From assembly GCA_017526745.1 (NCBI GenBank), contig JAFXQX010000017.1, positions 1-64,000 on the forward strand: DNA of 64,000 nt, given 5' to 3'. Under the pieces are notes generated by a model. It did not search any database and had not been told where the DNA came from. It was given only the letters and a program-made list of their open reading frames with translations. A program made the translations under genes and the position numbers. Shown here piece after piece: positions 1-64,000 of this stretch. The first letter of the stretch is position 1, and each line of letters starts with the position of its first letter. This DNA comes from Lachnospiraceae bacterium (GTDB lineage Bacteria; Bacillota; Clostridia; Lachnospirales; Lachnospiraceae).

Positions 1-150
1 ACACCGACACCGACGCCGACGCCAACGAAGACGCCTACGCCGACGCCAACGAAGACACCGACGCCGACGCCAACGAAGACACCGACGCCGACGCCTACAC
101 CTACACCTACGAAGACACCGACACCCACACCTACGCCGACCCCTACGCAG
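1..150 (+). repeat. Short tandem repeat encoding TPTPTPTK units
   Basis: About six imperfect copies of a 24-bp unit built from ACN CCN codons with an ACG AAG (Thr-Lys) at the end of each early unit. Codons vary at third positions (acaccg, acgccg, acgcct, acgcca), so the repeat is kept at protein level as well as DNA level. It begins at or before the window edge, so full copy number is unknown. Confidence 0.85.
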
Positions 151-378
151 GCTCCGCCGAAAGGGACCGGAACCGGCGCGACCATTAATATCTCCAAGGG
201 AAGCGGCTCCGAAACGGTCAGCAATCAGCTGAAGGCAGCGGGCGTCATATCAAGTGCTTCCGAGTTCAATGCATACCTGTGTGCTCACGGTTATGACAGA
301 AAGATAAACACGGGAGCCCACACCATCCCCGCCGGGGCTGATTTTGAACAGATCGCAAAGATACTGACCGGAAGATGA
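1..378 (+). CDS. C-terminal part of an MltG-like (YceG N-terminal-domain) protein, 5' truncated
   Basis: The gene enters the window already open and ends with TGA at 376-378. The first ~50 visible residues are almost only Thr-Pro with a Lys every eighth residue (TPTPTPTK units), a low-complexity extracellular-type linker. The last ~65 residues (from ATINISKGSGSE to ILTGR) look like the LysM-like domain that precedes the catalytic domain of endolytic transglycosylase MltG: 'I.I..G....V...L...GVI.S...F..YL...G....I..G...I..G..FEQIAKIL'. No MltG catalytic domain follows, so this is a stand-alone domain joined to a repeat linker, a layout that I recall in Lachnospiraceae. The N-terminus, probably with a membrane anchor, lies outside. 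A peptidoglycan-associated role is inferred only. Confidence 0.7.
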   Translation, partial: TPTPTPTPTKTPTPTPTKTPTPTPTKTPTPTPTPTPTKTPTPTPTPTPTQAPPKGTGTGATINISKGSGSETVSNQLKAAGVISSASEFNAYLCAHGYDRKINTGAHTIPAGADFEQIAKILTGR

Positions 379-405
379 ACGGGACCGTTCGCATAGCATA
401 TTATC

Positions 406-1341
406 ATGACATTTGACGACTATATCAAACATTACACCGATACGAAGAGCATGCTCTTGTTTCTGGCTCTTGCCCTTGCTTTTTCGGTCATCTGCGTATT
501 CTATATCCTGATGGTGGTGAGCATATCCGCCAGATTTGTGGACAGGAGCGAGCGTAAGCAGTTTTATTATGAGAAGGCGCATAACACCATCCAGCGTTTT
601 TACGAGATGGTTTTTGCGGGTGCTTCGATACTCTCGTTCCTGGCTATCTACTATATCATCGACAGGTTTGTGCCCGATTCCTCTCTATTTCGCAAATTCT
701 GGGACAACTGGAAGGATTTTCTGCTTCTGTTCCTTATCCTTCTGTCGATAGTCGTAAACAACATAATCGACAGACTCCTCATCCCGTTAAAAAAGGTGAC
801 AAAAAACGACCGGGGCAGCGTAAGGCTTCTCGGCATGGTGTATGTCCTGCTCATTTTCGCATATATCAAGTTCATTTACGAGAATGACAATTACGACGGA
901 TTTATCATGTACTTCCTCGGACTGATGATCGGACGTTTCGTATATTTTGATGTTTCGTTCCGTGAGAGCATCCAGACGTTCATCGAGGCCATGAAGAACT
1001 TCCCGATCCTGATACTGGGACTGGCATATACCGCCTTCATGGCATATACCGGGTTCGGCTCGGGCTATCTTCTTATAGGAAACGGTGTTCTCGTGTCAAC
1101 ATTCATCGCACACCTGTATATGATAGTGGCGATATTCATAATCCATCACAGTCATTTTATGTACATCTTTGCGCGAAAGCCGAAGGCGCCGCACGTAAAG
1201 AGGGCAGAACATGTGCGGAGGGATTACGATGATGAGCCCGAATATGAAGATCTGGGATATGCCGAGCCTAAATATGAGGATCCCGTATATGATGAGAAAG
1301 AATACGATGATCTCGAGTATTTCGATCCGGACGAATACTGA
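406..1341 (+). CDS. Polytopic membrane protein with acidic, tyrosine-rich C-terminal tail
   Basis: 311 residues, not recognised as a named family. Around six or seven hydrophobic segments can be seen (about residues 16-42, 68-88, 104-124, 141-158, 166-182, 199-216 and 222-250). The last ~45 residues are hydrophilic and dominated by Tyr, Asp, Glu and Pro in repeats of the type YEDLGYAEPKYEDP. The family and role are unknown; the tail looks disordered and, if cytoplasmic, could be a docking or modification site. The start at 406 has no good Shine-Dalgarno; Met16 is the next option. It lies 27 bp after the MltG-like gene and may be co-transcribed with it. Confidence 0.75.
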   Translation: MTFDDYIKHYTDTKSMLLFLALALAFSVICVFYILMVVSISARFVDRSERKQFYYEKAHNTIQRFYEMVFAGASILSFLAIYYIIDRFVPDSSLFRKFWDNWKDFLLLFLILLSIVVNNIIDRLLIPLKKVTKNDRGSVRLLGMVYVLLIFAYIKFIYENDNYDGFIMYFLGLMIGRFVYFDVSFRESIQTFIEAMKNFPILILGLAYTAFMAYTGFGSGYLLIGNGVLVSTFIAHLYMIVAIFIIHHSHFMYIFARKPKAPHVKRAEHVRRDYDDEPEYEDLGYAEPKYEDPVYDEKEYDDLEYFDPDEY

Positions 1342-1580
1342 CCTTTTCAGATCCCGAAGATTTGTGAAAAAAATCTGGACCATTTTCGGACCCCGGTACG
1401 TCATATATAGTAAAAGGGATAAAAATATGAAAAATATCCCGCAAAGAGTCACATAGATCAGAAAATGTAATTTTTTATCAAAAAAGTGTTGCATTTACCC
1501 GGGATATGTGACATAATGTGTTTAACCGAAGGAATATGTATTTTTTGCGCAAAGAATGCATTTATAACAGGAGGTCAGTT
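1342..1580 (+). other. Intergenic region before the CAP-domain gene
   Basis: 239 bp without a credible gene. It holds a small hairpin with GGGATA/TATCCC arms (1416-1421 and 1435-1440) that lacks a U-run, an AT-rich stretch, and the promoter at 1489-1517. Confidence 0.6.
1489..1517 (+). promoter_or_regulatory. SigA-type promoter of the CAP-domain gene
   Basis: TTGCAT (1489-1494), 17-bp spacer, CATAAT (1512-1517). It lies about 65 bp upstream of the start codon at 1581. Confidence 0.7.
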
Positions 1581-2153
1581 ATGAAGAACAAGAGATTGAT
1601 AGCCGTTTTAGCAGCAGCAGGTGTGCTGGTTGTCGGAGTGGTTGCATATTTCGGCCTCAAGGGCGGAAATAACATCGGACTTCTTGAAGAAGACGCTTTC
1701 CGTGCAGTTTCGGACATCCAGAATGAGAAGGTTTCATACCTTGATTCTGAGGCAGTTGCACTTTCAGAGTCGTCAGAGAATGATGCCGGACTTCGTGCGA
1801 TCGCAATGGAAGCAAGCGCACTTGTCAATGAAGAGAGAACACAGGCCGGACTTGACGAGCTTGAATGGGATCAGAACCTTGAGACTGTTTCACACGTAAG
1901 GGCTAAGGAGTGCTCACAGAGCTTCTCGCATACCCGTCCCAGCGGCAAGCAGTGGTACACGGTCAACAGTAAGATACAGGGCGGTGAGAACCTTGCATTC
2001 GGATTTGATACAGCAGATGATGCTGTTGATGCTTGGATGAACAGCCCTACACACAGAGACAACATCCTTTATGATGAGTTCGAGAAGGTTGCCATCTCGA
2101 TCTATCAGGATGATGACGGAACATGCTATTGGGCACAGGAATACGGCTATTGA
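1581..2153 (+). CDS. Secreted/anchored CAP-domain (SCP/PR-1 family) protein
   Basis: 190 residues. The start at 1581 is chosen because a perfect AGGAGGT precedes it; an in-frame upstream start (1518) lacks such a site and would overlap the promoter. Residues 1-30 form a signal peptide or anchor (KNKRL then a run of Ala/Val/Gly/Leu). The CAP domain fills about residues 75-190, with the cavity residues in their usual settings: SHTRPSG (His), GGENLAFG (Glu) and SPTHRDNIL (His), ending CYWAQEYGY. The family is extracellular and stable; bacterial members (YkwD-like) have been tied to sporulation, surface or wall functions, but no enzyme activity is established in general. Own promoter upstream, terminator downstream: a single-gene unit. 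Confidence 0.9.
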   Translation: MKNKRLIAVLAAAGVLVVGVVAYFGLKGGNNIGLLEEDAFRAVSDIQNEKVSYLDSEAVALSESSENDAGLRAIAMEASALVNEERTQAGLDELEWDQNLETVSHVRAKECSQSFSHTRPSGKQWYTVNSKIQGGENLAFGFDTADDAVDAWMNSPTHRDNILYDEFEKVAISIYQDDDGTCYWAQEYGY

Positions 2154-2173
2154 TCATATGATATAAGACCTTA

Positions 2174-2205
2174 CGGGGAGACGCGAAAGCGCCTCCCTTT
2201 TTTTG
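2174..2205 (+). terminator. Rho-independent terminator after the CAP-domain gene
   Basis: GGGGAGACGC - GAAA - GCGCCTCCC with one internal mismatch, a GAAA tetraloop and eight T residues. Confidence 0.85.
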
Positions 2206-2263
2206 TGCACGAAGCAGGGTATGATTAAATAACACCAAAAAACACAAAAACTACAATATATTG

Positions 2264-2292
2264 TTGCAACCGCTGCTGAAAGTCTCTATAAT
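2264..2292 (+). promoter_or_regulatory. SigA-type promoter of the deacetylase gene
   Basis: TTGCAA (2264-2269), 17-bp spacer, perfect TATAAT (2287-2292), 27 bp before the start codon. It is likely to drive the deacetylase, bactofilin and perhaps pyrH onward. Confidence 0.8.
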
Positions 2293-2318
2293 ATCAAATA
2301 TATGGGGGAAAGAGGGGT

Positions 2319-3248
2319 ATGCGTGTACAAAGGTTGAAGCGCCTGCTTTTGTTCGGTCCTTACATAGTCTTTCTCGTCGTACTTGCGCTCGTTATCGTTT
2401 TGTCTGTATTTGTTGTTTTGCAGAACAGAAGGATCGGCGCACTGGAAGAAGAGATCGGTCATCTTACGATGAACCAGAACAGCCTTATTGAGAAGGTGAG
2501 TTCGGTTGACTCATCGGTTGATGAGCTGAAGAGTGCGGTCACAGCGATCAGCAATGAGCTGTCACTGGTCGATATCAGTGCTTATGACCGGCAGGACAAA
2601 GGATCTGCCAGAACAGCCTGGCCGAAGAAGGTATATCTCACGTTTGACGACGGACCGTCGCCGAATACTTCAAAAATACTGGACATACTTGACGAATATG
2701 ATGTCAGGGCAAGCTTTTTTGTAGTCGGTACCGAGAATCCCGAGTACCGGAAACTCTACAAAAGGATCGTCGATGAAGGACATACGCTTTGCATGCATTC
2801 GTATTCACACAAGTATAATGAGATCTACTCGTCCGTCGATGCCTTTACAAAAGATCTCGACAGGATAGAGGATCTGCTTTACAGGGAGACCGGAACAAAA
2901 CCGGTATATTACCGTTTTCCGGGAGGATCCAGCAACAGCGTGTCACGTATCCCGATGTCGGAGTTCATAGAAGTGCTCGATGACCGCGGGATCACGTATT
3001 ATGACTGGAATGTCGTGGCGGGAGATGCCACCAATCCGATGCTTCCGGCCGAGAAGATCATAGAGAACTCACTCTGCGATCTGAACGAATACGAGGAAGC
3101 CATGATATTGTTTCATGATCTGTCCAACAAGACCAGTACGGTAGAGGCTCTGCCCTCCATCATTGAAGCGATACAGGAGAAGGACATTCCGATAGTACCT
3201 ATTGACGAAGATTCTATCTTGATTCAACACTATACAAATTCAAATTGA
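2319..3248 (+). CDS. Membrane-anchored NodB-domain polysaccharide deacetylase
   Basis: 309 residues (carbohydrate esterase family 4). One N-terminal membrane segment (about 9-35), then a coiled-coil-like stalk with heptad spacing (about 36-85), then the NodB domain (about 103-300). Motifs seen: TFDDGP (catalytic Asp and metal Asp), HSYSH (metal His pair, H-x3-H), RFPGG and a late ILFHD (catalytic His). All key residues are present, so it should be an active, metal-dependent deacetylase acting outside the cell, on peptidoglycan N-acetyl sugars or another polymer. A purine-rich site (GGGGGAAAGAGGGG) precedes the ATG. The bactofilin gene follows 14 bp later, which hints that the enzyme is positioned by that scaffold. 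Confidence 0.92.
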   Translation: MRVQRLKRLLLFGPYIVFLVVLALVIVLSVFVVLQNRRIGALEEEIGHLTMNQNSLIEKVSSVDSSVDELKSAVTAISNELSLVDISAYDRQDKGSARTAWPKKVYLTFDDGPSPNTSKILDILDEYDVRASFFVVGTENPEYRKLYKRIVDEGHTLCMHSYSHKYNEIYSSVDAFTKDLDRIEDLLYRETGTKPVYYRFPGGSSNSVSRIPMSEFIEVLDDRGITYYDWNVVAGDATNPMLPAEKIIENSLCDLNEYEEAMILFHDLSNKTSTVEALPSIIEAIQEKDIPIVPIDEDSILIQHYTNSN

Positions 3249-3262
3249 ATGGAGGAACCAAA

Positions 3263-4294
3263 ATGAGCTTTTTCAAGGATTTTAAGGATGATCTGTCACA
3301 GGCGGTCAATGAACTGATGCCTGAAGAGGGTGGTGCTGCCACGGCACCGCAGATGGTTGATACCATTTCAGAGCCCTCCACACCCATCGGTCAGGATGAT
3401 CTTGCCGAGCTTATAAAAGGGCTCGACGAAGAGACTGCATCACCGGCTGAGCCTATGTTTGAGAAGGCACCCGAACCTGCTCCCGCAGTACAGTCGACTG
3501 CCGTTCCCGTACCCGAGGCTGCTCCGGTAAGCGCACCCGAACCTGCCGCAGCTCCTGCTGCCGAGGCTGCACCTGCACCTGCGCCCGCGCCCGCACCTGC
3601 TGTTGAGCCTGCGCCCGAGCCTGTAGAGATCCCCGTATATACGGAAGAGGCAAAGAGTGAGCCCGAGAAGGTCATCGAGCCTGTGTTCTCTCAGGAGCCG
3701 ATCAAAAACGAAGTACCGAATCAGGTAACTGAACCCATATTCTCTCAGGAGCCTGTTAAGACCGAGGTTCCCAATCAGGTGACAGAGCCTATATTCTCCG
3801 AGAATACCGAAGCACCCGCTCCGATCAATACGATCGCTGAGGGCGCAAATGAAACCGGTGTGATCCCCAACGGAATGACCATTGTCGGTGATATCACAAC
3901 AAACGGATCCCTTGACATCATGGGTACTGTAAAGGGTAATGTTACTGTTGCCGGCAAGCTCAATATAACAGGTAACATCGAAGGCGATTCCAAGGCCGAT
4001 GAAGTGTTCGCGGACGGCGCAAGGATCATCGGTGAGGTTACGTCAAACGGTTCGATCAAGGTCGGACAGAGCTCTGTCATCAAGGGTAATATGTGCGCAA
4101 CATCTGCTGTCCTTGCCGGTGCGGTTAAGGGCGATATAGACGTGAAAGGCCCCGTTGTTCTTGATTCTACTGCCATCATCATGGGCAACATCAAGAGTAA
4201 GTCCATCCAGATCAACAACGGTGCTGCGATCGAAGGTCTGTGCTCACAGTGCTATGCCGAGGTCAGCCCTTCAAGCTTCTTTACGGAAGGCTGA
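3263..4294 (+). CDS. Bactofilin with long Pro/Ala/Glu-rich N-terminal region
   Basis: 343 residues. The ATG at 3263 follows GGAGG by 7 bp; a TTG at 3245 in frame is less likely. Residues ~1-200 are low complexity (PAPAPAPA-type runs and an 18-residue repeat, EPIFSQEP.K.EVPNQVT). The last ~130 residues are a bactofilin domain (DUF583): a right-handed beta-helix with regular short repeats such as GDITTNGSLDIMG and GNVTVAGKLNITGN. Bactofilins polymerise without nucleotide into membrane-linked filaments that position wall enzymes. The N-terminal tail is much longer than usual and is probably disordered. Sits between a deacetylase and pyrH. Confidence 0.92.
   Translation: MSFFKDFKDDLSQAVNELMPEEGGAATAPQMVDTISEPSTPIGQDDLAELIKGLDEETASPAEPMFEKAPEPAPAVQSTAVPVPEAAPVSAPEPAAAPAAEAAPAPAPAPAPAVEPAPEPVEIPVYTEEAKSEPEKVIEPVFSQEPIKNEVPNQVTEPIFSQEPVKTEVPNQVTEPIFSENTEAPAPINTIAEGANETGVIPNGMTIVGDITTNGSLDIMGTVKGNVTVAGKLNITGNIEGDSKADEVFADGARIIGEVTSNGSIKVGQSSVIKGNMCATSAVLAGAVKGDIDVKGPVVLDSTAIIMGNIKSKSIQINNGAAIEGLCSQCYAEVSPSSFFTEG
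3677..3800 (+). repeat. 54-bp tandem repeat inside the bactofilin gene
   Basis: Two full 54-bp units (3677-3730 and 3731-3784) and a partial third, each coding for EP[VI]FSQEP[IV]K[NT]EVPNQVT. Confidence 0.85.
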
Positions 4295-4299
4295 ATGAT

Positions 4300-4995
4300 A
4301 TGAAAAGAGTACTGCTCAAACTGTCGGGTGAGGCGCTTGCGGGCGAGAAGAAGACCGGATTTGACGAAGATACGGTCCGTATGGTCGCATTGCAGGTTGC
4401 CGAGCTTGTTAAGAGCGGCATCCAGATCGGTATCGTGATCGGAGGCGGCAATTTCTGGAGGGGACGCTCGAGCGAGCGCATAGACAGGACCAAGGCTGAC
4501 CAGATCGGAATGCTCGCAACGGTCATGAACTGTATATACGTTTCCGAGATCTTCAGATCCGAAGGAATGAAGACGGCGATCCTTACACCGTTTGAGGTCG
4601 GGACTTTTACGAAGCCGTTTTCCAAGGACCGCGCCAACAAATATTTCGATAAGGGCATGGTCGTGTTCTTCGCAGGCGGAACGGGACATCCGTATTTTTC
4701 GACGGATACCGGCGTTGTCCTCAGGGCGGTCGAGGTAGAGGCAGAAGCGATACTTCTCGCCAAGGCGGTCGACGGAGTGTATGACAGTGATCCTGCCAGG
4801 AATCCGGATGCAAAGCGTTACGACGTTATATCGATAGAAGATGTCGTTGCCAATAAGCTTCAGGTGGTCGATCTTACAGCCTCCATCCTTGCGATGGAAA
4901 ATCATATGCCCATGTATATCTTCTCCCTTGGTGAGAAGAACAGTATAGTAAACACCGTAAAGGGTGATTTTAACGGAACGCGTGTAACTGTTTAA
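4300..4995 (+). CDS. pyrH: UMP kinase
   Basis: 231 residues, usual length for PyrH. Catalyses UMP + ATP to UDP + ADP, needed for all pyrimidine nucleotides and UDP-sugars. Amino-acid-kinase fold motifs: KRVLLKLSGEAL at the N-terminus, GIVIGGGNFWRG (nucleotide/phosphate loop), FFAGGTGHPYFSTDT and AVDGVYDSDP near the C-terminal half. The start at 4300 is the family start; the open frame upstream runs back into the bactofilin gene. It begins 5 bp after the bactofilin stop, with a modest GGAAGG ribosome site. The pyrH-frr pair is conserved across bacteria. Confidence 0.97.
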   Translation: MKRVLLKLSGEALAGEKKTGFDEDTVRMVALQVAELVKSGIQIGIVIGGGNFWRGRSSERIDRTKADQIGMLATVMNCIYVSEIFRSEGMKTAILTPFEVGTFTKPFSKDRANKYFDKGMVVFFAGGTGHPYFSTDTGVVLRAVEVEAEAILLAKAVDGVYDSDPARNPDAKRYDVISIEDVVANKLQVVDLTASILAMENHMPMYIFSLGEKNSIVNTVKGDFNGTRVTV

Positions 4996-5022
4996 TGAAA
5001 GCGATAAGGAGCGAACATCATT

Positions 5023-5577
5023 ATGAGTGAAAAGGTTAAAGAGATCTCCGATAAGATGCAAAAGACCATAGATCATCTTCAGGGAGAGTACGCTGCCGTA
5101 CGTGCGGGCCGTGCCAATCCTCATGTTCTCGACAAGATCCGTGTGGATTACTACGGAACCCCCACTCCCATCCAGCAGGTCGGAAACATTTCCGTGCCCG
5201 ATGCCAGAGTGATCCAGATCCAGCCCTGGGAGAAGAATATATTAAAGGACATCGAGAAGGCCATCCAGGCATCCGATGTCGGTATCAATCCGACTAATGA
5301 CGGTAACTGTATCAGACTGGTATTTCCCGAACTTTCGGAGGAGAGACGTAAGGATCTTGTCAAGGAAGTCAAGAAGAAAGGCGAGGATGCAAAGGTTGCG
5401 GTAAGAAACATCCGCCGCGACGGAAACGACGCATTCAAGAAAATGGCCAAGAACGAGGATATCTCAGAGGATGAGATCAAGGATCTTGAGGATGAGCTTC
5501 AGAAGGCAACCGATAAGTTCATCAAGGAGATCGACTCCATGATCGACGAGAAATCCAAGGAGATCATGACTGTATGA
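5023..5577 (+). CDS. frr: Ribosome recycling factor
   Basis: 184 residues, standard size. With EF-G it splits the post-termination ribosome. Hallmarks: GEYAAVRAGRANPHVLDKI.VDYYGTPTP in the first third, then QIQPWEK, GINPTNDGNCIRLVFPELSEERR, and a charged three-helix-bundle C-terminus. Start at 5023 follows AAGGAG. It is 27 bp downstream of pyrH and 63 bp upstream of uppS, in the usual order. Confidence 0.97.
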   Translation: MSEKVKEISDKMQKTIDHLQGEYAAVRAGRANPHVLDKIRVDYYGTPTPIQQVGNISVPDARVIQIQPWEKNILKDIEKAIQASDVGINPTNDGNCIRLVFPELSEERRKDLVKEVKKKGEDAKVAVRNIRRDGNDAFKKMAKNEDISEDEIKDLEDELQKATDKFIKEIDSMIDEKSKEIMTV

Positions 5578-5640
5578 CACGATCTTCGATCGCATCAGCC
5601 CTAGTGGCGCCTGAACGGAGTAAATCAAAAGAATAAACAA

Positions 5641-6339
5641 ATGTCAATTCCAAATCATGTAGCAATAATACTGGACGGCAACGGACGATGGGCCAAGGCA
5701 AAGGGCATGCCGAGAAACTACGGACATGTTCAGGGAGCCAAGAACGTTGAGGTCATATGTGAAGAAGCATATAAGATGGGTATCAATTATCTCACCGTAT
5801 ATGCTTTTTCAACGGAGAACTGGTCAAGACCCGATGATGAGGTTGACCAGCTGATGAAGCTGCTTCGCAATTACATGAAGACGTGTCAGAAAACAGCAGC
5901 AAAAAACAATATGTGCGTCAGGGTCATCGGAGACAAGACTCGTTTGGCCGATGATATTCAGGAAGCCATAGCTGCGCTTGAAGAAGCTTCAAAGGATAAT
6001 ACGGGGCTTCATTTTCAGGTTGCAATCAACTATGGCAGCCGTGACGAGATCGTCCGTGCAGTCAATCATATAACCGAGGATATTTCAAAGGGACTCATAA
6101 AGGGTCCTGTTACAGCGCAGCTTTTGGACGAATATCTCGATACGAAAGGTATTCCGGAACCGGATCTTCTGATCCGAACGAGCGGCGAGCAGAGACTGTC
6201 CAATTTCCTGCTATGGCAGCTTGCGTATTCCGAATTCTATTTCACCGACGTACACTGGCCTGATTTTTCCAAGGAAGAACTGGAAAAGGCCTGTGAAGCA
6301 TATGCGAAGCGGGACAGACGCTTCGGGAATCACAGTTAA
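5641..6339 (+). CDS. uppS: Undecaprenyl diphosphate synthase (cis-prenyltransferase)
   Basis: 232 residues. Condenses isopentenyl diphosphate units onto farnesyl diphosphate to give the C55 lipid carrier for wall polymers. Motifs: HVAIILDGNGRWAK (catalytic Asp12), YAFSTENWSRP, AINYGSRDEI and LIRTSGEQRLSNFLLWQ with YFTDVHWPDF. The ATG at 5641 is the family start, and an in-frame stop at 5602 leaves no other ATG, GTG or TTG upstream. The ribosome site is poor: the only GGAG sits over 20 bp upstream, so translation may be weak or coupled to frr. Confidence 0.97.
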   Translation: MSIPNHVAIILDGNGRWAKAKGMPRNYGHVQGAKNVEVICEEAYKMGINYLTVYAFSTENWSRPDDEVDQLMKLLRNYMKTCQKTAAKNNMCVRVIGDKTRLADDIQEAIAALEEASKDNTGLHFQVAINYGSRDEIVRAVNHITEDISKGLIKGPVTAQLLDEYLDTKGIPEPDLLIRTSGEQRLSNFLLWQLAYSEFYFTDVHWPDFSKEELEKACEAYAKRDRRFGNHS

Positions 6340-6348
6340 GGAGGAGAG

Positions 6349-7185
6349 ATGTTCCGGACAAGGCTGATAAGCGGGATAATAATAGCCGTTTCGATAGCGG
6401 TGTTCACTTATTTCGGAGGGATATGGCTGCTTGCGCTCCTGATGCTCGCTTCGGTACGCGGGATGTTTGAACTGTACCGCGCAACGGGAGTTCTTGCGGA
6501 GGGAAAAAGGATCGACCTTATCACGGGTATCGCATACTTTTTCTGTATCGCATATTTTGCAGCTCTTTATATAACCGGTCAGGCCATGTTCACCGTCGTA
6601 TCCGCCACGGTCTTCTTCCTGCTGGTTCTTCTTGCCGCATATGTGTTCACTTTTCCGAAGTACGATGCAAAACAGATCGCATTTACATTCTTCGGTTTTT
6701 TCTATGTCGGGGTGATGATCAGTTTTTATTATCTGACCAGGAGCACAGAGCATGGTATATTTATCGTCTGGCTTATCCTTGCGGGTTCTTGGCTGTGTGA
6801 TGTCTTCGCATATCTGACAGGAATGACACTCGGACGTCATAAGCTTGCCCCGGTACTTTCTCCCAAGAAATCGATAGAAGGTTCTGTGGGCGGGATAGTT
6901 CTTCCCGCATTGATCGCTCTTGCCTACGGATATATCATCAGCAGATATTATGATCCGGGTTATCCGGTGGCACCGGTCTTTGCCATCCTTACGGCAGCAG
7001 GCGCAGCGGCATCCCAGATCGGTGATCTGTCCGCAAGTGCGGTAAAACGCAACTTCGGGATCAAGGATTACGGTGAACTGATCCCGGGACACGGCGGCGT
7101 TCTTGACCGTTTTGACAGTCTGATATTTACGGCGCCCATAATCTATTTCATAGCCGTTCTTTTGATCGGAGGAAGCATAAAGTGA
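6349..7185 (+). CDS. cdsA: Phosphatidate cytidylyltransferase (CDP-diacylglycerol synthase)
   Basis: 278 residues, integral membrane with about eight hydrophobic segments. Makes CDP-diacylglycerol from phosphatidic acid and CTP, the branch point for anionic phospholipids. The C-terminal signature is clear: GDLSASAVKRN.GIKDYGELIPGHGG.LDRFDSL. Strong AAGGAGG ribosome site before ATG 6349. Nine bp after uppS, and its TGA overlaps the GTG start of dxr. Confidence 0.95.
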   Translation: MFRTRLISGIIIAVSIAVFTYFGGIWLLALLMLASVRGMFELYRATGVLAEGKRIDLITGIAYFFCIAYFAALYITGQAMFTVVSATVFFLLVLLAAYVFTFPKYDAKQIAFTFFGFFYVGVMISFYYLTRSTEHGIFIVWLILAGSWLCDVFAYLTGMTLGRHKLAPVLSPKKSIEGSVGGIVLPALIALAYGYIISRYYDPGYPVAPVFAILTAAGAAASQIGDLSASAVKRNFGIKDYGELIPGHGGVLDRFDSLIFTAPIIYFIAVLLIGGSIK

Positions 7186-8339
7186 AAAAGATCGTTGTTA
7201 TGGGCTCCACGGGCTCGATAGGAACCCAGACCCTTGATATAGCAAAAAAGCATCCGGATGAGATAAACGTTGTTGCGCTTACTGCCAGTACAAGCGTTGA
7301 TCTTATCGAAAAGCAGGCACGAGAGTTTGCTCCTTTTCTTGTCGCAATGTATGACAAGAAGGCGGCAGCTGACCTTTCCGCCAGACTGTCCGACACGGAT
7401 ATTAAGGTCGTCTCCGGTATGGAAGGACTGATCGAGGCGGCTTCGTTTGACTGTGATATCGTTGTCACCGCCATGGTAGGCATGATCGGTATCAGACCAA
7501 CCGTTGCTGCGATCGAGGCGGGTCATGATATCGCTCTTGCGAACAAAGAGACGCTTGTATGCGCCGGACACATCATCATGCCGCTGATCAAAAAACACGG
7601 AGTCAGCCTGTATCCCGTGGACAGTGAGCATTCAGCGATATTCCAGTCTCTTAACGGAGAACATCATGATGATATCGAGAAGATCATTCTTACGGCATCC
7701 GGAGGCCCTTTCCGGATGCGATCAAAAGAAGAGCTTTCGTCGATGACTGCAAAGGAGGCCCTTTGTCATCCGAACTGGAACATGGGCAACAAGATTACTA
7801 TAGACTCGGCAACTCTGGTCAACAAGGGACTGGAGGTCATGGAGGCGTGTCATCTGTTCGATGTGGCGCTTGATGATATCGAGGTTGTTGTTCATCCCCA
7901 GTCCATTATACATTCCGCTGTGATGTATAAGGACGGAGGCATTATGGCGCAGATGGGATGTCCGGATATGAGGCTTCCGATACAGTATGCCCTGTTTGGA
8001 CCGAGACGCCCTTATCTTGATACAAAACGTTTAAGTCTTGCGGACCTTGGCACCATGACTTTTGAACGTCCGGATCCGGACAAGTTCGAAGGATTTGCAC
8101 TCGCATATGAGGCGGCACGTCGTTCGGGAAATATGCCGACCGTGTTCAATGCCGCAAACGAGCGTGCGGTTGCACTGTTCCTCGAGCATAAGATAAACTT
8201 TACTGACATACCGCGCCTGATAAAGGCTGCAATGGATAATGCATCATTTATCGCATCGCCTTCGGTTGATGATATAATCGCGACCGGAAAGAGCGCGGAG
8301 GAATACGTTGAGCAATATCTGATGAACGGCATGAGGTGA
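7182..8339 (+). CDS. dxr: 1-deoxy-D-xylulose 5-phosphate reductoisomerase
   Basis: 385 residues (also called IspC). Second step of the MEP isoprenoid pathway: NADPH-dependent rearrangement of DXP to MEP. Seen: GSTGSIGTQTLD (NADPH loop), LANKETLV, PVDSEHSAIFQ, ASGGPFR, and HPNWNMGNKITIDSATLVNKGLE (metal and substrate site). Starts with GTG overlapping the cdsA stop by 4 bp (GTGA), preceded by GGAGG at 7169-7173. Supplies precursors for UppS next door. Confidence 0.97.
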   Translation: MKKIVVMGSTGSIGTQTLDIAKKHPDEINVVALTASTSVDLIEKQAREFAPFLVAMYDKKAAADLSARLSDTDIKVVSGMEGLIEAASFDCDIVVTAMVGMIGIRPTVAAIEAGHDIALANKETLVCAGHIIMPLIKKHGVSLYPVDSEHSAIFQSLNGEHHDDIEKIILTASGGPFRMRSKEELSSMTAKEALCHPNWNMGNKITIDSATLVNKGLEVMEACHLFDVALDDIEVVVHPQSIIHSAVMYKDGGIMAQMGCPDMRLPIQYALFGPRRPYLDTKRLSLADLGTMTFERPDPDKFEGFALAYEAARRSGNMPTVFNAANERAVALFLEHKINFTDIPRLIKAAMDNASFIASPSVDDIIATGKSAEEYVEQYLMNGMR

Positions 8340-8345
8340 TTTGTT

Positions 8346-9422
8346 TTGAAGATAGTTTTTGGAGTACTGATCCTTGCGGTGATAGTGTTCACGCATGAAA
8401 TGGGACACTTCCTGATCGCAAGGCTGAACGGGATAGAGGTCGTTGAATTTACCGTCGGTTTCGGACCGAAGATATTCGGATGGAAAACTAAGGCAGGAAC
8501 GAAGATAGCCGTAAGGCTTATTATGCTCGGTGCGGCATGTGTGTTTGACGATCTTGATGCCGACAATGACGAGGATACGGATCTTGCCACTATGATAGCC
8601 AATTCGTCGTTTCGAAAGGCGAACGTCTGGTCCAGGATAGCGACAACGCTTGCCGGACCGTTCTTCAACCTTCTGCTCGCATTTGTTCTCGGCCTGTTCC
8701 TCATGAACTACATTGACATTCCCGATACAACGATCACCGGGATACAGACTGACGGAGCAGCATATGCGGCAGGGATCCGCGAAGGCGATAAGATCATAAG
8801 CGTGAACGGCAGCAGATGCTATCTGTATCCCGAGGTTTCAACCGCCGTTGAGCTCGGAGTGGGCCGCCCTCTTACCGTTGTATATGAACATGAAGGTAAG
8901 AGGATCAAGGTCGAAGTTGTGCCGAAGATGAATGAGCAGTATAAGCGGTTCATGATCGGTGTAGAGTTTGGAGGAGATACCGCTCCCGCTTCCGCAAAAG
9001 GTCCTCTTGAGATCGTAAAGTCAAGTTATCTTTATGTACGCTACATGGTAAGGATGACTTTTGCAAGCTTCAGAATGCTGTTCGCCGGACAGGCCGGGGT
9101 GTCGGAACTTGCAGGACCGGTCGGGGCCGCACAGATAGTCGGCGAAGAGTATGACAATGCAAAAGCAGCCGGTCCGCTTGCGGTTGTTGTCAGCATGCTG
9201 AACATAGCACTGCTTCTTTCCGCAAACATCGGCATTGTAAATCTGTTTCCCATCCCCGCATTTGACGGAGGAAAGCTTTTATTCCTCATATACGAAGCGA
9301 TCAGGGGGAAACCTGCCAACAGCAAAGTCGAGGGTACGATACAGCTTGTCGGTATAGGCCTTCTTCTCGTATTGCTCGTGGTCGTAATGTACAATGATAT
9401 AACACGGCTGTTTATGGGTTGA
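8346..9422 (+). CDS. rseP: RIP-type site-2 metalloprotease RseP
   Basis: 358 residues. Intramembrane zinc protease (M50B) that cleaves membrane anti-sigma factors and remnant signal peptides. Start is TTG 8346 with an AGGTGAT site; it places the zinc motif H17-E-M-G-H21 in the first membrane segment as the family requires. A PDZ domain spans about 130-200 (GIREGDKIISVNG), and the third conserved motif is NLFPIPAFDGGK, where most relatives have PALDGG. The usual GGYV loop after the first segment is changed to GAACVF, followed by a short acidic stretch. Last gene before a terminator. Confidence 0.95.
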   Translation: MKIVFGVLILAVIVFTHEMGHFLIARLNGIEVVEFTVGFGPKIFGWKTKAGTKIAVRLIMLGAACVFDDLDADNDEDTDLATMIANSSFRKANVWSRIATTLAGPFFNLLLAFVLGLFLMNYIDIPDTTITGIQTDGAAYAAGIREGDKIISVNGSRCYLYPEVSTAVELGVGRPLTVVYEHEGKRIKVEVVPKMNEQYKRFMIGVEFGGDTAPASAKGPLEIVKSSYLYVRYMVRMTFASFRMLFAGQAGVSELAGPVGAAQIVGEEYDNAKAAGPLAVVVSMLNIALLLSANIGIVNLFPIPAFDGGKLLFLIYEAIRGKPANSKVEGTIQLVGIGLLLVLLVVVMYNDITRLFMG

Positions 9423-9426
9423 TATA

Positions 9427-9495
9427 TGCCGGATGTCTTTCCGGCAGATTATACAAAACGTCGGTTTTCCGAAAAAAGGAAAATCGGCGTTTTTT
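9427..9495 (+). terminator. Terminator region after rseP
   Basis: A perfect 7-bp hairpin (TGCCGGA/TCCGGCA, 9427-9446) is followed by a longer stem, CGTCGGTTTTCC with GGAAAATCGGCG (9459-9489, with G-U pairs), and a T-run. It closes the unit that ends with rseP. Confidence 0.8.
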
Positions 9496-9577
9496 ATATT
9501 TTTCATATCATTTTTATACTGTGGGATCATTAATATCACGGGTGTTTTCGTATCAGTGTAGAATCGAAAGCTTACTG

Positions 9578-9607
9578 TTGACTGCTGCTTCCCGAGGGGT
9601 TTATTTT
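9578..9607 (+). promoter_or_regulatory. Possible promoter of the kinase operon
   Basis: TTGACT (9578-9583), 18-bp spacer, TATTTT (9602-9607), about 30 bp before the first possible start codon. The -10 is weak. Confidence 0.45.
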
Positions 9608-9635
9608 TGACGTACAAAGGAATAAACAGCAGACG

Positions 9636-11111
9636 ATGATAGAAAAAGGAACGATGATACACAACCGATATGAAGTGGACTGCCTTATTGGACGGGGCGG
9701 AACGAGTGAGGTTTATCTTGTGATCGACCGTCATATAGGAAGGAGTCTGGCCATGAAAGTGATGGATAAAAGATCCATCGGCGCCCTCGGATTTGCCAGG
9801 AGCGAGATAGAGTCGCTGCGTCGAGTGAAATATCCGCTCTTTCCTGCGATAAATGATGCATTTTGCGATAAGGGCAGCATATTCATAATCAGTGAATACG
9901 TTAAGGGTACGTCTTTGTGGACCAGGTGCCGGGGACGGGGGCTTTCAAGGGACAGGAGCCTTGCGATCGCCCAGCGCATATGTGAAGCCCTGGTCTATCT
10001 TCACACATTGAAGAAACCGATACTGTATCTCGATATGAAACCGGAGAATATCATACTTGACGAGACCAATCTTCCGCATCTGATAGATTTCGGGATCGCC
10101 GGATGGCTTGCAACACGTCATATCCCGGTAGGGACAAGAGGTTATTCGCCGCCCGAACAGTACAGTTTCAGGATCCCGCCGGATGTCAGGGCGGACATAT
10201 TTGCCTTTGGCATGACATATTATGCGATCAGGCACGGAGTTCCCCCGGATCCGGATCCGAAGAAGGCGATATCGGATATCAGACACTCACACATTCTTTG
10301 TTCATCGGAAAGAGCATTTCTTGAAAAGTGCTGTGCTCTCTGTAAAGAGGACAGGTTCGACAACACACAGGCAGTTCTTTGTCAGATCAGACGAATAAGA
10401 TCTCACCCTGAAAGGATCAGAAAGAGCATTGAGATAACAACAATAACAGCGGGCATCATCCTTATGGCTGCATACGGTACCGGCACCGTTTCGGCGCGTA
10501 TCAGACAGAATGATGCGGCCGCCGCCCTTGTAAGGGAGACAACGGGTTATATGGAAAACGGAGAGTATACCCCGGAGGCGATAGGCATCATAAAGGCATG
10601 GATCAACAGCGGAAGCCTCTCTGAAGAATGCGAGCAGGAATTCATCTTTGAAGTTGCCGTCAATTCAATGCTCGTAGAGAAGAACTACAGGACGGCCGCA
10701 TCATATTTTGACAGGCTGGATCCGGCCAGGTATCCGGAAGCGGAAGGATACGGGAGGCTGTGCAGGATCCAGGGGAGCTTTTCACATGATACTGATGATG
10801 CGGTAAGGCTGATCGGAGAACTGTTCGCAGATATAATAAAGCGCTCTCCGTCGAGGATCAAATATGAGAATCTCATATTCATCGCCCATTGTTATGAAAA
10901 CTTTGAGCCTGACCGGTCCGAGGGGATCAAAAAGGCATTATCGGTCCTGGATATGGCAAGAGAAGAGATAAGGGCCGAGGGGGATCCCAAGGGAGAGTTT
11001 GATGATATGGAAAAAAGGATCGGGGAATTGATAACGGTAAAGAACAGGCGTCTTGACATAAGGCGGAACATGATAGGAGGAAACAATGAAGAGAAGAACG
11101 TTAAGGATTAA
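9636..11111 (+). CDS. Membrane Ser/Thr protein kinase (Hanks type) without PASTA domains
   Basis: 491 residues from ATG 9636; ATG 9654 (Met7) is an alternative. Cytoplasmic kinase domain ~12-260: glycine loop GRGGTSEVY, Lys41 in AMKVMD, catalytic YLDMKPEN with Asp133 and Asn138 (Tyr-Leu replaces the usual His-Arg of HRD), DFG at 151-153, activation segment VGTRGYSPPEQY. One membrane segment at about 264-285, then ~200 residues outside that look helical and repeat-like, possibly TPR-like. The PASTA repeats of PrkC-type kinases are absent. All catalytic residues are present, so it should be active. It overlaps the next gene by 26 bp, so the three genes up to 15308 form an operon; the two downstream proteins are candidate partners. 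Confidence 0.88.
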   Translation: MIEKGTMIHNRYEVDCLIGRGGTSEVYLVIDRHIGRSLAMKVMDKRSIGALGFARSEIESLRRVKYPLFPAINDAFCDKGSIFIISEYVKGTSLWTRCRGRGLSRDRSLAIAQRICEALVYLHTLKKPILYLDMKPENIILDETNLPHLIDFGIAGWLATRHIPVGTRGYSPPEQYSFRIPPDVRADIFAFGMTYYAIRHGVPPDPDPKKAISDIRHSHILCSSERAFLEKCCALCKEDRFDNTQAVLCQIRRIRSHPERIRKSIEITTITAGIILMAAYGTGTVSARIRQNDAAAALVRETTGYMENGEYTPEAIGIIKAWINSGSLSEECEQEFIFEVAVNSMLVEKNYRTAASYFDRLDPARYPEAEGYGRLCRIQGSFSHDTDDAVRLIGELFADIIKRSPSRIKYENLIFIAHCYENFEPDRSEGIKKALSVLDMAREEIRAEGDPKGEFDDMEKRIGELITVKNRRLDIRRNMIGGNNEEKNVKD

Positions 11112-13113
11112 GGCTTTTTCATTTATAGCCGCTTTTTTGGGAGGATTGCTCATATGCGGGGAAAATACCCGTGCGGGTGAACCGTATACGGGAGATCCGG
11201 GACGATACTATGTATGGCTTGAGGACTATGCGGTTGATGATGATACCGGTATGGAAAAACACAGCGGTGTTCATTTTGATTTCGTAACGAACGGGAAAAG
11301 GAAGGTCACTACCTATGACAGGAGAATGATGCTCAGCGGCATTGATGCCATATGGTTCGGTACTCCGAATGTCATAACATGTGATGCCTGCCGTGAAAAA
11401 GCGGAGGCGGCAGACCTTTATTCGGTCAGGATATATCTTGAAGATGACGACGGTAACGAGATCATTACAAGAAGCGGTGTAAGACTGGGTCCGGAGGATC
11501 TGAAGACCTGCGGGATAGATTTTGAAACACTTACAAAACCGCTGCGCATTGCGATCGAGATCACTCAGAAGCCCGGGGAATTCTGCGACAGCTGCTGCAG
11601 CCATATCGGAGATAACATAACGGTAGACGGTGTATACTGTCACAGGACCTGTCTTACGGTAGAGACCCCTCCGAGGGATACAAGTGCCGATCCAGGCGGT
11701 GTTGCGTATTTTAACATACAGTTGTCCAGATATGTCATGACTCATTCTCCGGATCCGAGAACATATTATAAATGGGCGATCAGGGAGGATAACGGAGAGT
11801 GGAGAAGGCTGATCGACGGTCCAGGACTGTACGGGGAATCTTATCTGGGAACAAACACTCCCAATCTTGCGATAACAAATGTGACTGACCTGCTTAACGG
11901 GAAAGAGTATGCCTGCGTTCTGAACGGGACATATGGCAAAAATATTATGTCAACCTCAGCAAGGCTTACCGTGAATGGGACCGATACTGGAGGATCGGCT
12001 GATCCGGGATCCGGCACAGACCCGGCCGTCGATCCGGCCCCCGATCCAGTCACAACACCCGCACCTGATCCCGGGGGGGCGGCAGATCCTGCGGCAACTT
12101 CCGATCCGCCTGTGACCGGGACAGTCCCTGCCCCCGCTGTTTTGGATCCGGCCGCAATCGACCGGCCCCCACACGGCGGTGATTATAAACCGTCCACATC
12201 CTCATCGGCATATGTCCCGCCTGCGGGACAACCGGTGCAGAATCCGGCGGCAAGACCTACGCCCTCGTATTCTTCGTCCAGCAGCAGGGCAGACCGGTCT
12301 GACGACGACAGCACTTACAGCAGGAGCACCATTGAGACCCATCTTCCCGGAGCCGGGGAGAAGATAACGGCATCAGCCCAGGGAAACAAGGGCACAGCAT
12401 CAGAGAATGGTCAGGCCCTATCAGGGGCAGGAACTGCGGGACCCGGAACTGCGGGTAAAGGAAGAACGGGATCTTCTTCAAAAGGATCGACATCAAAAGG
12501 ATCGTCATCAAACGGTTCGTCTTATGCATCATCGACATCGGTTTTAAAGAGGCCGAATTCATCAACTTTCATGAAGAACGGGATATTGTATGTGGTTGAC
12601 GATGATACGCCCGAAACAGGTGTGGGAGCATCATCTGACGGCGAAAAAGGTGATGGGGCGGATGTGACGAGCGTAGAGAACGAGAACGCGTATACGGCCT
12701 CCGATCTTGCGTCCGAGGGTCCGGTACAACAGCAGGAGCTGACCAGGGGATTTTTTGATACACTGCCCGGATACGCAGTAATAATACTGTCATCGCTCAT
12801 ACTGCTGCTTCTGGCCCTGTTCTTCCTGTTCTTCGGAGTTATCGTGTTCGGTGAGGTAGAGGAACATGACGAAGTATTTGAGCTTTGTGCGGTAAGGATC
12901 ATGCTCAGGCGTGAAGGAAACTGGTACATAAACCTGTCGTCTCTGTTCGACGACAATGCGGTGGTAAAGCTTCGTATCGGAATACTGTTTGCACGTATAT
13001 TTGACGGATGGGAACTGACCGGAGATACAAAAGGCGTATATGAAGGGACTGTTACCGGCCTGATCTGCCAGAACATGGAGATGCATCGCAAAGACATAAG
13101 GAGGAAGGTATGA
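11086..13113 (+). CDS. Secreted single-pass membrane protein with Pro/Ser-rich stalk and cytoplasmic tail domain
   Basis: 675 residues. Starts at 11086 after AGGAGGAAACA, inside the end of the kinase gene. Signal peptide at 1-27. Residues ~30-300 are extracellular, with two clusters of cysteines (CDACREK; CDSCCSHIGD, CHRTC) and an Ig-like stretch that ends with ALTCVLNGTYG-type spacing (about 200-300). A Pro/Asp/Thr-rich then Ser/Gly-rich stalk follows (~300-540). One long membrane segment at about 562-587, then ~85 residues inside the cell, a compact mixed domain. No family recognised. Layout resembles a receptor: outside sensor, stalk, one membrane pass, inside domain. Being co-translated with a kinase, its tail is a possible substrate; this is inference. 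Confidence 0.8.
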   Translation: MKRRTLRIKAFSFIAAFLGGLLICGENTRAGEPYTGDPGRYYVWLEDYAVDDDTGMEKHSGVHFDFVTNGKRKVTTYDRRMMLSGIDAIWFGTPNVITCDACREKAEAADLYSVRIYLEDDDGNEIITRSGVRLGPEDLKTCGIDFETLTKPLRIAIEITQKPGEFCDSCCSHIGDNITVDGVYCHRTCLTVETPPRDTSADPGGVAYFNIQLSRYVMTHSPDPRTYYKWAIREDNGEWRRLIDGPGLYGESYLGTNTPNLAITNVTDLLNGKEYACVLNGTYGKNIMSTSARLTVNGTDTGGSADPGSGTDPAVDPAPDPVTTPAPDPGGAADPAATSDPPVTGTVPAPAVLDPAAIDRPPHGGDYKPSTSSSAYVPPAGQPVQNPAARPTPSYSSSSSRADRSDDDSTYSRSTIETHLPGAGEKITASAQGNKGTASENGQALSGAGTAGPGTAGKGRTGSSSKGSTSKGSSSNGSSYASSTSVLKRPNSSTFMKNGILYVVDDDTPETGVGASSDGEKGDGADVTSVENENAYTASDLASEGPVQQQELTRGFFDTLPGYAVIILSSLILLLLALFFLFFGVIVFGEVEEHDEVFELCAVRIMLRREGNWYINLSSLFDDNAVVKLRIGILFARIFDGWELTGDTKGVYEGTVTGLICQNMEMHRKDIRRKV

Positions 13114-15308
13114 AAAAACTGGCCGGATTGATACTTTTTGCGGTCATGGCCCTGCCGGCGGTAGATATCAGAGCTCAGACTGCGGAAAAACTTGATGTTG
13201 ATATCAGAGCTTATGATAACGAAAAGATACTGATAATGCCAAACAGCAGGTATTACAGTCCCGTCCCCGTAACCTTCAGGCCGGGCAGGCCGGACAGCAG
13301 TTACAGCATAAGTATCGACGACGGAGCAAACTACACGGATTATACCCCGATGGATTCCGCAAGCCTTACTCTTTACCCGGATGATGAGACTTCACCGGCA
13401 AAAAGATGGAATATAAAATTTGGATGCGGTAATGGAGATGATGAGGTATTTTCCGATGTCTACAGCATTTCGTTCGATACCGAATCTCCCGTCATATCAC
13501 TTACGGATGACGATAAGATCTCAAAATGGCTTACGGAGGAAACAACGGTATCGCTGAAAGTGTCTGATGATGCGGGAATAGGAAGGGTCATATCAAGATC
13601 AGGTGATACGGTATTAGCGGAGTTTCACGAAACGGAAGGCGAGGAGATAAAAGAGAGGACGATAGAGCTGCCCCTTAAAAAGACGGAAAATAGATTCAGC
13701 ACCGTAGAGACCGTATGCTGCGATCTTGCCGGCAACTCCACGGTCATGACTTTTGATTATATGTATGATGATTCACCCCCGACCCTGTCGGTCAACGGCG
13801 TAGACAACGGCCTGATCACACCGGATCCGGTAAAGATAACGATGGCGGCGGATGACGAAGGGGAGGATGCATATATCTCATATACGCTTGAGCGGACAGA
13901 AGGTGACAGGGTAATAACGACAAGAGCGGAAAATATATGTAATACATCTTCTCTTGATATCGGGGAAGACGGTGCGTATACGCTTACCGTAAACGCATAT
14001 GATCCTGCGGGAAACAGATCCGAAACCGTGACCAAACATTTCCGGATAGATTCCGCGCCGCCGGAAATATCGATAAAGGGAGCAGGAGATACGGCCGATC
14101 TGCGTTCTTTTAGCAACATCATATTTGAGACTGCAGATGAGAGCGCCGGATCGACTGAGGTTAACATAACATTAAAGCGCACTTCGATGGGAAAAACCGA
14201 TATCATAGAGCTTGGACCATACACAACCGTAGCGGTCAATGACATCAGAGAGGTTAACATAAATTCAGACGGTGACTATGAGATAATGATGTCGGCAACA
14301 GACGGCGCGGGAAACATAAGCAGCGCCTATAAGAGATTCCGCATGGATTCGAACGCACCGGATATATCCGTCGCGGGTATCTCGGAAGGTGAGGTAACGG
14401 GTGATAAACCGATCGTAAGGTTCATGGCCGGAGAGATGTTCTACGATTCGACCATAATGACGGCCGTGCTTGAGAAAAAAGATAAGAACGGCTACAGGCA
14501 GGTTTCAAAGGATGAGCATGTCATGAAAGATGTGCGTGACCATATCGATATCAGGCCCGCCTCGGAAGGCCTTTACAGGCTGACATGCTTAGCCGCGGAC
14601 CGGTCGGGGAACCGGAATGAGTCGACAATATCTTTCACAGTTGACTACACACCGCCCGTGATCTCGCAAATGTCCGATATAGACGGGAATTATTTCAGAT
14701 CATTTTTGCTTCCGAAAAAGATAAAGGATCTTGTAAAGGACGCAACGAAAGTCGTGGCGTCGGCATACGTGAATGATGTGCCTTATCATGACGGCGACAG
14801 GATAATTCAGGAGGGAAGGTACGTGCTTACCATCCTCGCTTCGGATGAGGCGGATAACGTCTCGGAATCCTCGGCGGAATTTATAGTCGACCATACTTCT
14901 CCGCAGGTCGTACTTGAAGGGTTGGATAAGAACGGGAACATTTTGCCAAACTCTCTCATAAGGGTCAGCCTGTTCGACAGGGAGGATCACCTTGTTTCGG
15001 TAAAGTTCGGGGAGCGCTCCATCCCGGTAGATCCCGACGGCACCGCTTCATTTACGGTGGATGAGAGCTCCGGGCAGAAAATAACGGTTGTGGCAGCCGA
15101 TGATGCGGGCAATGTAACGGATACGGAAATACATATGCAGTACAGCATGGCCTCTTTTCTCCCCGGTCCTCTGACAGTAAAGGAGGTGTCGGCAGGCGAT
15201 GAGGCAGAAGAGGAGGATGCGGCCGATCCGCTTTCGCTTATGGTGGGACTTTTGTCGGTACTTTCCGGAAGTTTCGGCTTTGTTTACAGAACATTTTTGC
15301 GTGATTGA
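13110..15308 (+). CDS. Surface protein with repeated Ig-like beta domains and C-terminal membrane anchor
   Basis: 732 residues; ATGA overlap with the previous gene. Signal peptide at 1-22 (cleaved near RAQ-TAEK). At least five repeats begin with a D.T/S.PP.I motif: DTESPVISL, DDSPPTLSV, DSAPPEISI, DSNAPDISV, DYTPPVISQ, DHTSPQVVL, each ending near DxAGN or similar (DLAGNS, DPAGNR, DGAGNI, DRSGNR, DEADNV, DDAGNV). This is the bacterial Ig-like pattern common in adhesins. It ends with one hydrophobic segment (~707-727) and RTFLRD, so it is held in the membrane rather than by a sortase motif. Third gene of the kinase operon; no terminator follows. Confidence 0.85.
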   Translation: MKKLAGLILFAVMALPAVDIRAQTAEKLDVDIRAYDNEKILIMPNSRYYSPVPVTFRPGRPDSSYSISIDDGANYTDYTPMDSASLTLYPDDETSPAKRWNIKFGCGNGDDEVFSDVYSISFDTESPVISLTDDDKISKWLTEETTVSLKVSDDAGIGRVISRSGDTVLAEFHETEGEEIKERTIELPLKKTENRFSTVETVCCDLAGNSTVMTFDYMYDDSPPTLSVNGVDNGLITPDPVKITMAADDEGEDAYISYTLERTEGDRVITTRAENICNTSSLDIGEDGAYTLTVNAYDPAGNRSETVTKHFRIDSAPPEISIKGAGDTADLRSFSNIIFETADESAGSTEVNITLKRTSMGKTDIIELGPYTTVAVNDIREVNINSDGDYEIMMSATDGAGNISSAYKRFRMDSNAPDISVAGISEGEVTGDKPIVRFMAGEMFYDSTIMTAVLEKKDKNGYRQVSKDEHVMKDVRDHIDIRPASEGLYRLTCLAADRSGNRNESTISFTVDYTPPVISQMSDIDGNYFRSFLLPKKIKDLVKDATKVVASAYVNDVPYHDGDRIIQEGRYVLTILASDEADNVSESSAEFIVDHTSPQVVLEGLDKNGNILPNSLIRVSLFDREDHLVSVKFGERSIPVDPDGTASFTVDESSGQKITVVAADDAGNVTDTEIHMQYSMASFLPGPLTVKEVSAGDEAEEEDAADPLSLMVGLLSVLSGSFGFVYRTFLRD

Positions 15309-15333
15309 CTATATGCAAAAGACCATGTAAAAT
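15305..15333 (+). promoter_or_regulatory. SigA promoter of ispG-polC, overlapping the upstream stop codon
   Basis: TTGACT (15305-15310), 17-bp spacer, TAAAAT (15328-15333). The -35 box contains the TGA stop (15306-15308) of the preceding gene. Confidence 0.75.
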
Positions 15334-15403
15334 CAAAAAGTAAAACACAAGTTATTGAGTATTTTGCCCCGGAATCGGGTAAAACTCCACAATATAGCAG
15401 AGT

Positions 15404-16459
15404 ATGTACAGGGACGAAACAAGAAAGATCCAAATAGGAGACCGCGTCATCGGAGGTGGAAGCCCCATCCTCATCCAGTCGATGACCAATACAAAGACAG
15501 AGGATGCCGATGCGACGGTAAGGCAGATAGAAAGGCTGCGCGAGGCCGGCTGTGATATCGTACGCGTTACCGTGCCGACCATAGAGGCCGCAAAGGCTCT
15601 TGGAAAGATCAAAAAAAGGTGCGATATCCCCGTAGTTGCGGATATCCATTTTGATCATAAGATGGCTCTTGCGGCAATGGAATACGGAGCCGACAAGATA
15701 AGGATCAACCCCGGAAACATCGGCGGAGCCGATAAACTGAGGGAAGTCGTTGCCGCGGCGAAAGAGCGGGGCATTCCGATCAGAGTCGGTGTCAACAGCG
15801 GCTCTTTGGAAAAGGATCTTGTCGAAAAGTACAAAGGCGTGACCGCACAGGGCATAGTCGAGTCCGCAATGGACAAAGTCCATATGATAGAGGACTGCGG
15901 ATACTCAAACATAGTCGTCTCTATCAAGTCTTCAGACGTGATGATGTGCGTAAGGGCGCATGAAGAGATAGCTCCCATCTGTCCGTATCCGCTCCATGTC
16001 GGGATAACGGAGTCGGGGACGGTAAAAAGCGGCAGCATCAGATCGGCAGTCGGCCTGGGGATCATACTTAACAAAGGGATAGGCGATACGATCAGGGTTT
16101 CCCTTACGGGTGATCCCGTCGAGGAAGTGGTTACGGCAAAACTGATATTGAAGTCACTCGGACTTCGCAAAGGCGGGGTCGATGTCGTATCATGTCCTAC
16201 CTGCGGCCGGACAAACATAGATATCATAGGGCTTGCGGGGCAGGTCGAGCGCATGGTTGCGGGCTATGATCTTGATATCAAGGTTGCAGTCATGGGGTGT
16301 GTCGTGAACGGTCCGGGCGAGGCCAAAGAAGCCGATATCGGTATAGCCGGCGGGATCGGCGAAGGACTTCTGATCAAAAAAGGAAAGATAATCAAAAAAG
16401 TTCCGGAGGATGAGCTTCTTGCCACACTCAAGGAAGAACTCGATAACTGGGACTGCTGA
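15404..16459 (+). CDS. ispG: (E)-4-hydroxy-3-methylbut-2-enyl-diphosphate synthase
   Basis: 351 residues, the short bacterial form. A [4Fe-4S] enzyme that reduces MEcPP to HMBPP, the sixth MEP-pathway step. TIM-barrel start: IGGGSPILIQSMTNTKTED, then CDIVRVTVP and ADIHFDHKMAL.A. Cluster ligands Cys264 and Cys267 (SCPTCGRT), Cys299 and Glu306 (GCVVNGPGEA) are all present. Weak ribosome site (GCAGAG). It has its own promoter, and polC follows after 15 bp. Confidence 0.97.
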   Translation: MYRDETRKIQIGDRVIGGGSPILIQSMTNTKTEDADATVRQIERLREAGCDIVRVTVPTIEAAKALGKIKKRCDIPVVADIHFDHKMALAAMEYGADKIRINPGNIGGADKLREVVAAAKERGIPIRVGVNSGSLEKDLVEKYKGVTAQGIVESAMDKVHMIEDCGYSNIVVSIKSSDVMMCVRAHEEIAPICPYPLHVGITESGTVKSGSIRSAVGLGIILNKGIGDTIRVSLTGDPVEEVVTAKLILKSLGLRKGGVDVVSCPTCGRTNIDIIGLAGQVERMVAGYDLDIKVAVMGCVVNGPGEAKEADIGIAGGIGEGLLIKKGKIIKKVPEDELLATLKEELDNWDC

Positions 16460-16474
16460 TAAGGGAATTCCGTA

Positions 16475-19400
16475 ATGGAAAAGAGTTTTTTTGAAGTATT
16501 CTCTGCGCTGACTGTTTCCGAAGATGACAGGCAGCTGCTTGAAGAGACCAGGGTCACAAAACTGGTCTCTTCTTCGCGTCATGATAAACTCCACATCTAT
16601 CTTACGAGCGATCATATCATTCCAAGGTCGAGCATCAGCCGCATGGAGGGCGACATCCGCAGACAGTATTACAAGGATGAGCCCGTCTCGGTCAGGATAA
16701 TCGAAAGATTTGAACTTGATGATGCATATACTCCGAAGGCCGTTTTCAAACAATACGAGAACAGCATACTCGAAGAGGCAGCCGCATTTAATCCCGCATG
16801 GACGGATCTTCTGGCACATGCTGATTTTGAATTCCCGGACGGCGACGATACCGTCGTGCTCGTGCTTGAGGACAGACCGATCGCACGTGATATGGCGGAT
16901 GAGATAATGGGTCTTCTCGACAACATGCTGAATAAAAGATGCGGACTGGATGCCGGCATAAAGGTGGCGTACAAGGAACGCGTTGCCAGACAGAGTGTAG
17001 AGCATACAAAAAAACGCATCATGGAGAGGATCAGGCACGTCGAGGAAGACGATAACGTTTACAATCTTTACGAGAGCGCACCGGATGACGCTTATGTGCC
17101 TTTACCGGAAGAAGATCCGGCTCATCACGTTTCGGCCTCTTCGGGGGAACCGGAAGTAGAGACCCCGGAAGCACCGGCCGCAAAGCCGTCCAAACCGTCC
17201 TATACAAAGAGCAGTACGTCATACAGAAAGAAAAAACTTCCCGAGGATCCGAGTGTCATATACGGAAGGAACTTTACGGACGATACGATCAGTATATGTG
17301 ACATAGACGGGGACATCGGCGAGGTTACGGTCCGCGGCCAGGTATTCTCATACGACGTAAGGGACACCCGGTCGGGCAAGAAGATGGTGAAGTTTAGTGT
17401 CACCGACTTTACCGATTCGATCGATGTCAAGCTGTTCCCGAAAGAGGACCAGCAGGAGAGGCTTTTTGCATACCTGAAGGACGATGTTTTCGTCACGATA
17501 AAAGGCGTCACTTCCATCGACAAGTACGACGGAACGCTTTCGATCGGCTATGTGAGCGGCATAAAGATGTCGGATGATTTTCGCGTAAAACGCGTGGACA
17601 ATGAGGCCGTCAAGCGCGTCGAGCTTCACTGCCATACCAAGATGAGCGACATGGACGGGGTTTCGGCCGTGTCCGATATCATAGACCGCGCAAGGAGCTG
17701 GGGCCATGATGCGGTCGCCATCACGGATCACGGTGTTGTGCAGGCATTTACCGAGGCATTTCATCATCTGCAGAAAAAGAAGATCAACGACATCAAGATC
17801 ATATACGGAATGGAAGGTTATGTTGTCGATGACAGGGACGATGTTGCCGTTAATCCCAAAGATATAACGATACATGATGCCTTTGTCGTGTTCGATCTTG
17901 AGACGACCGGTTTTTCGGCGCAAAATGACAGCATCATCGAGATCGGTGCCGTCAGGATCGAGGACGGCAAGATCATGGACAGGTTTTCGACATTCGTCAA
18001 TCCGAAACAGCCGATCCCTTACCGTATAGAAAAACTGACCGGCATAAACGATTCGATGGTAGCCGATGCACCGTTCATAAACGATGCTCTTGCTCAGTTT
18101 GACAGGTTCTGCGAAGGCGCCGCATATGTTGCCCATAATGCGTCGTTTGATATGGGATTTCTTACGGCCAAGGAGAAGGAAGCGGGCATCGTAAAAGAAC
18201 ATTCGTATGTCGATACACTGGGTATGGCAAGGCTTCTGGTGCCGGAGATAGCAAGGTTTCGACTCGATAACCTGTGCAAGTTCTTCAAGATACCTCTGGA
18301 AAATCATCACCGCGCGGTGGACGATGCGGAAGCCACAGCACATATATTCCTGAAACTCATTTCAAGGATGGAGCAAAAAGGTGCGTCTACCCTTACGGCT
18401 CTTAACGAGCTTGCCGCTTCTTCGGATGAGAAGATCAGAAAATCACCGAGCAATCACATCATCCTTCTTGCTGCGAACGAGACCGGAAGGGTAAACCTGT
18501 ACAGGCTCGTTTCATTGTCGCATATACGTTTCTTCCACAACCAGGCCAAGATCCCGAAGAGCCTGATCGAAAAATACAGGGAAGGTCTTATAATCGGATC
18601 CGCATGCGAACAGGGAGAACTTTATCAGGCCATCATCGACAAAAAGAGCGAAGACGAACTGATCAGGATCGCCGGGTTCTATGATTACCTTGAGATACAG
18701 CCTGACGGCAACAATGCGTTCATGATAAGGGAAGACCGGTTTGAGGATATCAATTCGGTCGAAGATCTTCATGCGATAAACAAAAAGATCATAGAACTTG
18801 GCGAGATGCTGGACAAGCCTGTTGTTGCAACGTGCGACGTTCACTTCCTGGATCCCGAAGATGAAGTGTACAGACGCGTCCTGATGGCCGGAAAGGGCTT
18901 TAAGGATGCGGACATGCAGGCGCCGCTGTACCTTCGCACAACCGAAGAGATGCTGGCGGAGTTCGACTATCTCGGGTACGACAAGGCATACGAGGTAGTC
19001 GTCACAAATACGAGAAAGATCGCCGATATGATCGAGAGGATCGAGCCGGTCCGCCCGGATAAATGCCCGCCCGTCATTGAAGATTCCGATAAGACCTTAA
19101 CAGACATCTGCTACAAAAAGGCAAAAGAGATATACGGAGACGATCTTCCGCCGCAGGTATCGCAGCGGCTTGAGAAGGAACTTCATTCCATCATTTCGAA
19201 CGGCTTTGCCGTTATGTATATCATCGCACAGAAGCTTGTGTGGAAATCAAACGAGGACGGTTATCTTGTCGGATCAAGGGGATCCGTCGGCTCATCGTTC
19301 GTTGCGACGATGGCCGGCATAACGGAGGTCAATCCCCTTCCTCCGCATTACTATTGCAGCAACTGCCACTACAGTGATTTTGACTCGGAAGAGGTACGTT

Positions 19401-20989
19401 CGTTCGCGGGACGTGCGGGATGCGACATGCCCGATAAGACGTGCCCCGTTTGCGGCAGCAGGCTCAAAAAGGACGGGTTTGACATACCGTTTGAAACCTT
19501 CCTCGGATTCAAAGGAGACAAGGAGCCTGATATCGACCTTAACTTCTCAGGTGAATACCAGTCCAAGGCACATAAGTACACGGAAGTGATCTTCGGAAAA
19601 GGACAGACCTTCCGGGCAGGTACGATAGGAACGATAGCGGACAAGACGGCATACGGATTCGTCAAGAAGTATTTCGAGGAACGTCAGATCGATAAGCGTC
19701 CCTGCGAGATAGACAGACTTTCAAAGGGCTGTACGGGTGTCCGCAGGACAACAGGCCAGCATCCGGGCGGCATCATCGTTCTGCCAAGAGGCGAGGATAT
19801 AGACACCTTCACGCCGATCCAGCATCCGGCGGACGATCCGAACAGTGATATCATCACAACGCACTTTGATTACCATTCCATAGATCATAACCTGTTAAAG
19901 CTCGATATACTCGGACACGATGACCCGACGATGATCAAGATGCTTCAGGACCTTACGGGAACGGACCCGAGAGAGGTCGCACTTGATGACAGCTCGGTCA
20001 TGAGCCTTTTTGAGTCACCCGAAGCCCTGGGGATCACGCCCGAGGATATAGGGGGATGCAAGCTCGGGTGTCTGGGGATACCGGAGTTTGGTACGGAAAA
20101 CTGTATCAGGATGGTTCTTGATGCACAGCCCAAGCATTTTTCCGATCTTGTGCGGATATCGGGACTCGGGCACGGCGAGGGCGTGTGGAAGGGAAATGCC
20201 CAGACCCTCATCATGGAAAAAAAGGCGACCATTTCCACTGCCATATGTACGAGAGATGATATCATGACCTACCTGATAAACATGGGACTTGATAATTCGC
20301 TTTCATTCAACATCATGGAGAAGGTCAGAAAAGGCCAGGTTGCTGCCGGCAAGTGCGATGACTGGCCCGAGTGGAGGCAGGAGATGCTCGACCATGGCGT
20401 TCCGGACTGGTACGTATGGAGCTGCGAGCAGATCAAGTACATGTTCCCGAAGGCTCATGCCGCAGCATATGTCATGATGGCATGGCGCATCGCCTATTAC
20501 AAGATCCACTATCCTCTTGCATATTATGCGGCTTATTTTTCAGTGCGCGCATCCGGTTTCTCATATGAGATCATGTGCCGCGGCCGCGATGTGATCGAAG
20601 AAGAACTTGCCAAGTACAAAAAGATGACGGAGGATCTGTCGGTAAAGACAACGGCCAAGCAGGAGAACATCCTGCGTGATCTTAAGATAGCGCAGGAGAT
20701 GTATGCGCGCGGATTCGAATTTGTGCCGATCGATCTGTTCACCGCGGATGCGCACCGCTGTCTTATCATCGGCGACAAGATCATGCCGAGGCTTGACTGT
20801 ATCGACGGACTGGGTGACAAGGCGGCCGATCAGGTTGCGGAGGCTGTAAAGGACGGCAGATTCTTGAGCATAGATGATTTTTGCGACAGGACTCATGTAT
20901 CCCGGACCGTTGCCGACCACATGACGCAGCTCGGGCTCCTGGCGGATCTTCCGCAGAGCAACCAGCTGTCTCTTTTCGACATGATGTGA
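16475..20989 (+). CDS. polC: DNA polymerase III, PolC type
   Basis: 1504 residues. The replicative polymerase of low-GC Gram-positives, with built-in 3'-5' exonuclease. Order: N-terminal domain (1-~190), a variable Pro/Ser linker, OB fold (~270-375), PHP domain starting ELHCHTKMSDMDG (His385, His387), inserted DnaQ-like exonuclease (FDLETTG, Asp474, Glu476; HNASFDMGFL; HRAVDDAEAT), the rest of PHP, a zinc-binding stretch (CSNCHYSDF, CPVCGSRL), then the polymerase palm and fingers (EPDIDLNFSGE, TTGQHPGG), and helix-hairpin-helix region. It ends LSLFDMM, resembling a beta-clamp-binding peptide. Full length with no frame break. Confidence 0.98.
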   Translation: MEKSFFEVFSALTVSEDDRQLLEETRVTKLVSSSRHDKLHIYLTSDHIIPRSSISRMEGDIRRQYYKDEPVSVRIIERFELDDAYTPKAVFKQYENSILEEAAAFNPAWTDLLAHADFEFPDGDDTVVLVLEDRPIARDMADEIMGLLDNMLNKRCGLDAGIKVAYKERVARQSVEHTKKRIMERIRHVEEDDNVYNLYESAPDDAYVPLPEEDPAHHVSASSGEPEVETPEAPAAKPSKPSYTKSSTSYRKKKLPEDPSVIYGRNFTDDTISICDIDGDIGEVTVRGQVFSYDVRDTRSGKKMVKFSVTDFTDSIDVKLFPKEDQQERLFAYLKDDVFVTIKGVTSIDKYDGTLSIGYVSGIKMSDDFRVKRVDNEAVKRVELHCHTKMSDMDGVSAVSDIIDRARSWGHDAVAITDHGVVQAFTEAFHHLQKKKINDIKIIYGMEGYVVDDRDDVAVNPKDITIHDAFVVFDLETTGFSAQNDSIIEIGAVRIEDGKIMDRFSTFVNPKQPIPYRIEKLTGINDSMVADAPFINDALAQFDRFCEGAAYVAHNASFDMGFLTAKEKEAGIVKEHSYVDTLGMARLLVPEIARFRLDNLCKFFKIPLENHHRAVDDAEATAHIFLKLISRMEQKGASTLTALNELAASSDEKIRKSPSNHIILLAANETGRVNLYRLVSLSHIRFFHNQAKIPKSLIEKYREGLIIGSACEQGELYQAIIDKKSEDELIRIAGFYDYLEIQPDGNNAFMIREDRFEDINSVEDLHAINKKIIELGEMLDKPVVATCDVHFLDPEDEVYRRVLMAGKGFKDADMQAPLYLRTTEEMLAEFDYLGYDKAYEVVVTNTRKIADMIERIEPVRPDKCPPVIEDSDKTLTDICYKKAKEIYGDDLPPQVSQRLEKELHSIISNGFAVMYIIAQKLVWKSNEDGYLVGSRGSVGSSFVATMAGITEVNPLPPHYYCSNCHYSDFDSEEVRSFAGRAGCDMPDKTCPVCGSRLKKDGFDIPFETFLGFKGDKEPDIDLNFSGEYQSKAHKYTEVIFGKGQTFRAGTIGTIADKTAYGFVKKYFEERQIDKRPCEIDRLSKGCTGVRRTTGQHPGGIIVLPRGEDIDTFTPIQHPADDPNSDIITTHFDYHSIDHNLLKLDILGHDDPTMIKMLQDLTGTDPREVALDDSSVMSLFESPEALGITPEDIGGCKLGCLGIPEFGTENCIRMVLDAQPKHFSDLVRISGLGHGEGVWKGNAQTLIMEKKATISTAICTRDDIMTYLINMGLDNSLSFNIMEKVRKGQVAAGKCDDWPEWRQEMLDHGVPDWYVWSCEQIKYMFPKAHAAAYVMMAWRIAYYKIHYPLAYYAAYFSVRASGFSYEIMCRGRDVIEEELAKYKKMTEDLSVKTTAKQENILRDLKIAQEMYARGFEFVPIDLFTADAHRCLIIGDKIMPRLDCIDGLGDKAADQVAEAVKDGRFLSIDDFCDRTHVSRTVADHMTQLGLLADLPQSNQLSLFDMM

Positions 20990-20994
20990 TATGT

Positions 20995-21023
20995 TTATTA
21001 TATATACCATAACGTCTTATAAA
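20995..21023 (+). promoter_or_regulatory. Possible promoter of the diguanylate cyclase gene
   Basis: TTATTA (20995-21000), 17-bp spacer, TATAAA (21018-21023) in an AT-rich 57-bp gap. The -35 is weak. Confidence 0.4.
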
Positions 21024-21046
21024 TACCGCTTCATCCGGAGGTGAAA

Positions 21047-22339
21047 ATGAAATTAGCGAGAGTGACCAAGAAAGGTAACAGATCGTTTTATATCGAGTTT
21101 CTTGCGATGACGCTTCTGCCGCTCATCGTCTGCGGCATCGTGATGATCATGGTCTGTTCGCGTTCCGTACAGCTGAGTATGACGTCTGAGGCAGAAGACA
21201 ACCTGAAGAACGTCGCGATCTCAGTGCTTGCGGCCTACGATCATGAATACCCGGGCGACTATGAGGCAAGGGTCGAAGGGGATAAGGCAAGGATCTTTAA
21301 GGGAAATACGGACATATCGGATGATTTTTCGCTTGTCGATGATATCGAGGCAAAGAGCCGTCTTAAGATATCGTTGTTTTTGTATGACACGAGGGTGATC
21401 ACCACGTTAAAAGACCGGGACGGCAGCAGGCTGACGATGACGGTTGCCAGCGAGAAGATCGTTAACGAGGTGTTCAAAGAGCGAACTCCGATGTTTTACG
21501 ACAACGTGTCGATCGAAGGGATAGAGTACTATGCGTATTATATGCCTCTTATCAAGAAGGATAACAGCGAGTGCGTCGGAATGATCGGGGTCGCCAAGCC
21601 CGCGGACGATCTGAAGGCTTCGATAAACAGATCCGTAACGAACAACCTGATAATCATGGTGCTGGCGATACTTGTCACATCGTTCTTCATCATGAGATTT
21701 GCAAGCACTCTTGTCACTGTCGTAAAGCACATGCTCGATTTCATGAAGAAACTTGCCGACAACAAGCTTGATACCAAGCTCGATGCAAGCGTTTCGCAGC
21801 GTGAGGACGAACTCGGGGAAATGGGCCGAAACCTGAACAGCCTGCAGATCGCTCTTCGCCGCCTGATCGAGAGGGATGTGCTTACGGGACTGTTTAACAG
21901 AAGAAGTGCCGAGAAGAAGATTGACGATATCGAGGACAGCGGGGTTAAATACTGTGTGGCCATCGGAGATATCGACCACTTCAAGAACTTCAACGATACA
22001 TTCGGACATGAGTGCGGTGACGTTGTGCTCCGTGAGGTGGCACACCTGCTCAATGACGGGATGAACAAGCACGAGGGCTTTGTCGCAAGATGGGGCGGAG
22101 AGGAGTTCCTTCTCGTGTTTGCAAATGCCGGGATAGATGACGCATACGATGCACTTATGATCATACGCCAGGCCCTCCACGATAAAGAGGTCGAATATAA
22201 CGGACAGATCCATAAGGTCACGATGACTTTCGGCGCAGCCGAAAAGATACCAGGTGTGGCGATAAATCATCTGATCAGGGCTGCCGACGACAAACTGTAT
22301 GAAGGAAAGCAGGGCGGCAGGGACAGAGTCATCATCTGA
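21047..22339 (+). CDS. Membrane diguanylate cyclase (GGDEF) with extracellular sensor
   Basis: 430 residues. ATG 21047 lies 5 bp after CCGGAGG; a GTG at 21041 is less likely. Two membrane segments (~18-42 and ~195-215) bracket an extracellular region that resembles a single-Cache sensor. A HAMP-like linker follows, then a GGDEF domain (~265-430): RDVLTGLFNRR, IGDIDHFKNFNDTFGHECGD, and active-site loop RWGGEEF. It should make cyclic di-GMP from two GTP. The product-inhibition site (RxxD upstream of GGEEF) is absent: the matching positions are Lys and Gly. It stands alone between polC and valS. Confidence 0.92.
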   Translation: MKLARVTKKGNRSFYIEFLAMTLLPLIVCGIVMIMVCSRSVQLSMTSEAEDNLKNVAISVLAAYDHEYPGDYEARVEGDKARIFKGNTDISDDFSLVDDIEAKSRLKISLFLYDTRVITTLKDRDGSRLTMTVASEKIVNEVFKERTPMFYDNVSIEGIEYYAYYMPLIKKDNSECVGMIGVAKPADDLKASINRSVTNNLIIMVLAILVTSFFIMRFASTLVTVVKHMLDFMKKLADNKLDTKLDASVSQREDELGEMGRNLNSLQIALRRLIERDVLTGLFNRRSAEKKIDDIEDSGVKYCVAIGDIDHFKNFNDTFGHECGDVVLREVAHLLNDGMNKHEGFVARWGGEEFLLVFANAGIDDAYDALMIIRQALHDKEVEYNGQIHKVTMTFGAAEKIPGVAINHLIRAADDKLYEGKQGGRDRVII

Positions 22340-22371
22340 TGCCGTAAAATGTGGAGTTTTGGCACTTCCTA

Positions 22372-22380
22372 TGATATAAT
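22372..22380 (+). promoter_or_regulatory. Extended -10 promoter of valS
   Basis: TGATATAAT (TG at 22372-22373, TATAAT at 22375-22380), with only TGGAGT at the -35 position. It is about 36 bp before the start. There is no room for a T-box leader. Confidence 0.6.
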
Positions 22381-22415
22381 ATTTAGTTGAATCTTATTTG
22401 AGGAGTAATGATATT

Positions 22416-25097
22416 ATGAGCACCGAACTTGCAAAGACTTATGATCCTTCCCAAATGGAAGGCCGTTTGTACAAAAAGTGGGAGGAAGCCGGCTATTTTC
22501 ATGCCGAGGTTGACAGGTCCAAAAAGCCTTTCACGATAGTGATGCCGCCCCCGAACATCACGGGCCAGCTTCATATGGGCCACGCCCTTGATAATACGAT
22601 GCAGGATATCCTGATCCGTTTTAAGCGCATGCAGGGATACAACGCCTTATGGCAGCCCGGTACGGATCATGCCAGCATAGCCACCGAAGTAAGGGTCATG
22701 GCGGAACTTGCCAAGGAGGGGATCGACAAGCACGATCTGGGACGCGAGAAGTTCCTTGAAAGAGTCTGGGACTGGAGACGCGAGTACGGCGGCAGGATCA
22801 CAAAACAGCTCCGCAAGATGGGTAGTTCCTGCGACTGGGAACGGGAACGCTTCACGATGGATGAAGGCTGCAACAGGGCCGTTACCGAAGTGTTCGTCAA
22901 TCTCTATAACAAGGGTCTTATTTATAAAGGCGCCAGGATCATAAACTGGTGTCCCGTCTGCAATACGTCGATTTCGGATGCGGAAGTTGAGTATGTTGAG
23001 CAGCCGTCCCATCTGTGGCATATCAAATACCCGATCGTCGGGGATGACGGCAAGCCCTCATCAACCGATTTTCTGACATTTGCAACTACGCGTCCCGAGA
23101 CGATGCTGGGGGATACCGCGGTTGCGGTTCATCCCGATGATGACAGATACAGGCATCTTCACAATAAGAGTGTATGGCTTCCCATCGTGGAAAAGGCCAT
23201 CCCGGTCGTGACGGATGAGTATGTTGACATGGAATTCGGAACGGGTGTCGTAAAGATCACACCGGGCCATGACCCTAACGATTTTGAGGTCGGAAAGAGA
23301 CATGACCTTCCGATCGTAAACGTCATGAACGATGACGGGACCATAAACGAAAACGGCGGAAAATACGAAGGCATGACAGACCTTGATGCAAGGGCGGCGA
23401 TCGTTGAAGAGCTTAAGCAGAAGGGGCTCCTTGTCAAGATAGAAGACTATGCTCATAATGTCGGAACGCATGACAGATGCGGTGCCACGATCCAGCCTCT
23501 CGTCAAGCAGCAGTGGTTCGTCAGGATGGATGATCTGATAAAGCCCGCACAGGAAGCGGTAAAGAATGGAGACATCAGGCTCGTCCCGCCCCGCATGGAT
23601 AAAACGTATTTTAACTGGACCGACAACATCCGCGACTGGTGCATCAGCCGCCAGCTCTGGTGGGGACACAGGATCCCCGCATATTACTGCGAGGACTGCG
23701 GCGAGATGATCGTATCAAAGACACCGGTCTACAGGTGCAGTAAGTGCGGCAGCACAAAGATCAGGCAGGATGAGGATACGCTCGACACATGGTTCTCATC
23801 GGCATTGTGGCCTTTTTCCACCCTCGGATGGCCCGACAGGACGGAGGAACTTGATTACTTCTACCCGACGGATGTTCTTGTTACGGGTTATGACATCATT
23901 TTCTTCTGGGTCATCAGGATGATATTCTCCGGCTACGAGCACATGGGTGCCAAACCGTTCTCGACGGTGCTGTTCCACGGACTCGTCCGCGACGGTCTCG
24001 GGCGCAAGATGTCCAAATCACTCGGCAACGGTATCGACCCTCTCGAGGTGATAGAAAAGTACGGTGCGGATGCCCTTCGATTTACGCTCGTTACCGGAAA
24101 TGCGCCCGGCAACGACATGAGATTTACGGATGAGAGAGTTGAGGCAAGCCGTAACTTTGCGAACAAAGTGTGGAATGCATCAAGGTTCATCATGATGAAC
24201 ATGGAAGGCAAGACGGTCACCAAACCTTCACCGGATGACCTGTGGCCGGTAGACCGCTGGGTCCTTTCAAAGCTTAACCGTGTCATTTCCGAAGTGACCG
24301 AGAATATGGAGAAATTCGAACTCGGGATCGCGGTGCAGAAGGTTTATGATTTTATATATGATGTTCTGTGCGACTGGTATATAGAGATGATCAAGCCGCG
24401 CCTTTACAATACGGATGATGCATCATCGGCAAATGCCGCTTTATATACGGTCCGGACCGTGCTGATTGATTCGTTGAAGCTCCTTCATCCTTACATGCCT
24501 TTTATCACCGAGGAGATCTACTGCACTCTTACGCATGATGATCCGGAACGTGAAGCTGATTCAATCATGATCTCGTCATGGCCCGTTTATATGAAAGACA
24601 GAGAGTTTGAAGAAGACGAGGCCCAGATCGAGCTGATCAAGGAGGCCGTACGCGGTATCAGAAATGTCCGCGCCGAGATGAACGTGGCACCGTCCAAGAA
24701 GGTGAACATGTTCATAGTCACAAAGGATGATAACGTCAGGACCGCATTTGAGAACGGAAAACTGTTCTTCGAAAGCCTTGCGGGCGCATCATCATCTTCC
24801 ATACAAAGCGACAGATCCGCGATAGATGACGACGCCGTATCCGTTATGATTGCAAATGCCGAGATCGCTATCCCTCTTGCCGAACTTGTTGATATCTCGG
24901 CCGAGATCGAACGCCTTTCCAAGGAAAAGGGACGGCTTGAAGGTGAGATCAAACGATGCAACGGCATGCTCTCGAACGAGAAGTTCATGAGCAAGGCACC
25001 CGAAGCAAAGATAAACGAGGAAAAAGAAAAGCTCGAAAAGTATTCGCAGCTTTTGGCACAGGTGGACGAAAGACTTACATCGCTTCGCGCCAAATGA
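22416..25097 (+). CDS. valS: Valyl-tRNA synthetase
   Basis: 893 residues. Start at 22416 follows AGGAGT; the longer frame from TTG 22398 has no ribosome site. Class I synthetase: HIGH as HMGH within PPPNITGQLHMGHALD, KMSKS within GRKMSKSLGNGIDP. Editing domain includes TTRPETMLGDTAVAVHP. A zinc-ribbon-like insert carries CEDCGE and CSKCGS. The C-terminal ~60 residues form the usual coiled-coil arm (IERLSKEKGRLEGEIKRCN). Complete and typical. Confidence 0.97.
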   Translation: MSTELAKTYDPSQMEGRLYKKWEEAGYFHAEVDRSKKPFTIVMPPPNITGQLHMGHALDNTMQDILIRFKRMQGYNALWQPGTDHASIATEVRVMAELAKEGIDKHDLGREKFLERVWDWRREYGGRITKQLRKMGSSCDWERERFTMDEGCNRAVTEVFVNLYNKGLIYKGARIINWCPVCNTSISDAEVEYVEQPSHLWHIKYPIVGDDGKPSSTDFLTFATTRPETMLGDTAVAVHPDDDRYRHLHNKSVWLPIVEKAIPVVTDEYVDMEFGTGVVKITPGHDPNDFEVGKRHDLPIVNVMNDDGTINENGGKYEGMTDLDARAAIVEELKQKGLLVKIEDYAHNVGTHDRCGATIQPLVKQQWFVRMDDLIKPAQEAVKNGDIRLVPPRMDKTYFNWTDNIRDWCISRQLWWGHRIPAYYCEDCGEMIVSKTPVYRCSKCGSTKIRQDEDTLDTWFSSALWPFSTLGWPDRTEELDYFYPTDVLVTGYDIIFFWVIRMIFSGYEHMGAKPFSTVLFHGLVRDGLGRKMSKSLGNGIDPLEVIEKYGADALRFTLVTGNAPGNDMRFTDERVEASRNFANKVWNASRFIMMNMEGKTVTKPSPDDLWPVDRWVLSKLNRVISEVTENMEKFELGIAVQKVYDFIYDVLCDWYIEMIKPRLYNTDDASSANAALYTVRTVLIDSLKLLHPYMPFITEEIYCTLTHDDPEREADSIMISSWPVYMKDREFEEDEAQIELIKEAVRGIRNVRAEMNVAPSKKVNMFIVTKDDNVRTAFENGKLFFESLAGASSSSIQSDRSAIDDDAVSVMIANAEIAIPLAELVDISAEIERLSKEKGRLEGEIKRCNGMLSNEKFMSKAPEAKINEEKEKLEKYSQLLAQVDERLTSLRAK

Positions 25098-25110
25098 AAG
25101 CAGGTAGTTA

Positions 25111-26496
25111 ATGGCCGTATCGACAGAATCATGGAGATGCCAGATATCGGATGATTCCATGCAAGCCACAGTGTTTCTGACTCCGCCCCAAGAGGGCGAG
25201 AGCATAACGGTTGAAGATGTGGCTCTGTTTCTGCGTGCCAACGGAGTCCTCTCCGGTCTTATCTATTCCGAGATCGAAAAAGCTGTAAAGGAAAAGACCT
25301 ACTACAAGGATATAGTTGTCGCAAAAGGCAGGAATCTTGTAGAGACGCAGAACGGCTATTATGAATTTCTTTTCAGTATAGGCGAGATCAAACATCCCGC
25401 GATCCGTTCCGACGGCTCGGTCGACTACCAGAGCATGAGCGTTATCCAGTCCGTGAGCCCGGGCGATATCCTGGCCATATACCATCCGGCTGTTCCGGGA
25501 AGTTCCGGAATGGACGTTAAAAATCGTGAGATAAGGTGCAAGGCCGCCAAAGAACTTCCGCCTCTTAAAGGTTCCGGCTTTGAGGTTTCGTTTGACGGCA
25601 ATACATACAAGTCCACGATGGAGGGAAGAGTCGAATACGACAACTTCAAGCTCCATGTAAGAGATTTGTATGAACTCAGAAAAGATCTTGATCTTGTCAT
25701 AGGCCGGATCGATTTTCGCGGCGATGTTATAGTTCACGGAAATGTCAGGTCGGGCACTTATATAAGAGCCACCAAATCCGTTACTGTTGACGGGTCGGTC
25801 GAGGCTGCAACGATCATCGCCGAAGGAGATATCGTCCTCAAGAAAGGCATGCAGGGCGGAGGCAAGGCAAAGCTCATCTCGGGTTCAAACATATATGCCC
25901 AGTTCATCGAGTTTACCGAAGTAAAGGCAAAAGGCAACGTCGAATCAAACATAATCCTGAATTCCGTTGTCTCAGCCGGGAAATCCGTTCTGGTTAAGGG
26001 CAGGAAGGGTGCTATCATCGGCGGCACATGTTACAGTGTGGGAGAGCTGAGCGCGGCGTTTGCCGGTAACAAGGCCGAGGTCAAGACAACGGTTGCATCG
26101 GGTATCAGCGATGAATACGATAAGCGCCTGCATCTTCTGACGCAGAAGGCTGACAGCGCCAGAAGGAGCGTCAAGAAGACGCAGCATGAGATAGAACAGA
26201 TCAGGGATGTCCGGTTGACGAACGATCCCAAAGAGGTCAAGGATGCCAAGATCAGTCAGCTGACGAGAAGACTTAAAAGGGATGAAAGGCTTCTTGAACA
26301 CGTTGAAAGAGAGATCAAAGAGATCGAGGATACGATAAACGTCGGCGATCAGGCTGCGGTACTCATAGAGGATACCGCTAATCCCGGAGTGACGATCAGG
26401 ATCGACAACAAGGAACTCGTCATCAAGAATCCCATGAGCCATGTTAAGTTTTACCGGCCTCAGGGAAGCAGCGAGATAGAGGTTACATCAATATGA
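25111..26496 (+). CDS. FapA-family (DUF342) beta-helix protein
   Basis: 461 residues. The core (about 110-330) is the DUF342 pattern: GSSGMDVKNREIRCK, then beta-helix turns such as GDVIVHGNVRSGTYIRATKSVTV, GSVEAATIIAEGDI, GGTCYSVGELSAAFAGNK. A coiled-coil region follows (~340-420) and a short beta tail. FapA proteins act in polar flagellar assembly in Vibrio; this window has no flagellar genes, so the role here is open, possibly in polar or membrane scaffolding. The beta-helix resembles bactofilin in style. Its TGA overlaps the next ATG. Confidence 0.85.
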   Translation: MAVSTESWRCQISDDSMQATVFLTPPQEGESITVEDVALFLRANGVLSGLIYSEIEKAVKEKTYYKDIVVAKGRNLVETQNGYYEFLFSIGEIKHPAIRSDGSVDYQSMSVIQSVSPGDILAIYHPAVPGSSGMDVKNREIRCKAAKELPPLKGSGFEVSFDGNTYKSTMEGRVEYDNFKLHVRDLYELRKDLDLVIGRIDFRGDVIVHGNVRSGTYIRATKSVTVDGSVEAATIIAEGDIVLKKGMQGGGKAKLISGSNIYAQFIEFTEVKAKGNVESNIILNSVVSAGKSVLVKGRKGAIIGGTCYSVGELSAAFAGNKAEVKTTVASGISDEYDKRLHLLTQKADSARRSVKKTQHEIEQIRDVRLTNDPKEVKDAKISQLTRRLKRDERLLEHVEREIKEIEDTINVGDQAAVLIEDTANPGVTIRIDNKELVIKNPMSHVKFYRPQGSSEIEVTSI

Positions 26497-26642
26497 TCAA
26501 TTTCGAAGAAGAACTAAAAAAATTTCATCCGAGCATGGAGATCGAAGAGGTCGAGAACGCCGTCAGGGAACATGAACTTACGGATATGACCGATATCATG
26601 GTCGAAATGCTGCGCAGAGAAAAAGAGAATAAGGTAATATGA
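26493..26642 (+). CDS. Small conserved-looking acidic protein, 49 residues
   Basis: Begins at ATG 26493 (overlapping the FapA-like stop, ATGA) and ends at TGA 26640-26642 (overlapping the next ATG). The product is highly charged and helical-looking: starts MINFEEELKKF, ends RREKENKVI. The overlap at both ends with real genes and the coding-like codon use make it credible. Family not recognised. Being translated between two coupled genes, it may bind one of them. Confidence 0.72.
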   Translation: MINFEEELKKFHPSMEIEEVENAVREHELTDMTDIMVEMLRREKENKVI

Positions 26643-28036
26643 AATGCTATGTTTGCGGCAATCGTCTCGGCCGTGAAGATTTCTGTATGTCATGCGGTAC
26701 CGACATAAGGATCTACAGGCATATCATGTGCATGTCAAACAAGCTTTACAATGACGGACTTGAAAAGGCCAATGTGCGTGATATCTCGGGGGCGATCGTA
26801 TCTCTTAACGAGAGTCTGAAATATAACAAAAGAAATATCGATGCGAGAAATCTGCTGGGGCTGTGTTACTTTGAAAGAGGTGAAGTGGTCCCGGCTCTTT
26901 CCGAGTGGATCATAAGCAAGAACTATGAGAGCAAGAAGAACATTGCGGACGAGTATATCGATTTCTTAAAGAGCAATCCGTCCCGTCTTGATACGATCAA
27001 CCAGACTATCAAGAAGTTCAATCAGGCTCTCAATTACTGTTATCAGAACAGCCAGGATCTTGCCATAGTCCAGCTCAAAAAAGTACTGTCGATAAACGAG
27101 AACCTCATAAGCGGTTATCAGCTCCTGGCCCTTTTGTACATGGAGATAAAAGATTACGACAAGGCCAGACGTACTCTTTACCGTGCCATAAGGATCGACA
27201 GGAACGATACGACTACGCACAGGTACTTAAAAGAGATCAATAACCTTATCACCGAGCAGGCCGGTTCGGGTGATGCCAACGGTGCAAATGCCGCCCTTCT
27301 CCCGCAGGATATAATCACGTATCAGAACGGAAACGATACGATCATCCAGCCGGTGGGAGTGAAGGAAAAACGGGGATTCTCGAGCATCATCAACATCGTT
27401 ATAGGCCTTGTCATCGGTATCGCCATAAGCTGGTATTTGATCCTTCCGGGCAAGATAAGCCTTGCAACGAAGGAAAATGACGAAAAGTTCATGGCGGTTT
27501 CCGAAGAACTCGCGGCGGAAAAAGCATCCCATCAGGAATCCATTAAAAAAGCCGAGACGCTTGAGACACAGAACAGCGAGCTGTCTCATCAGATAGAAGA
27601 GCTTACCGGAACAAAAGGTGCTGCGACGGAAAACGACAAGCTGCTTCATGCGGCACAGCTTTATCTGGAAGATCCTGCCAATTCGGGTGAGGCTATCGAA
27701 GAAATGGAATCGATAGGTCCCGATTATCTCGCGGATTCTTCGGAAAACTTCAAGGCCTTGTATGCCAAGATGCAGGAGGTGACATCCGGTTCCGCTCTTG
27801 AAGAATACATCAATCAGGCAAAAGATGCCTTAAAGACCAAGGACTACAAAACGGCGATAGAGTACTATACAAAGGTCTGCGAACTGTCACCGGACAATTC
27901 GGATTACCTTATGGATCTTGCTTATGCATACAGGGAATCAGGTGATACGGAAAAGGCCGAGGAGATATACCGGCAGGTCATGAGGGATTTCTCCGAGACG
28001 CAGAATGCTATCGATGCGGCCGATAATTTGAGGTAA
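26639..28036 (+). CDS. Zinc-ribbon / TPR membrane protein
   Basis: 465 residues. N-terminal zinc ribbon with Cys3, Cys6, Cys16, Cys19 (CYVCGN...CMSCGT). TPR-like helices ~30-205 (for example IDARNLLGLCYFERGEVVPALSEWI). One membrane segment near 247-268, followed by a coiled coil (~277-335), then further TPR units (~385-465, DYKTAIEYYTKVCELSPDNSDYL). So it has a cytoplasmic adaptor half and an outside adaptor half. No enzyme motif. Coupled to the small gene before it and 7 bp from the glycosyltransferase after it. Confidence 0.82.
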   Translation: MKCYVCGNRLGREDFCMSCGTDIRIYRHIMCMSNKLYNDGLEKANVRDISGAIVSLNESLKYNKRNIDARNLLGLCYFERGEVVPALSEWIISKNYESKKNIADEYIDFLKSNPSRLDTINQTIKKFNQALNYCYQNSQDLAIVQLKKVLSINENLISGYQLLALLYMEIKDYDKARRTLYRAIRIDRNDTTTHRYLKEINNLITEQAGSGDANGANAALLPQDIITYQNGNDTIIQPVGVKEKRGFSSIINIVIGLVIGIAISWYLILPGKISLATKENDEKFMAVSEELAAEKASHQESIKKAETLETQNSELSHQIEELTGTKGAATENDKLLHAAQLYLEDPANSGEAIEEMESIGPDYLADSSENFKALYAKMQEVTSGSALEEYINQAKDALKTKDYKTAIEYYTKVCELSPDNSDYLMDLAYAYRESGDTEKAEEIYRQVMRDFSETQNAIDAADNLR

Positions 28037-28043
28037 GAAACTG

Positions 28044-29537
28044 TTGGGTGGATCGTTAAAAAATAACAGTGTTATTAAACCTTTGATCGCAATGCTGATC
28101 TCGGCATTGTTTTTTGCGTTTGTTTTCGACATCAGCAGTGAGAGTATCAGGACCGCATCGTATTTTATACTGATCATCGGCATTGTTCTGATACTTGCCG
28201 TTTACCGAAGCAGCCTTCCGAACACCGGCGTATTTTATGCGATGGTATCCGGAATGCTCCTGAAACTTACATACGTTATATACACTCCCGTCTGGTGCCG
28301 CCAGCACGATGTTGTTGATTTCGGTGCCGGCGAGGGACATGCGGCATATATCGAATACATCTTGGAACACAAGGCGCTTCCGGACTTCGATCCGAGGAGC
28401 GTCTGGGCTTTTTTTCAGCCCCCTCTACATCATGCGATATCGGCAGTCTGGATGTGGATCAATATCAGGCTGGGCCTTTCGGAAGCCCATGTCCGCAAGA
28501 ATGTCCAGATACTTCCTCTTCTGTACATGTGCCTTCTTGCATTCATAGTATATCTGATCTGCAAAGAGCTCGGGATGAAAAAGGGCGGAACAGCGGTCAC
28601 GATGCTGATAGTCTCATTTCATCCCATATATATCCTTATGTCCGGAAGCATCAATAATGATGCTCTTTCCGTCATGCTGACCGCGGCTGCTGTCTATGCG
28701 GCGATCGTATGGTATATGTATCCGACGACGGGAAGGATAGTGCTTCTCGGTGCCCTTATTGGTCTTGCCATGTCGGCAAAACTGTCGGCAGCCCTTATTG
28801 CGTTTCCGATTGCTTTTCTGATCATATACAAACTGTTTACCGATACTTCAAAGCTGGCGGACCGCACAAAACTGATCTCGTATATACTGGAACTTTCGGC
28901 CTTTTCGCTTGTCGTATTTCCGCTTGGATTGTGGTGGACGATACGCAACAGGATAATGTTCGGAATGGATGCGAACTATATCCCCGAGGTCGGAGAACAC
29001 GTTGACAGGTGGGGCCTTGTCCCGACCGTTCTCGATCTTGGAACGGCATCTCCTTTTCTGTACATGAAAGCGAACGGCTTTTCATATGATGAATATAACC
29101 TTATACTTGCAGCGGTAAAATCATCGCTGTTCGGGGAAGGTGATTTTGCGTCCCTTCCCGTATTTGTTACAGTTCTCGGCTGGATACTGTTCTTTGCAAA
29201 TACAGCCGTGATCATTGTCTTTATATATTCGATGATAAGGACGATGAGATCTTTTGAGACGGGACCCGATAAGGGTATCATGATATTTCTGCTGCTTACC
29301 GTTATCACTTACGTTGCGGGCTTTGCGGCATTTGCTGTTGCAGGCAAGAATCTTTCGGCAATGGATTTTCGCTACAGCGCGGTTTCGGTAGCTGTCATGT
29401 CGGTGTTTTCCGGACTTGCATATGACAGACTTACGGCCGGGGGCAGGAAAACGGCGGGGTATCTGTTGATGACCGTCTCACTCGTCTTTGCGGTAAGTTC
29501 AGCGGCCTTCTGGCTGGCAGTAGGTCTGGTGTCATAA
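28044..29537 (+). CDS. GT39/PMT-like integral membrane glycosyltransferase
   Basis: 497 residues with ten or more hydrophobic segments, GT-C fold type. The first outer loop holds RQHDVVDFGAGEGHAAYI and, further on, FQPPLHHA, a pattern shared with bacterial ArnT/PMT-like enzymes that use polyprenyl-phosphate sugars. The Asp in this loop is the likely catalytic residue. Start is TTG 28044 preceded by GAGGTAAG; no closer ATG fits. Acceptor unknown; it may decorate a wall polymer, lipid or surface protein. Last gene of the coupled set from 25111. Confidence 0.82.
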   Translation: MGGSLKNNSVIKPLIAMLISALFFAFVFDISSESIRTASYFILIIGIVLILAVYRSSLPNTGVFYAMVSGMLLKLTYVIYTPVWCRQHDVVDFGAGEGHAAYIEYILEHKALPDFDPRSVWAFFQPPLHHAISAVWMWINIRLGLSEAHVRKNVQILPLLYMCLLAFIVYLICKELGMKKGGTAVTMLIVSFHPIYILMSGSINNDALSVMLTAAAVYAAIVWYMYPTTGRIVLLGALIGLAMSAKLSAALIAFPIAFLIIYKLFTDTSKLADRTKLISYILELSAFSLVVFPLGLWWTIRNRIMFGMDANYIPEVGEHVDRWGLVPTVLDLGTASPFLYMKANGFSYDEYNLILAAVKSSLFGEGDFASLPVFVTVLGWILFFANTAVIIVFIYSMIRTMRSFETGPDKGIMIFLLLTVITYVAGFAAFAVAGKNLSAMDFRYSAVSVAVMSVFSGLAYDRLTAGGRKTAGYLLMTVSLVFAVSSAAFWLAVGLVS

Positions 29538-29562
29538 CAAAGCATCATAAAGGAGAAAGCTC

Positions 29563-31029
29563 ATGGGCGGATTTTTCGGAGTTGCATCAAAAAAGGACTG
29601 TGTGTGGGATCTGTTCTTCGGAACCGATTATCATTCGCATCTGGGAACAAGACGTGCGGGCATGACGGTATTTGGCGAGAACGGATTTGACCGTGCGATC
29701 CACGACATCACAAATGCACCTTTCAGGACCAAGTTCGACAGGGACGTTTCGGAACTTAAAGGAAACCTCGGGATCGGATGTATTTCGGATTACGAACCGC
29801 AGCCGCTCCTTATCAGGTCGCACCTGGGAACCTTTGCGATAACCACTGTCGGCAGGATAGACAACCTGGATGAACTCGCCGAGGAGGTTTCTTCTTCATC
29901 CGGCACGCAGTTTCTCGCGATGAGCGGGAGCAACATCAATCCCACGGAGCTTGCCGCCTGCCTTGTCAATCAGAAGGATTCGTTCGTCGAAGGGATAAAA
30001 AACGTTCAGCGCAAAGTCGACGGCTCGCTTACCCTTCTGGTCATGACCGAGGAAGGCATATATGCCGCCAGGGATCTGTACGGCAGAACCCCTGTGATGA
30101 TCGGGAAAAAGGATGATGCATACTGCGTTTCGTTCGAAAGTTTTGCCTATATCAATCTGGGTTATTCGGATGAAAAAGAACTCGGTCCCGGGGAAATAGT
30201 TTACATAACTCCAGAAGGATATGAAACGCTCGCCCCTGCCGGCGATACGATGAAGATCTGTACGTTTCTCTGGATATACTACGGCTATCCGAACTCCACA
30301 TATGAAGGCGTCAATGTTGAGAATATGCGTTACGAATGCGGAGCCATGCTTGCCGGGCGTGACGATGTCAGACCCGATATCGTAGCCGGTGTTCCGGACT
30401 CCGGAATAGCGCATGCCATAGGATATGCAAACAAGTCGGGGATACCATTTGCCAGACCCTTTATAAAATACACACCGACATGGCCGAGGTCATTCATGCC
30501 GACCGATCAGAGCATGAGGAATCTGATCGCCCACATGAAGCTCATTCCTGTCGATGCCCTTATCAGGGGAAAATCACTTCTTCTCATCGATGACTCGATA
30601 GTCAGAGGAACACAGCTGCGGGAGACTACGGAATTTTTGTATAACAGCGGAGCGCGCGAAGTGCACATCAGACCCGCATGTCCGCCGCTTCTGTACGGAT
30701 GCAAGTTCCTTAACTTCTCCAGGTCCAATTCCGAATATGATCTGATAACAAGAAGGATCATACGCGAAAGAGAGGGAGATGATGTTTCCGACGATGTTCT
30801 GGCGACATATGCCGATCCCGACAGTGACAACTATAAGGAGATGCTCGAGGATATAAGAAAACAGCTCGGATTTACGTCCCTTATATTCCACAGGCTCGAC
30901 GACATGGTCAGGTCGGTCGGCATAGACAAATCAAAACTCTGCACATACTGCTGGGACAGGCAGGGTGACTGCAGGGCATGCGGGAAATGCTCTATAACTG
31001 ATTGTAATTCGGATGTACATACATTATAA
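29563..31029 (+). CDS. PurF-like protein (amidophosphoribosyltransferase homologue) lacking the catalytic cysteine
   Basis: 488 residues, with AAAGGAG before ATG 29563. The N-terminal half is an Ntn-type glutaminase domain, but the mature N-terminal Cys of PurF is Gly (MGGFFGV instead of MCGIFGI). The HRG motif reads TRRAG, the glutamine-site NGN reads VGR, and the RYAT segment is CISDYEPQ. The C-terminal half keeps the phosphoribosyltransferase core: PDIVAGVPDSG, the PRPP loop LLIDDSIVRGTQLR, and PACPPLLYG. It ends with a Cys-rich stretch, CTYCWDRQGDCRACGKC. So glutamine hydrolysis looks lost while PRPP binding is kept. Other purine genes are not near. It could use free ammonia, another amine, or be regulatory. 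Confidence 0.85.
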   Translation: MGGFFGVASKKDCVWDLFFGTDYHSHLGTRRAGMTVFGENGFDRAIHDITNAPFRTKFDRDVSELKGNLGIGCISDYEPQPLLIRSHLGTFAITTVGRIDNLDELAEEVSSSSGTQFLAMSGSNINPTELAACLVNQKDSFVEGIKNVQRKVDGSLTLLVMTEEGIYAARDLYGRTPVMIGKKDDAYCVSFESFAYINLGYSDEKELGPGEIVYITPEGYETLAPAGDTMKICTFLWIYYGYPNSTYEGVNVENMRYECGAMLAGRDDVRPDIVAGVPDSGIAHAIGYANKSGIPFARPFIKYTPTWPRSFMPTDQSMRNLIAHMKLIPVDALIRGKSLLLIDDSIVRGTQLRETTEFLYNSGAREVHIRPACPPLLYGCKFLNFSRSNSEYDLITRRIIREREGDDVSDDVLATYADPDSDNYKEMLEDIRKQLGFTSLIFHRLDDMVRSVGIDKSKLCTYCWDRQGDCRACGKCSITDCNSDVHTL

Positions 31030-31067
31030 TAGATTGGTGATTTTTCAAGAGAACCGGGAGATTTACC

Positions 31068-32438
31068 ATGCCTGATTTTTCCAATTCATGTTTAAACATA
31101 TTAACTTACGCCGGGATTTCCGAGACGGACGGTGCCAAGGTCTTAAATAAGATCCGTCAGTTTGCGGCCCTTCCGGACCAGGGGGCGGCCGATGATGCCG
31201 TAAGGCGTCTTCGCAAAGAGCTTACGGCGTTCTATTATGATCTGTACAAGCTCGTCTTTTTCAGATCTCTTGAGGATACGAATATCCCTGCGGAAGTCAT
31301 GATGTTCCTGTATTTCGGATACATTGATATGACGCTTGCCGGTGAGCAGAACACACAGATACTTTATGAGATGAGCCGCGCGATCGGGCTTGATGAGAGG
31401 ATGAGAGTCTTCACATTCTATCAGTGGCTGCGCCTGATCTATACGTGCAAGAAGGACCCTTCGGTAAATGATTTTACCGTGGATTATATCACTACGCTGC
31501 GTCAGCAGAAGAGGGAAGGGACCATCACCGAGGCTCAGGAGAAGGAACTGCTGACCGACGGAAAAGCGAGGGTCACCTTCGAAATCGACAACATGTTCCG
31601 CTCGGCTAACAGGATGATGAGTTCGAGGATCACGACGTTTGTACCCTTCTTCTCCGAACAGGTACTGACACGTCCCCTGGAAAAATCACTCCTCGGATTT
31701 GATTTTGTCCACAGGACGATAGATGTAGTCAAGGCGATAGATTACTCACTGTTCTTCCGCCAGACCGTATATACCGCTCCGGAACTGGGACTTGATAAGG
31801 CATTCATCCAGGTAGAGGTCCTTCCCGATGTGATACTGATGCCCGTTGTCGGAACCAGGGCTGCCATGTGGCAGGAGATAACAGGTGCAAAGCGTACGAC
31901 TCCGGGCAGATTCCTTCTGCCGATAGCTCAGGAGGAAGACCTGTCACCTATCATGATAAACCTTTGTGCGGAGTTTCGGTGGGAACTGTGCAAGAGGATA
32001 CAGGGTGCCAGATGGAATGATCTGACAGAGAGATCTCTTACGAGTGATTACGTTGATTACATAGATACGTACAGAAAGAACCGCGAACTTTCCCAGGAGG
32101 CCAAGGACAGGATCAAATCCGCGATGGCCAAGCACAGGAACAGTTATAAGGAAATGTTTGTAGCGGACTATTCGACATACATCCAGTATGAGAGTTCGGG
32201 AGCACTGCGCCATAACAAGGTTGTCCGTGCGATCCTGTTTAACTACTGCCCGTTCTCCAAAGTCATACGCGAGGGCGCGATCGCCACTAATCCGCAGTAC
32301 ACCCAGCTGATAGAAAGATACAATCACAAGTCCGCACATGACATCCATCTGTTTGACATGGCGGTCGGAAGGATCGAAAAAGCGGGCAATGACATCCCCC
32401 AGGAGCTCCTTGATCACAAGGCATTCCTTCAGTCCTGA
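31068..32438 (+). CDS. Protein of unknown function, 456 residues
   Basis: No family recognised. Soluble: no signal peptide and no long hydrophobic run. Mostly helical by composition, rich in Phe, Tyr and Arg, with conserved-looking pieces such as FYYDLYKLVFFRSLED, PFFSEQVLTRPLEKSL, IQGARWNDL and RHNKVVRAILFNYCPF. The middle (~250-300) reads as a beta-containing insert (VLPDVILMPVVGTRA). GGGAGAT ribosome site. It lies 38 bp after the PurF-like gene with no terminator between, so the two are probably co-expressed. Confidence 0.75.
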   Translation: MPDFSNSCLNILTYAGISETDGAKVLNKIRQFAALPDQGAADDAVRRLRKELTAFYYDLYKLVFFRSLEDTNIPAEVMMFLYFGYIDMTLAGEQNTQILYEMSRAIGLDERMRVFTFYQWLRLIYTCKKDPSVNDFTVDYITTLRQQKREGTITEAQEKELLTDGKARVTFEIDNMFRSANRMMSSRITTFVPFFSEQVLTRPLEKSLLGFDFVHRTIDVVKAIDYSLFFRQTVYTAPELGLDKAFIQVEVLPDVILMPVVGTRAAMWQEITGAKRTTPGRFLLPIAQEEDLSPIMINLCAEFRWELCKRIQGARWNDLTERSLTSDYVDYIDTYRKNRELSQEAKDRIKSAMAKHRNSYKEMFVADYSTYIQYESSGALRHNKVVRAILFNYCPFSKVIREGAIATNPQYTQLIERYNHKSAHDIHLFDMAVGRIEKAGNDIPQELLDHKAFLQS

Positions 32439-32498
32439 CGGCCGGATACCATATTCGTTTTAGATCATGTTTATAAAACACTGTACGGGAAACACATT

Positions 32499-34202
32499 AT
32501 GAGCGAAGAGAATATAAACGTTACTGCAAATGAGAGCGAAGACGAGGCGTCTTCGAGAAACTTTATCGAAAATATAATCGACAGGGATCTGGAAGAGGGT
32601 GCTTATAAAGAGATACACACCCGTTTTCCTCCCGAGCCCAACGGCTATCTTCATATCGGACATGCCAAGGCCATACTTATAAACTACGGCCTTGCAAAAG
32701 AATACGGCGGAAAGTTCAACCTGCGTTTTGACGATACGAACCCGACAAAGGAAAAGAGCGAGTTTGTGGAGTCCATAAAAGAGGACGTCAGATGGCTTGG
32801 CGCAGACTGGGAAGACAGGCTGTATTTTGCATCCGATTATTTTGATCAGATGTATGAGGCTGCCGTAAAGCTCATCAAAAAAGGCAAGGCATTCGTCTGC
32901 GATCTTACCGCGGATGAGATAAGGACGTATCGCGGAACGTTTGATACTCCCGGCAAGAACAGCCCGTATCGGGACAGATCGGTGGAAGAAAACCTTGAGC
33001 TGTTCGAGAACATGAAGGCCGGAAAATATGCCGACGGAGAGAAGGTTCTCCGCGCCAAGATCGATATGGCAAGCCCCAACATCAACATGAGGGATCCCGT
33101 CATATACAGGGTTGCGCATATGACCCATCACAATACCGGTGACAAGTGGTGTATTTACCCGATGTATGATTTTGCCCATCCGATCGAGGATGCGATCGAA
33201 CATGTGACTCATTCATGCTGCACGCTTGAATTCGAAGATCACAGACCGCTTTACGACTGGGTCGTTCGGGAACTCGAATATCCCATGCCGCCCAAGCAGA
33301 TCGAGTTTGCAAAGATGTATCTGACAAATGTCGTTACCGGAAAGAGATACATCAAGAAACTTGTCGAAGACGGGATAGTTGACGGATGGGATGATCCGAG
33401 GCTTGTCAGCATCGCAGCTCTTCGAAGGAGAGGGTTCACTCCTTCCTCGATACAGAATTTCGTGAAACTTTGCGGAGTGAGCAAGAGCCAGTCGTCCGTT
33501 GATTATGCGATGCTCGAGTACTGCATAAGAGAGGATCTTAAACTGTCGCGTCCGAGGGTCATGGCGATACTTGATCCCATAAAGCTTATAATAGACAATT
33601 ATCCCGAAGGTGAAACGGAATTTTTCGAGGTTGATAACAATCTTGAGAATGAATCCCTCGGAAAGAGACAGGTTCCTTTTTCAAGGGAGCTGTACATTGA
33701 ACGTGATGATTTTATGGCCGAGCCGGTCAGGAAGTATTTCAGGCTTTTTCCCGGAAACGAAGTCAGGCTGATGAATGCATATTTTGTCACATGCACGTCG
33801 TACGAGACCGATAATGACGGAAATGTCACCGTGGTCCACTGCACGTATGATCCCGCAACGCGTCAGGGTATATGTCCTCCCGACCGCAAGGTCAAGGGAA
33901 CGATACACTGGGTCAATGCTCCGACCGCATTCGACGCCACGGTCAGACTGTACGAGAATCTTATCGACGAGGAAAAAGGAGTCTACAACGAGGACGGAAG
34001 CCTAAACTTAAATCCTGATTCTCTTAAGGTGCTTGACGGATGTAAGCTTGAGCCGTCGCTAAAAGATGCCAAAGCATATGAATCATTCCAGTTTGTCAGG
34101 AACGGATTCTTCTGCGTTGACTATAAAGATTCAGAGGAAGGACGTCCTGTATTCAACAGGATCGTGTCATTAAAGAGCAGTTTTAAGCTGCCCGCAAAAT
34201 AA
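32499..34202 (+). CDS. glnS: Glutaminyl-tRNA synthetase
   Basis: 567 residues. The GlnRS-specific core is clear: [15 protein letters not shown] (HIGH motif), [45 protein letters not shown], then two beta-barrel domains ending [16 protein letters not shown]. The KMSKS-equivalent loop reads [11 protein letters not shown] where E. coli has VMSKRKL: the Lys is kept but the Met-Ser pair is Thr-Gly. I recall similar changes in related Clostridia, so it is likely active. An acidic N-terminal extension of ~25 residues precedes the core. A direct GlnRS means this organism may not need GatCAB for glutamine. Confidence 0.95.
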
Positions 34203-34227
34203 GCATTTGTGATTTTGGAGGTTTAGT

Positions 34228-35085
34228 ATGGGTTTATTATCTGGTCTTTCTAACATGGGGCTTGGAAAACTCGAGGGTGCGGACATCTTCGAAGAGGAGA
34301 AGAAGCCTGAGGCAAAGGCGGCCGAGCCAGTCAAAAAGCCTGAACCGTTTAACGAGAATGACGTGCTTTTTGACAAGTCTGCCGAGTGCCCCGTTTGCGG
34401 AAAGAGTTTTTCGTTCAGGGCGGTAAGAACGGGTAAGGCAAGACCGTTGGGACAGGATCCGGACCTTCGCCCCAAGTTTGAGAATTTCGATCCTGCCAAA
34501 TATGATGTTGTTGTCTGTCCTCACTGCGGATATGCGGTACTCACAAGATATTTTTCGTCGCTTCCCGCAGCGCAGGTAAAGCTTCTTCGCGAAGGCATCG
34601 GCGGCAAGGTTCACGGTATCGCCAACAGCCCGGTCATCTCATATGACGAGGCTATCCAGAGATACCAGCTCGCACTTGCATCTTCCATCGTTAAACACGC
34701 CAAGGACAGTGAGAAGGCATATGTCTGCCTGAAGATGGCCTGGATAATAAGAGGCAAGAAGGAGACACTTCCGGAAGATACCCCCGATTACGATGAGGTT
34801 ATGGCACAGCTTCGCAACGACGAGAATGAGGCGCTGCAGGCCGCGTTTGACGGTCTTGTAAATGCGCGCCAGAAGGAATCATTCCCGATCGCCGGCATGG
34901 ATGAGATAACGATCGATTATCTTCTTGCGGTCCTGTCCGCAAGATTTAATAAATATGATGTTGCCCAGAAACTTATAGCGGGCATACTCACGAACAAGAC
35001 AGCGAACAACAGGATCAAAGACAGGGCACGCGATCTCAAGGATCAGGTCCTGATGGAGATGAAGATGAAAGGAGAATTCTCATGA
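34228..35085 (+). CDS. DUF2225 zinc-binding protein
   Basis: 285 residues, GGAGG ribosome site. After a variable Lys/Glu-rich N-terminus (~1-45) comes the DUF2225 signature: CPVCGKSF, then RPKFENFDPAKYDVVVCPHCGYA, giving two CxxC pairs for zinc. The rest is helical, TPR-like (EKAYVCLKMAWIIR). The biochemical role of DUF2225 is not established. Its last 4 bp overlap the next start (ATGA). Confidence 0.88.
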   Translation: MGLLSGLSNMGLGKLEGADIFEEEKKPEAKAAEPVKKPEPFNENDVLFDKSAECPVCGKSFSFRAVRTGKARPLGQDPDLRPKFENFDPAKYDVVVCPHCGYAVLTRYFSSLPAAQVKLLREGIGGKVHGIANSPVISYDEAIQRYQLALASSIVKHAKDSEKAYVCLKMAWIIRGKKETLPEDTPDYDEVMAQLRNDENEALQAAFDGLVNARQKESFPIAGMDEITIDYLLAVLSARFNKYDVAQKLIAGILTNKTANNRIKDRARDLKDQVLMEMKMKGEFS

Positions 35086-35537
35086 AATCTTTTGGTAAGT
35101 TCATTACATTCGTAGGAATCACCGGTGCGGCCCTTGCGGGGCTTTGGTATTTCTGCGACACAAACAGCAAAAAATGTGAATGCTCATCCGATGATGACGG
35201 AAACGATTCCAAAGGCGGGGAGAGATCATATGTATCTCTTGATCCGGAGGAAGCCGTTGACAAGGCAAAGGATGTAGCAAAGGATCTGGCCGAGGCCGGC
35301 AGGGACGGCAAGGAGACACTCAAGAAGGCCGTTAAATCAGCTGCCCAGGATATCATGACAAAGGCAGAGGATGCGGCACGCGGTGTCGGCATCGTAAAGG
35401 ACGACAAGAAGACCAGCGATTTTGAATTCGAGGATTTTGACAAGACAGCCGGGAAAGCAAAGAAGGCCGCAGCGGAAGCTGCCGAGGATCTGAAGGATAA
35501 GGCTGAAAGTGTTGCATCACACATTGACATACAATAA
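35082..35537 (+). CDS. Small membrane-anchored helical protein
   Basis: 151 residues. One N-terminal hydrophobic segment (~7-24, FITFVGITGAALAGLWYF), then a short Cys-containing stretch (CDTNSKKCEC) and a long, charged Ala/Lys/Asp/Glu-rich region resembling YtxH/LEA-type amphipathic helices (DKAKDVAKDLAEAG; AKKAAAEAAEDLKDKAE). No enzyme motif. AAAGGAG precedes ATG 35082. It overlaps both neighbours, so it is part of a translationally coupled group with the DUF2225 and parvulin genes. Confidence 0.8.
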   Translation: MKSFGKFITFVGITGAALAGLWYFCDTNSKKCECSSDDDGNDSKGGERSYVSLDPEEAVDKAKDVAKDLAEAGRDGKETLKKAVKSAAQDIMTKAEDAARGVGIVKDDKKTSDFEFEDFDKTAGKAKKAAAEAAEDLKDKAESVASHIDIQ

Positions 35538-36600
35538 GTATCGTCCGGTCCTTTACTTTATTCTCTTGCTTTTTATCGCATTCCTTTCGGGATGCGGGGG
35601 TGATACTCTTCCGACCGAAGTAGTTCTCACGTCTGATTTTCTTGATGACGAGGTGTTCAGACTTGAAGGACATCCGTGCATGAAGAATGAGATCATGGTG
35701 TACCTGTCCAACTCGGAAAATCAGTACAGCGAGGTTTTCGGAAGCCGCATATGGTCCGTTCCGGTCGGAGACGGTACGCTCGAGGATTCCTACAAGGACA
35801 ACATACTTGCCCGGATCGCACAGATCAAGACTATGAATCTTCTGGCTGCGCAGTATGAAGTTGTTCTTGATGAAGAAGAAGAGGCAAAGGTCAAGGCGGC
35901 CGCAAAGGATTACTATTCAACGCTTTCCGATGCGGAACGAAATTACCTCGATGTCGATGAAGAGACGATCAGCAAGCTTTATTATGAGTTTGCGATCGCG
36001 AACAAACTGTATGAGACCGTGACCGCGGATATCAATCCCGAGATCAGCGATGACGAGGCAAGGACGATAACGGTCAAGACCATACTTATCAAGACATACA
36101 AGACAGATGGCGCCGGAAACCGTATCGAGTATAACGAAGAAGAAAGAAAGAGCGCTCTTTCCCGTATCGCTGCGATCAGGCAGAAGCTTGACGAAGGCGT
36201 GGCGTTTGAAGTGCTCGCTGCGGATTACAACGAGGATACGAAGGACGAATACAGTTTCGGACGCGGTGTCATGCCTGCCGAATTCGAGGAGGCGGCATTT
36301 AACCTCGGAGCCGGAGAGGTCAGCGATATAGTCGAGACCGAATACGGTTACCACCTGATCTACTGCGTTACGACTTTCAATCCCGAAGAGACTGACGCGA
36401 ACAAGGAAAAGATCGTTGAAAAGCGTAAGCAGGAAGCGTTCAATCAGGTTTACGACGAGTTCGTAAGGACTCTGACATCCAATCTCAACAAACCGCTGTA
36501 TGACAGCATACATTATGACCCTGACGGGCCGGTAAAGACCACGGGGTTCTTTGAAACTTATGATAAATATTTTACGGTTGTTAGCACTCAATCTGATTGA
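35509..36600 (+). CDS. Parvulin-type peptidyl-prolyl isomerase lipoprotein (PrsA-like)
   Basis: 363 residues from TTG 35509, inside the end of the previous gene; TTG 35521 is an alternative. Lipobox LSGC near residue 27 marks a lipoprotein. The SurA-like N-region (~60-165) is followed by a parvulin domain (~180-300): TVKTILIKT, FEVLAADYNED, EYSFGRGVMPAEFEEAAFNLGAGEVSDIVETEYGYHLI, the last a classical parvulin end. Likely folds secreted proteins outside the membrane. The final codons of the gene form part of the CIRCE element at 36581-36607. Confidence 0.88.
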   Translation: MLHHTLTYNKYRPVLYFILLLFIAFLSGCGGDTLPTEVVLTSDFLDDEVFRLEGHPCMKNEIMVYLSNSENQYSEVFGSRIWSVPVGDGTLEDSYKDNILARIAQIKTMNLLAAQYEVVLDEEEEAKVKAAAKDYYSTLSDAERNYLDVDEETISKLYYEFAIANKLYETVTADINPEISDDEARTITVKTILIKTYKTDGAGNRIEYNEEERKSALSRIAAIRQKLDEGVAFEVLAADYNEDTKDEYSFGRGVMPAEFEEAAFNLGAGEVSDIVETEYGYHLIYCVTTFNPEETDANKEKIVEKRKQEAFNQVYDEFVRTLTSNLNKPLYDSIHYDPDGPVKTTGFFETYDKYFTVVSTQSD

Positions 36601-36616
36601 GTGCTAATTTTTTCTT
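36578..36616 (+). terminator. Terminator of the parvulin gene, formed by the CIRCE palindrome
   Basis: In RNA the same element pairs over 12 bp (TTAGCACTCAAT with ATTGAGTGCTAA, 3-nt loop), and is followed directly by TTTTTTCTT. It should therefore end the upstream transcript. Confidence 0.75.
36581..36607 (+). promoter_or_regulatory. CIRCE element (HrcA operator) upstream of htpG
   Basis: Perfect consensus: TTAGCACTC (36581-36589), 9-bp spacer, GAGTGCTAA (36599-36607). It sits 7 bp upstream of the -35 box of the htpG promoter and spans the stop codon of the parvulin gene. HrcA binding here should repress htpG and release it on heat shock. Confidence 0.95.
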
Positions 36617-36643
36617 GACTTTGGTTTTTGGCGGGTTTATTAT
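36615..36643 (+). promoter_or_regulatory. SigA promoter of htpG
   Basis: TTGACT (36615-36620), 17-bp spacer, TATTAT (36638-36643). Start expected near 36650, leaving a leader of about 67 nt. Confidence 0.85.
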
Positions 36644-36667
36644 TTTTCTGGTTGAGTCAGATTTAAT

Positions 36668-36685
36668 CGCCCGCCGTGGCGGGCG
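36668..36685 (+). other. GC-rich hairpin in the htpG leader
   Basis: CGCCCGCC-GT-GGCGGGCG, perfect complementarity over 8 bp each side (effectively 7 bp with a 4-nt loop), in an otherwise AT-rich leader, ~32 bp upstream of the start codon. Confidence 0.7.
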
Positions 36686-36716
36686 GCAAAAATAATAAGA
36701 AAAGAGGTAGATATTA

Positions 36717-38840
36717 ATGGCAAAAACAGGCAGTTTAACAATCAACAGCGAGAATATCTTCCCGATAATCAAGAAGTGGATGTATTCCGATCACGATATC
36801 TTTGCCCGCGAACTAGTAAGTAACGGATGTGATGCGATCACAAAGCTCAAAAAGCTTGATATCATCGGACAGTACAGCATTCCGGAAGATAAGGACATGG
36901 AGATCAGGATCACGGTAGATCCCGAGAACAAGAAGGTCAGCTTTTCGGATACCGGACTCGGTATGGATGCAGATGAAGTCGAAGAGTATATCACTCAGAT
37001 CGCATTTTCCGGAGCTACGGCATTTCTTGACAAGTACAAGGACAAAACAAACGATGATCAGATAATCGGACACTTCGGCCTGGGATTTTATTCCGCTTTC
37101 ATGGTTGCCGATGAAGTGCACATCGATACTCTCTCTTACAAAGAGGGCGCAAAAGCGGTCCACTGGGAATGCGACGGCGGAACCGAATACACGATGGAAG
37201 ACGGCGACAGGACTGAGGTCGGAACGACCATCACCCTTTTCCTTAACGAGAATTCGCTGGAGTTTTGTAACGAATACAGGATGAGGGAAGTGCTCAAGAA
37301 GTACTGTTCGTTCATGCCCACTCCGATCTTCCTTGTCAAGGCCGGCGCCGATACACAGTACGAGAACATCCCCGAAGATGAGGTGACCGATAAGGATACC
37401 GTTATCGAAAAGTATACCGAGGAAGCCAAGTACGAAGAGAAGGAAGAAGACGGCAAGAAGAAAAAGGTAGAGGTCTCGCCCAAGAGGAAGATGGCCAAGA
37501 TCGTACGCAGGGAAACCCCGGTCAATGACCCGAATCCGCTGTGGCAGAAGACTCCTTCCGAATGCACGAAAGATGAGTACATAGAGTTTTACCGTAAGGT
37601 ATTTATGGATTACAAGGAGCCCTTGTTCTGGATACACCTTAACATGGACTATCCGTTCAACCTCAAGGGTATACTGTACTTCCCGAAGATCAACATGGAA
37701 TACGAGTCGATCGAGGGTGTTATCAAACTGTACAATAACCAGGTGTTCATTGCCGACAATATCAAGGAGGTCATCCCGGAATTCCTGATGCTGTTAAAGG
37801 GTGTCATAGACTGCCCGGACCTTCCTCTCAACGTTTCAAGATCGGCACTTCAGAACGACGGTTTTGTTCAGAAGATAAGCGATTATATCTCCAAGAAGGT
37901 CGCTGATAAGCTTGCCGGAATGTGTAAGACGGAAAAAGAGGATTACGAGAAGTACTGGGATGACATCTCGCCCTTCATCAAGTACGGATGCTTGAAAGAT
38001 GACAAATTCTGCGAGAAGATGACCGACTATATCCTGTTCAAGGATATCGACGGCAAGTATATGACACTTCCCGAGTGCCTCGAGCTTCCCGAGAAGAAGG
38101 AAACACAGGAGGCTACCGGCGAGGATGGCGAGAAGGTGGAAGCCGAAGTGGTCGATGAGGAAAACTCATCCGACGAAGGAACTGCGGAAAATGACAGTGA
38201 AGGCTCGCAGGACGATAAGGACAAAGTCAGAAAGACCGTATACTACGTAACCGATGTCCAGCAGCAGAGCCAGTACATCAACATGTTCCGTGAGCAGGGA
38301 ATGGATGCGGTCGTTCTTGACCACAATATCGACCAGCCCTTCATAAACCAGCTCGAATCCAAGAACGAGGATGTGAAGTTCAAGCGTATCGATGCGGGCA
38401 TAACGGATTCGTCCAAAGAAGAGGATGCATCGGAGGATAAGAAGCAGCTCGAGAAGGATGAGAAGGTCCTTACCAAACTGTTCCATAAGGCGCTTTCAAA
38501 CGACAAGCTTTCGATCAAGCTTGAGTCGCTGAAGAACGAGAACATCTCGTCGGTCCTTACGGTATCTGAAGAATCCCGCCGCATGCAGGATATGATGAGG
38601 ATGTACTCGGTCGGCGGCATGGACATGGGTGCTTTCGGATCCGAAGGAGAGACGCTCGTCCTTAACAGCAGGAACGCTCTTGTGAAGTATCTGATAGAGA
38701 ACAAGAAAGGCGCCGATGCCGAGATGTTCGCACAGCAGCTTTACGATCTTGCGGTATTGTCCAACAGACCGCTTGCCGCTGATGCAATGACGAAATTTGT
38801 GGCAAGATCCAATGAGATCATGCAGAAGCTTGCAAAGTAA
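36717..38840 (+). CDS. htpG: Molecular chaperone HtpG (Hsp90)
   Basis: 707 residues. N-terminal ATPase (GHKL) motifs: FARELVSNGCDAI (Asn), SDTGLGMDADEVEEY, and FGLGFYSAFMVAD. Middle domain: PLFWIHLNMDYPFNLKGILYFPK, VFIADN, PEFLMLLKGVIDCPDLPLNVSRSALQND. C-terminal dimer region to residue 707. It is ~70-80 residues longer than E. coli HtpG; the excess is in two acidic, Lys/Glu/Asp/Ser-rich inserts (~457-503 and ~563-580) and a smaller one near 235-260. Start at ATG 36717 with AGAGGTAG. Controlled by the CIRCE element upstream. Confidence 0.96.
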   Translation: MAKTGSLTINSENIFPIIKKWMYSDHDIFARELVSNGCDAITKLKKLDIIGQYSIPEDKDMEIRITVDPENKKVSFSDTGLGMDADEVEEYITQIAFSGATAFLDKYKDKTNDDQIIGHFGLGFYSAFMVADEVHIDTLSYKEGAKAVHWECDGGTEYTMEDGDRTEVGTTITLFLNENSLEFCNEYRMREVLKKYCSFMPTPIFLVKAGADTQYENIPEDEVTDKDTVIEKYTEEAKYEEKEEDGKKKKVEVSPKRKMAKIVRRETPVNDPNPLWQKTPSECTKDEYIEFYRKVFMDYKEPLFWIHLNMDYPFNLKGILYFPKINMEYESIEGVIKLYNNQVFIADNIKEVIPEFLMLLKGVIDCPDLPLNVSRSALQNDGFVQKISDYISKKVADKLAGMCKTEKEDYEKYWDDISPFIKYGCLKDDKFCEKMTDYILFKDIDGKYMTLPECLELPEKKETQEATGEDGEKVEAEVVDEENSSDEGTAENDSEGSQDDKDKVRKTVYYVTDVQQQSQYINMFREQGMDAVVLDHNIDQPFINQLESKNEDVKFKRIDAGITDSSKEEDASEDKKQLEKDEKVLTKLFHKALSNDKLSIKLESLKNENISSVLTVSEESRRMQDMMRMYSVGGMDMGAFGSEGETLVLNSRNALVKYLIENKKGADAEMFAQQLYDLAVLSNRPLAADAMTKFVARSNEIMQKLAK

Positions 38841-38917
38841 TACATACAATGTGATATTTTGCAGGCTCCAAACGAGAGGAGAAGAATAAGGGGCGGAGTT
38901 GTGAACAAAAATAATTA

Positions 38918-38936
38918 ACATAATGTAACATTATGT
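38918..38936. repeat. Perfect inverted repeat, possible operator
   Basis: ACATAATG-TAA-CATTATGT: 8-bp arms, 3-bp centre, in AT-rich DNA just before the terminator. It could be a protein-binding site. Confidence 0.6.
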
Positions 38937-38939
38937 AAA

Positions 38940-38975
38940 GGCAGATACAATGATCCATGTCGTATCTGTCTTTTT
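38940..38975 (+). terminator. Terminator downstream of htpG
   Basis: GGCAGATAC and GTATCTGTC (one G-U pair), 13-nt loop, followed by TTTTT. Confidence 0.75.
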
Positions 38976-39169
38976 ATTATGAAGTATTCATCCGATGGAA
39001 TCGCGCAGCCATGCGCTTTCATAGCGTCTGTCACAAATATGACTCTTGTACGAGATAACTATGGAGAGTAAACTGAAGCAACAAAAGTGGGTGTCAAAAG
39101 TGACAGTTCATTTTGACGCGGTTTTGGTTATAAGCCAAACCGATTACATTGTTACAAGGAGGTTTTTCT

Positions 39170-40735
39170 ATGTTAAAAAAGACAGTAGTAGCATTTTTAA
39201 CTATGACTCTTATTGCGTCCTCGTCAGTGTTTGTTATGGCTGAGCCAACAGTAATTGATGGACCGGTTGAGAGTACAGTTACAGCAAATGATGGTGATGA
39301 CATTAAGGTTCAAGGAGATGTTGATATTACAGAATCTTCAAATCCGGGAGATTATGTTGGTGTTAATGCAAATGGAGGAAATGTTGAAGTAACAGGAGAT
39401 GTTACGGGAACAGAAGAAGGAGTGGCTTTCAACAATGGAGGTTCGGTCACCGTAGGAGGTGATGTTAGTGGCGATAGCTTTGGAATTCTATCAGATAACG
39501 GTGGTACAGCTAAAGTAGGCGGAGATGTTAATGGCGGAGTTTTTGTGACCGATGCGGATGTCGAGATTAAAGGCAACGTTGAGAAGACTAATACAACCGA
39601 GTGGTGCCCCGCAGCTGTTCAAGAATCGGGTGACAGCACTATTAAAATCGGTGGAAGTGTAACCTCATCAGGATCCGGTATCAAAACAGATGGTGATTCG
39701 GTTATAGTCATAGAGGGAGCTATAGCAGCTTCGGGATCAAGTGCAGCTATCATTTTGGACCAGTCAAAGTCCGATTTTGACGATGTCACTTATGAGACTA
39801 TATACTCGAAAGATGATAGTGTGGGCGTATCAAAGATAGTTGTTCATGAGATAAAAGGAGATCTTGGAAATGATAGTAATCTTGTAAAAGCCGGCTATCT
39901 GTCCGGGACTGAGAACTATTCGACAGGAACCGCTCCCACATTTACGGAAGATGCAGGATTCAGAGGGGAACAGATCAAGAACATTTTCTACATCATCAAG
40001 AAGTCAGAAAACTCGGATAAAGGCATAGCTTCTCTTAGTGGAACGACTCAATTTGACGGAATTTCTGGCAAAATTGATGCAGCGCCTGAGAATACAAAGA
40101 TCACAGTCACGGTCAAGGAAGGTTATGGAGTTAAGGCAGGAACAATTGAAATAACGAAGAATGCAGACGGCACGTATAGTCTTATTGTTCCTCGCGGCGG
40201 TGGTGTTACGCTGACAGCCGAATTACTTGAAAAAGCTGCCGAAGAGATCGAGAAGAAGGAAGAGGAAGAGAAGAAGAACGATAAGGACGACGACAAGAAG
40301 GACGAGAGCAAGACGATCGCTACGATAGCGTCAAATAACGTCAGCCCGTTTGTTGCGTATGCACCCGTGTTAACGATCGGAGGAGGCCAGGCCGTATTAT
40401 CCGGCGGAACATTCGGTGCCGATACAGGTATCAAGATGGAGGAACCCGGACCGCTGGCTGAGGCAGCATTTGCAGCAGCAATGCCGGCAGGATTTGCAAA
40501 GGCATTTTCATTCTCTGTAACAAACGGAGGGCAGACAACATATTCAATTAAGAACGGAAAGATCTCATTCAAGATTCCTGCACAGTATCTTCTTGCAGGC
40601 AGACAGTTCAAGCTGATCGGCGTTGACAAGGACGGAAAAACCAAAGTATTTGATAACGTTGCCACTGAAGACGGAAGCTTTGAAGCAGATGTCGACATTG
40701 AAGGATATCAGTTCGAACTCGTATACAAAGACTGA
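39170..40735 (+). CDS. Secreted beta-solenoid-like surface protein
   Basis: 521 residues; ATG 39170 follows AAGGAGG. Signal peptide ~1-25 (VFVMA-EP). Residues ~40-190 are short, regular glycine/valine turns: GDVDITESSN, GGNVEVTGDVTG, GGSVTVGGDVSG, GGTAKVGGDVNGG, DVEIKGNVEK, STIKIGGSVTSSG, similar in rhythm to bactofilin or adhesin solenoids. A Lys/Glu/Asp run (~365-385, EKKEEEEKKN) links to a C-terminal beta domain (~440-521, FKIPAQYLLAGRQFKLIGVDKDGKT). No sortase motif or membrane anchor was seen. Its first part uses more A/T-rich codons than its neighbours. Convergent with the LuxR-type regulator gene. Confidence 0.82.
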   Translation: MLKKTVVAFLTMTLIASSSVFVMAEPTVIDGPVESTVTANDGDDIKVQGDVDITESSNPGDYVGVNANGGNVEVTGDVTGTEEGVAFNNGGSVTVGGDVSGDSFGILSDNGGTAKVGGDVNGGVFVTDADVEIKGNVEKTNTTEWCPAAVQESGDSTIKIGGSVTSSGSGIKTDGDSVIVIEGAIAASGSSAAIILDQSKSDFDDVTYETIYSKDDSVGVSKIVVHEIKGDLGNDSNLVKAGYLSGTENYSTGTAPTFTEDAGFRGEQIKNIFYIIKKSENSDKGIASLSGTTQFDGISGKIDAAPENTKITVTVKEGYGVKAGTIEITKNADGTYSLIVPRGGGVTLTAELLEKAAEEIEKKEEEEKKNDKDDDKKDESKTIATIASNNVSPFVAYAPVLTIGGGQAVLSGGTFGADTGIKMEEPGPLAEAAFAAAMPAGFAKAFSFSVTNGGQTTYSIKNGKISFKIPAQYLLAGRQFKLIGVDKDGKTKVFDNVATEDGSFEADVDIEGYQFELVYKD

Positions 40736-40757
40736 TTGAATAATACCCTCTCATACC

Positions 40758-40791
40758 AAGGGGACGGCTCCATACGCGGAGCCGTCCCCTT
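40758..40791. terminator. Long perfect palindrome between convergent genes (terminator or REP-like)
   Basis: AAGGGGACGGCTCC - ATACGC - GGAGCCGTCCCCTT: 14-bp perfect stem, 6-nt loop. A clean T-run is lacking on both sides, so it may be a repetitive extragenic palindrome that also serves as a bidirectional terminator. Confidence 0.75.
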
Positions 40792-40834
40792 ACTTATATT
40801 CGTAGTTATGAAACGCAGGAATCGTCCCGGCGTT

Positions 40835-42217
40835 TCAGTGACTCTGGTAATAGTAGCGCATCAGAGAATAGCGGGTTTCCGTACCGGTCTTCTCGTAGAT
40901 GCTGTTGATGTGGCGGTAAACGGTGCGGGTGCTTGTGTTCATATTTGAAGCAATGACAGAGACGTCATCGTCACTTTCGATAAGGCAGATGAGGAAATCT
41001 TTTTCGCGTGGAGTAAGGCCATGGGCTGCTGCGAATTCATCAAGTTTTGAACCGTCAGGAGCATTTACCTGTTTTTTGTGATATGGGACGGGAATATAGC
41101 CGCCAAGAACTATACAAAGCAATACGGCCGATGTGAGCAGCGCCTCGATGGTAATACGTGTCATTACGGATGTATTGGAAAACGCCGGATGGATCGCGTC
41201 ACATACGCATGCAAGGACGCGGCTTAAGCCTGCGACAAGCTGCGGATGCGAAGTCTTGGGAGCAAGATCCCAGAAAAAGACGTTTAAGAACACTATCTGG
41301 GATACTACTATAACGTAGTAGTGGCATGTTGCGGTGATGACGTGCCCTTCCTGAAGCATGAACGGGAGCGGAAACGACATGATCGACATGCAAAGGGCGC
41401 ATACCATCAGCCATTTCCGACGTCCAAGATCTGCCAGGAATCCGCCGACCAGATAGCCGGCAGCACCGAACAGTCTCGGCCATGCATACATTGACATGTC
41501 ACCGGAGAAGCTCAGCGAGATTATTATGGTGTCAGTAAGCCCGTTGATCATATACAGCATTATCATTGCGGCACATCCTGCCACTATGATCATTTTGCCG
41601 GGAAGCGCAGGATCACCTCTTCGGGCATATTCAAGCGGTTCGTCAAACATCCATTCAAAGCGTTTTTTTGATACGATGGTCAGATACGTGGTGAATGCAA
41701 ACCCTGCGAGCAGGAGTACTAACATGGCAATGTTTGAAGGGATCAGGAATTGAACCGTCATCTGGATCAGGAACGCGGCGGCGCCCGCAATACCGGACAG
41801 CCTTCCGATATATGCGTGTCCGACATGACCCATCGCATAATAGTAATATACGGCACCACCAAGGAAGCCGAGTGAGATGAGCGTTACCGTACACGATATT
41901 ATATAGCCCACAGGACCGGTCTTAATGAACAGTTCCATGATGCCGGCCATTCCTGCAATGAATATGATATCTGATGCAAGCATTGTGATACGTCTTGTAC
42001 GTATATCCGACTCAAACTTCTGACTTAACGGGAACAGAAGAAATCCCACGGCAAGCGCCGGCATCTTAAGATAGTGGAGTATTGCTCCTGTCCCCTCAAG
42101 ATGGTATGCGGATTGGTCCATACATATGAGGCATAACATGTATTCGGACATATACACGGTGAAGAGTATGGCCATCGTGATGTGTTTGCTGTTTATTGTA
42201 CCTGCTTTTGTTTTCAT
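40835..42217 (-). CDS. Membrane-bound LuxR-family regulator (12-TM MFS-like sensor fused to HTH)
   Basis: 460 residues. Residues ~15-390 hold about 12 hydrophobic segments arranged like a major-facilitator permease with the usual loop after segment 6. The last ~60 residues are a LuxR-type helix-turn-helix: LTPREKDFLICLIE...SVIASNMNTSTRTVYRHINSIYEKTGTETRYSLMRYY. So the transport-like part probably senses a ligand and the HTH acts at the membrane. Similar fusions are known in Coriobacteria and some Clostridia. No strong ribosome site at 42217. One of only two genes on this strand; target unknown, with the convergent surface protein or the divergent gene as candidates. Confidence 0.88.
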   Translation of the reverse strand: MKTKAGTINSKHITMAILFTVYMSEYMLCLICMDQSAYHLEGTGAILHYLKMPALAVGFLLFPLSQKFESDIRTRRITMLASDIIFIAGMAGIMELFIKTGPVGYIISCTVTLISLGFLGGAVYYYYAMGHVGHAYIGRLSGIAGAAAFLIQMTVQFLIPSNIAMLVLLLAGFAFTTYLTIVSKKRFEWMFDEPLEYARRGDPALPGKMIIVAGCAAMIMLYMINGLTDTIIISLSFSGDMSMYAWPRLFGAAGYLVGGFLADLGRRKWLMVCALCMSIMSFPLPFMLQEGHVITATCHYYVIVVSQIVFLNVFFWDLAPKTSHPQLVAGLSRVLACVCDAIHPAFSNTSVMTRITIEALLTSAVLLCIVLGGYIPVPYHKKQVNAPDGSKLDEFAAAHGLTPREKDFLICLIESDDDVSVIASNMNTSTRTVYRHINSIYEKTGTETRYSLMRYYYQSH

Positions 42218-42262
42218 TTATGATCTGACAGTTGTAAAGATGGTTAACGGTCTTCATGTATC

Positions 42263-42271
42263 ATTATATCA
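42263..42271 (-). promoter_or_regulatory. Extended -10 promoter of the LuxR-type regulator
   Basis: On the minus strand TGATATAAT (-10 at 42268-42263). A TTGTTG lies at the -35 position. About 46 bp before the start codon. Confidence 0.55.
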
Positions 42272-42321
42272 TATGGGATGAGTGCAACAATACAATATAT
42301 AGTGTCTTTCGCACAAAGATA

Positions 42322-42330
42322 TGTTAGAAT
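42322..42330 (+). promoter_or_regulatory. Extended -10 promoter of the pseudo-receiver gene
   Basis: TGTTAGAAT (TG at 42322-42323, TAGAAT 42325-42330), weak -35. Divergent from the regulator promoter. Confidence 0.5.
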
Positions 42331-42383
42331 AATCGTGTATGTGCTTTGACGGACAGTTGCGTACATTACATCAGGGAGAGCAG

Positions 42384-43376
42384 ATGGATAAGAGTATCTT
42401 ATATCTTCAGGCAAATGAGAGGATAGCGGACAACCTGAAAGGCCGGTTTAACGACGAAGGGATAGAGTTCATCCATGCCTCGAACGCTGCGGAGGCCTTT
42501 GAACTTCTGAAGCAGAGGGAATTCTATCTGATGCTGACCGACGGGTTCATACCGGATATGCGGGTTCATGATTTTGTGCAGAAATGTGCTTCGGAATATC
42601 CGGACATGATACTTGATGTCTGCATGGATCTGACCGATCCGAAGTATGTTCCGATCATCGTCAATGAGGACTGCGTAAGGAAGGTCTTCCTGCCTCCGTG
42701 GAATATCGAGGATATCGTTGAAGGCGTCAAGTCTTCGATCGATGAGGCTTTCATACACAGGGACCTGGTCAGACGGATAAATGCCCTTGCCGACGATGAA
42801 AAGTCATTTGCCAAAACGATAGATAATCTGAAGACATCGCTCTTAAAGCAGCAGTACAGTTACAACAAGATCGCCCCCTTTTTCAACCGCGTTCTCGATG
42901 CGTTCATCAAGCGCAAGAACATGAGCAGGGGCTACAGTGATTTTGTCAAGAAAACATGCGACAAGATGCTGCGTCTCCAGACGACCGAGTATTTCAAAGT
43001 GTCCGAGCTTACCAGGATCATCTCGGCGAACGTGGAAGATGCCGTAAAGAATAATCCCGGGATCAGTTTAGACGGGGTTAAGAGTTGTCTGTACGGCGAT
43101 GTTGCAAGAGCCTCGATGGCGGATCTTACGTTTTCACTCTGGGTCCTTGCGTATATTGAGGGATTAAAGTGCAGCAATGCATCCATGTCGGTCGACAGCA
43201 GGTTTGTTACGAGCAGAAAATGCGAATACAGCCTTACCGTCAAGGGCACAAAGAAAAAGGAACTGCCTGTTGAGATACAGGTTTATGTGGCCAATATTCT
43301 CGGAAATATCGTTGACGAGTACCAGAAATACGATACAGACGACGGGTGGACCTATGAATTGCGAATAGCTCTCTAG
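42384..43376 (+). CDS. Receiver-like protein with degenerate phosphorylation pocket
   Basis: 330 residues; ATG 42384 follows AGGGAGAG. Residues ~1-120 follow the receiver fold. The acceptor Asp is kept (Asp53 in LMLTDGFIPDM), but the acidic pair after the first strand is missing (ILYLQAN) and the conserved Lys of the fifth strand is not in place (VFLPPW instead of a KP pair). So it may not be phosphorylated normally. The rest (~125-330) is helical then mixed, with no known output domain; its end could be a worn-down kinase-like fold. It is 30 bp upstream of the PBP gene. Confidence 0.7.
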   Translation: MDKSILYLQANERIADNLKGRFNDEGIEFIHASNAAEAFELLKQREFYLMLTDGFIPDMRVHDFVQKCASEYPDMILDVCMDLTDPKYVPIIVNEDCVRKVFLPPWNIEDIVEGVKSSIDEAFIHRDLVRRINALADDEKSFAKTIDNLKTSLLKQQYSYNKIAPFFNRVLDAFIKRKNMSRGYSDFVKKTCDKMLRLQTTEYFKVSELTRIISANVEDAVKNNPGISLDGVKSCLYGDVARASMADLTFSLWVLAYIEGLKCSNASMSVDSRFVTSRKCEYSLTVKGTKKKELPVEIQVYVANILGNIVDEYQKYDTDDGWTYELRIAL

Positions 43377-43387
43377 TCTGTTACAAT
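43359..43387 (+). promoter_or_regulatory. SigA-type promoter of the PBP gene
   Basis: TTGCGA (43359-43364), 17-bp spacer, TACAAT (43382-43387), starting inside the end of the upstream gene. Confidence 0.55.
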
Positions 43388-43406
43388 TATAGTTTGAGGA
43401 TCATTT

Positions 43407-46103
43407 ATGAACTACGGTAGAAGAGGAATTAAAAAACGCCAGAGAGCGATGAACTCTCCGGTCACAAAGGTCGGGAAATTCTGCGGTGTGAGCCTGTTTG
43501 CGCTCGCAACGTTTTGTGCTGTCGTTGCGGCCGTTGTCGGACTGTGTGCCGGTATCGGCCTGTTCATGGGCGTTGTTGATACGGCTCCCGATATTTCGAA
43601 TGTGGATGTTTCTCCCGCCGGTTATTCAACGACCGTGTATGACAACCAGGGCAATCAGATCACAAAACTGATCGCGGAAAACTCCAACCGCGTGTACGTC
43701 AAGCTCGACAAGATCCCGCTTGATATGCAGCATGCTTTTGTTGCGATAGAGGACGAGAGATTTTACACGCATAACGGTATCGATATAAAAGGTATCATGC
43801 GTGCCGGTGTCAAGGCCTTGAGCGGAAACCTGCATCAGGGTGCATCGACCATCACGCAGCAGCTTTTAAAGAACAACGTGTTCACTTCGTGGACCGAAGA
43901 AAGCAGCATGATCGACAAGTTCAAGCGTAAGTTCCAGGAGCAGTACTGTGCCATCCAGCTTGAGAAGCAGATGACCAAAGACGAGATACTCGAGAATTAC
44001 CTGAACACCATTAACCTTGGTCAGGGAACGCTCGGAGTACAGGCCGCATCCCAAAGATACTTCGGTAAGAACGTATCAGACCTGAACATTTCGGAGAGTG
44101 CCGTGATCGCATGTATCACGCAGAACCCTTCCAAGTGGAATCCCATATCGCACCCCGACAACAATGCAAAGAGGCGCGAGGAAGTCCTGACCAAGATGCG
44201 CGATCAGGGCTACATCACTCCCGCACAGTTTGATGAGGCTATGGCAGATGATGTGTATTCGCGCATCCAGGTCGTTAACGAGAAGGTTGAAAAGAAAACG
44301 ATCTATACATATTTTGTCGATGAACTTACCGAACAGGTGTTAAAGGATCTTATCGAAAACCTCGGCTATTCGGATGCCCAGGCGTATAATGCGCTGTACA
44401 GCGGAGGACTTTCGATCTTCACGACGCAGGATCCCGAGATACAGAAGATATGCGATGAGGAGTTCGCGAACGAGGAGAACTATCCTCCGAAGACGAGATA
44501 CTATCTCAAATACGAAGCTTCCTACCTTGATTCGGACAACGAAGCGGTCAATTATTCAACCCAGTATTTCGAACAGCATTTCAAGGAAAAACGCGGAAAA
44601 TCATTCAACTGCATATTTGATACGGAAGAGGAAGCACAGGAGGCGATAGACGAGTTCAAGGCCGATGTTGAGGCCGAAAAACCCGGAATGGAGTTCGTGA
44701 CCGAATCCATCTCACTGACTCCGCAGCCCCAGGCAAGCGTGACGATCATCGAGCAGTCAACCGGCGAGGTCAAGGCTGTTGTCGGAGGAAGAGGTGCCAA
44801 GAAAGCAAGCCTTACTCTTAACCGTGCGACCGACACAAAGCGTCAGCCAGGATCATGCTTCAAGGTGCTCGCAGCGTATGCGCCCGCACTTGACGCAGGG
44901 GGAAAATCACTTGCTTCGACCCAGGTCGACGAGCCATACAGTTACGCAAACGGAAGACCGGTCAAGAACTGGTACAGCGGATACAAGGGCATATGTACAT
45001 ACAGATACGGTATCGAGCAGTCGCTTAATATCGTTGCGGTCAAGACAATCACCGAGATTACTCCCCAGCTCGGATTCGATTATCTGCTCAATTTCGGATT
45101 TACGACGCTTGTTGACAGAAGGACGGAAAGAGACGGGAGCATATCTTCCGATATCACGCAGGCACTTGCGCTCGGAGGTCTTACCGACGGTATCACGAAC
45201 ATGGAGATGGCAGCCGCATTTGCCACGATCGCAAACGGCGGTGAGTATATCAAGCCCATGTTCTACACAAAGATCCTCGACCACGACGGAAACGTCCTGA
45301 TAGATAATACACCCAAGACAAGACGTGTCCTTAAAGAGACTACGGCATTCCTTCTAACAAGCGCGATGGAAGACGTTGTAAAAAAAGGTACCGGTGCGAA
45401 AGTCAATTTCGGTAATATGGCAATAGCCGGAAAGACCGGTACGACGACGAGTAATGTCGATGTATGGTTCTCGGGATACACTCCGTACTATACGTGTGTT
45501 GCATGGTCCGGATACGACAATAACGTTCACATGAACGGAAGCGGTGAGACGGGAACTGCCAAAGTGTTATGGAAGGCCATCATGGGAAGGATCCATGAAG
45601 GCAAGGAATACAGATCGTTCACCGAGCCGGAAGGCATAACCACTGCGACCGTCTGCAAGAGAACAGGCGGACTTGCAACCGATATATGCCGTGCGGACGG
45701 AAGTGCGATCACGGAATTCTTTGCGGAAGGGACCGTACCGACGGAACCCTGCTCGAATCATTACGGAGACGTATTTGATACCGGACTTGTGTGCGCCATG
45801 ACCGGACAGAAGGCGACGGCTACGTGTCCTTATGCATATGAAGGCGATCCGACTGCGGAAGGATTCTGTCCTCACAGTACGATAAACGGAGTTGCGGCTC
45901 AGGATTATTACAATCTTTTGCAGGCTCAGGCAGCCGGCCTTGTTCCGGGAGTTCCCGGCATCCCGGGCGCAGATCCCGCATCGACGCTCGATCCTGCGGC
46001 AGCGGCAGCAGCCGCGGCGGCACAGCAGCAGGCGCTCCTTGATGCCATGAATGCGGCAAATGCAGCGGCAGCCGCACAGGCGGCCATTACCCCGCCGCAG
46101 TGA
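43407..46103 (+). CDS. Class A penicillin-binding protein (PBP1a type)
   Basis: 898 residues. Basic N-terminus, one membrane segment (~30-58), GT51 glycosyltransferase domain (EDERFY with catalytic Glu115; GASTITQQLLKN; ENYLNTINLGQG), then transpeptidase. Catalytic motifs: Ser483-x-x-Lys486 (GSCFK), SLN at 539-541, KTG at 676-678. So it polymerises glycan and cross-links it outside the membrane. A ~60-residue insert lies between the domains (~380-440). The C-terminal ~190 residues carry Cys pairs, then end in a Pro/Ala/Gly tail with runs of Ala (~835-898), likely disordered and outside. GAGGAT ribosome site. Confidence 0.95.
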   Translation: MNYGRRGIKKRQRAMNSPVTKVGKFCGVSLFALATFCAVVAAVVGLCAGIGLFMGVVDTAPDISNVDVSPAGYSTTVYDNQGNQITKLIAENSNRVYVKLDKIPLDMQHAFVAIEDERFYTHNGIDIKGIMRAGVKALSGNLHQGASTITQQLLKNNVFTSWTEESSMIDKFKRKFQEQYCAIQLEKQMTKDEILENYLNTINLGQGTLGVQAASQRYFGKNVSDLNISESAVIACITQNPSKWNPISHPDNNAKRREEVLTKMRDQGYITPAQFDEAMADDVYSRIQVVNEKVEKKTIYTYFVDELTEQVLKDLIENLGYSDAQAYNALYSGGLSIFTTQDPEIQKICDEEFANEENYPPKTRYYLKYEASYLDSDNEAVNYSTQYFEQHFKEKRGKSFNCIFDTEEEAQEAIDEFKADVEAEKPGMEFVTESISLTPQPQASVTIIEQSTGEVKAVVGGRGAKKASLTLNRATDTKRQPGSCFKVLAAYAPALDAGGKSLASTQVDEPYSYANGRPVKNWYSGYKGICTYRYGIEQSLNIVAVKTITEITPQLGFDYLLNFGFTTLVDRRTERDGSISSDITQALALGGLTDGITNMEMAAAFATIANGGEYIKPMFYTKILDHDGNVLIDNTPKTRRVLKETTAFLLTSAMEDVVKKGTGAKVNFGNMAIAGKTGTTTSNVDVWFSGYTPYYTCVAWSGYDNNVHMNGSGETGTAKVLWKAIMGRIHEGKEYRSFTEPEGITTATVCKRTGGLATDICRADGSAITEFFAEGTVPTEPCSNHYGDVFDTGLVCAMTGQKATATCPYAYEGDPTAEGFCPHSTINGVAAQDYYNLLQAQAAGLVPGVPGIPGADPASTLDPAAAAAAAAAQQQALLDAMNAANAAAAAQAAITPPQ

Positions 46104-46106
46104 TCC

Positions 46107-46748
46107 ATGGATGGCTGGCGGCATCTTCACACCGGCGGGACGGGTGAGATAGAGGAAAAAAAGTCCCGTTTTATAGCAACGATCGAGCCGGTCTCTTCCG
46201 AGGAAGAGGCTTCGGCTTTTATTTCTGAAATAAAGAAAAAATACTGGGATGCCAGACATAACTGCAGTGCCTTTGTTATCGGAGAAAAAGGTGAGAAGAC
46301 AAGGTGCTCGGATGACGGTGAACCTTCCGGGACCGCCGGCCGGCCTATGCTCGATATATTAACGAGAGAGCATATCACAGATGCATGTGTCGTGGTAACG
46401 CGCTATTTCGGAGGCACGCTCCTTGGCACCGGAGGACTTGTAAGGGCGTATTCCGCCGCAGTGGCCGAAGGCCTTAAAGCGTGTACATTGATCGAGAAAA
46501 AGCACGGTTTTTTTGCCGGGATAACGTGTGATTATAACGATTATGACAGGATAAGGAATCTTGCGGAAAAAAAAGGTTATCATATAGCAGGGATCGATTA
46601 CGGGCAAAAGGTTGTGATCAACATGATAGCCGATGATCCCGGCCGCCTGTCGGCCGATATTACCGATCTGACATCGGGACGGGCCGTTATCGCTAAACCA
46701 AAGAGCATAACATATGCCCTTGATGATAAGGGGCAGATCATAGAGTGA
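46107..46748 (+). CDS. YigZ/IMPACT family protein
   Basis: 213 residues, standard length. Signature: GEIEEKKSRFIATI, then ARHNCSAFVIG, CSDDGEPSGTAGRPMLDIL, and VVTRYFGGTLLGTGGLVRAYSAA. A C-terminal ferredoxin-like domain follows. Bacterial YigZ function is not settled; the eukaryotic IMPACT relatives regulate Gcn2. It starts 3 bp after the PBP stop without a clear ribosome site, so translation is probably coupled. Confidence 0.93.
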   Translation: MDGWRHLHTGGTGEIEEKKSRFIATIEPVSSEEEASAFISEIKKKYWDARHNCSAFVIGEKGEKTRCSDDGEPSGTAGRPMLDILTREHITDACVVVTRYFGGTLLGTGGLVRAYSAAVAEGLKACTLIEKKHGFFAGITCDYNDYDRIRNLAEKKGYHIAGIDYGQKVVINMIADDPGRLSADITDLTSGRAVIAKPKSITYALDDKGQIIE

Positions 46749-46770
46749 GGGTTTGAAAGGAGATGCGGGT

Positions 46771-48120
46771 ATGGATGAGAAGATGACTATCGAAGAGATA
46801 AAGACGCTAGTGGAAGAAAAACAGTATACCCGCCTCAGACAGATCCTCGTCGAATGGAACGAAGCGGATATCGCAGCATTTCTTGAGGAACTTCCTCACG
46901 AGGAGCAGATCAAGGTCTTCCGTATACTGCCGAAATCGATCGCAGCGGATGTATTCTCCTTCCTTCCTGTTGAGATCGAGCAGGAGATCATTACGACACT
47001 TACCGATCGCGAGGCGGCCAACATCATCAACAACCTGATGGCCGATGATGCTGCGGATCTTATGGAAGAGATGCCGGCGGGACTGGTCAAAAAACTTCTC
47101 GCCAACGCCGATCCCGAAGCGCGGCGCGATATCAACCATCTGCTCCGCTATCCGGAAGATTCTGCCGGAAGTCTTATGACGGTCGAGTTTGTCGATCTGA
47201 AGGAAAATCTCACCGTTCAGGAATGTATAGACAGGATCAGGCGCATAGGTGTTGACAAGGAGACTATCGACACATGTTACGTGCTCGATCTCGGAAGACA
47301 TCTTCTCGGTACTGTCTCTCTTAGGGACCTTCTTTTAAATCCCCCCGATGAGCATGTGTCAGAGTTCATGAATGATAACGTGATCTCTACAAACACGATG
47401 ACCGACCAGGAAGAGGTCGCAAGGATGTTCCAGAAATACGACCTTACGACAATGCCTGTTGTGGATAATGAAGGCCGTCTCGTCGGTATCATCACTATTG
47501 ATGACGTTGTCGATATCCTGCAGGAAGAGGTTACGGAGGATATCGAAAAGATGGCAGCTATCCTGCCGACCGACAAGCCTTATATGAAGACAAACACGCT
47601 CGAGACATGGAAAAAGAGGATCCCCTGGCTGCTGCTCCTGATGATCAGTGCTACGGTCACGGGCAAGATAATAACCCACTATGAGAATGCACTCGGTGCT
47701 TATGTTGTTCTGACAAGCTTTATCCCCATGCTCATGGATACCGGAGGAAATGCCGGCGGACAGGCCAGTGTTACGATCATCCGCGGACTGTCGCTTGATG
47801 AGATCGAATGGGGTGACATATTCAAAGTCATATGGAAAGAGATACGCGTTTCGGTCGCGTGCGGCATCACTCTGGCGGTGGCGGGATTTGCCAAGATCAT
47901 GCTGTTCGACCATGTCCCGGTGGTCGTAGCTTTGGTGGTATGCCTGACATTGGTCGTTACGGTTTTCTTTGCAAAGATCGTAGGGTGCTCGCTGCCGATG
48001 ATCGCGCAGAAGATAGGCTTTGATCCGGCAGTCATGGCGTCCCCGTTTATCACTACGATAGTGGATGCTCTGTCGCTCCTTATTTATTTCCAGTTTGCAA
48101 CGAGGATATTAGGAATATGA
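46771..48120 (+). CDS. mgtE: Magnesium transporter MgtE
   Basis: 449 residues; ATG 46771 follows AAAGGAGA; a TTG at 46753 is in frame but overlaps this site. Order: N-domain of MgtE repeats (FLEELPHEEQIKVFRILP; DDAADLMEEMPAGL), two CBS domains (~130-255; VVDNEGRLVGIITIDDVVDIL), plug helix, five membrane segments. The pore signature DTGGNAGGQASVTIIRGL is intact. Mg2+-gated Mg2+ channel of the inner membrane. The usual M-box leader is absent because the upstream gap is only 22 bp. Its TGA overlaps the typA start. Confidence 0.96.
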   Translation: MDEKMTIEEIKTLVEEKQYTRLRQILVEWNEADIAAFLEELPHEEQIKVFRILPKSIAADVFSFLPVEIEQEIITTLTDREAANIINNLMADDAADLMEEMPAGLVKKLLANADPEARRDINHLLRYPEDSAGSLMTVEFVDLKENLTVQECIDRIRRIGVDKETIDTCYVLDLGRHLLGTVSLRDLLLNPPDEHVSEFMNDNVISTNTMTDQEEVARMFQKYDLTTMPVVDNEGRLVGIITIDDVVDILQEEVTEDIEKMAAILPTDKPYMKTNTLETWKKRIPWLLLLMISATVTGKIITHYENALGAYVVLTSFIPMLMDTGGNAGGQASVTIIRGLSLDEIEWGDIFKVIWKEIRVSVACGITLAVAGFAKIMLFDHVPVVVALVVCLTLVVTVFFAKIVGCSLPMIAQKIGFDPAVMASPFITTIVDALSLLIYFQFATRILGI

Positions 48121-49958
48121 TAAAAAAAAGAGAAGAAATACGAAATATTGCGATCATCGCGCACGTCGATCACGGCAAGACTACGCTTGTTGACGAACTT
48201 CTTAAACAAAGCGGGGTGTTCCGCGAGAACCAGGAAGTCGCCGAACGGGTGATGGATTCGAACGATATAGAAAGAGAGCGCGGAATAACCATACTGTCGA
48301 AGAACACGGCGGTATCATACAAAAATGTCAAGATCAATATCGTTGACACGCCCGGACATGCCGACTTCGGAGGAGAGGTCGAACGTGTTCTCAAGATGGT
48401 CGACGGAGCGGTCCTTGTCGTGGATGCATTTGAAGGCGTTATGCCCCAGACCAAGTTCGTACTGAAGAAGGCAATGACATTAAAACTTCCGGTTCTCGTA
48501 TGCGTCAACAAGGTAGACCGTCCCGAAGCAAGGTGCGAGGAGGTCGTTGATGAAGTTCTTGAACTCTTCATGGATCTTGATGCAAGCGATGAACAGCTTG
48601 ACTGCCCGTTCATATATGCATCCGCCAAGAACGGCATGAGCGGAAACGCACCGGATAAACTGGAAAACACGATGATCCCCCTGTTCGAGGCGATCGTTGA
48701 TTATATACCCGCTCCCGAAGGGGATCCGGATGCCGGAACCCAGGTTCTGATCTCAACGATCGATTACAACGAATATGTCGGAAGGATCGGTGTGGGCAAG
48801 GTAAGCAACGGATCGATAAAGATCAACCAGGACGTTGTGATCGTCAATCATCATGAACCCGACAAACAGAAGAAGGTCAGGGTATCCGCCCTTTACGAGT
48901 ATGACGGGCTTAACAAGGTCAATGTCAAGGAAGCCACGATAGGTTCGATAGTTGCCGTATCGGGCATCAGCGACATACATATCGGGGATACCATCTGTGA
49001 TCCGGAACAGATCGAACCGATCCCGTTCCAGAAGATCTCCGAGCCTACGATCTCCATGAACTTCATGGTAAACGATTCGCCGCTTGCGGGACAGGAAGGT
49101 AAGTTCGTAACATCAAGGCACATACGTGAGCGCCTGTTCAAGGAACTTAATACCGACGTTTCGCTCCGCGTTGAGGAGACCGAGTCTACCGATTCCTTCA
49201 AAGTTTCCGGAAGAGGGGAACTGCATCTGTCTGTTCTTATCGAGAACATGCGCCGCGAAGGATATGAGTTCGCGGTCAGCAAAGCGGAAGTGCTCTACCG
49301 CACGGATTCGAAAGGACGAAAGTGCGAGCCCATGGAGATCGCTTATATAGATGTCCCCGAAGATCTTGCGGGTACCGTTATAGAAAAACTCGGATCACGC
49401 AAGGGCGAACTTCAGAATATGATGCCGATCACCGGAGGATACACCAGGCTGGAGTTTTCCATACCGGCAAGAGGTCTTATCGGATACAGGGGAGAGTTCC
49501 TTACCGATACGAAAGGTGAAGGCATAATCAATACCGTATTTGACGAATACGCACCGTATAAGGGCGATATCCAGTTCCGCCACCAGGGCAGCATCATAGC
49601 TTTTGAAACGGGCGAGTCGGTAACCTACGGACTGTTCCAGGCCCAGGAGAGAGGAACGCTGTTTATCGGACCCGGCGAGAAGGTATACTCGGGAATGGTA
49701 ATAGGCCAGACAGGCAAGACCGAGGATGTCGAGATCAATGTATGCAAGAGCAAGCACCTTACCAATACGAGATCGTCGGGAGCGGATGAGGCGCTCCGTC
49801 TCAGTCCCCCGAAGATCCTGTCGTTAGAGCAGGCTCTTGAATTCATCGATACGGATGAACTTCTGGAGATCACGCCCGAAACGCTCAGGATCCGCAAAAA
49901 GATACTCGATCCTACCCTGCGCAAACGTGCTGCATTCGCACAGAAGAAAGATCAATAA
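48117..49958 (+). CDS. typA: Ribosome-associated GTPase TypA/BipA
   Basis: 613 residues, standard. Translational GTPase: G1 AHVDHGKTT, G2 region ERERGITI, G3 DTPGHADFGGEVER, G4 NKVDRPEAR, G5 SAKNG. EF-G-like domains II, III and V follow, then the BipA-specific C-terminal domain (EKVYSGMVIG, LTNTRSSGADEALRL). It binds the ribosome and helps assembly and growth under stress or cold. Starts at 48117 overlapping mgtE by 4 bp. Confidence 0.97.
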   Translation: MIKKREEIRNIAIIAHVDHGKTTLVDELLKQSGVFRENQEVAERVMDSNDIERERGITILSKNTAVSYKNVKINIVDTPGHADFGGEVERVLKMVDGAVLVVDAFEGVMPQTKFVLKKAMTLKLPVLVCVNKVDRPEARCEEVVDEVLELFMDLDASDEQLDCPFIYASAKNGMSGNAPDKLENTMIPLFEAIVDYIPAPEGDPDAGTQVLISTIDYNEYVGRIGVGKVSNGSIKINQDVVIVNHHEPDKQKKVRVSALYEYDGLNKVNVKEATIGSIVAVSGISDIHIGDTICDPEQIEPIPFQKISEPTISMNFMVNDSPLAGQEGKFVTSRHIRERLFKELNTDVSLRVEETESTDSFKVSGRGELHLSVLIENMRREGYEFAVSKAEVLYRTDSKGRKCEPMEIAYIDVPEDLAGTVIEKLGSRKGELQNMMPITGGYTRLEFSIPARGLIGYRGEFLTDTKGEGIINTVFDEYAPYKGDIQFRHQGSIIAFETGESVTYGLFQAQERGTLFIGPGEKVYSGMVIGQTGKTEDVEINVCKSKHLTNTRSSGADEALRLSPPKILSLEQALEFIDTDELLEITPETLRIRKKILDPTLRKRAAFAQKKDQ

Positions 49959-49963
49959 ACATA

Positions 49964-49992
49964 AAGACAATTCGCAGCTATTTATGTATAAT
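49964..49992 (+). promoter_or_regulatory. SigA promoter of the CheX-like gene
   Basis: AAGACA (49964-49969), 17-bp spacer, TATAAT (49987-49992). About 30 bp before the start at 50023. Confidence 0.7.
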
Positions 49993-50022
49993 ATGATTTG
50001 GGGATCATAAAAAGGAGAAGAT

Positions 50023-50919
50023 ATGTTTGCGAATATTTTTGGAAGTTACCTTGTCAGAAAGAACATTATCACCGAGGATGAATTCCTGACGATCAAGATG
50101 GAGATCGACAGGACCAGAGTCAAGCTTGGCCTTATCGCCGTATCTGAAAAGCTCATGACAGAGGCTCAGGCGGAAGAGATCAACATGAAGCAGCAGCTCA
50201 TGGACAAGAAATTCGGTGATATCGCGATCTCTCTCGGATACCTTACCTCAGCCCAGGTTGACAGGCTTTTAAGCCTGCAGGGAAACGAATACATGCGTTT
50301 CTGTCAGAGTGCGGTTGATAAGGAGATAATGACATTAGAACAGATAGAAGGGGCACTCGATTATTACAAGAAAGAGAACGGGTTTACCTTCTCTGATATG
50401 GAGGATATCAAGTCCGGTGATGTTGACAGGATCCTTCCTCTGTTCCTTCCGGATATACCGGACGGACCGTTCAAGGATCTGATGGCTCTTACGTTCAGAT
50501 GCATCAACCGTCTTGCATCTGATGACATCTCGATCAAGAGAGGATATACGACACTGTCATACCGTACAGGAGCCGTAGCGAGCCAGGAGATAGTCGGAGA
50601 CTATTATGTTACGACGGCATTTTCCGGAGATGATAAAGGCATTCTGGCGATCGCGGAAGCCTTTGCCAAGCAGTTTTTCGATGAGGTGGACGTGAACGCG
50701 CTTGATTCGGTCGGCGAGTTCATCAACATCTGTGACGGACTGTTCACGACGGCAGCAAGTCTTGAAGGAATGAACCTCAATCTTATGCCGCCCAGGCTTT
50801 CAAAGGACCCGATGGAGATAAACGGTTCCATGATAGTGGTCATACCGATATTCATCAACCAGCAGCCGCTTGACTGGGTTGTCAGTCTCGGTAAGATGAC
50901 CGAAATAAAAGAGAATTAA
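50023..50919 (+). CDS. MshEN-like N-terminal repeat fused to a CheX/CheC-like domain
   Basis: 298 residues. The N-terminal ~130 residues hold helical units like those in GspE/PilB N-domains: FGSYLVRKNIITEDEFLTI and FGDIAISLGYLTSAQVDRLL, compare MshEN. The C-terminal ~150 resemble CheX phosphatase, including an ExxN motif at Glu232-Asn235 (GEFINICDGLFTTAASL), the residues that act on phospho-receivers in CheC/CheX. There are no chemotaxis genes here. It may dephosphorylate one of the receivers found elsewhere in the window and may respond to cyclic di-GMP; both ideas are inference. Own promoter; AAAAGGAG ribosome site. Confidence 0.72.
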   Translation: MFANIFGSYLVRKNIITEDEFLTIKMEIDRTRVKLGLIAVSEKLMTEAQAEEINMKQQLMDKKFGDIAISLGYLTSAQVDRLLSLQGNEYMRFCQSAVDKEIMTLEQIEGALDYYKKENGFTFSDMEDIKSGDVDRILPLFLPDIPDGPFKDLMALTFRCINRLASDDISIKRGYTTLSYRTGAVASQEIVGDYYVTTAFSGDDKGILAIAEAFAKQFFDEVDVNALDSVGEFINICDGLFTTAASLEGMNLNLMPPRLSKDPMEINGSMIVVIPIFINQQPLDWVVSLGKMTEIKEN

Positions 50920-50946
50920 ACTTTGACATAAACGGAGGTAAAGATC

Positions 50947-51831
50947 ATGTCTGTTTTTAAAGGAGCAGCCGTAGCAATATGTACACCTTTCCATGCTAAC
51001 GGCGAGGTGGATTATGACAGGTTCAGGGAGCAGATCGAGTACCAGATAGAAAACGGTACCGATGCTATCGTTGTTTGCGGAACTACAGGAGAGGCTTCGT
51101 GCCTGTCACATGAAGAGCATCTTGAATGCATCAAGTTCTGTGCGGATGTTGTGGATCACAGGATACCTGTTATTGCAGGCACCGGTTCCAACTGCACCGA
51201 GACCGCGATCTACTTGTCGCAGGAAGCAGAGAAGTCCGGTGTTGACGCCCTTCTCGTCGTTACGCCTTATTACAACAAGTCAACACAGAAGGGGCTGATC
51301 GAGCACTTTACGATGGTTGCCGAAAGCGTCAGCCTTCCGATCATACTCTACAATGTTCCGGGAAGAACGGGATGCAATATCCTGCCTCAGACGGCCGCAA
51401 CGCTTGTTGAGACCGTACCCAACATCGTAGGCATCAAGGAGGCGAGCGGCAACATCTCTCAGATCGCAAAACTGATGAGCCTTTGCGGCAACAAGATAGA
51501 ACTGTACTCCGGTAACGATGACCAGATCGTTCCGATCATGGCTCTCGGAGGGATTGGTGTTATCTCGGTCCTTTCAAACGTTGCACCGAGAAAGACACAT
51601 GATATCTGCCAGGCGTTTTTCGATAACGACCCGGCGCTTGCAGCAAAGAGACAGCTTGACGCAATACCCCTTTGCAACGCTCTTTTCTGCGAGGTCAATC
51701 CCATTCCGGTCAAGAAAGCCCTTGAGCTTCAGGGAAGGGACAGGGGAGTTCTCCGCCGTCCGCTTCGCGAGATGGAAGAGGATAACGTCAAGGTCCTTAG
51801 CAAGGCGATGGAAGAGTACGGGGTGCTGTGA
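50947..51831 (+). CDS. dapA: 4-hydroxy-tetrahydrodipicolinate synthase
   Basis: 294 residues. Condenses pyruvate and aspartate semialdehyde, first step of the lysine/diaminopimelate branch. Motifs: CGTTGEASCLSHEEH, the Tyr loop LYNVPGRTGCN and the Schiff-base Lys in GIKEASGNI. ATG 50947 after GGAGG. Its TGA overlaps the dapB start (TGATG). DAP supplies peptidoglycan cross-links. Confidence 0.97.
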   Translation: MSVFKGAAVAICTPFHANGEVDYDRFREQIEYQIENGTDAIVVCGTTGEASCLSHEEHLECIKFCADVVDHRIPVIAGTGSNCTETAIYLSQEAEKSGVDALLVVTPYYNKSTQKGLIEHFTMVAESVSLPIILYNVPGRTGCNILPQTAATLVETVPNIVGIKEASGNISQIAKLMSLCGNKIELYSGNDDQIVPIMALGGIGVISVLSNVAPRKTHDICQAFFDNDPALAAKRQLDAIPLCNALFCEVNPIPVKKALELQGRDRGVLRRPLREMEEDNVKVLSKAMEEYGVL

Positions 51832-52586
51832 TGGTTTCCATGATCATGCACGGCTGCAACGGCCGTATGGGACAGATGATAGCGGATATCGTATCGACGG
51901 ATCCCGATATTGAGATAGTTGCCGGAGTTGATATCAATACCGAGCAAAGATCCACGTTTGGCGTTGTCGACAGCATAGATAAAGTAAGCGAAAAGGCCGA
52001 TGTCGTTGTTGATTTCGGCCATGCCTCGGCGGTAGACAAGGTTATAGACTGGTGCGTGGAAAAGAACATTCCGCTTGTTGAATGTACTACCGGACTGTCG
52101 GACGAGACCATCGCAAAGCTTAACGATGCTTCAAAAAAGACTGCCATGTTCAAATCGGCAAACATGAGTCTAGGCATCAACATCATCCAGAAAGTTCTTT
52201 CGGAAGTATCGTCAAAGCTCGTTGATGCCGGTTTTGATGTGGAGATAGTCGAAAAGCACCACAGGACCAAGCTTGACGCTCCGTCCGGAACGGCGCTCGC
52301 ACTTGCCGATTCGGTAAATGACAGCCTTGCATCACGTAAGGATTATGTCTTTGACAGATCCGGCAGAAGAATGGTAAGACCTGACACGGAGATCGGCATC
52401 AGTGCCGTAAGAGGCGGTACCATTGTCGGCGACCATGATGTCATATTTGCAGGCCGCGATGAGGTCGTAACGTTTTCACACGTTGCATACTCCAGAGCCG
52501 TATTTGCAAAGGGCGCTGTAGAGGCAGCAAAGTATGTTTCCGGAAAAGGCCCCGGGATGTACTCTATGTCGGATGTGCTCGGATGA
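51831..52586 (+). CDS. dapB: 4-hydroxy-tetrahydrodipicolinate reductase
   Basis: 251 residues. NAD(P)H-dependent second step of the DAP pathway. HGCNGRMGQMI (dinucleotide loop), ECTTGLSDE, EKHHRTKLDAPSGTAL (substrate His/Lys), and FAGRDEVVTFSH are present. ATG 51831 shares a base with the dapA stop; GTG 51828 is an alternative. No leader or lysine riboswitch sits before dapA-dapB. Confidence 0.97.
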   Translation: MVSMIMHGCNGRMGQMIADIVSTDPDIEIVAGVDINTEQRSTFGVVDSIDKVSEKADVVVDFGHASAVDKVIDWCVEKNIPLVECTTGLSDETIAKLNDASKKTAMFKSANMSLGINIIQKVLSEVSSKLVDAGFDVEIVEKHHRTKLDAPSGTALALADSVNDSLASRKDYVFDRSGRRMVRPDTEIGISAVRGGTIVGDHDVIFAGRDEVVTFSHVAYSRAVFAKGAVEAAKYVSGKGPGMYSMSDVLG

Positions 52587-52594
52587 GGATATAA

Positions 52595-53365
52595 ATGGAA
52601 TTTCGCCCGTGCATCGACATACACAACGGTAAGGTCAAGCAGATAGTAGGATCATCGGTTTCCGATTCATCCGATTTTGTCACAGAGAATTTTTCGACCG
52701 ATAAAGGGGCCGCATATTATGCCGGGCTTTACAGATCAAAGGGCCTTTCGGGCGGTCACGTGATAATCCTTGATAAGAAGGGAAGCAGCAGTTACGCCGC
52801 CTCAAAGCAGCAGGCATTTGCGGCATTTGCCGCCTACCCGGAACACCTGATGGCCGGTGGCGGCATAGATGATAAGAATGCAAAAGAGTTTCTCGATGCC
52901 GGGGCAAGCCACGTGATAGTAACGAGCTTCGTCTTCTCGGACGGAGCCGTGAATATGGCAAACCTTGAGGCGATAAATGATGCTGCGGGAACAGACAGAC
53001 TCGTACTGGACTTGAGCTGCAAAAAGACCGAAAAAGGTTATCTTGTTGCAACAAACAGATGGCAGCAGCTGACCGGCGTTATGGTTGACGAAGATCTCTT
53101 TAAGAGGCTTTCGGACTACTGTGACGAATTCCTCGTCCATGCGGTCGATATGGAAGGCAGATCACAGGGCATCGATGAGGATCTGATCACAATACTTGCC
53201 TCTTCGCCAAAGAGCGTATGTTATGCGGGAGGCATTTCATCATACACTGATATAGAGCGAATTAAGCAACTCGGAAAAGGTTCGGTCAATTTTACGGTAG
53301 GTTCCCGTCTCGATATATTCGGGGGTGACCTTTGCATGGAGGAGATCATCGCGTGTACACTGTAA
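52595..53365 (+). CDS. hisA: ProFAR isomerase HisA, eukaryotic (HIS6) type
   Basis: 256 residues. Isomerises ProFAR to PRFAR in histidine synthesis. The sequence matches yeast HIS6 by eye better than the usual bacterial HisA: FRPCIDIHNGKVKQIVG, AYYAGLYRSKGLSGGHVI, GGGIDDKNA, ASHVIVTSFVFSDG, DRLVLDLSCKKTE, FLVHAVDMEGRSQGIDEDL, CYAGGISSYTDIERI and SRLDIFGGDL. The acid/base Asp residues (CIDIH and DLSC) are kept. No other his gene is near. GAGG ribosome site, 8 bp after dapB. The HD-GYP gene starts inside its end. Confidence 0.92.
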   Translation: MEFRPCIDIHNGKVKQIVGSSVSDSSDFVTENFSTDKGAAYYAGLYRSKGLSGGHVIILDKKGSSSYAASKQQAFAAFAAYPEHLMAGGGIDDKNAKEFLDAGASHVIVTSFVFSDGAVNMANLEAINDAAGTDRLVLDLSCKKTEKGYLVATNRWQQLTGVMVDEDLFKRLSDYCDEFLVHAVDMEGRSQGIDEDLITILASSPKSVCYAGGISSYTDIERIKQLGKGSVNFTVGSRLDIFGGDLCMEEIIACTL

Positions 53366-54582
53366 TGATCATCGACGACAACAATACCGAGCTTCTCGTC
53401 GCAACAAAAGCGCTGGAGAAGATATATAAGATCGTTGACATGGACAATCCCAAGGCAGCGTTGCAGCGCCTTGCCAAGACAACGGTCATGCCTGACTTTA
53501 TCCTTCTCGATGTTGCCATGCCCGGAATAAACGGGTTTGATTTCATCATGCGCCTTAAGGCGAGCGAGAAGACCAAGAACATTCCGGTCCTGTTCATCTC
53601 GGGTGACAAGGAGAACACGACTGAAATGGAGGCGTACAGGCTCGGCGCCGTTGATTTTATCCGCAAGCCCATCATTCCCGATCTTCTGCGCAAACGCATG
53701 GAGCTTCAGGCTAATGTTCTCGAGTACAAGACTCAGATGAACTCGTACAATTCCCAGCTTCAGCAGGCCGCAAGTTTCCAGGCCAGGAATGCCATGAACC
53801 TGGAGTATTTCATCATAGGCATAATCACCGACCTGATCTCCCAGAAAGACCCCTATACCGGAATGCATACGATATGCGTCAGCAGATATATGGAGATACT
53901 TCTTCGCGAAATGCTGCTGTCAGGGGTAAACTACGGAATAGATCCCAATGATTTTGAACTGATACTGCTCAGTTCTCGTCTGCATGACATGGGAAAGATC
54001 GGTGTTCCTGATGCGGTCCTTTCCAAGGTCGGCAAATACACCGATGAAGAGTTTGCGATGATGAAAAGTCATACGACGATGGCTGCGGCCGCCATTCAGA
54101 AGTATGCGTATCTTCTGCCCAACAACAAGTTCCTGTATTATACCTTCCAGATGGCAAAATACCATCATGAGAGAGTGGACGGAAACGGATATCCCGATAG
54201 GCTTGCCGGTGCCAATATCCCGATCCTTGCCAGGATACTAGCGGTTGCGGATGTTTATGACGGACTGGTCGCCGAGAGGAGTTACAAGAAGGCCAAGACG
54301 CATGAGGAGGCTTACAACATCATCACGCAGGGAGCGGGTGTTCAGTTCGATCCGCAGGTCGTTGCGGCATTCCAGCGCGTTCACATGGATATACATGAGG
54401 CTTCTGTCAACATAGAAGCGCAGATGCAGCAAAACATCGCCATGTCGCAGCAGATCATGAGCCAGCAGATGGCAAGTGCGAACAGGGGACGTGAGAACTC
54501 TCAGATGGACGAAGTTGCCAGACAGGCGGAGGCAGTCAGACAGGATATCAAGAAAAGACTCATGGAGAAGGGTAATCAATAA
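53353..54582 (+). CDS. Response regulator with HD-GYP phosphodiesterase output
   Basis: 409 residues from GTG 53353, which lies 8 bp after GGAGGAGA, inside the hisA end. Receiver domain ~1-120: IIDDN, acceptor Asp53 (LLDVAMPGINGFD), FIRKP (Lys). HD-GYP domain ~165-350: HTICVSRYM, LHDMGKIGVPD (His211, Asp212), SHTTMAAAAI, YHHERVDGNGYPD, ADVYDGLVAERSYK. All metal ligands appear present, so it should hydrolyse cyclic di-GMP in response to phosphorylation. Gln/Met-rich C-terminal tail. Confidence 0.93.
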   Translation: MYTVMIIDDNNTELLVATKALEKIYKIVDMDNPKAALQRLAKTTVMPDFILLDVAMPGINGFDFIMRLKASEKTKNIPVLFISGDKENTTEMEAYRLGAVDFIRKPIIPDLLRKRMELQANVLEYKTQMNSYNSQLQQAASFQARNAMNLEYFIIGIITDLISQKDPYTGMHTICVSRYMEILLREMLLSGVNYGIDPNDFELILLSSRLHDMGKIGVPDAVLSKVGKYTDEEFAMMKSHTTMAAAAIQKYAYLLPNNKFLYYTFQMAKYHHERVDGNGYPDRLAGANIPILARILAVADVYDGLVAERSYKKAKTHEEAYNIITQGAGVQFDPQVVAAFQRVHMDIHEASVNIEAQMQQNIAMSQQIMSQQMASANRGRENSQMDEVARQAEAVRQDIKKRLMEKGNQ

Positions 54583-54609
54583 AAAGGAACCGCAATAACG
54601 GTTCCTTTT
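54582..54609. terminator. Bidirectional terminator between the HD-GYP gene and the cold-shock gene
   Basis: AAAAGGAACCG - CAATAA - CGGTTCCTTTT, 11-bp perfect stem with A/T flanks on both sides. Confidence 0.85.
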
Positions 54610-54642
54610 CTATAATCTCAATACACAGATGGGTCTGGGAGA

Positions 54643-54840
54643 TTATAACTTTGTTACGTTTGTTGCCTGAGGGCCTTTTTCTCCGTTAACCACATCAAAC
54701 TCAACTGAAGCGCCTTCGTCAAGAGACTTGAAGCCTTCCATGTTAAGTCCCGAGTAGTGTACGAATACGTCATTGCCCTGTTCGTCGCAGATGAATCCGT
54801 AACCCTTCTGGTTGTTAAACCACTTTACTGTACCTTTCAT
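54643..54840 (-). CDS. Cold-shock protein (CspA family)
   Basis: 65 residues, standard OB-fold RNA chaperone. RNP1 KGYGFIC and RNP2 VFVHYS motifs; starts [11 protein letters not shown], ends ATNVTKL. Perfect ribosome site GGAGGT on the minus strand. Own promoter and a 5' stem-loop in the short leader. Confidence 0.97.
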
Positions 54841-54877
54841 TGCAGATACCTCCGAAAAAAATAAAAAAATGAAACAA

Positions 54878-54890
54878 GTGCATTGCGCAC
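54878..54890 (-). other. Stem-loop at the 5' end of the cold-shock mRNA
   Basis: GTGC-GCAAT-GCAC read on the minus strand, placed right at the predicted transcript start. Confidence 0.45.
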
Positions 54891-54897
54891 TATCGAA

Positions 54898-54926
54898 ATA
54901 CTAGCACATAGACTTTCAAAAGTAAA
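54898..54926 (-). promoter_or_regulatory. Promoter of the cold-shock gene
   Basis: On the minus strand TTTACT (-35, 54926-54921), 17-bp spacer, TAGTAT (-10, 54903-54898) with an extended TG (TGCTAGTAT). Leader of about 50 nt. Confidence 0.6.
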
Positions 54927-54935
54927 TAAAAAAGT

Positions 54936-54964
54936 TTGAAAAAAGCCTTATATAATAGTAAAAT
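54936..54964 (+). promoter_or_regulatory. SigA promoter of the PfoR-like operon
   Basis: TTGAAA (54936-54941), 17-bp spacer, TAAAAT (54959-54964). Back to back with the cold-shock promoter. Confidence 0.7.
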
Positions 54965-54996
54965 TTAATACGTATGCAGTAAAGGAGAAACATATT

Positions 54997-56055
54997 ATGA
55001 AGAAAGTACTCAACTATATTTTTATAGACGGTCTTTCTGGGATGGCACTGGGTCTTTTTGCCACTCTGATAATCGGAACCATCATCAAACAGGTCGGATC
55101 GTATATCCCGGGTCCGGTCGGATCGTATCTGATCGTGACCGGGCAGATAGCCAGCAGCATAACAGGTGCCGGGATCGGCTGCGGTGTTGCCGTAAAGTTT
55201 AAGGAAAAACCGCTTGTGATATTCTCAGCCGCAGTCTGCGGAATGATCGGAGCATTTGCGGCAAACATCATATCGGGCAGCATTCTGGTCGAGGGCGTGA
55301 TCAATTACAAAGGCCCCGGCGAGCCGCTCGGTGCTTACATAGCCGCTCTTACCGGGATCACGATCGGCAGGCTTGTTGCCGGAAAGACCAAGCTCGATAT
55401 ACTTGTAACACCTTCCGTAACGATCCTTTCCGGAGCATTTGCCGGTATACTGCTGGGACCTCCGATATCCGGATTCATGACATGGCTCGGCAGCATAGTT
55501 AACTGGAGTACCGAAAGACAGCCGTTTCTTATGGGGATACTCGTATCCGTGATAATGGGAATGGTCCTGACGCTTCCGATAAGCTCGGCTGCTCTCGGAC
55601 TGATACTGAACCTTTCCGGTCTTGCGGCAGGCGCAGCGACAGTCGGATGCTGTGCCAACATGATCGGATTTGCTGTAGCATCTTTTCGCGAGAACGGATG
55701 GGGAGGACTCTTTGCCCAGGGTATCGGAACCAGCATGCTTCAGGTTCCCAACATCATGAAGAAACCGGTGATATGGCTTCCGGCTGTCATTACCTCGGCA
55801 ATCCTCGGTCCCGTAGCAACGTTGGTGTTTGGAATGACTAACAACGCGACCGGTTCCGGAATGGGGACGAGCGGTCTCGTGGGACAGCTTATGACATATC
55901 AGGACATGACGGCATCCGAGCCGCCGTATCTTGTTATCATAAAGATCCTTGCATTGCACTTTATCCTTCCCGCACTTCTTTCGCTGGGAATATCGGAGTT
56001 CATGAGAAAACGCGGCCTGATCAAATCGGGAGATATGAAGCTTGATCTGGAATAA
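54997..56055 (+). CDS. PfoR-like / PTS EIIC_2 family membrane protein
   Basis: 352 residues with about ten membrane segments. Repeated glycine-rich motifs typical of PTS_EIIC_2/PfoR proteins: FIDGLSGMALGLFATLIIGTI near the N-terminus, GAGIGCGVAVKFK, PLGAYIAALTGI, and FGMTNNATGSGMGTSGLVGQ. The family includes C. perfringens PfoR, linked to toxin gene control; no sugar-specific EIIA/EIIB partner is near, so transport is uncertain. AAAGGAG ribosome site. The next gene starts within its end. Confidence 0.85.
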   Translation: MKKVLNYIFIDGLSGMALGLFATLIIGTIIKQVGSYIPGPVGSYLIVTGQIASSITGAGIGCGVAVKFKEKPLVIFSAAVCGMIGAFAANIISGSILVEGVINYKGPGEPLGAYIAALTGITIGRLVAGKTKLDILVTPSVTILSGAFAGILLGPPISGFMTWLGSIVNWSTERQPFLMGILVSVIMGMVLTLPISSAALGLILNLSGLAAGAATVGCCANMIGFAVASFRENGWGGLFAQGIGTSMLQVPNIMKKPVIWLPAVITSAILGPVATLVFGMTNNATGSGMGTSGLVGQLMTYQDMTASEPPYLVIIKILALHFILPALLSLGISEFMRKRGLIKSGDMKLDLE

Positions 56056-56824
56056 AACAAAAAAAGAAAATGTCAAAAGAGCCGAGACGAAGAAGCTGAC
56101 CACGGGCTTTACGGTACTGCTCATCCCGAATTCGTCGGACGCCGCCAAAACCATCGAGATGTCGTTCGACAGGATCCTTCAGGTATTTACCGCTGCGGTC
56201 GCCGTTGCGATTATCATTATCGGACTTGTCATATCGATGATGGTCCATAATCACAAACTGAAGAAAACGATCGAGGAAGCAAGGGCAGATGTGACTGAGC
56301 TTACCGAGACGAATACGGCTCTTGAGGATAAGATCACATCCTTGAATGAACAGATAGATGCCGACAGAGAGGTGTTCTCCAAGATCGAAGATACCATATC
56401 CAAGAAGGAGGAGGAAGTGGCCGCTCTTTCGGAAGAGGCTGCCATTCCGGGCGAGGTTCCCATAAAGAATGCCGATGCCATTCTTGTTGAAGATCCGTAT
56501 GCCGACTCAGAAGGCGGAGCGACGATGGGACTGGTATTTTCCACCGTAAAGGGTGCTCTTGTTGTCGCGGCCGGCGACGGGGAAGTGATCCATGTTGATT
56601 CGGATGATGAGAACCCGTTTTATAAAAAGGGGATCGTTGTCGATCACGGTAACGGATATATAACATACTACAGACTGAACGGAGAGGTCTCTGTTGAGGA
56701 AGGTGCACGTGTATCACGGCAGGATGTGATGGCAGTGCTCGATAATGATGGATATGTTGCTTACGAGGTCAAGAAGGACGGCGAATTCGTCGATCCGGCA
56801 GGCCTGCTTGGCAACAGCAACTGA
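56042..56824 (+). CDS. Membrane-anchored M23-like protein with lost catalytic residues
   Basis: 260 residues from TTG 56042 (GGGAGAT site), overlapping the previous stop. One membrane segment (~43-66), a coiled coil (~70-130), then an M23-like domain (~150-260). It keeps the fold-like pieces VVAAGDGEVIHV and IVVDHGNGYITYY and a lysostaphin-type end, but the HxGxD zinc ligand segment is missing and the final HxH is Tyr-Val-Ala-Tyr. It is therefore probably inactive, like EnvC-type activators, and may bind or regulate a wall hydrolase. The bactofilin gene follows after 11 bp, a pairing seen elsewhere with M23 proteins. Confidence 0.82.
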   Translation: MIWNKTKKENVKRAETKKLTTGFTVLLIPNSSDAAKTIEMSFDRILQVFTAAVAVAIIIIGLVISMMVHNHKLKKTIEEARADVTELTETNTALEDKITSLNEQIDADREVFSKIEDTISKKEEEVAALSEEAAIPGEVPIKNADAILVEDPYADSEGGATMGLVFSTVKGALVVAAGDGEVIHVDSDDENPFYKKGIVVDHGNGYITYYRLNGEVSVEEGARVSRQDVMAVLDNDGYVAYEVKKDGEFVDPAGLLGNSN

Positions 56825-56835
56825 AGAGGTATCAT

Positions 56836-57468
56836 ATGTTTTTCAGAGATGACAACAAAGTAAGGATCAACCAGACATCGATAGCAACGTTTATCGGGGC
56901 GGACACAAAAGTGGAAGGTACGCTGATCACACGGTCTTCCGTCAGGATAGACGGAACGGTGGAAGGCGGCGTTGTGGCTGACGGTACGGTCGTACTGTCG
57001 CAGACCGGACAGATCATCGGCAATACGATAGCCGAGAACATCGTTGTGGCCGGGGTTGTGGAAGGAAACATCACCGTCAAGGACAAGACCAATATAGAAC
57101 CGACGGGAGAAGTATACGGCGATATCAGCACATCACGCATACTGATCGATGAACAGTCGGTGTTCCAGGGCAAGTGCAATATGAACATCGACAGGACCAA
57201 GACAAAAAAGAGCAGGCTGAAGGTCAAGGAGATCCCTTCCGGGGAGATGAAGGATACGGTTAAGGAAGTGCCCAGGGAAGCATCCAAAGAAACTCCCAAA
57301 GAAGCTCCCAAAGAAACTCTCAAAGAAGTCACAAAAGACACCTCCAAAGAGGCTTCTAAAGAGCCGGCCAAGGAGCCTGTAAAGGAGCCGGCAAAAGAGC
57401 CTGCCAAAGCGGCTCCCAAGACAGTAAAAGAAGAGAAGAAAGACAAACCGGATGAGCAGCAAAAATGA
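56836..57468 (+). CDS. Second bactofilin, with Lys/Glu/Pro-repeat C-terminal tail
   Basis: 210 residues. The bactofilin domain occupies ~15-118 (IGADTKVEGTLITRSSVRIDG, GVVADGTVVLSQTGQIIG, GVVEGNITVKDKT, GDISTSRILI). The last ~80 residues are a tail of KEAPKE/KEPAKE repeats, probably disordered and charged. Here the tail is C-terminal, while the first bactofilin (3263-4294) has an N-terminal tail. The end overlaps the kinase start by 17 bp. Confidence 0.9.
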   Translation: MFFRDDNKVRINQTSIATFIGADTKVEGTLITRSSVRIDGTVEGGVVADGTVVLSQTGQIIGNTIAENIVVAGVVEGNITVKDKTNIEPTGEVYGDISTSRILIDEQSVFQGKCNMNIDRTKTKKSRLKVKEIPSGEMKDTVKEVPREASKETPKEAPKETLKEVTKDTSKEASKEPAKEPVKEPAKEPAKAAPKTVKEEKKDKPDEQQK

Positions 57469-59065
57469 TGACCTGTTAAAAAAGATAGAGGAGCTTACCG
57501 AGGCCAACCGGTCCAAGAATGCATTCATTGCCAACATCTCCCATGAGATACGTACACCAATGAATGCGATCAGCGGATTCGCCGAGCTTCTGCTGCAGCT
57601 TGATGCATCCGATGAAGTCAATGAGTATGCCGGTGAGATAAAGAGTGCATCCATAAACCTTCTTGCGATCATCAATGATCTGCTCGATATTTCAAAGATC
57701 GAAAGCGGGCGTATGGAACTGGTGCCTGTTCCGTATTATCTCCACTATCTGTTTACTGATATCGAGTCAGTTATGTCCATCCCCACGAAGAAAAAGGGGA
57801 TCGAGTTCCGCATAAATGCCAATCCCGAACTTCCGAGCCAGCTGTACGGCGATATAGTCAGGATCAGACAGATACTTACGAACATCTGCAACAATGCCGT
57901 CAAGTTTACAAACGAAGGATACGTGGAACTGTCGGCAACGTTTATCGACGGTGAAGATGCGGACAGCATAATGCTCGAATTCAGGATAAGGGATACGGGT
58001 ATCGGCATCAGGAAGGATGACCTTGATCTGATATTCGATAAGTTCCGCCAGGTCGACATGAGGCTTAACCGAAACGTCGAGGGAAGCGGATTGGGACTGT
58101 CCATATGTAAACAGTTGACATCCCTTATGAACGGGACGCTTACTGTTGAAAGCGTATACGGTGAAGGCACGACTTTTATCGTAAGGATACCTCAGAAGGT
58201 GCTTGACCGGAACAAACTCTCCAACTATCTCGTCCACCAGAAACTTGAGGAGAAGAAGCATTCCGTTTTTTATGCCCCGTCAGCAAGGGTACTCGTTGTT
58301 GATGACAATCCGGTAAACTTAAAGATACTTCGCGGACTCCTTCTTCATTACGAGATCGATGCCGATACGACACTTTCCGGAGAAGAAGCCGTACAAAAGT
58401 GTTCAGAGAATGCATATGACCTCGTCCTTATGGATCATATGATGCCCGGCATGAACGGTGAGGAAGCGCTCGGCGCCATCAGAAAGATCGACGATCCCGA
58501 AAAGTGTGCCGTACCTGTGATCGTAGTTACGGCAAATGCGATCAGGGGAATGCGAGATGAGTTCCTGAGAAAAGGATTTACCGATTATCTGAGTAAGCCG
58601 GTTGAAACCCAGAAACTCGAGCAGGTGCTCAAGGACAATCTTCCTTCCAATCTTGTCCTGGCTCTCGAGGAAGATGAGTCCGAACAGCAGGATGAACTTG
58701 ATATAGAGATCAAGGGAATAGACGTTGATGCCGGACTTGCAAAGAGTGACGGAAATGCAAAGGATTATATAGAGATCCTAGAGATATTTACCGAGTACGG
58801 ACCGGCCAAGGCGAAGGAGATAGAGTCGTTTGCCGAAGCAAAGGATTATGAGAACTACGTTATAGCTGTTCATTCGTTAAAGAGCGTTGCCGCCAATATC
58901 GGAGCCCACCAGCTCTTTACAATGGCAAAGCTCCATGAATTTGCAGGTAAGAGCGGCAATACCGGGTTCATAGATGCCAACCGCAGGAAACTCGTTTCGC
59001 TTTATGAGGATATCATAACGAGTATAAATGAAGCTCTTGAAGGGATAGATAAGGAACAGGATTGA
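57452..59065 (+). CDS. Hybrid histidine kinase with receiver and HPt domains
   Basis: 537 residues, soluble, without an obvious input domain beyond a short coiled N-terminus. H-box FIANISHEIRTPMNAI with His31; N-box QILTNICNNAVKF; G-boxes RDTGIGI and GSGLGLSIC. Receiver (~285-405): VLVVDDNPVNL, acceptor Asp328 (VLMDHMMPGMNG), LSKPVE. HPt at the end with His474 (VHSLKSVAANIGAHQL). All key residues are present, so it can run a His-Asp-His relay. Starts inside the bactofilin gene; followed by two multi-receiver proteins. Confidence 0.93.
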   Translation: MSSKNDDLLKKIEELTEANRSKNAFIANISHEIRTPMNAISGFAELLLQLDASDEVNEYAGEIKSASINLLAIINDLLDISKIESGRMELVPVPYYLHYLFTDIESVMSIPTKKKGIEFRINANPELPSQLYGDIVRIRQILTNICNNAVKFTNEGYVELSATFIDGEDADSIMLEFRIRDTGIGIRKDDLDLIFDKFRQVDMRLNRNVEGSGLGLSICKQLTSLMNGTLTVESVYGEGTTFIVRIPQKVLDRNKLSNYLVHQKLEEKKHSVFYAPSARVLVVDDNPVNLKILRGLLLHYEIDADTTLSGEEAVQKCSENAYDLVLMDHMMPGMNGEEALGAIRKIDDPEKCAVPVIVVTANAIRGMRDEFLRKGFTDYLSKPVETQKLEQVLKDNLPSNLVLALEEDESEQQDELDIEIKGIDVDAGLAKSDGNAKDYIEILEIFTEYGPAKAKEIESFAEAKDYENYVIAVHSLKSVAANIGAHQLFTMAKLHEFAGKSGNTGFIDANRRKLVSLYEDIITSINEALEGIDKEQD

Positions 59066-60369
59066 TGTCGGATCTGCGTGTGATAATAATCGATGATGAC
59101 CATCAGAAGCGGGAAATGATCAGGAACGTTCTTCCTGACTATATTACATGCGCAACGGTCGGTTCTACGGAAGGAGCGCTTGACTACCTGAAAAGGGATG
59201 CGGAGGGCACGCTCCCCGATCTTGTCATATTAAACGGTGATGATCCGAAGAACTTCGGATTGTATGCGTTTGACTGGATGGTCAACAGGTCCGGTGATCC
59301 CGAGATAGCTTCGATACCGGTCATTGTCCTGACCGAGGATGAATTCTCCGATAAAAGCCTTGAGTTCCTGGAGATCGGCGACGTTACATTTTACGAAGGC
59401 GAGATCGATGAGAGTGCATTGTTCTCGACGATAAACGATGCAATAGAAGCGGCTGATTTTATCTACTATCCTCCCGTCATCCCTTCGTATGAAGAGACGA
59501 GGAACATAGACAGGCTTATGGGACAAAGCGTCAAGGCTCCGGGAGAAAAGGAAAAGCAGCGCGCCGTGGTTCTTGATATGGACACCAGGTTCTCAAACCT
59601 TGAGGCCGCACTTGAAAGAGGCAAAAAGAGGGCTGCCGAGATCAGGACGCTGCTTGACGCCGCTGCGAAGGTAAAAGGCGGGGATGATGATTACAGCCTG
59701 CGAAGCAGGAAAAAGCCCCATAAGAATAATGCCCCCGCAGGTTCTGCCACATCGTTTCTCGATAAGGCACGCAAAAAACAAAACGTTCAGGATAATAGTT
59801 CCGACGACGGACAGATGATAAAGAACATAGAATCGGAAGCCGAGTCGGATGCGTTAAGATCGATAAGCGAACTGAGGACCAAGGCCATAAACAATCCCGC
59901 AGGAGCTTTCAATGCCCAGGGATCGGTCCGCATGGAAGAGAGGCCCAGGAGCAGACCGGAAAGCGTGGATCCGGCAAGGAGAAGGCTGGTCGTTATCGTA
60001 GACAGCGATCTGAAGACAAGGAAACTGTGCTCGCTGTTCCTTACGCAGAAATACAATGTTGCCACATTTGACACCGGGATGAAGACGATAGACTATGTCG
60101 TCAAGACGCACGTGGATCTTCTGATCATCAACCCGCTTCTTCCGGGAATGAGCGGGATGTCGACCGTGTCGTCTCTTCGCCTGCAGCCCAGAGGCGAGAA
60201 TGTTCCGGTCATGTATCTTGTCGGCGATGATTTTAAGGGCTCGCGCGAGACACTCGTTTCGAGAAATGTTGTCGGGATCCTCACAAAGCCGATAAAACAG
60301 AGCGTGATCGCACAGGCGGTGGAAGGATTTTTCGATAACATCGACAGTATGGAAAGGTCAAGGTCATGA
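59065..60369 (+). CDS. Protein with two pseudo-receiver domains (Asp to Asn)
   Basis: 434 residues; ATG 59065 overlaps the kinase stop (TGATG). Receiver-like domain 1 at ~1-130: IIIDDDH is intact but the acceptor is Asn57 (LVILNGDD). A linker (~150-300) with a Lys/Arg-rich stretch follows. Receiver-like domain 2 at ~310-430: acceptor position Asn356 (LLIINPLLPGMSG), with the fifth-strand KP pair (LTKPI) kept. Neither can accept phosphate in the normal way. They may be locked in one state or act as binding modules for the relay. No DNA-binding output. Confidence 0.83.
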   Translation: MSDLRVIIIDDDHQKREMIRNVLPDYITCATVGSTEGALDYLKRDAEGTLPDLVILNGDDPKNFGLYAFDWMVNRSGDPEIASIPVIVLTEDEFSDKSLEFLEIGDVTFYEGEIDESALFSTINDAIEAADFIYYPPVIPSYEETRNIDRLMGQSVKAPGEKEKQRAVVLDMDTRFSNLEAALERGKKRAAEIRTLLDAAAKVKGGDDDYSLRSRKKPHKNNAPAGSATSFLDKARKKQNVQDNSSDDGQMIKNIESEAESDALRSISELRTKAINNPAGAFNAQGSVRMEERPRSRPESVDPARRRLVVIVDSDLKTRKLCSLFLTQKYNVATFDTGMKTIDYVVKTHVDLLIINPLLPGMSGMSTVSSLRLQPRGENVPVMYLVGDDFKGSRETLVSRNVVGILTKPIKQSVIAQAVEGFFDNIDSMERSRS

Positions 60370-61052
60370 AGAAAAGGATACTGATCGTTGATGATGATAT
60401 CATGACACTTCGGATACTGAAGAAGTATCTTGAAGGAACATATGATGTTGTTATCGAAAATGCGGGTTACAGGTTCATAGAAAAGATGAGCACATATAAC
60501 GCAGACCTTATACTGCTCGACATCGAGATGCCTGTCGTGAACGGCCTGCAGGCATTTGATGCGTTTCTGAAGAATCCCGATCTTAACGACACCCCGGTCG
60601 TATTCCTGTCCGGCATGTCCAATCCGAATCTTGTGCGTGAACTGATGAACAAGGGAGCCGCGGGATATCTTGTAAAGACCATACCGAAGGGTGAACTCCT
60701 TGCGCGTATCGAGAAGATCTTTTCCGAAAAAACAAAACGCACGGCCACTCCCGAAGTCCTGATCCTCGATAATGACATCGATAATCTCAGGGCCATGAGG
60801 GAAAGCCTTACCGCGAACAACTGTAAGGTAAAAGCCGTACGCACATCGGTGGAGGCCGTCGATCACATCAGGGATCATCATCCCAATATCTTTATCATAG
60901 GACATGACTCATCGGGCGTTGCGCCGCGTGATGTTTACGATTCTCTCGAGAACGTTATCCGGCAGGAGAGGGTGATACCTCTTGTGATGGAGGAGAATTT
61001 CTTCTCGACGGAACTGATCGAGAGAGTCAACGAAGCCTTAAATTTTAACTGA
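60366..61052 (+). CDS. Tandem receiver protein, first canonical and second degenerate
   Basis: 228 residues, ATGA overlap with the previous gene. Domain 1 (~1-122) is a full receiver: LIVDDDIMT, Asp52 (LLDIEMPVVNGL), and LVKTIP. Domain 2 (~128-228) has the fold but Gly179 at the acceptor site (IFIIGHDSSG). No output domain. It is a likely phosphate acceptor for the hybrid kinase through its HPt, relaying to protein partners. Confidence 0.85.
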   Translation: MKKRILIVDDDIMTLRILKKYLEGTYDVVIENAGYRFIEKMSTYNADLILLDIEMPVVNGLQAFDAFLKNPDLNDTPVVFLSGMSNPNLVRELMNKGAAGYLVKTIPKGELLARIEKIFSEKTKRTATPEVLILDNDIDNLRAMRESLTANNCKVKAVRTSVEAVDHIRDHHPNIFIIGHDSSGVAPRDVYDSLENVIRQERVIPLVMEENFFSTELIERVNEALNFN

Positions 61053-61069
61053 GAGATCACGGAGACAAA

Positions 61070-62092
61070 GTGGGGGAAGAACAGTATTTCAATCAGGAAC
61101 GGCCGGTCCCGCCGAGAAGACGCAGAAGGCGCAGGAATAAAGGGGTCATTGCGCTTGCTTTGTTTGCGAGTTTTGTTTTCGGCCTCGTCGCCGGAATGCT
61201 CGTGATCCATAATAAGAGCAAAAAGGAACTTGCGGCGGTCAACGAGGAGCTGAACAGGGTCATCGAGGAACAGAGCCATATAAACGTTACCAATGTCTAT
61301 GTTCCGAAGCGCAAGATCAAGGAAGGCAATCTGTCGCTCAATGCGTACAACACGGATAATTTCCGTATAGACAACGGCTTCATGGCGTACTTTGATGACG
61401 ACGGCAACAAGATCAGCCATCTCGGATGTGATCTTTCATACCACAATACGCAGGTGGATTTTGATGAGTTAAAAGCAGCAGGCTGTGAGTTCGTTATGCT
61501 TCGCTGCGGGTTCAGGGGATACTCCGAAGGCGGAATCATGAAGGATGAGAAGTTCGACCTGTATGCATCCGAGGCAAACCGTGCAGGTATCGCAGTCGGC
61601 GTATATTTTTTCACCCAGGCGCTCACACCCGAGGAGGCCGTCGAAGAGGCCGAGTACACGTTAAAACTCATAGAAGATTATGACATATCTTATCCGGTCG
61701 CATTTGATACCGAGTATATCGATGATGAGAAGGCAAGGACAAACGTGACCGAGATATCCGATGAACTCCGAAGCGACATTTGCGAGGCTTTCTGCGAAAG
61801 GATCCGCGAAGAAGGGTATTACCCCATGATATACGCATCCGAGAACTGGATGAGGCGCAATATGGAGCTTGAGTCACTTCACCAGTATGATTTCTGGGCT
61901 CCCCAGTATCTGGAAGAGAATGATTTTCTGTATGATTTTACGATATGGCAGTACACCGATACCGGCAGCATTCCCGGGGTCAGGGGTGATGTGGATCTTG
62001 ACATATCGATGGTCGATTACGCATCGTTCGTGCCTAAGATGCGCGAGGCATATCTGACAGGGGGGAAGATCCAGGAAGTGCCTGACGAATGA
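61070..62092 (+). CDS. Membrane-anchored GH25 muramidase
   Basis: 340 residues; GTG 61070 after GGAGA. Basic N-terminus (RRRRRRRNK), membrane segment ~24-46, short coiled coil, then a GH25 domain (~115-330): LGCDLSYHNTQVDFDELKAAGCEFVMLR, VGVYFFTQALTPEEA, the DxE motif in AFDTEYID and FDFWAPQYLEE-type strands ending VDLDISMVDY. Catalytic Asp and Glu present. It would cleave the glycan backbone outside the cell. 17 bp after the receiver gene, likely same transcript. Confidence 0.93.
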   Translation: MGEEQYFNQERPVPPRRRRRRRNKGVIALALFASFVFGLVAGMLVIHNKSKKELAAVNEELNRVIEEQSHINVTNVYVPKRKIKEGNLSLNAYNTDNFRIDNGFMAYFDDDGNKISHLGCDLSYHNTQVDFDELKAAGCEFVMLRCGFRGYSEGGIMKDEKFDLYASEANRAGIAVGVYFFTQALTPEEAVEEAEYTLKLIEDYDISYPVAFDTEYIDDEKARTNVTEISDELRSDICEAFCERIREEGYYPMIYASENWMRRNMELESLHQYDFWAPQYLEENDFLYDFTIWQYTDTGSIPGVRGDVDLDISMVDYASFVPKMREAYLTGGKIQEVPDE

Positions 62093-62095
62093 TAA

Positions 62096-62124
62096 TTGAT
62101 ATTTTATGTAAACTGTTTTATAAT
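62096..62124 (+). promoter_or_regulatory. SigA promoter of pilB
   Basis: TTGATA (62096-62101), 17-bp spacer, TATAAT (62119-62124), 37 bp before the start. The short leader contains a CCGC-TAAG-GCGG mini-hairpin next to the ribosome site. Confidence 0.8.
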
Positions 62125-62161
62125 TGATTTTTAGGGGGATCCGCTAAGGCGGGGGAAGGTT

Positions 62162-63868
62162 ATGGCAATAATCCGCAAGAAGGTCCGTATCGGTGATCTG
62201 ATGATCAACGAGGGCCTTATCACAGCAGCACAACTCGAAACGGCATTAAAAGAGCAGAAGATAAGGGGAGCCAAGCTCGGCGAGACCCTGATCGCGCTCG
62301 GCTACGTTTCTTCGGAAGATTTTTCCAACATTTTATCAACTCAGCTCGGTATAGATACGGTCGATCTACGTAAGGTCGGTCTTGACGATAATGCCGTAAA
62401 GCTCGTCTCCGAGGATCTGATGAAGAAAAATCAGCTGATCCCGTTTGGATTCGACGAGAAGAACCCCAACATCCTGAAAGTGGCAATGGCCGATCCCATG
62501 AACATCATGGCCATCGACGATGTCACGATAATGACGAACATGGAAGTCATCCCGTACTTCTGCCCGAGCGCACAGATATCGCTGCAGCTTGACAGAAGAT
62601 ACGGTAAAGAGCAGGCAAGGGCGGCGGCAGCACAGTTCCAGGAGGAGCATGCGGCAGAGATTGCTTTTGATACCGCTACCTCCGATATCGAATATGAGAA
62701 CATAGATGATGCACCTATCGTCAAGCTTGTTAAGACAATGCTCGAGACCGCGGTCAGACAGGGGGCATCCGATATACACATTGAGGCGCTTGACAGGGAG
62801 GTACGTGTCAGATTTCGTATCGACGGTGTTCTTGTCGAGAACATGGACTATGACAAAACACTGCTTCCCGCGCTCGTGGCCCGTATCAAGATCATTTCCA
62901 ATCTCGATATTTCCGAGAAGAGAAAACCCCAGGACGGACGACTGACTGTTGTCGTCGACAGTAAAGAATACGATGTCCGTGTATCGATACTTCCCACCGT
63001 GTTCGGTGAAAAGGTCGTTATGCGTCTGACCTCAAAGGATGGTCTTACAAGAAACAAGAAGTATCTCGGCCTCAGCGAGAGAGAGCTTCCGAGGTTTGAT
63101 GCGATAATGTCCAATCCGCACGGTATCATCCTTGTTACGGGACCTACAGGTTCCGGTAAATCAACGACGTGCTACACGGTCCTGTCCGAACTCAATTCCG
63201 ATGAAGTCAACATCGTAACGGTCGAGGATCCCGTCGAGGCGAACGTTAACGGTATCAATCAGGTTCAGGTAAATGTAAAGGCTGATCTGACATTCGCATC
63301 GGCGCTCCGGTCGATCCTTCGTCAGGATCCGGATATCATCATGATCGGTGAGATAAGAGATACGGAGACCGCCGAGATCGCCGTCAAGGCATCGATCACC
63401 GGACACCTTGTAATATCAACGCTTCATACGAATTCAACGGCAAGCTCCATCACGCGTCTTCTCGACATGGGTGTTGAGCCTTATCTTATCGGTGATTCCG
63501 TAGTAGGGATCATCGCACAGAGACTGGTAAGGAGGCTGTGCCCGAAGTGCCGCAGACAGAAGATGGCAACAGCAGAGGAAAAGAGGGCCCTCCGCATTCC
63601 CGAAAACGAAGAGTGCATGATCTATGAGCCCGTAGGCTGCAGGGAATGCTCCAAGGGATATAAGGGCAGGATCGGTGTTTACGAGATAATGCCGATCAGC
63701 CACAAGATCGCAGGCATGATCTCGAGAAAATGCAACGCCGACGAGATAGAAGAACAGGCAGTGGCCGAAGGAATGACGACACTTCGCCGCGCAGCTGCCG
63801 AATACGTGCTGGCCGGTATCACAACGGTCAGTGAGATGAGAAAAGTAGCGTATGAGGATGAACTGTAG
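62162..63868 (+). CDS. pilB: Type IV pilus assembly ATPase PilB (GspE family) with MshEN domain
   Basis: 568 residues, usual length. The N-terminal ~145 residues include two MshEN-type helical units, RIGDLMINEGLITAAQLETALKEQ-like and KLGETLIALGYVSSEDFSNIL-like, the cyclic-di-GMP-binding pattern. ATPase core: Walker A GPTGSGKST (Gly327-Thr335), Walker B IMIGEIRDTETAEIA, His box LHTNSTASSITRLLDMG. Four Cys near 462-500 (CPKCRR and CRECSKG) form the GspE zinc site. It powers pilus extension in the cytoplasm. Own promoter; expected to be followed by pilT and pilC. Confidence 0.95.
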   Translation: MAIIRKKVRIGDLMINEGLITAAQLETALKEQKIRGAKLGETLIALGYVSSEDFSNILSTQLGIDTVDLRKVGLDDNAVKLVSEDLMKKNQLIPFGFDEKNPNILKVAMADPMNIMAIDDVTIMTNMEVIPYFCPSAQISLQLDRRYGKEQARAAAAQFQEEHAAEIAFDTATSDIEYENIDDAPIVKLVKTMLETAVRQGASDIHIEALDREVRVRFRIDGVLVENMDYDKTLLPALVARIKIISNLDISEKRKPQDGRLTVVVDSKEYDVRVSILPTVFGEKVVMRLTSKDGLTRNKKYLGLSERELPRFDAIMSNPHGIILVTGPTGSGKSTTCYTVLSELNSDEVNIVTVEDPVEANVNGINQVQVNVKADLTFASALRSILRQDPDIIMIGEIRDTETAEIAVKASITGHLVISTLHTNSTASSITRLLDMGVEPYLIGDSVVGIIAQRLVRRLCPKCRRQKMATAEEKRALRIPENEECMIYEPVGCRECSKGYKGRIGVYEIMPISHKIAGMISRKCNADEIEEQAVAEGMTTLRRAAAEYVLAGITTVSEMRKVAYEDEL

Positions 63869-63972
63869 GAAGGAGGGGCCCGCGGAAGCGGGAAGATTCC
63901 TTACTACACCGCGAGGGCTCATCGACGAAGTCGATTCTAATGCCCGAGCGTCCTTAAGTGAGGGTGAATAAC
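63869..63972 (+). other. Structured spacer after pilB
   Basis: 104 bp without a gene. Two nested hairpin systems can be drawn: CCCGC-GGAA-GCGGG (63879-63892) inside AGGAA/TTCCT, and ATCGAC-GAA-GTCGAT (63921-63935) inside GGGC/GCCC (63915-63945). No T-run follows either. Confidence 0.45.
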
Positions 63973-64000
63973 ATGGAATTAGAAAGCGCAGCTTCAACAG
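63973..64000 (+). CDS. Start of the next gene (cut by window edge)
   Basis: ATG 63973 follows GAGGGTGA and opens MELESAAST before the edge. From its place after pilB it is probably another pilus gene, such as the retraction ATPase, but only nine codons are visible. Confidence 0.5.

Follow-up and report, generated by a model that had tools for sequence, protein, structure and literature searches.

The three-gene unit KIN-B-C lies in a 64,000-nucleotide stretch of DNA from a gut bacterium of the Lachnospiraceae that was analyzed as a whole (the window). It may be a displaced part of the type VII secretion system of its genus, namely the arm that senses and phosphorylates, a reading to which we give a probability slightly below one half (about 0.47). 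It is favored because the type VII locus of the same genome contains no kinase, because relatives of the KIN outer domain are mostly found in clusters of FHA, PP2C, kinase and immunoglobulin (Ig)-like genes, and because the kinase and the phosphothreonine-binding residues of a type VII FHA protein were lost together. With the kinase and the machine on separate loci, their joint gain or loss can be read independently. The data single out one protein, and within it one threonine motif, as KIN's likely target, and phosphorylation switching of type VII secretion through FHA domains, together with its signal, becomes directly testable.

The features of the locus are given in Table 1. The same three open reading frames, in the same order and with the same 4-bp B/C overlap, recur in congeners, so the arrangement goes beyond chance. 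The ORF coordinates reproduce exactly the overlaps of 26 bp (KIN/B) and 4 bp (B/C) reported in a first-pass annotation of this DNA. On either side of the trio lies what we take, from recognition of these and other neighboring sequences, to be a housekeeping series, with frr-uppS-cdsA-dxr-rseP before it and ispG-polC after it. A comparable hairpin and T-run is found after rseP in the congeners whose intergenic sequence was inspected. Between terminator and promoter, about 15 bp before the −35 hexamer, lies the ungapped 27-bp element CACGGGTGTTTTCGTATCAGTGTAGAA, which occurs upstream of KIN with 0–1 mismatch in all 12 species of the trio-bearing clade (KBC), including G020 and G015, without which the pattern was written. 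The genome of the window has no second site at ≤2 mismatches, and the only further sites in the 12 KBC genomes are single 2-mismatch ones in G006 and G029. In the 10 genomes of the KC clade that were searched, the element was not found; the leader of that clade carries a different conserved element with the palindrome GACGGAATCCGTC, once per KIN copy. A search of the KIN leader against Rfam returned nothing close to gathering score. The combination of terminator, predicted promoter and private 27-bp element suggests that KIN-B-C is probably its own transcription unit between rseP and ispG, transcribed separately and under private control.

Table 1 Features of the KIN-B-C locus, with positions in the window.
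Feature	Positions	Strand	Description and basis
rseP	8346..9422	+	Upstream housekeeping neighbor, unit boundary; ORF list and order kept in congeners
Terminator after rseP	9455..9493	+	Rho-independent, 16 pairs; terminator scan
27-bp conserved element	9537..9563	+	Upstream of −35; one strong site per genome
KIN promoter (predicted)	9578..9607	+	TTGACT-18-TATTTT; TTGAC at fixed spacing in 11/11 aligned species
KIN	9636..11111	+	491 aa; membrane Hanks-type Ser/Thr kinase; Pfam PF00069, E=7.5e-33
KIN transmembrane segment	10425..10490	+	Residues ~264–285; orthologue hydropathy
KIN outer domain	10488..11108	+	All-helical, TPR-like; AlphaFold2 pLDDT 86, pTM 0.82
B	11086..13113	+	675 aa; signal peptide, head, stalk, TM, cytosolic tail; no Pfam/NCBIfam match
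B head	11173..11979	+	Beta domain with CxxC...CxxC (C99, C102, C167, C170) and V/I-set-like Ig domain
B cytosolic tail domain	12847..13110	+	Residues 588–675; conserved in KBC, KBC3, kBc and Bc clades
C	13110..15308	+	732 aa; signal peptide, ~7 Ig-like modules, C-terminal TM; Pfam Big_13, E=9.1e-16, 4 stretches; alignment
C N-terminal module	13173..13484	+	Part of C in common with the short C of kinase-poor clades; HMM
Promoter-like site before ispG	15305..15333	+	TTGACT-17-TAAAAT; 10/12 consensus; chance matches common in the scan used
ispG	15404..16459	+	Downstream neighbor in most genomes keeping KIN or C

KIN had been described as a Hanks-type membrane kinase without PASTA repeats, and the Pfam scan, which returned a protein kinase domain and no PASTA match, bears this out. 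The catalytic residues K41, E57, D133, K135, N138 and D151 show no variation among 20 relatives, and the HRD position reads YLD, which makes KIN a non-RD kinase. These residues support the view that KIN is an intact, active non-PASTA membrane kinase. Its single hydrophobic stretch falls under the transmembrane (TM) threshold in the window protein and over it in most orthologues. For the outer domain, a fold search of the PDB gave nothing significant (best E=0.05). A narrow profile of this domain matched the genome of the window only, among 295 genomes of the order; a wider profile that included KC and KBC3 sequences found matches in 12 other genera of the family (E down to 5e-12), all 12 of which are membrane kinases with the matching region after the TM segment. 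Only two kinases, KIN and PrkC, were matched in the genome of the window. The kinase-domain tree puts KIN and the PASTA kinases of these genomes in different clades; KIN is also not inside the TseD group of this unresolved tree, an observation that speaks against a secretion arm.

Protein B represents a family that lacks a Pfam or NCBIfam entry and is described here. Searches of both collections matched no family. When 297 other genera of the Lachnospiraceae were scanned with the B profile, none gave a full-length match, and what matched was confined to generic Ig or low-complexity regions. The anatomy expected of B, with an outer Cys/Ig region, a long stalk, one membrane pass and a cytosolic tail, was confirmed. 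The head is predicted by AlphaFold2 with pLDDT ~90 across most of residues 35–300, and Foldseek returned Ig-domain matches (TMt up to 0.68) that are mostly generic Ig folds. The low-complexity stalk of ~190 residues varies in length among relatives and is followed by a conserved juxtamembrane box, MKNGILYIVDDD, one strong TM segment (residues 565–583) and a tail of ~88 residues. In the alignment, the tail is among the most conserved stretches of B, and its HMM matches beyond the trio clade, including kBc and Bc, with E=5e-6 to 5e-9; AlphaFold2 gives it a poor fold. Phosphorylation of this tail, as once suggested, is unlikely to be a general switch because no Ser, Thr or Tyr is invariant in it, and the idea was rejected in that general form.

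The description of C as a protein with at least five Ig-like repeats and a C-terminal membrane anchor also stood: repeated D-x-A-G-N ... F-x-V-D-x-T-x-P motifs give a count of ~7 modules, and a C-terminal TM segment is present. Pfam matches are to Big_13 and other Ig-like families. The Ig array varies in length among clades, and the N-terminal module is common to them, including Bc; its HMM recovers the module in other clades with E=2.8e-12 to 4e-4.

Homologues were searched for in 60 relatives, and gene order was taken from their fetched regions. "Same genus" is a database label here, and polC identities down to 56–60% make this a broad genus. The KBC arrangement comprises the species of the window and 11 others, known from Lachnospiraceae MAGs, several of them from ruminant guts. 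The KBC3 arrangement (G012, G014) has the same three genes, strongly diverged and with a shorter KIN outer domain. A kinase and C without B (KC) occur in 11 genomes, with a second copy in G032, and B with a short C of 137–159 aa, without a kinase (Bc), occurs in four (G010, G028, G030, G034). G019 and G024 combine a kinase that lacks the outer domain with a B and a C of 314 aa. Outside Bc, the congeners G002, G005, G007, G008, G013 and G016 are kinase-less as well. In other genera, G553 and G581 show the order rseP-kinase-C-ispG without B. Each of KBC, KBC3, KC and Bc forms a clade with full support in the polC tree, so the arrangements are inherited. The trio had been expected to be a conserved block, and within its own clade it is one, in 12 of 12 species; across clades its membership varies, however, as KC is without B and Bc without KIN. 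That Bc retains B and a short C counts against a secretion arm. Some KC-clade neighbors (448 aa, 306 aa and others) had been considered Tad pilus genes on the basis of length, and their sequences look like ordinary housekeeping genes.

The WXG100 genes of the genome of the window lie on another contig, C26, apart from the trio. The type VII locus there encodes an EssC with an N-terminal FHA domain, a WXG100 pair, a TM protein with a C-terminal FHA domain and an Mbeg1-like hydrolase; no kinase, PP2C phosphatase or Ig gene was found in it. A vWA domain was recognized in orthologues of the FHA-bearing TM protein from KC, KBC3 and Bc; the protein has no DUF6382 match. The sole PP2C gene of the genome is directly upstream of PrkC. 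The same type VII core is present in the congeners read, and in the EssC tree KBC, KBC3, KC and Bc again form one clade each, on deep branches that are long and unsure, so the secretion machine is inherited by clade. In other genera, most kinases that match the outer domain stand in the row FHA, PP2C, kinase, small TM protein and large Ig protein with C-terminal TM. Some of these clusters adjoin WXG100 genes, and in G039, from another family, an FtsK/EssC-type ATPase is also in the kinase cluster. This FHA/PP2C/kinase/Ig set is what has been published for subtypes d, e and j of type VII secretion (PMC11217815).

The two loci are linked by a joint loss. FHA domains bind phosphothreonine through an Arg and an Asn residue. 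In the vWA-FHA protein, both (GR and NG) are kept in 22 of 22 readable species with KIN or the KIN-C pair (11 KBC, 2 KBC3, 8 KC and G553, with G023 and G035 almost identical). These species carry a threonine motif immediately ahead of the FHA domain, mostly TRLL, with TRVL in G017, TLIL in G011 and TMLF in G553. In all four Bc species, the Arg is replaced by Ala, Ser, Ser or Lys, the Asn is replaced too, and the threonine motif is gone together with most of the linker. A PASTA kinase is present in all these genomes; the loss therefore tracks KIN. Since the four kinase-less species examined are one clade, the joint loss happened once in evolution, in three or more linked characters, and does not count as four independent events; this restriction to one clade weighs against a secretion arm. 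The FHA domain of EssC has its binding residues in KBC and KBC3, except that G025 (KBC) is without the Asn; no EssC FHA domain is present in the four Bc species, and none is recognizable in KC. A link between kinase and FHA domain through EssC alone was therefore discarded as not clean; that KC keeps KIN yet has no recognizable EssC FHA domain likewise speaks against the secretion reading.

By sequence, the vWA-FHA protein resembles a GarA/OdhI-like switch, with a threonine motif N-terminal to an FHA domain whose Arg and Asn are intact, and a route from KIN through the TRLL threonine to FHA reading is proposed on the model of that switch. The Ig rod of C and the CxxC/Ig head of B, carried on its long stalk, would encounter a signal at the wall or outside it. 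The signal would shift the TPR-like outer domain of KIN into another state, which presumes physical contact among the three proteins. KIN may then phosphorylate its putative substrate at the type VII locus, the vWA-TM-FHA protein, on the threonine that immediately precedes the FHA domain, and the FHA domain of this protein, and of EssC where present, would read the phosphate and switch secretion, either by activation or by repression. In its fullest form, B, C and the KIN outer domain would make up an envelope receptor complex in a housekeeping slot that gates type VII secretion in trans through the GarA-like threonine of the vWA-FHA protein, and B would represent a novel receptor-like family whose cytosolic domain is conserved; we hold this version tentatively, as falling appreciably short of an even chance.

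An unlikely explanation, though one with a sizeable share of the probability, is that the trio is a stand-alone envelope-sensing kinase unit in which B and C detect the state of the wall or surface and KIN signals, like a PASTA kinase, to cytosolic targets unrelated to secretion. The unit has its own promoter and terminator and a private upstream element, and no type VII genes are linked to it; this agrees with such independence, as does the separation of the KIN lineage from TseD. The same is true of G581 (98% complete), which carries KIN and C as a pair in the same position and gave no WXG100 match; this also counts against a secretion arm, and its kinase lies outside the KIN clade. A stand-alone unit, however, leaves unexplained why FHA binding residues and threonine motif were lost exactly in the KIN-less clade, and why the nearest outer domains are mostly in FHA-PP2C-kinase-Ig clusters. 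The broader earlier view of one envelope-sensing unit of three genes is sustained by the conserved unit, its outer domains, membrane links, kinase, and own promoter and terminator, but not by its composition, which varies.

It is distinctly improbable that B and C serve in surface binding, as adhesins, with KIN controlling no more than their export or assembly. Ig-like arrays and a stalk are typical of surface display, and the length of the C array differs between clades; both proteins are nevertheless anchored in the membrane rather than the wall, the Bc clade keeps the N-terminal module of C and not the Ig array, and the strongly conserved cytosolic tail of B is unusual for an adhesin. In the comparison with sortase-anchored or Ca-stabilized adhesins, no wall-sorting or adhesin-specific domain was found above cut-off, only generic Ig-like families, and NF033510 stayed below cut-off. 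The first-pass term "adhesin" was thus an interpretation that the analysis did not support. Very improbable is regulation by KIN of its neighbors, that is, of isoprenoid and lipid-carrier synthesis (uppS, dxr, ispG) or of rseP: the constant position beside ispG, often after rseP, would fit, but the strong terminator and own promoter set the unit apart, the KC pair is no longer linked to rseP and sits after other genes, and ispG is present in clades with and without KIN.

The statement that no named system has this set proved half true. A literature search for the exact KIN-B-C set found nothing, and B has no known counterpart, nor homology by profile to the small TM proteins that occupy its position elsewhere. 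KIN and C, on the other hand, match the layout of TseD/TsjD and TseI/TsjI of subtypes d, e and j (PMC11217815). Like TseD, TsdD and TsjD (Garrett et al. 2024, PMC11217815), KIN is a membrane Ser/Thr kinase with an N-terminal cytosolic kinase domain that has its catalytic residues, one TM segment and a helical outer domain (TPR in j, TPR-like in KIN). C shares with TseI, TsdI and TsjI the signal peptide, Ig-like domains, C-terminal TM and a gene adjoining the kinase, and FHA readers occur in the same cell in both. C is much shorter than published TsdI (732 vs 1654 aa), and what connects it with TseI is its layout and Ig content rather than a specific profile match, a point against the secretion arm. 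In contrast to the TseD type, which is clustered with WXG100 and an EssC-like ATPase and has a PPM/PP2C phosphatase and a DUF6382-FHA protein at the locus, KIN has rseP and ispG as neighbors, neither of the latter two genes at its locus, and a vWA-TM-FHA partner. With moderate confidence, KIN works like TseD; it is not filed as TseD because of its place outside the cluster, the missing phosphatase, the different FHA partner and the kinase tree. The newer type VII subtypes frequently come with a kinase gene, and a role of phosphorylation in them is only raised as a possibility (PMC11217815).

Other systems share parts of this design. PASTA kinases (PrkC, StkP, IreK) also combine a Hanks kinase, a single TM and an outer sensor domain, whereas KIN is without PASTA repeats (NCBIfam NF033483 score 100, cut-off 450). 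The EssB/YukC pseudokinase of T7SSb resembles KIN in its kinase-fold domain, TM and helical outer domain but lacks the catalytic residues, all of which are invariant in KIN, and KIN had no match to EssB in Pfam or PDB searches. In type VI secretion, envelope signals control PpkA-Fha. PpkA-Fha-Tag (PMC5995506) works alike, with an envelope kinase, an FHA reader and a secretion-machine switch, but in another machine and phylum, and there are no Tag proteins here. The logic of the first-pass idea and of the route proposed here, with outer binding protein, membrane link, kinase and FHA protein with an N-terminal threonine, is also that of GlnH-GlnX-PknG-OdhI of Actinobacteria (PMC9769921). There, however, the kinase PknG is a soluble protein and acts on a metabolic target, and neither the outer nor the membrane protein is related. 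Finally, a contig search with the single C protein as query found nothing, and one with the C alignment found 11 Lachnospiraceae MAGs, the same species set.

The type VII locus (EssC, WXG100 and vWA-TM-FHA secretion genes) of the genus that carries the kinase KIN, the CxxC/Ig head-stalk protein B and the Ig-like membrane-anchored protein C has no clear match to any of subtypes c–j, as judged by their descriptions in PMC11217815, and may represent a further subtype. The locus includes no kinase or phosphatase gene. In the clade that encodes B and a short C without the kinase, EssC is short (946–1027 residues) and lacks an FHA domain (regions L212, L213, L219 and L220). In two genomes of this clade, G010 and G034, the locus no longer lies beside the argG-like gene but has moved next to a gene for a multi-pass transporter. 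Immediately 3' of the vWA-FHA gene, type VII loci encode an Mbeg1-like, lipase-like α/β-hydrolase; orthologues occur in nearly all of the 27 loci read, and this protein is a novel core component or, alternatively, a substrate that is widespread.

Coordinates of the type VII locus, its hydrolase gene and a kinase-C pair of another genus
Feature	Region and positions	Remarks
Type VII locus, own genome	L207 1-18000 (contig C26)	EssC, WXG100, vWA-TM-FHA, Mbeg1-like
Mbeg1-like α/β-hydrolase gene, own genome	L207 7958-9271	
Kinase-C pair, G581	L194 6998-10619	between rseP and ispG

The kinase of the G581 pair is of the YRD type and falls outside the KIN clade, and the pair thus possibly arrived independently in the rseP–ispG slot. 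No WXG100 match was found in this genome. At an unrelated locus in G445, a 500-residue protein weakly matching the KIN profile precedes a C-like, 602-residue Ig protein (L177 7193-10488).

In the KC clade (KIN and C without B), KIN leaders contain a conserved element, AACATATCRGRCGGAWTCCGTC, that differs from the 27-bp element upstream of KIN in the KIN-B-C clade (for example, G017:C38:10355-10384 in L103; also L105 and L108). This element includes the palindrome GACGGAATCCGTC and lies 3' of a TTGACA...TACTAT promoter and 5' of KIN, with one per KIN copy and no other site in those KC genomes. It may act as an operator or form a hairpin in the RNA. One assembly of this clade, G032, holds two differing KIN-C-ispG-polC copies (L107, L113) and is probably a mixed bin.

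Elsewhere in the window, the starts of successive ORFs at 57452-61052 resemble a sensor histidine kinase and two response regulators. Positions 1-378 encode the end of a protein whose low-complexity repeat, of the TPTPTPTK type, resembles in style the stalk found in some B orthologues.
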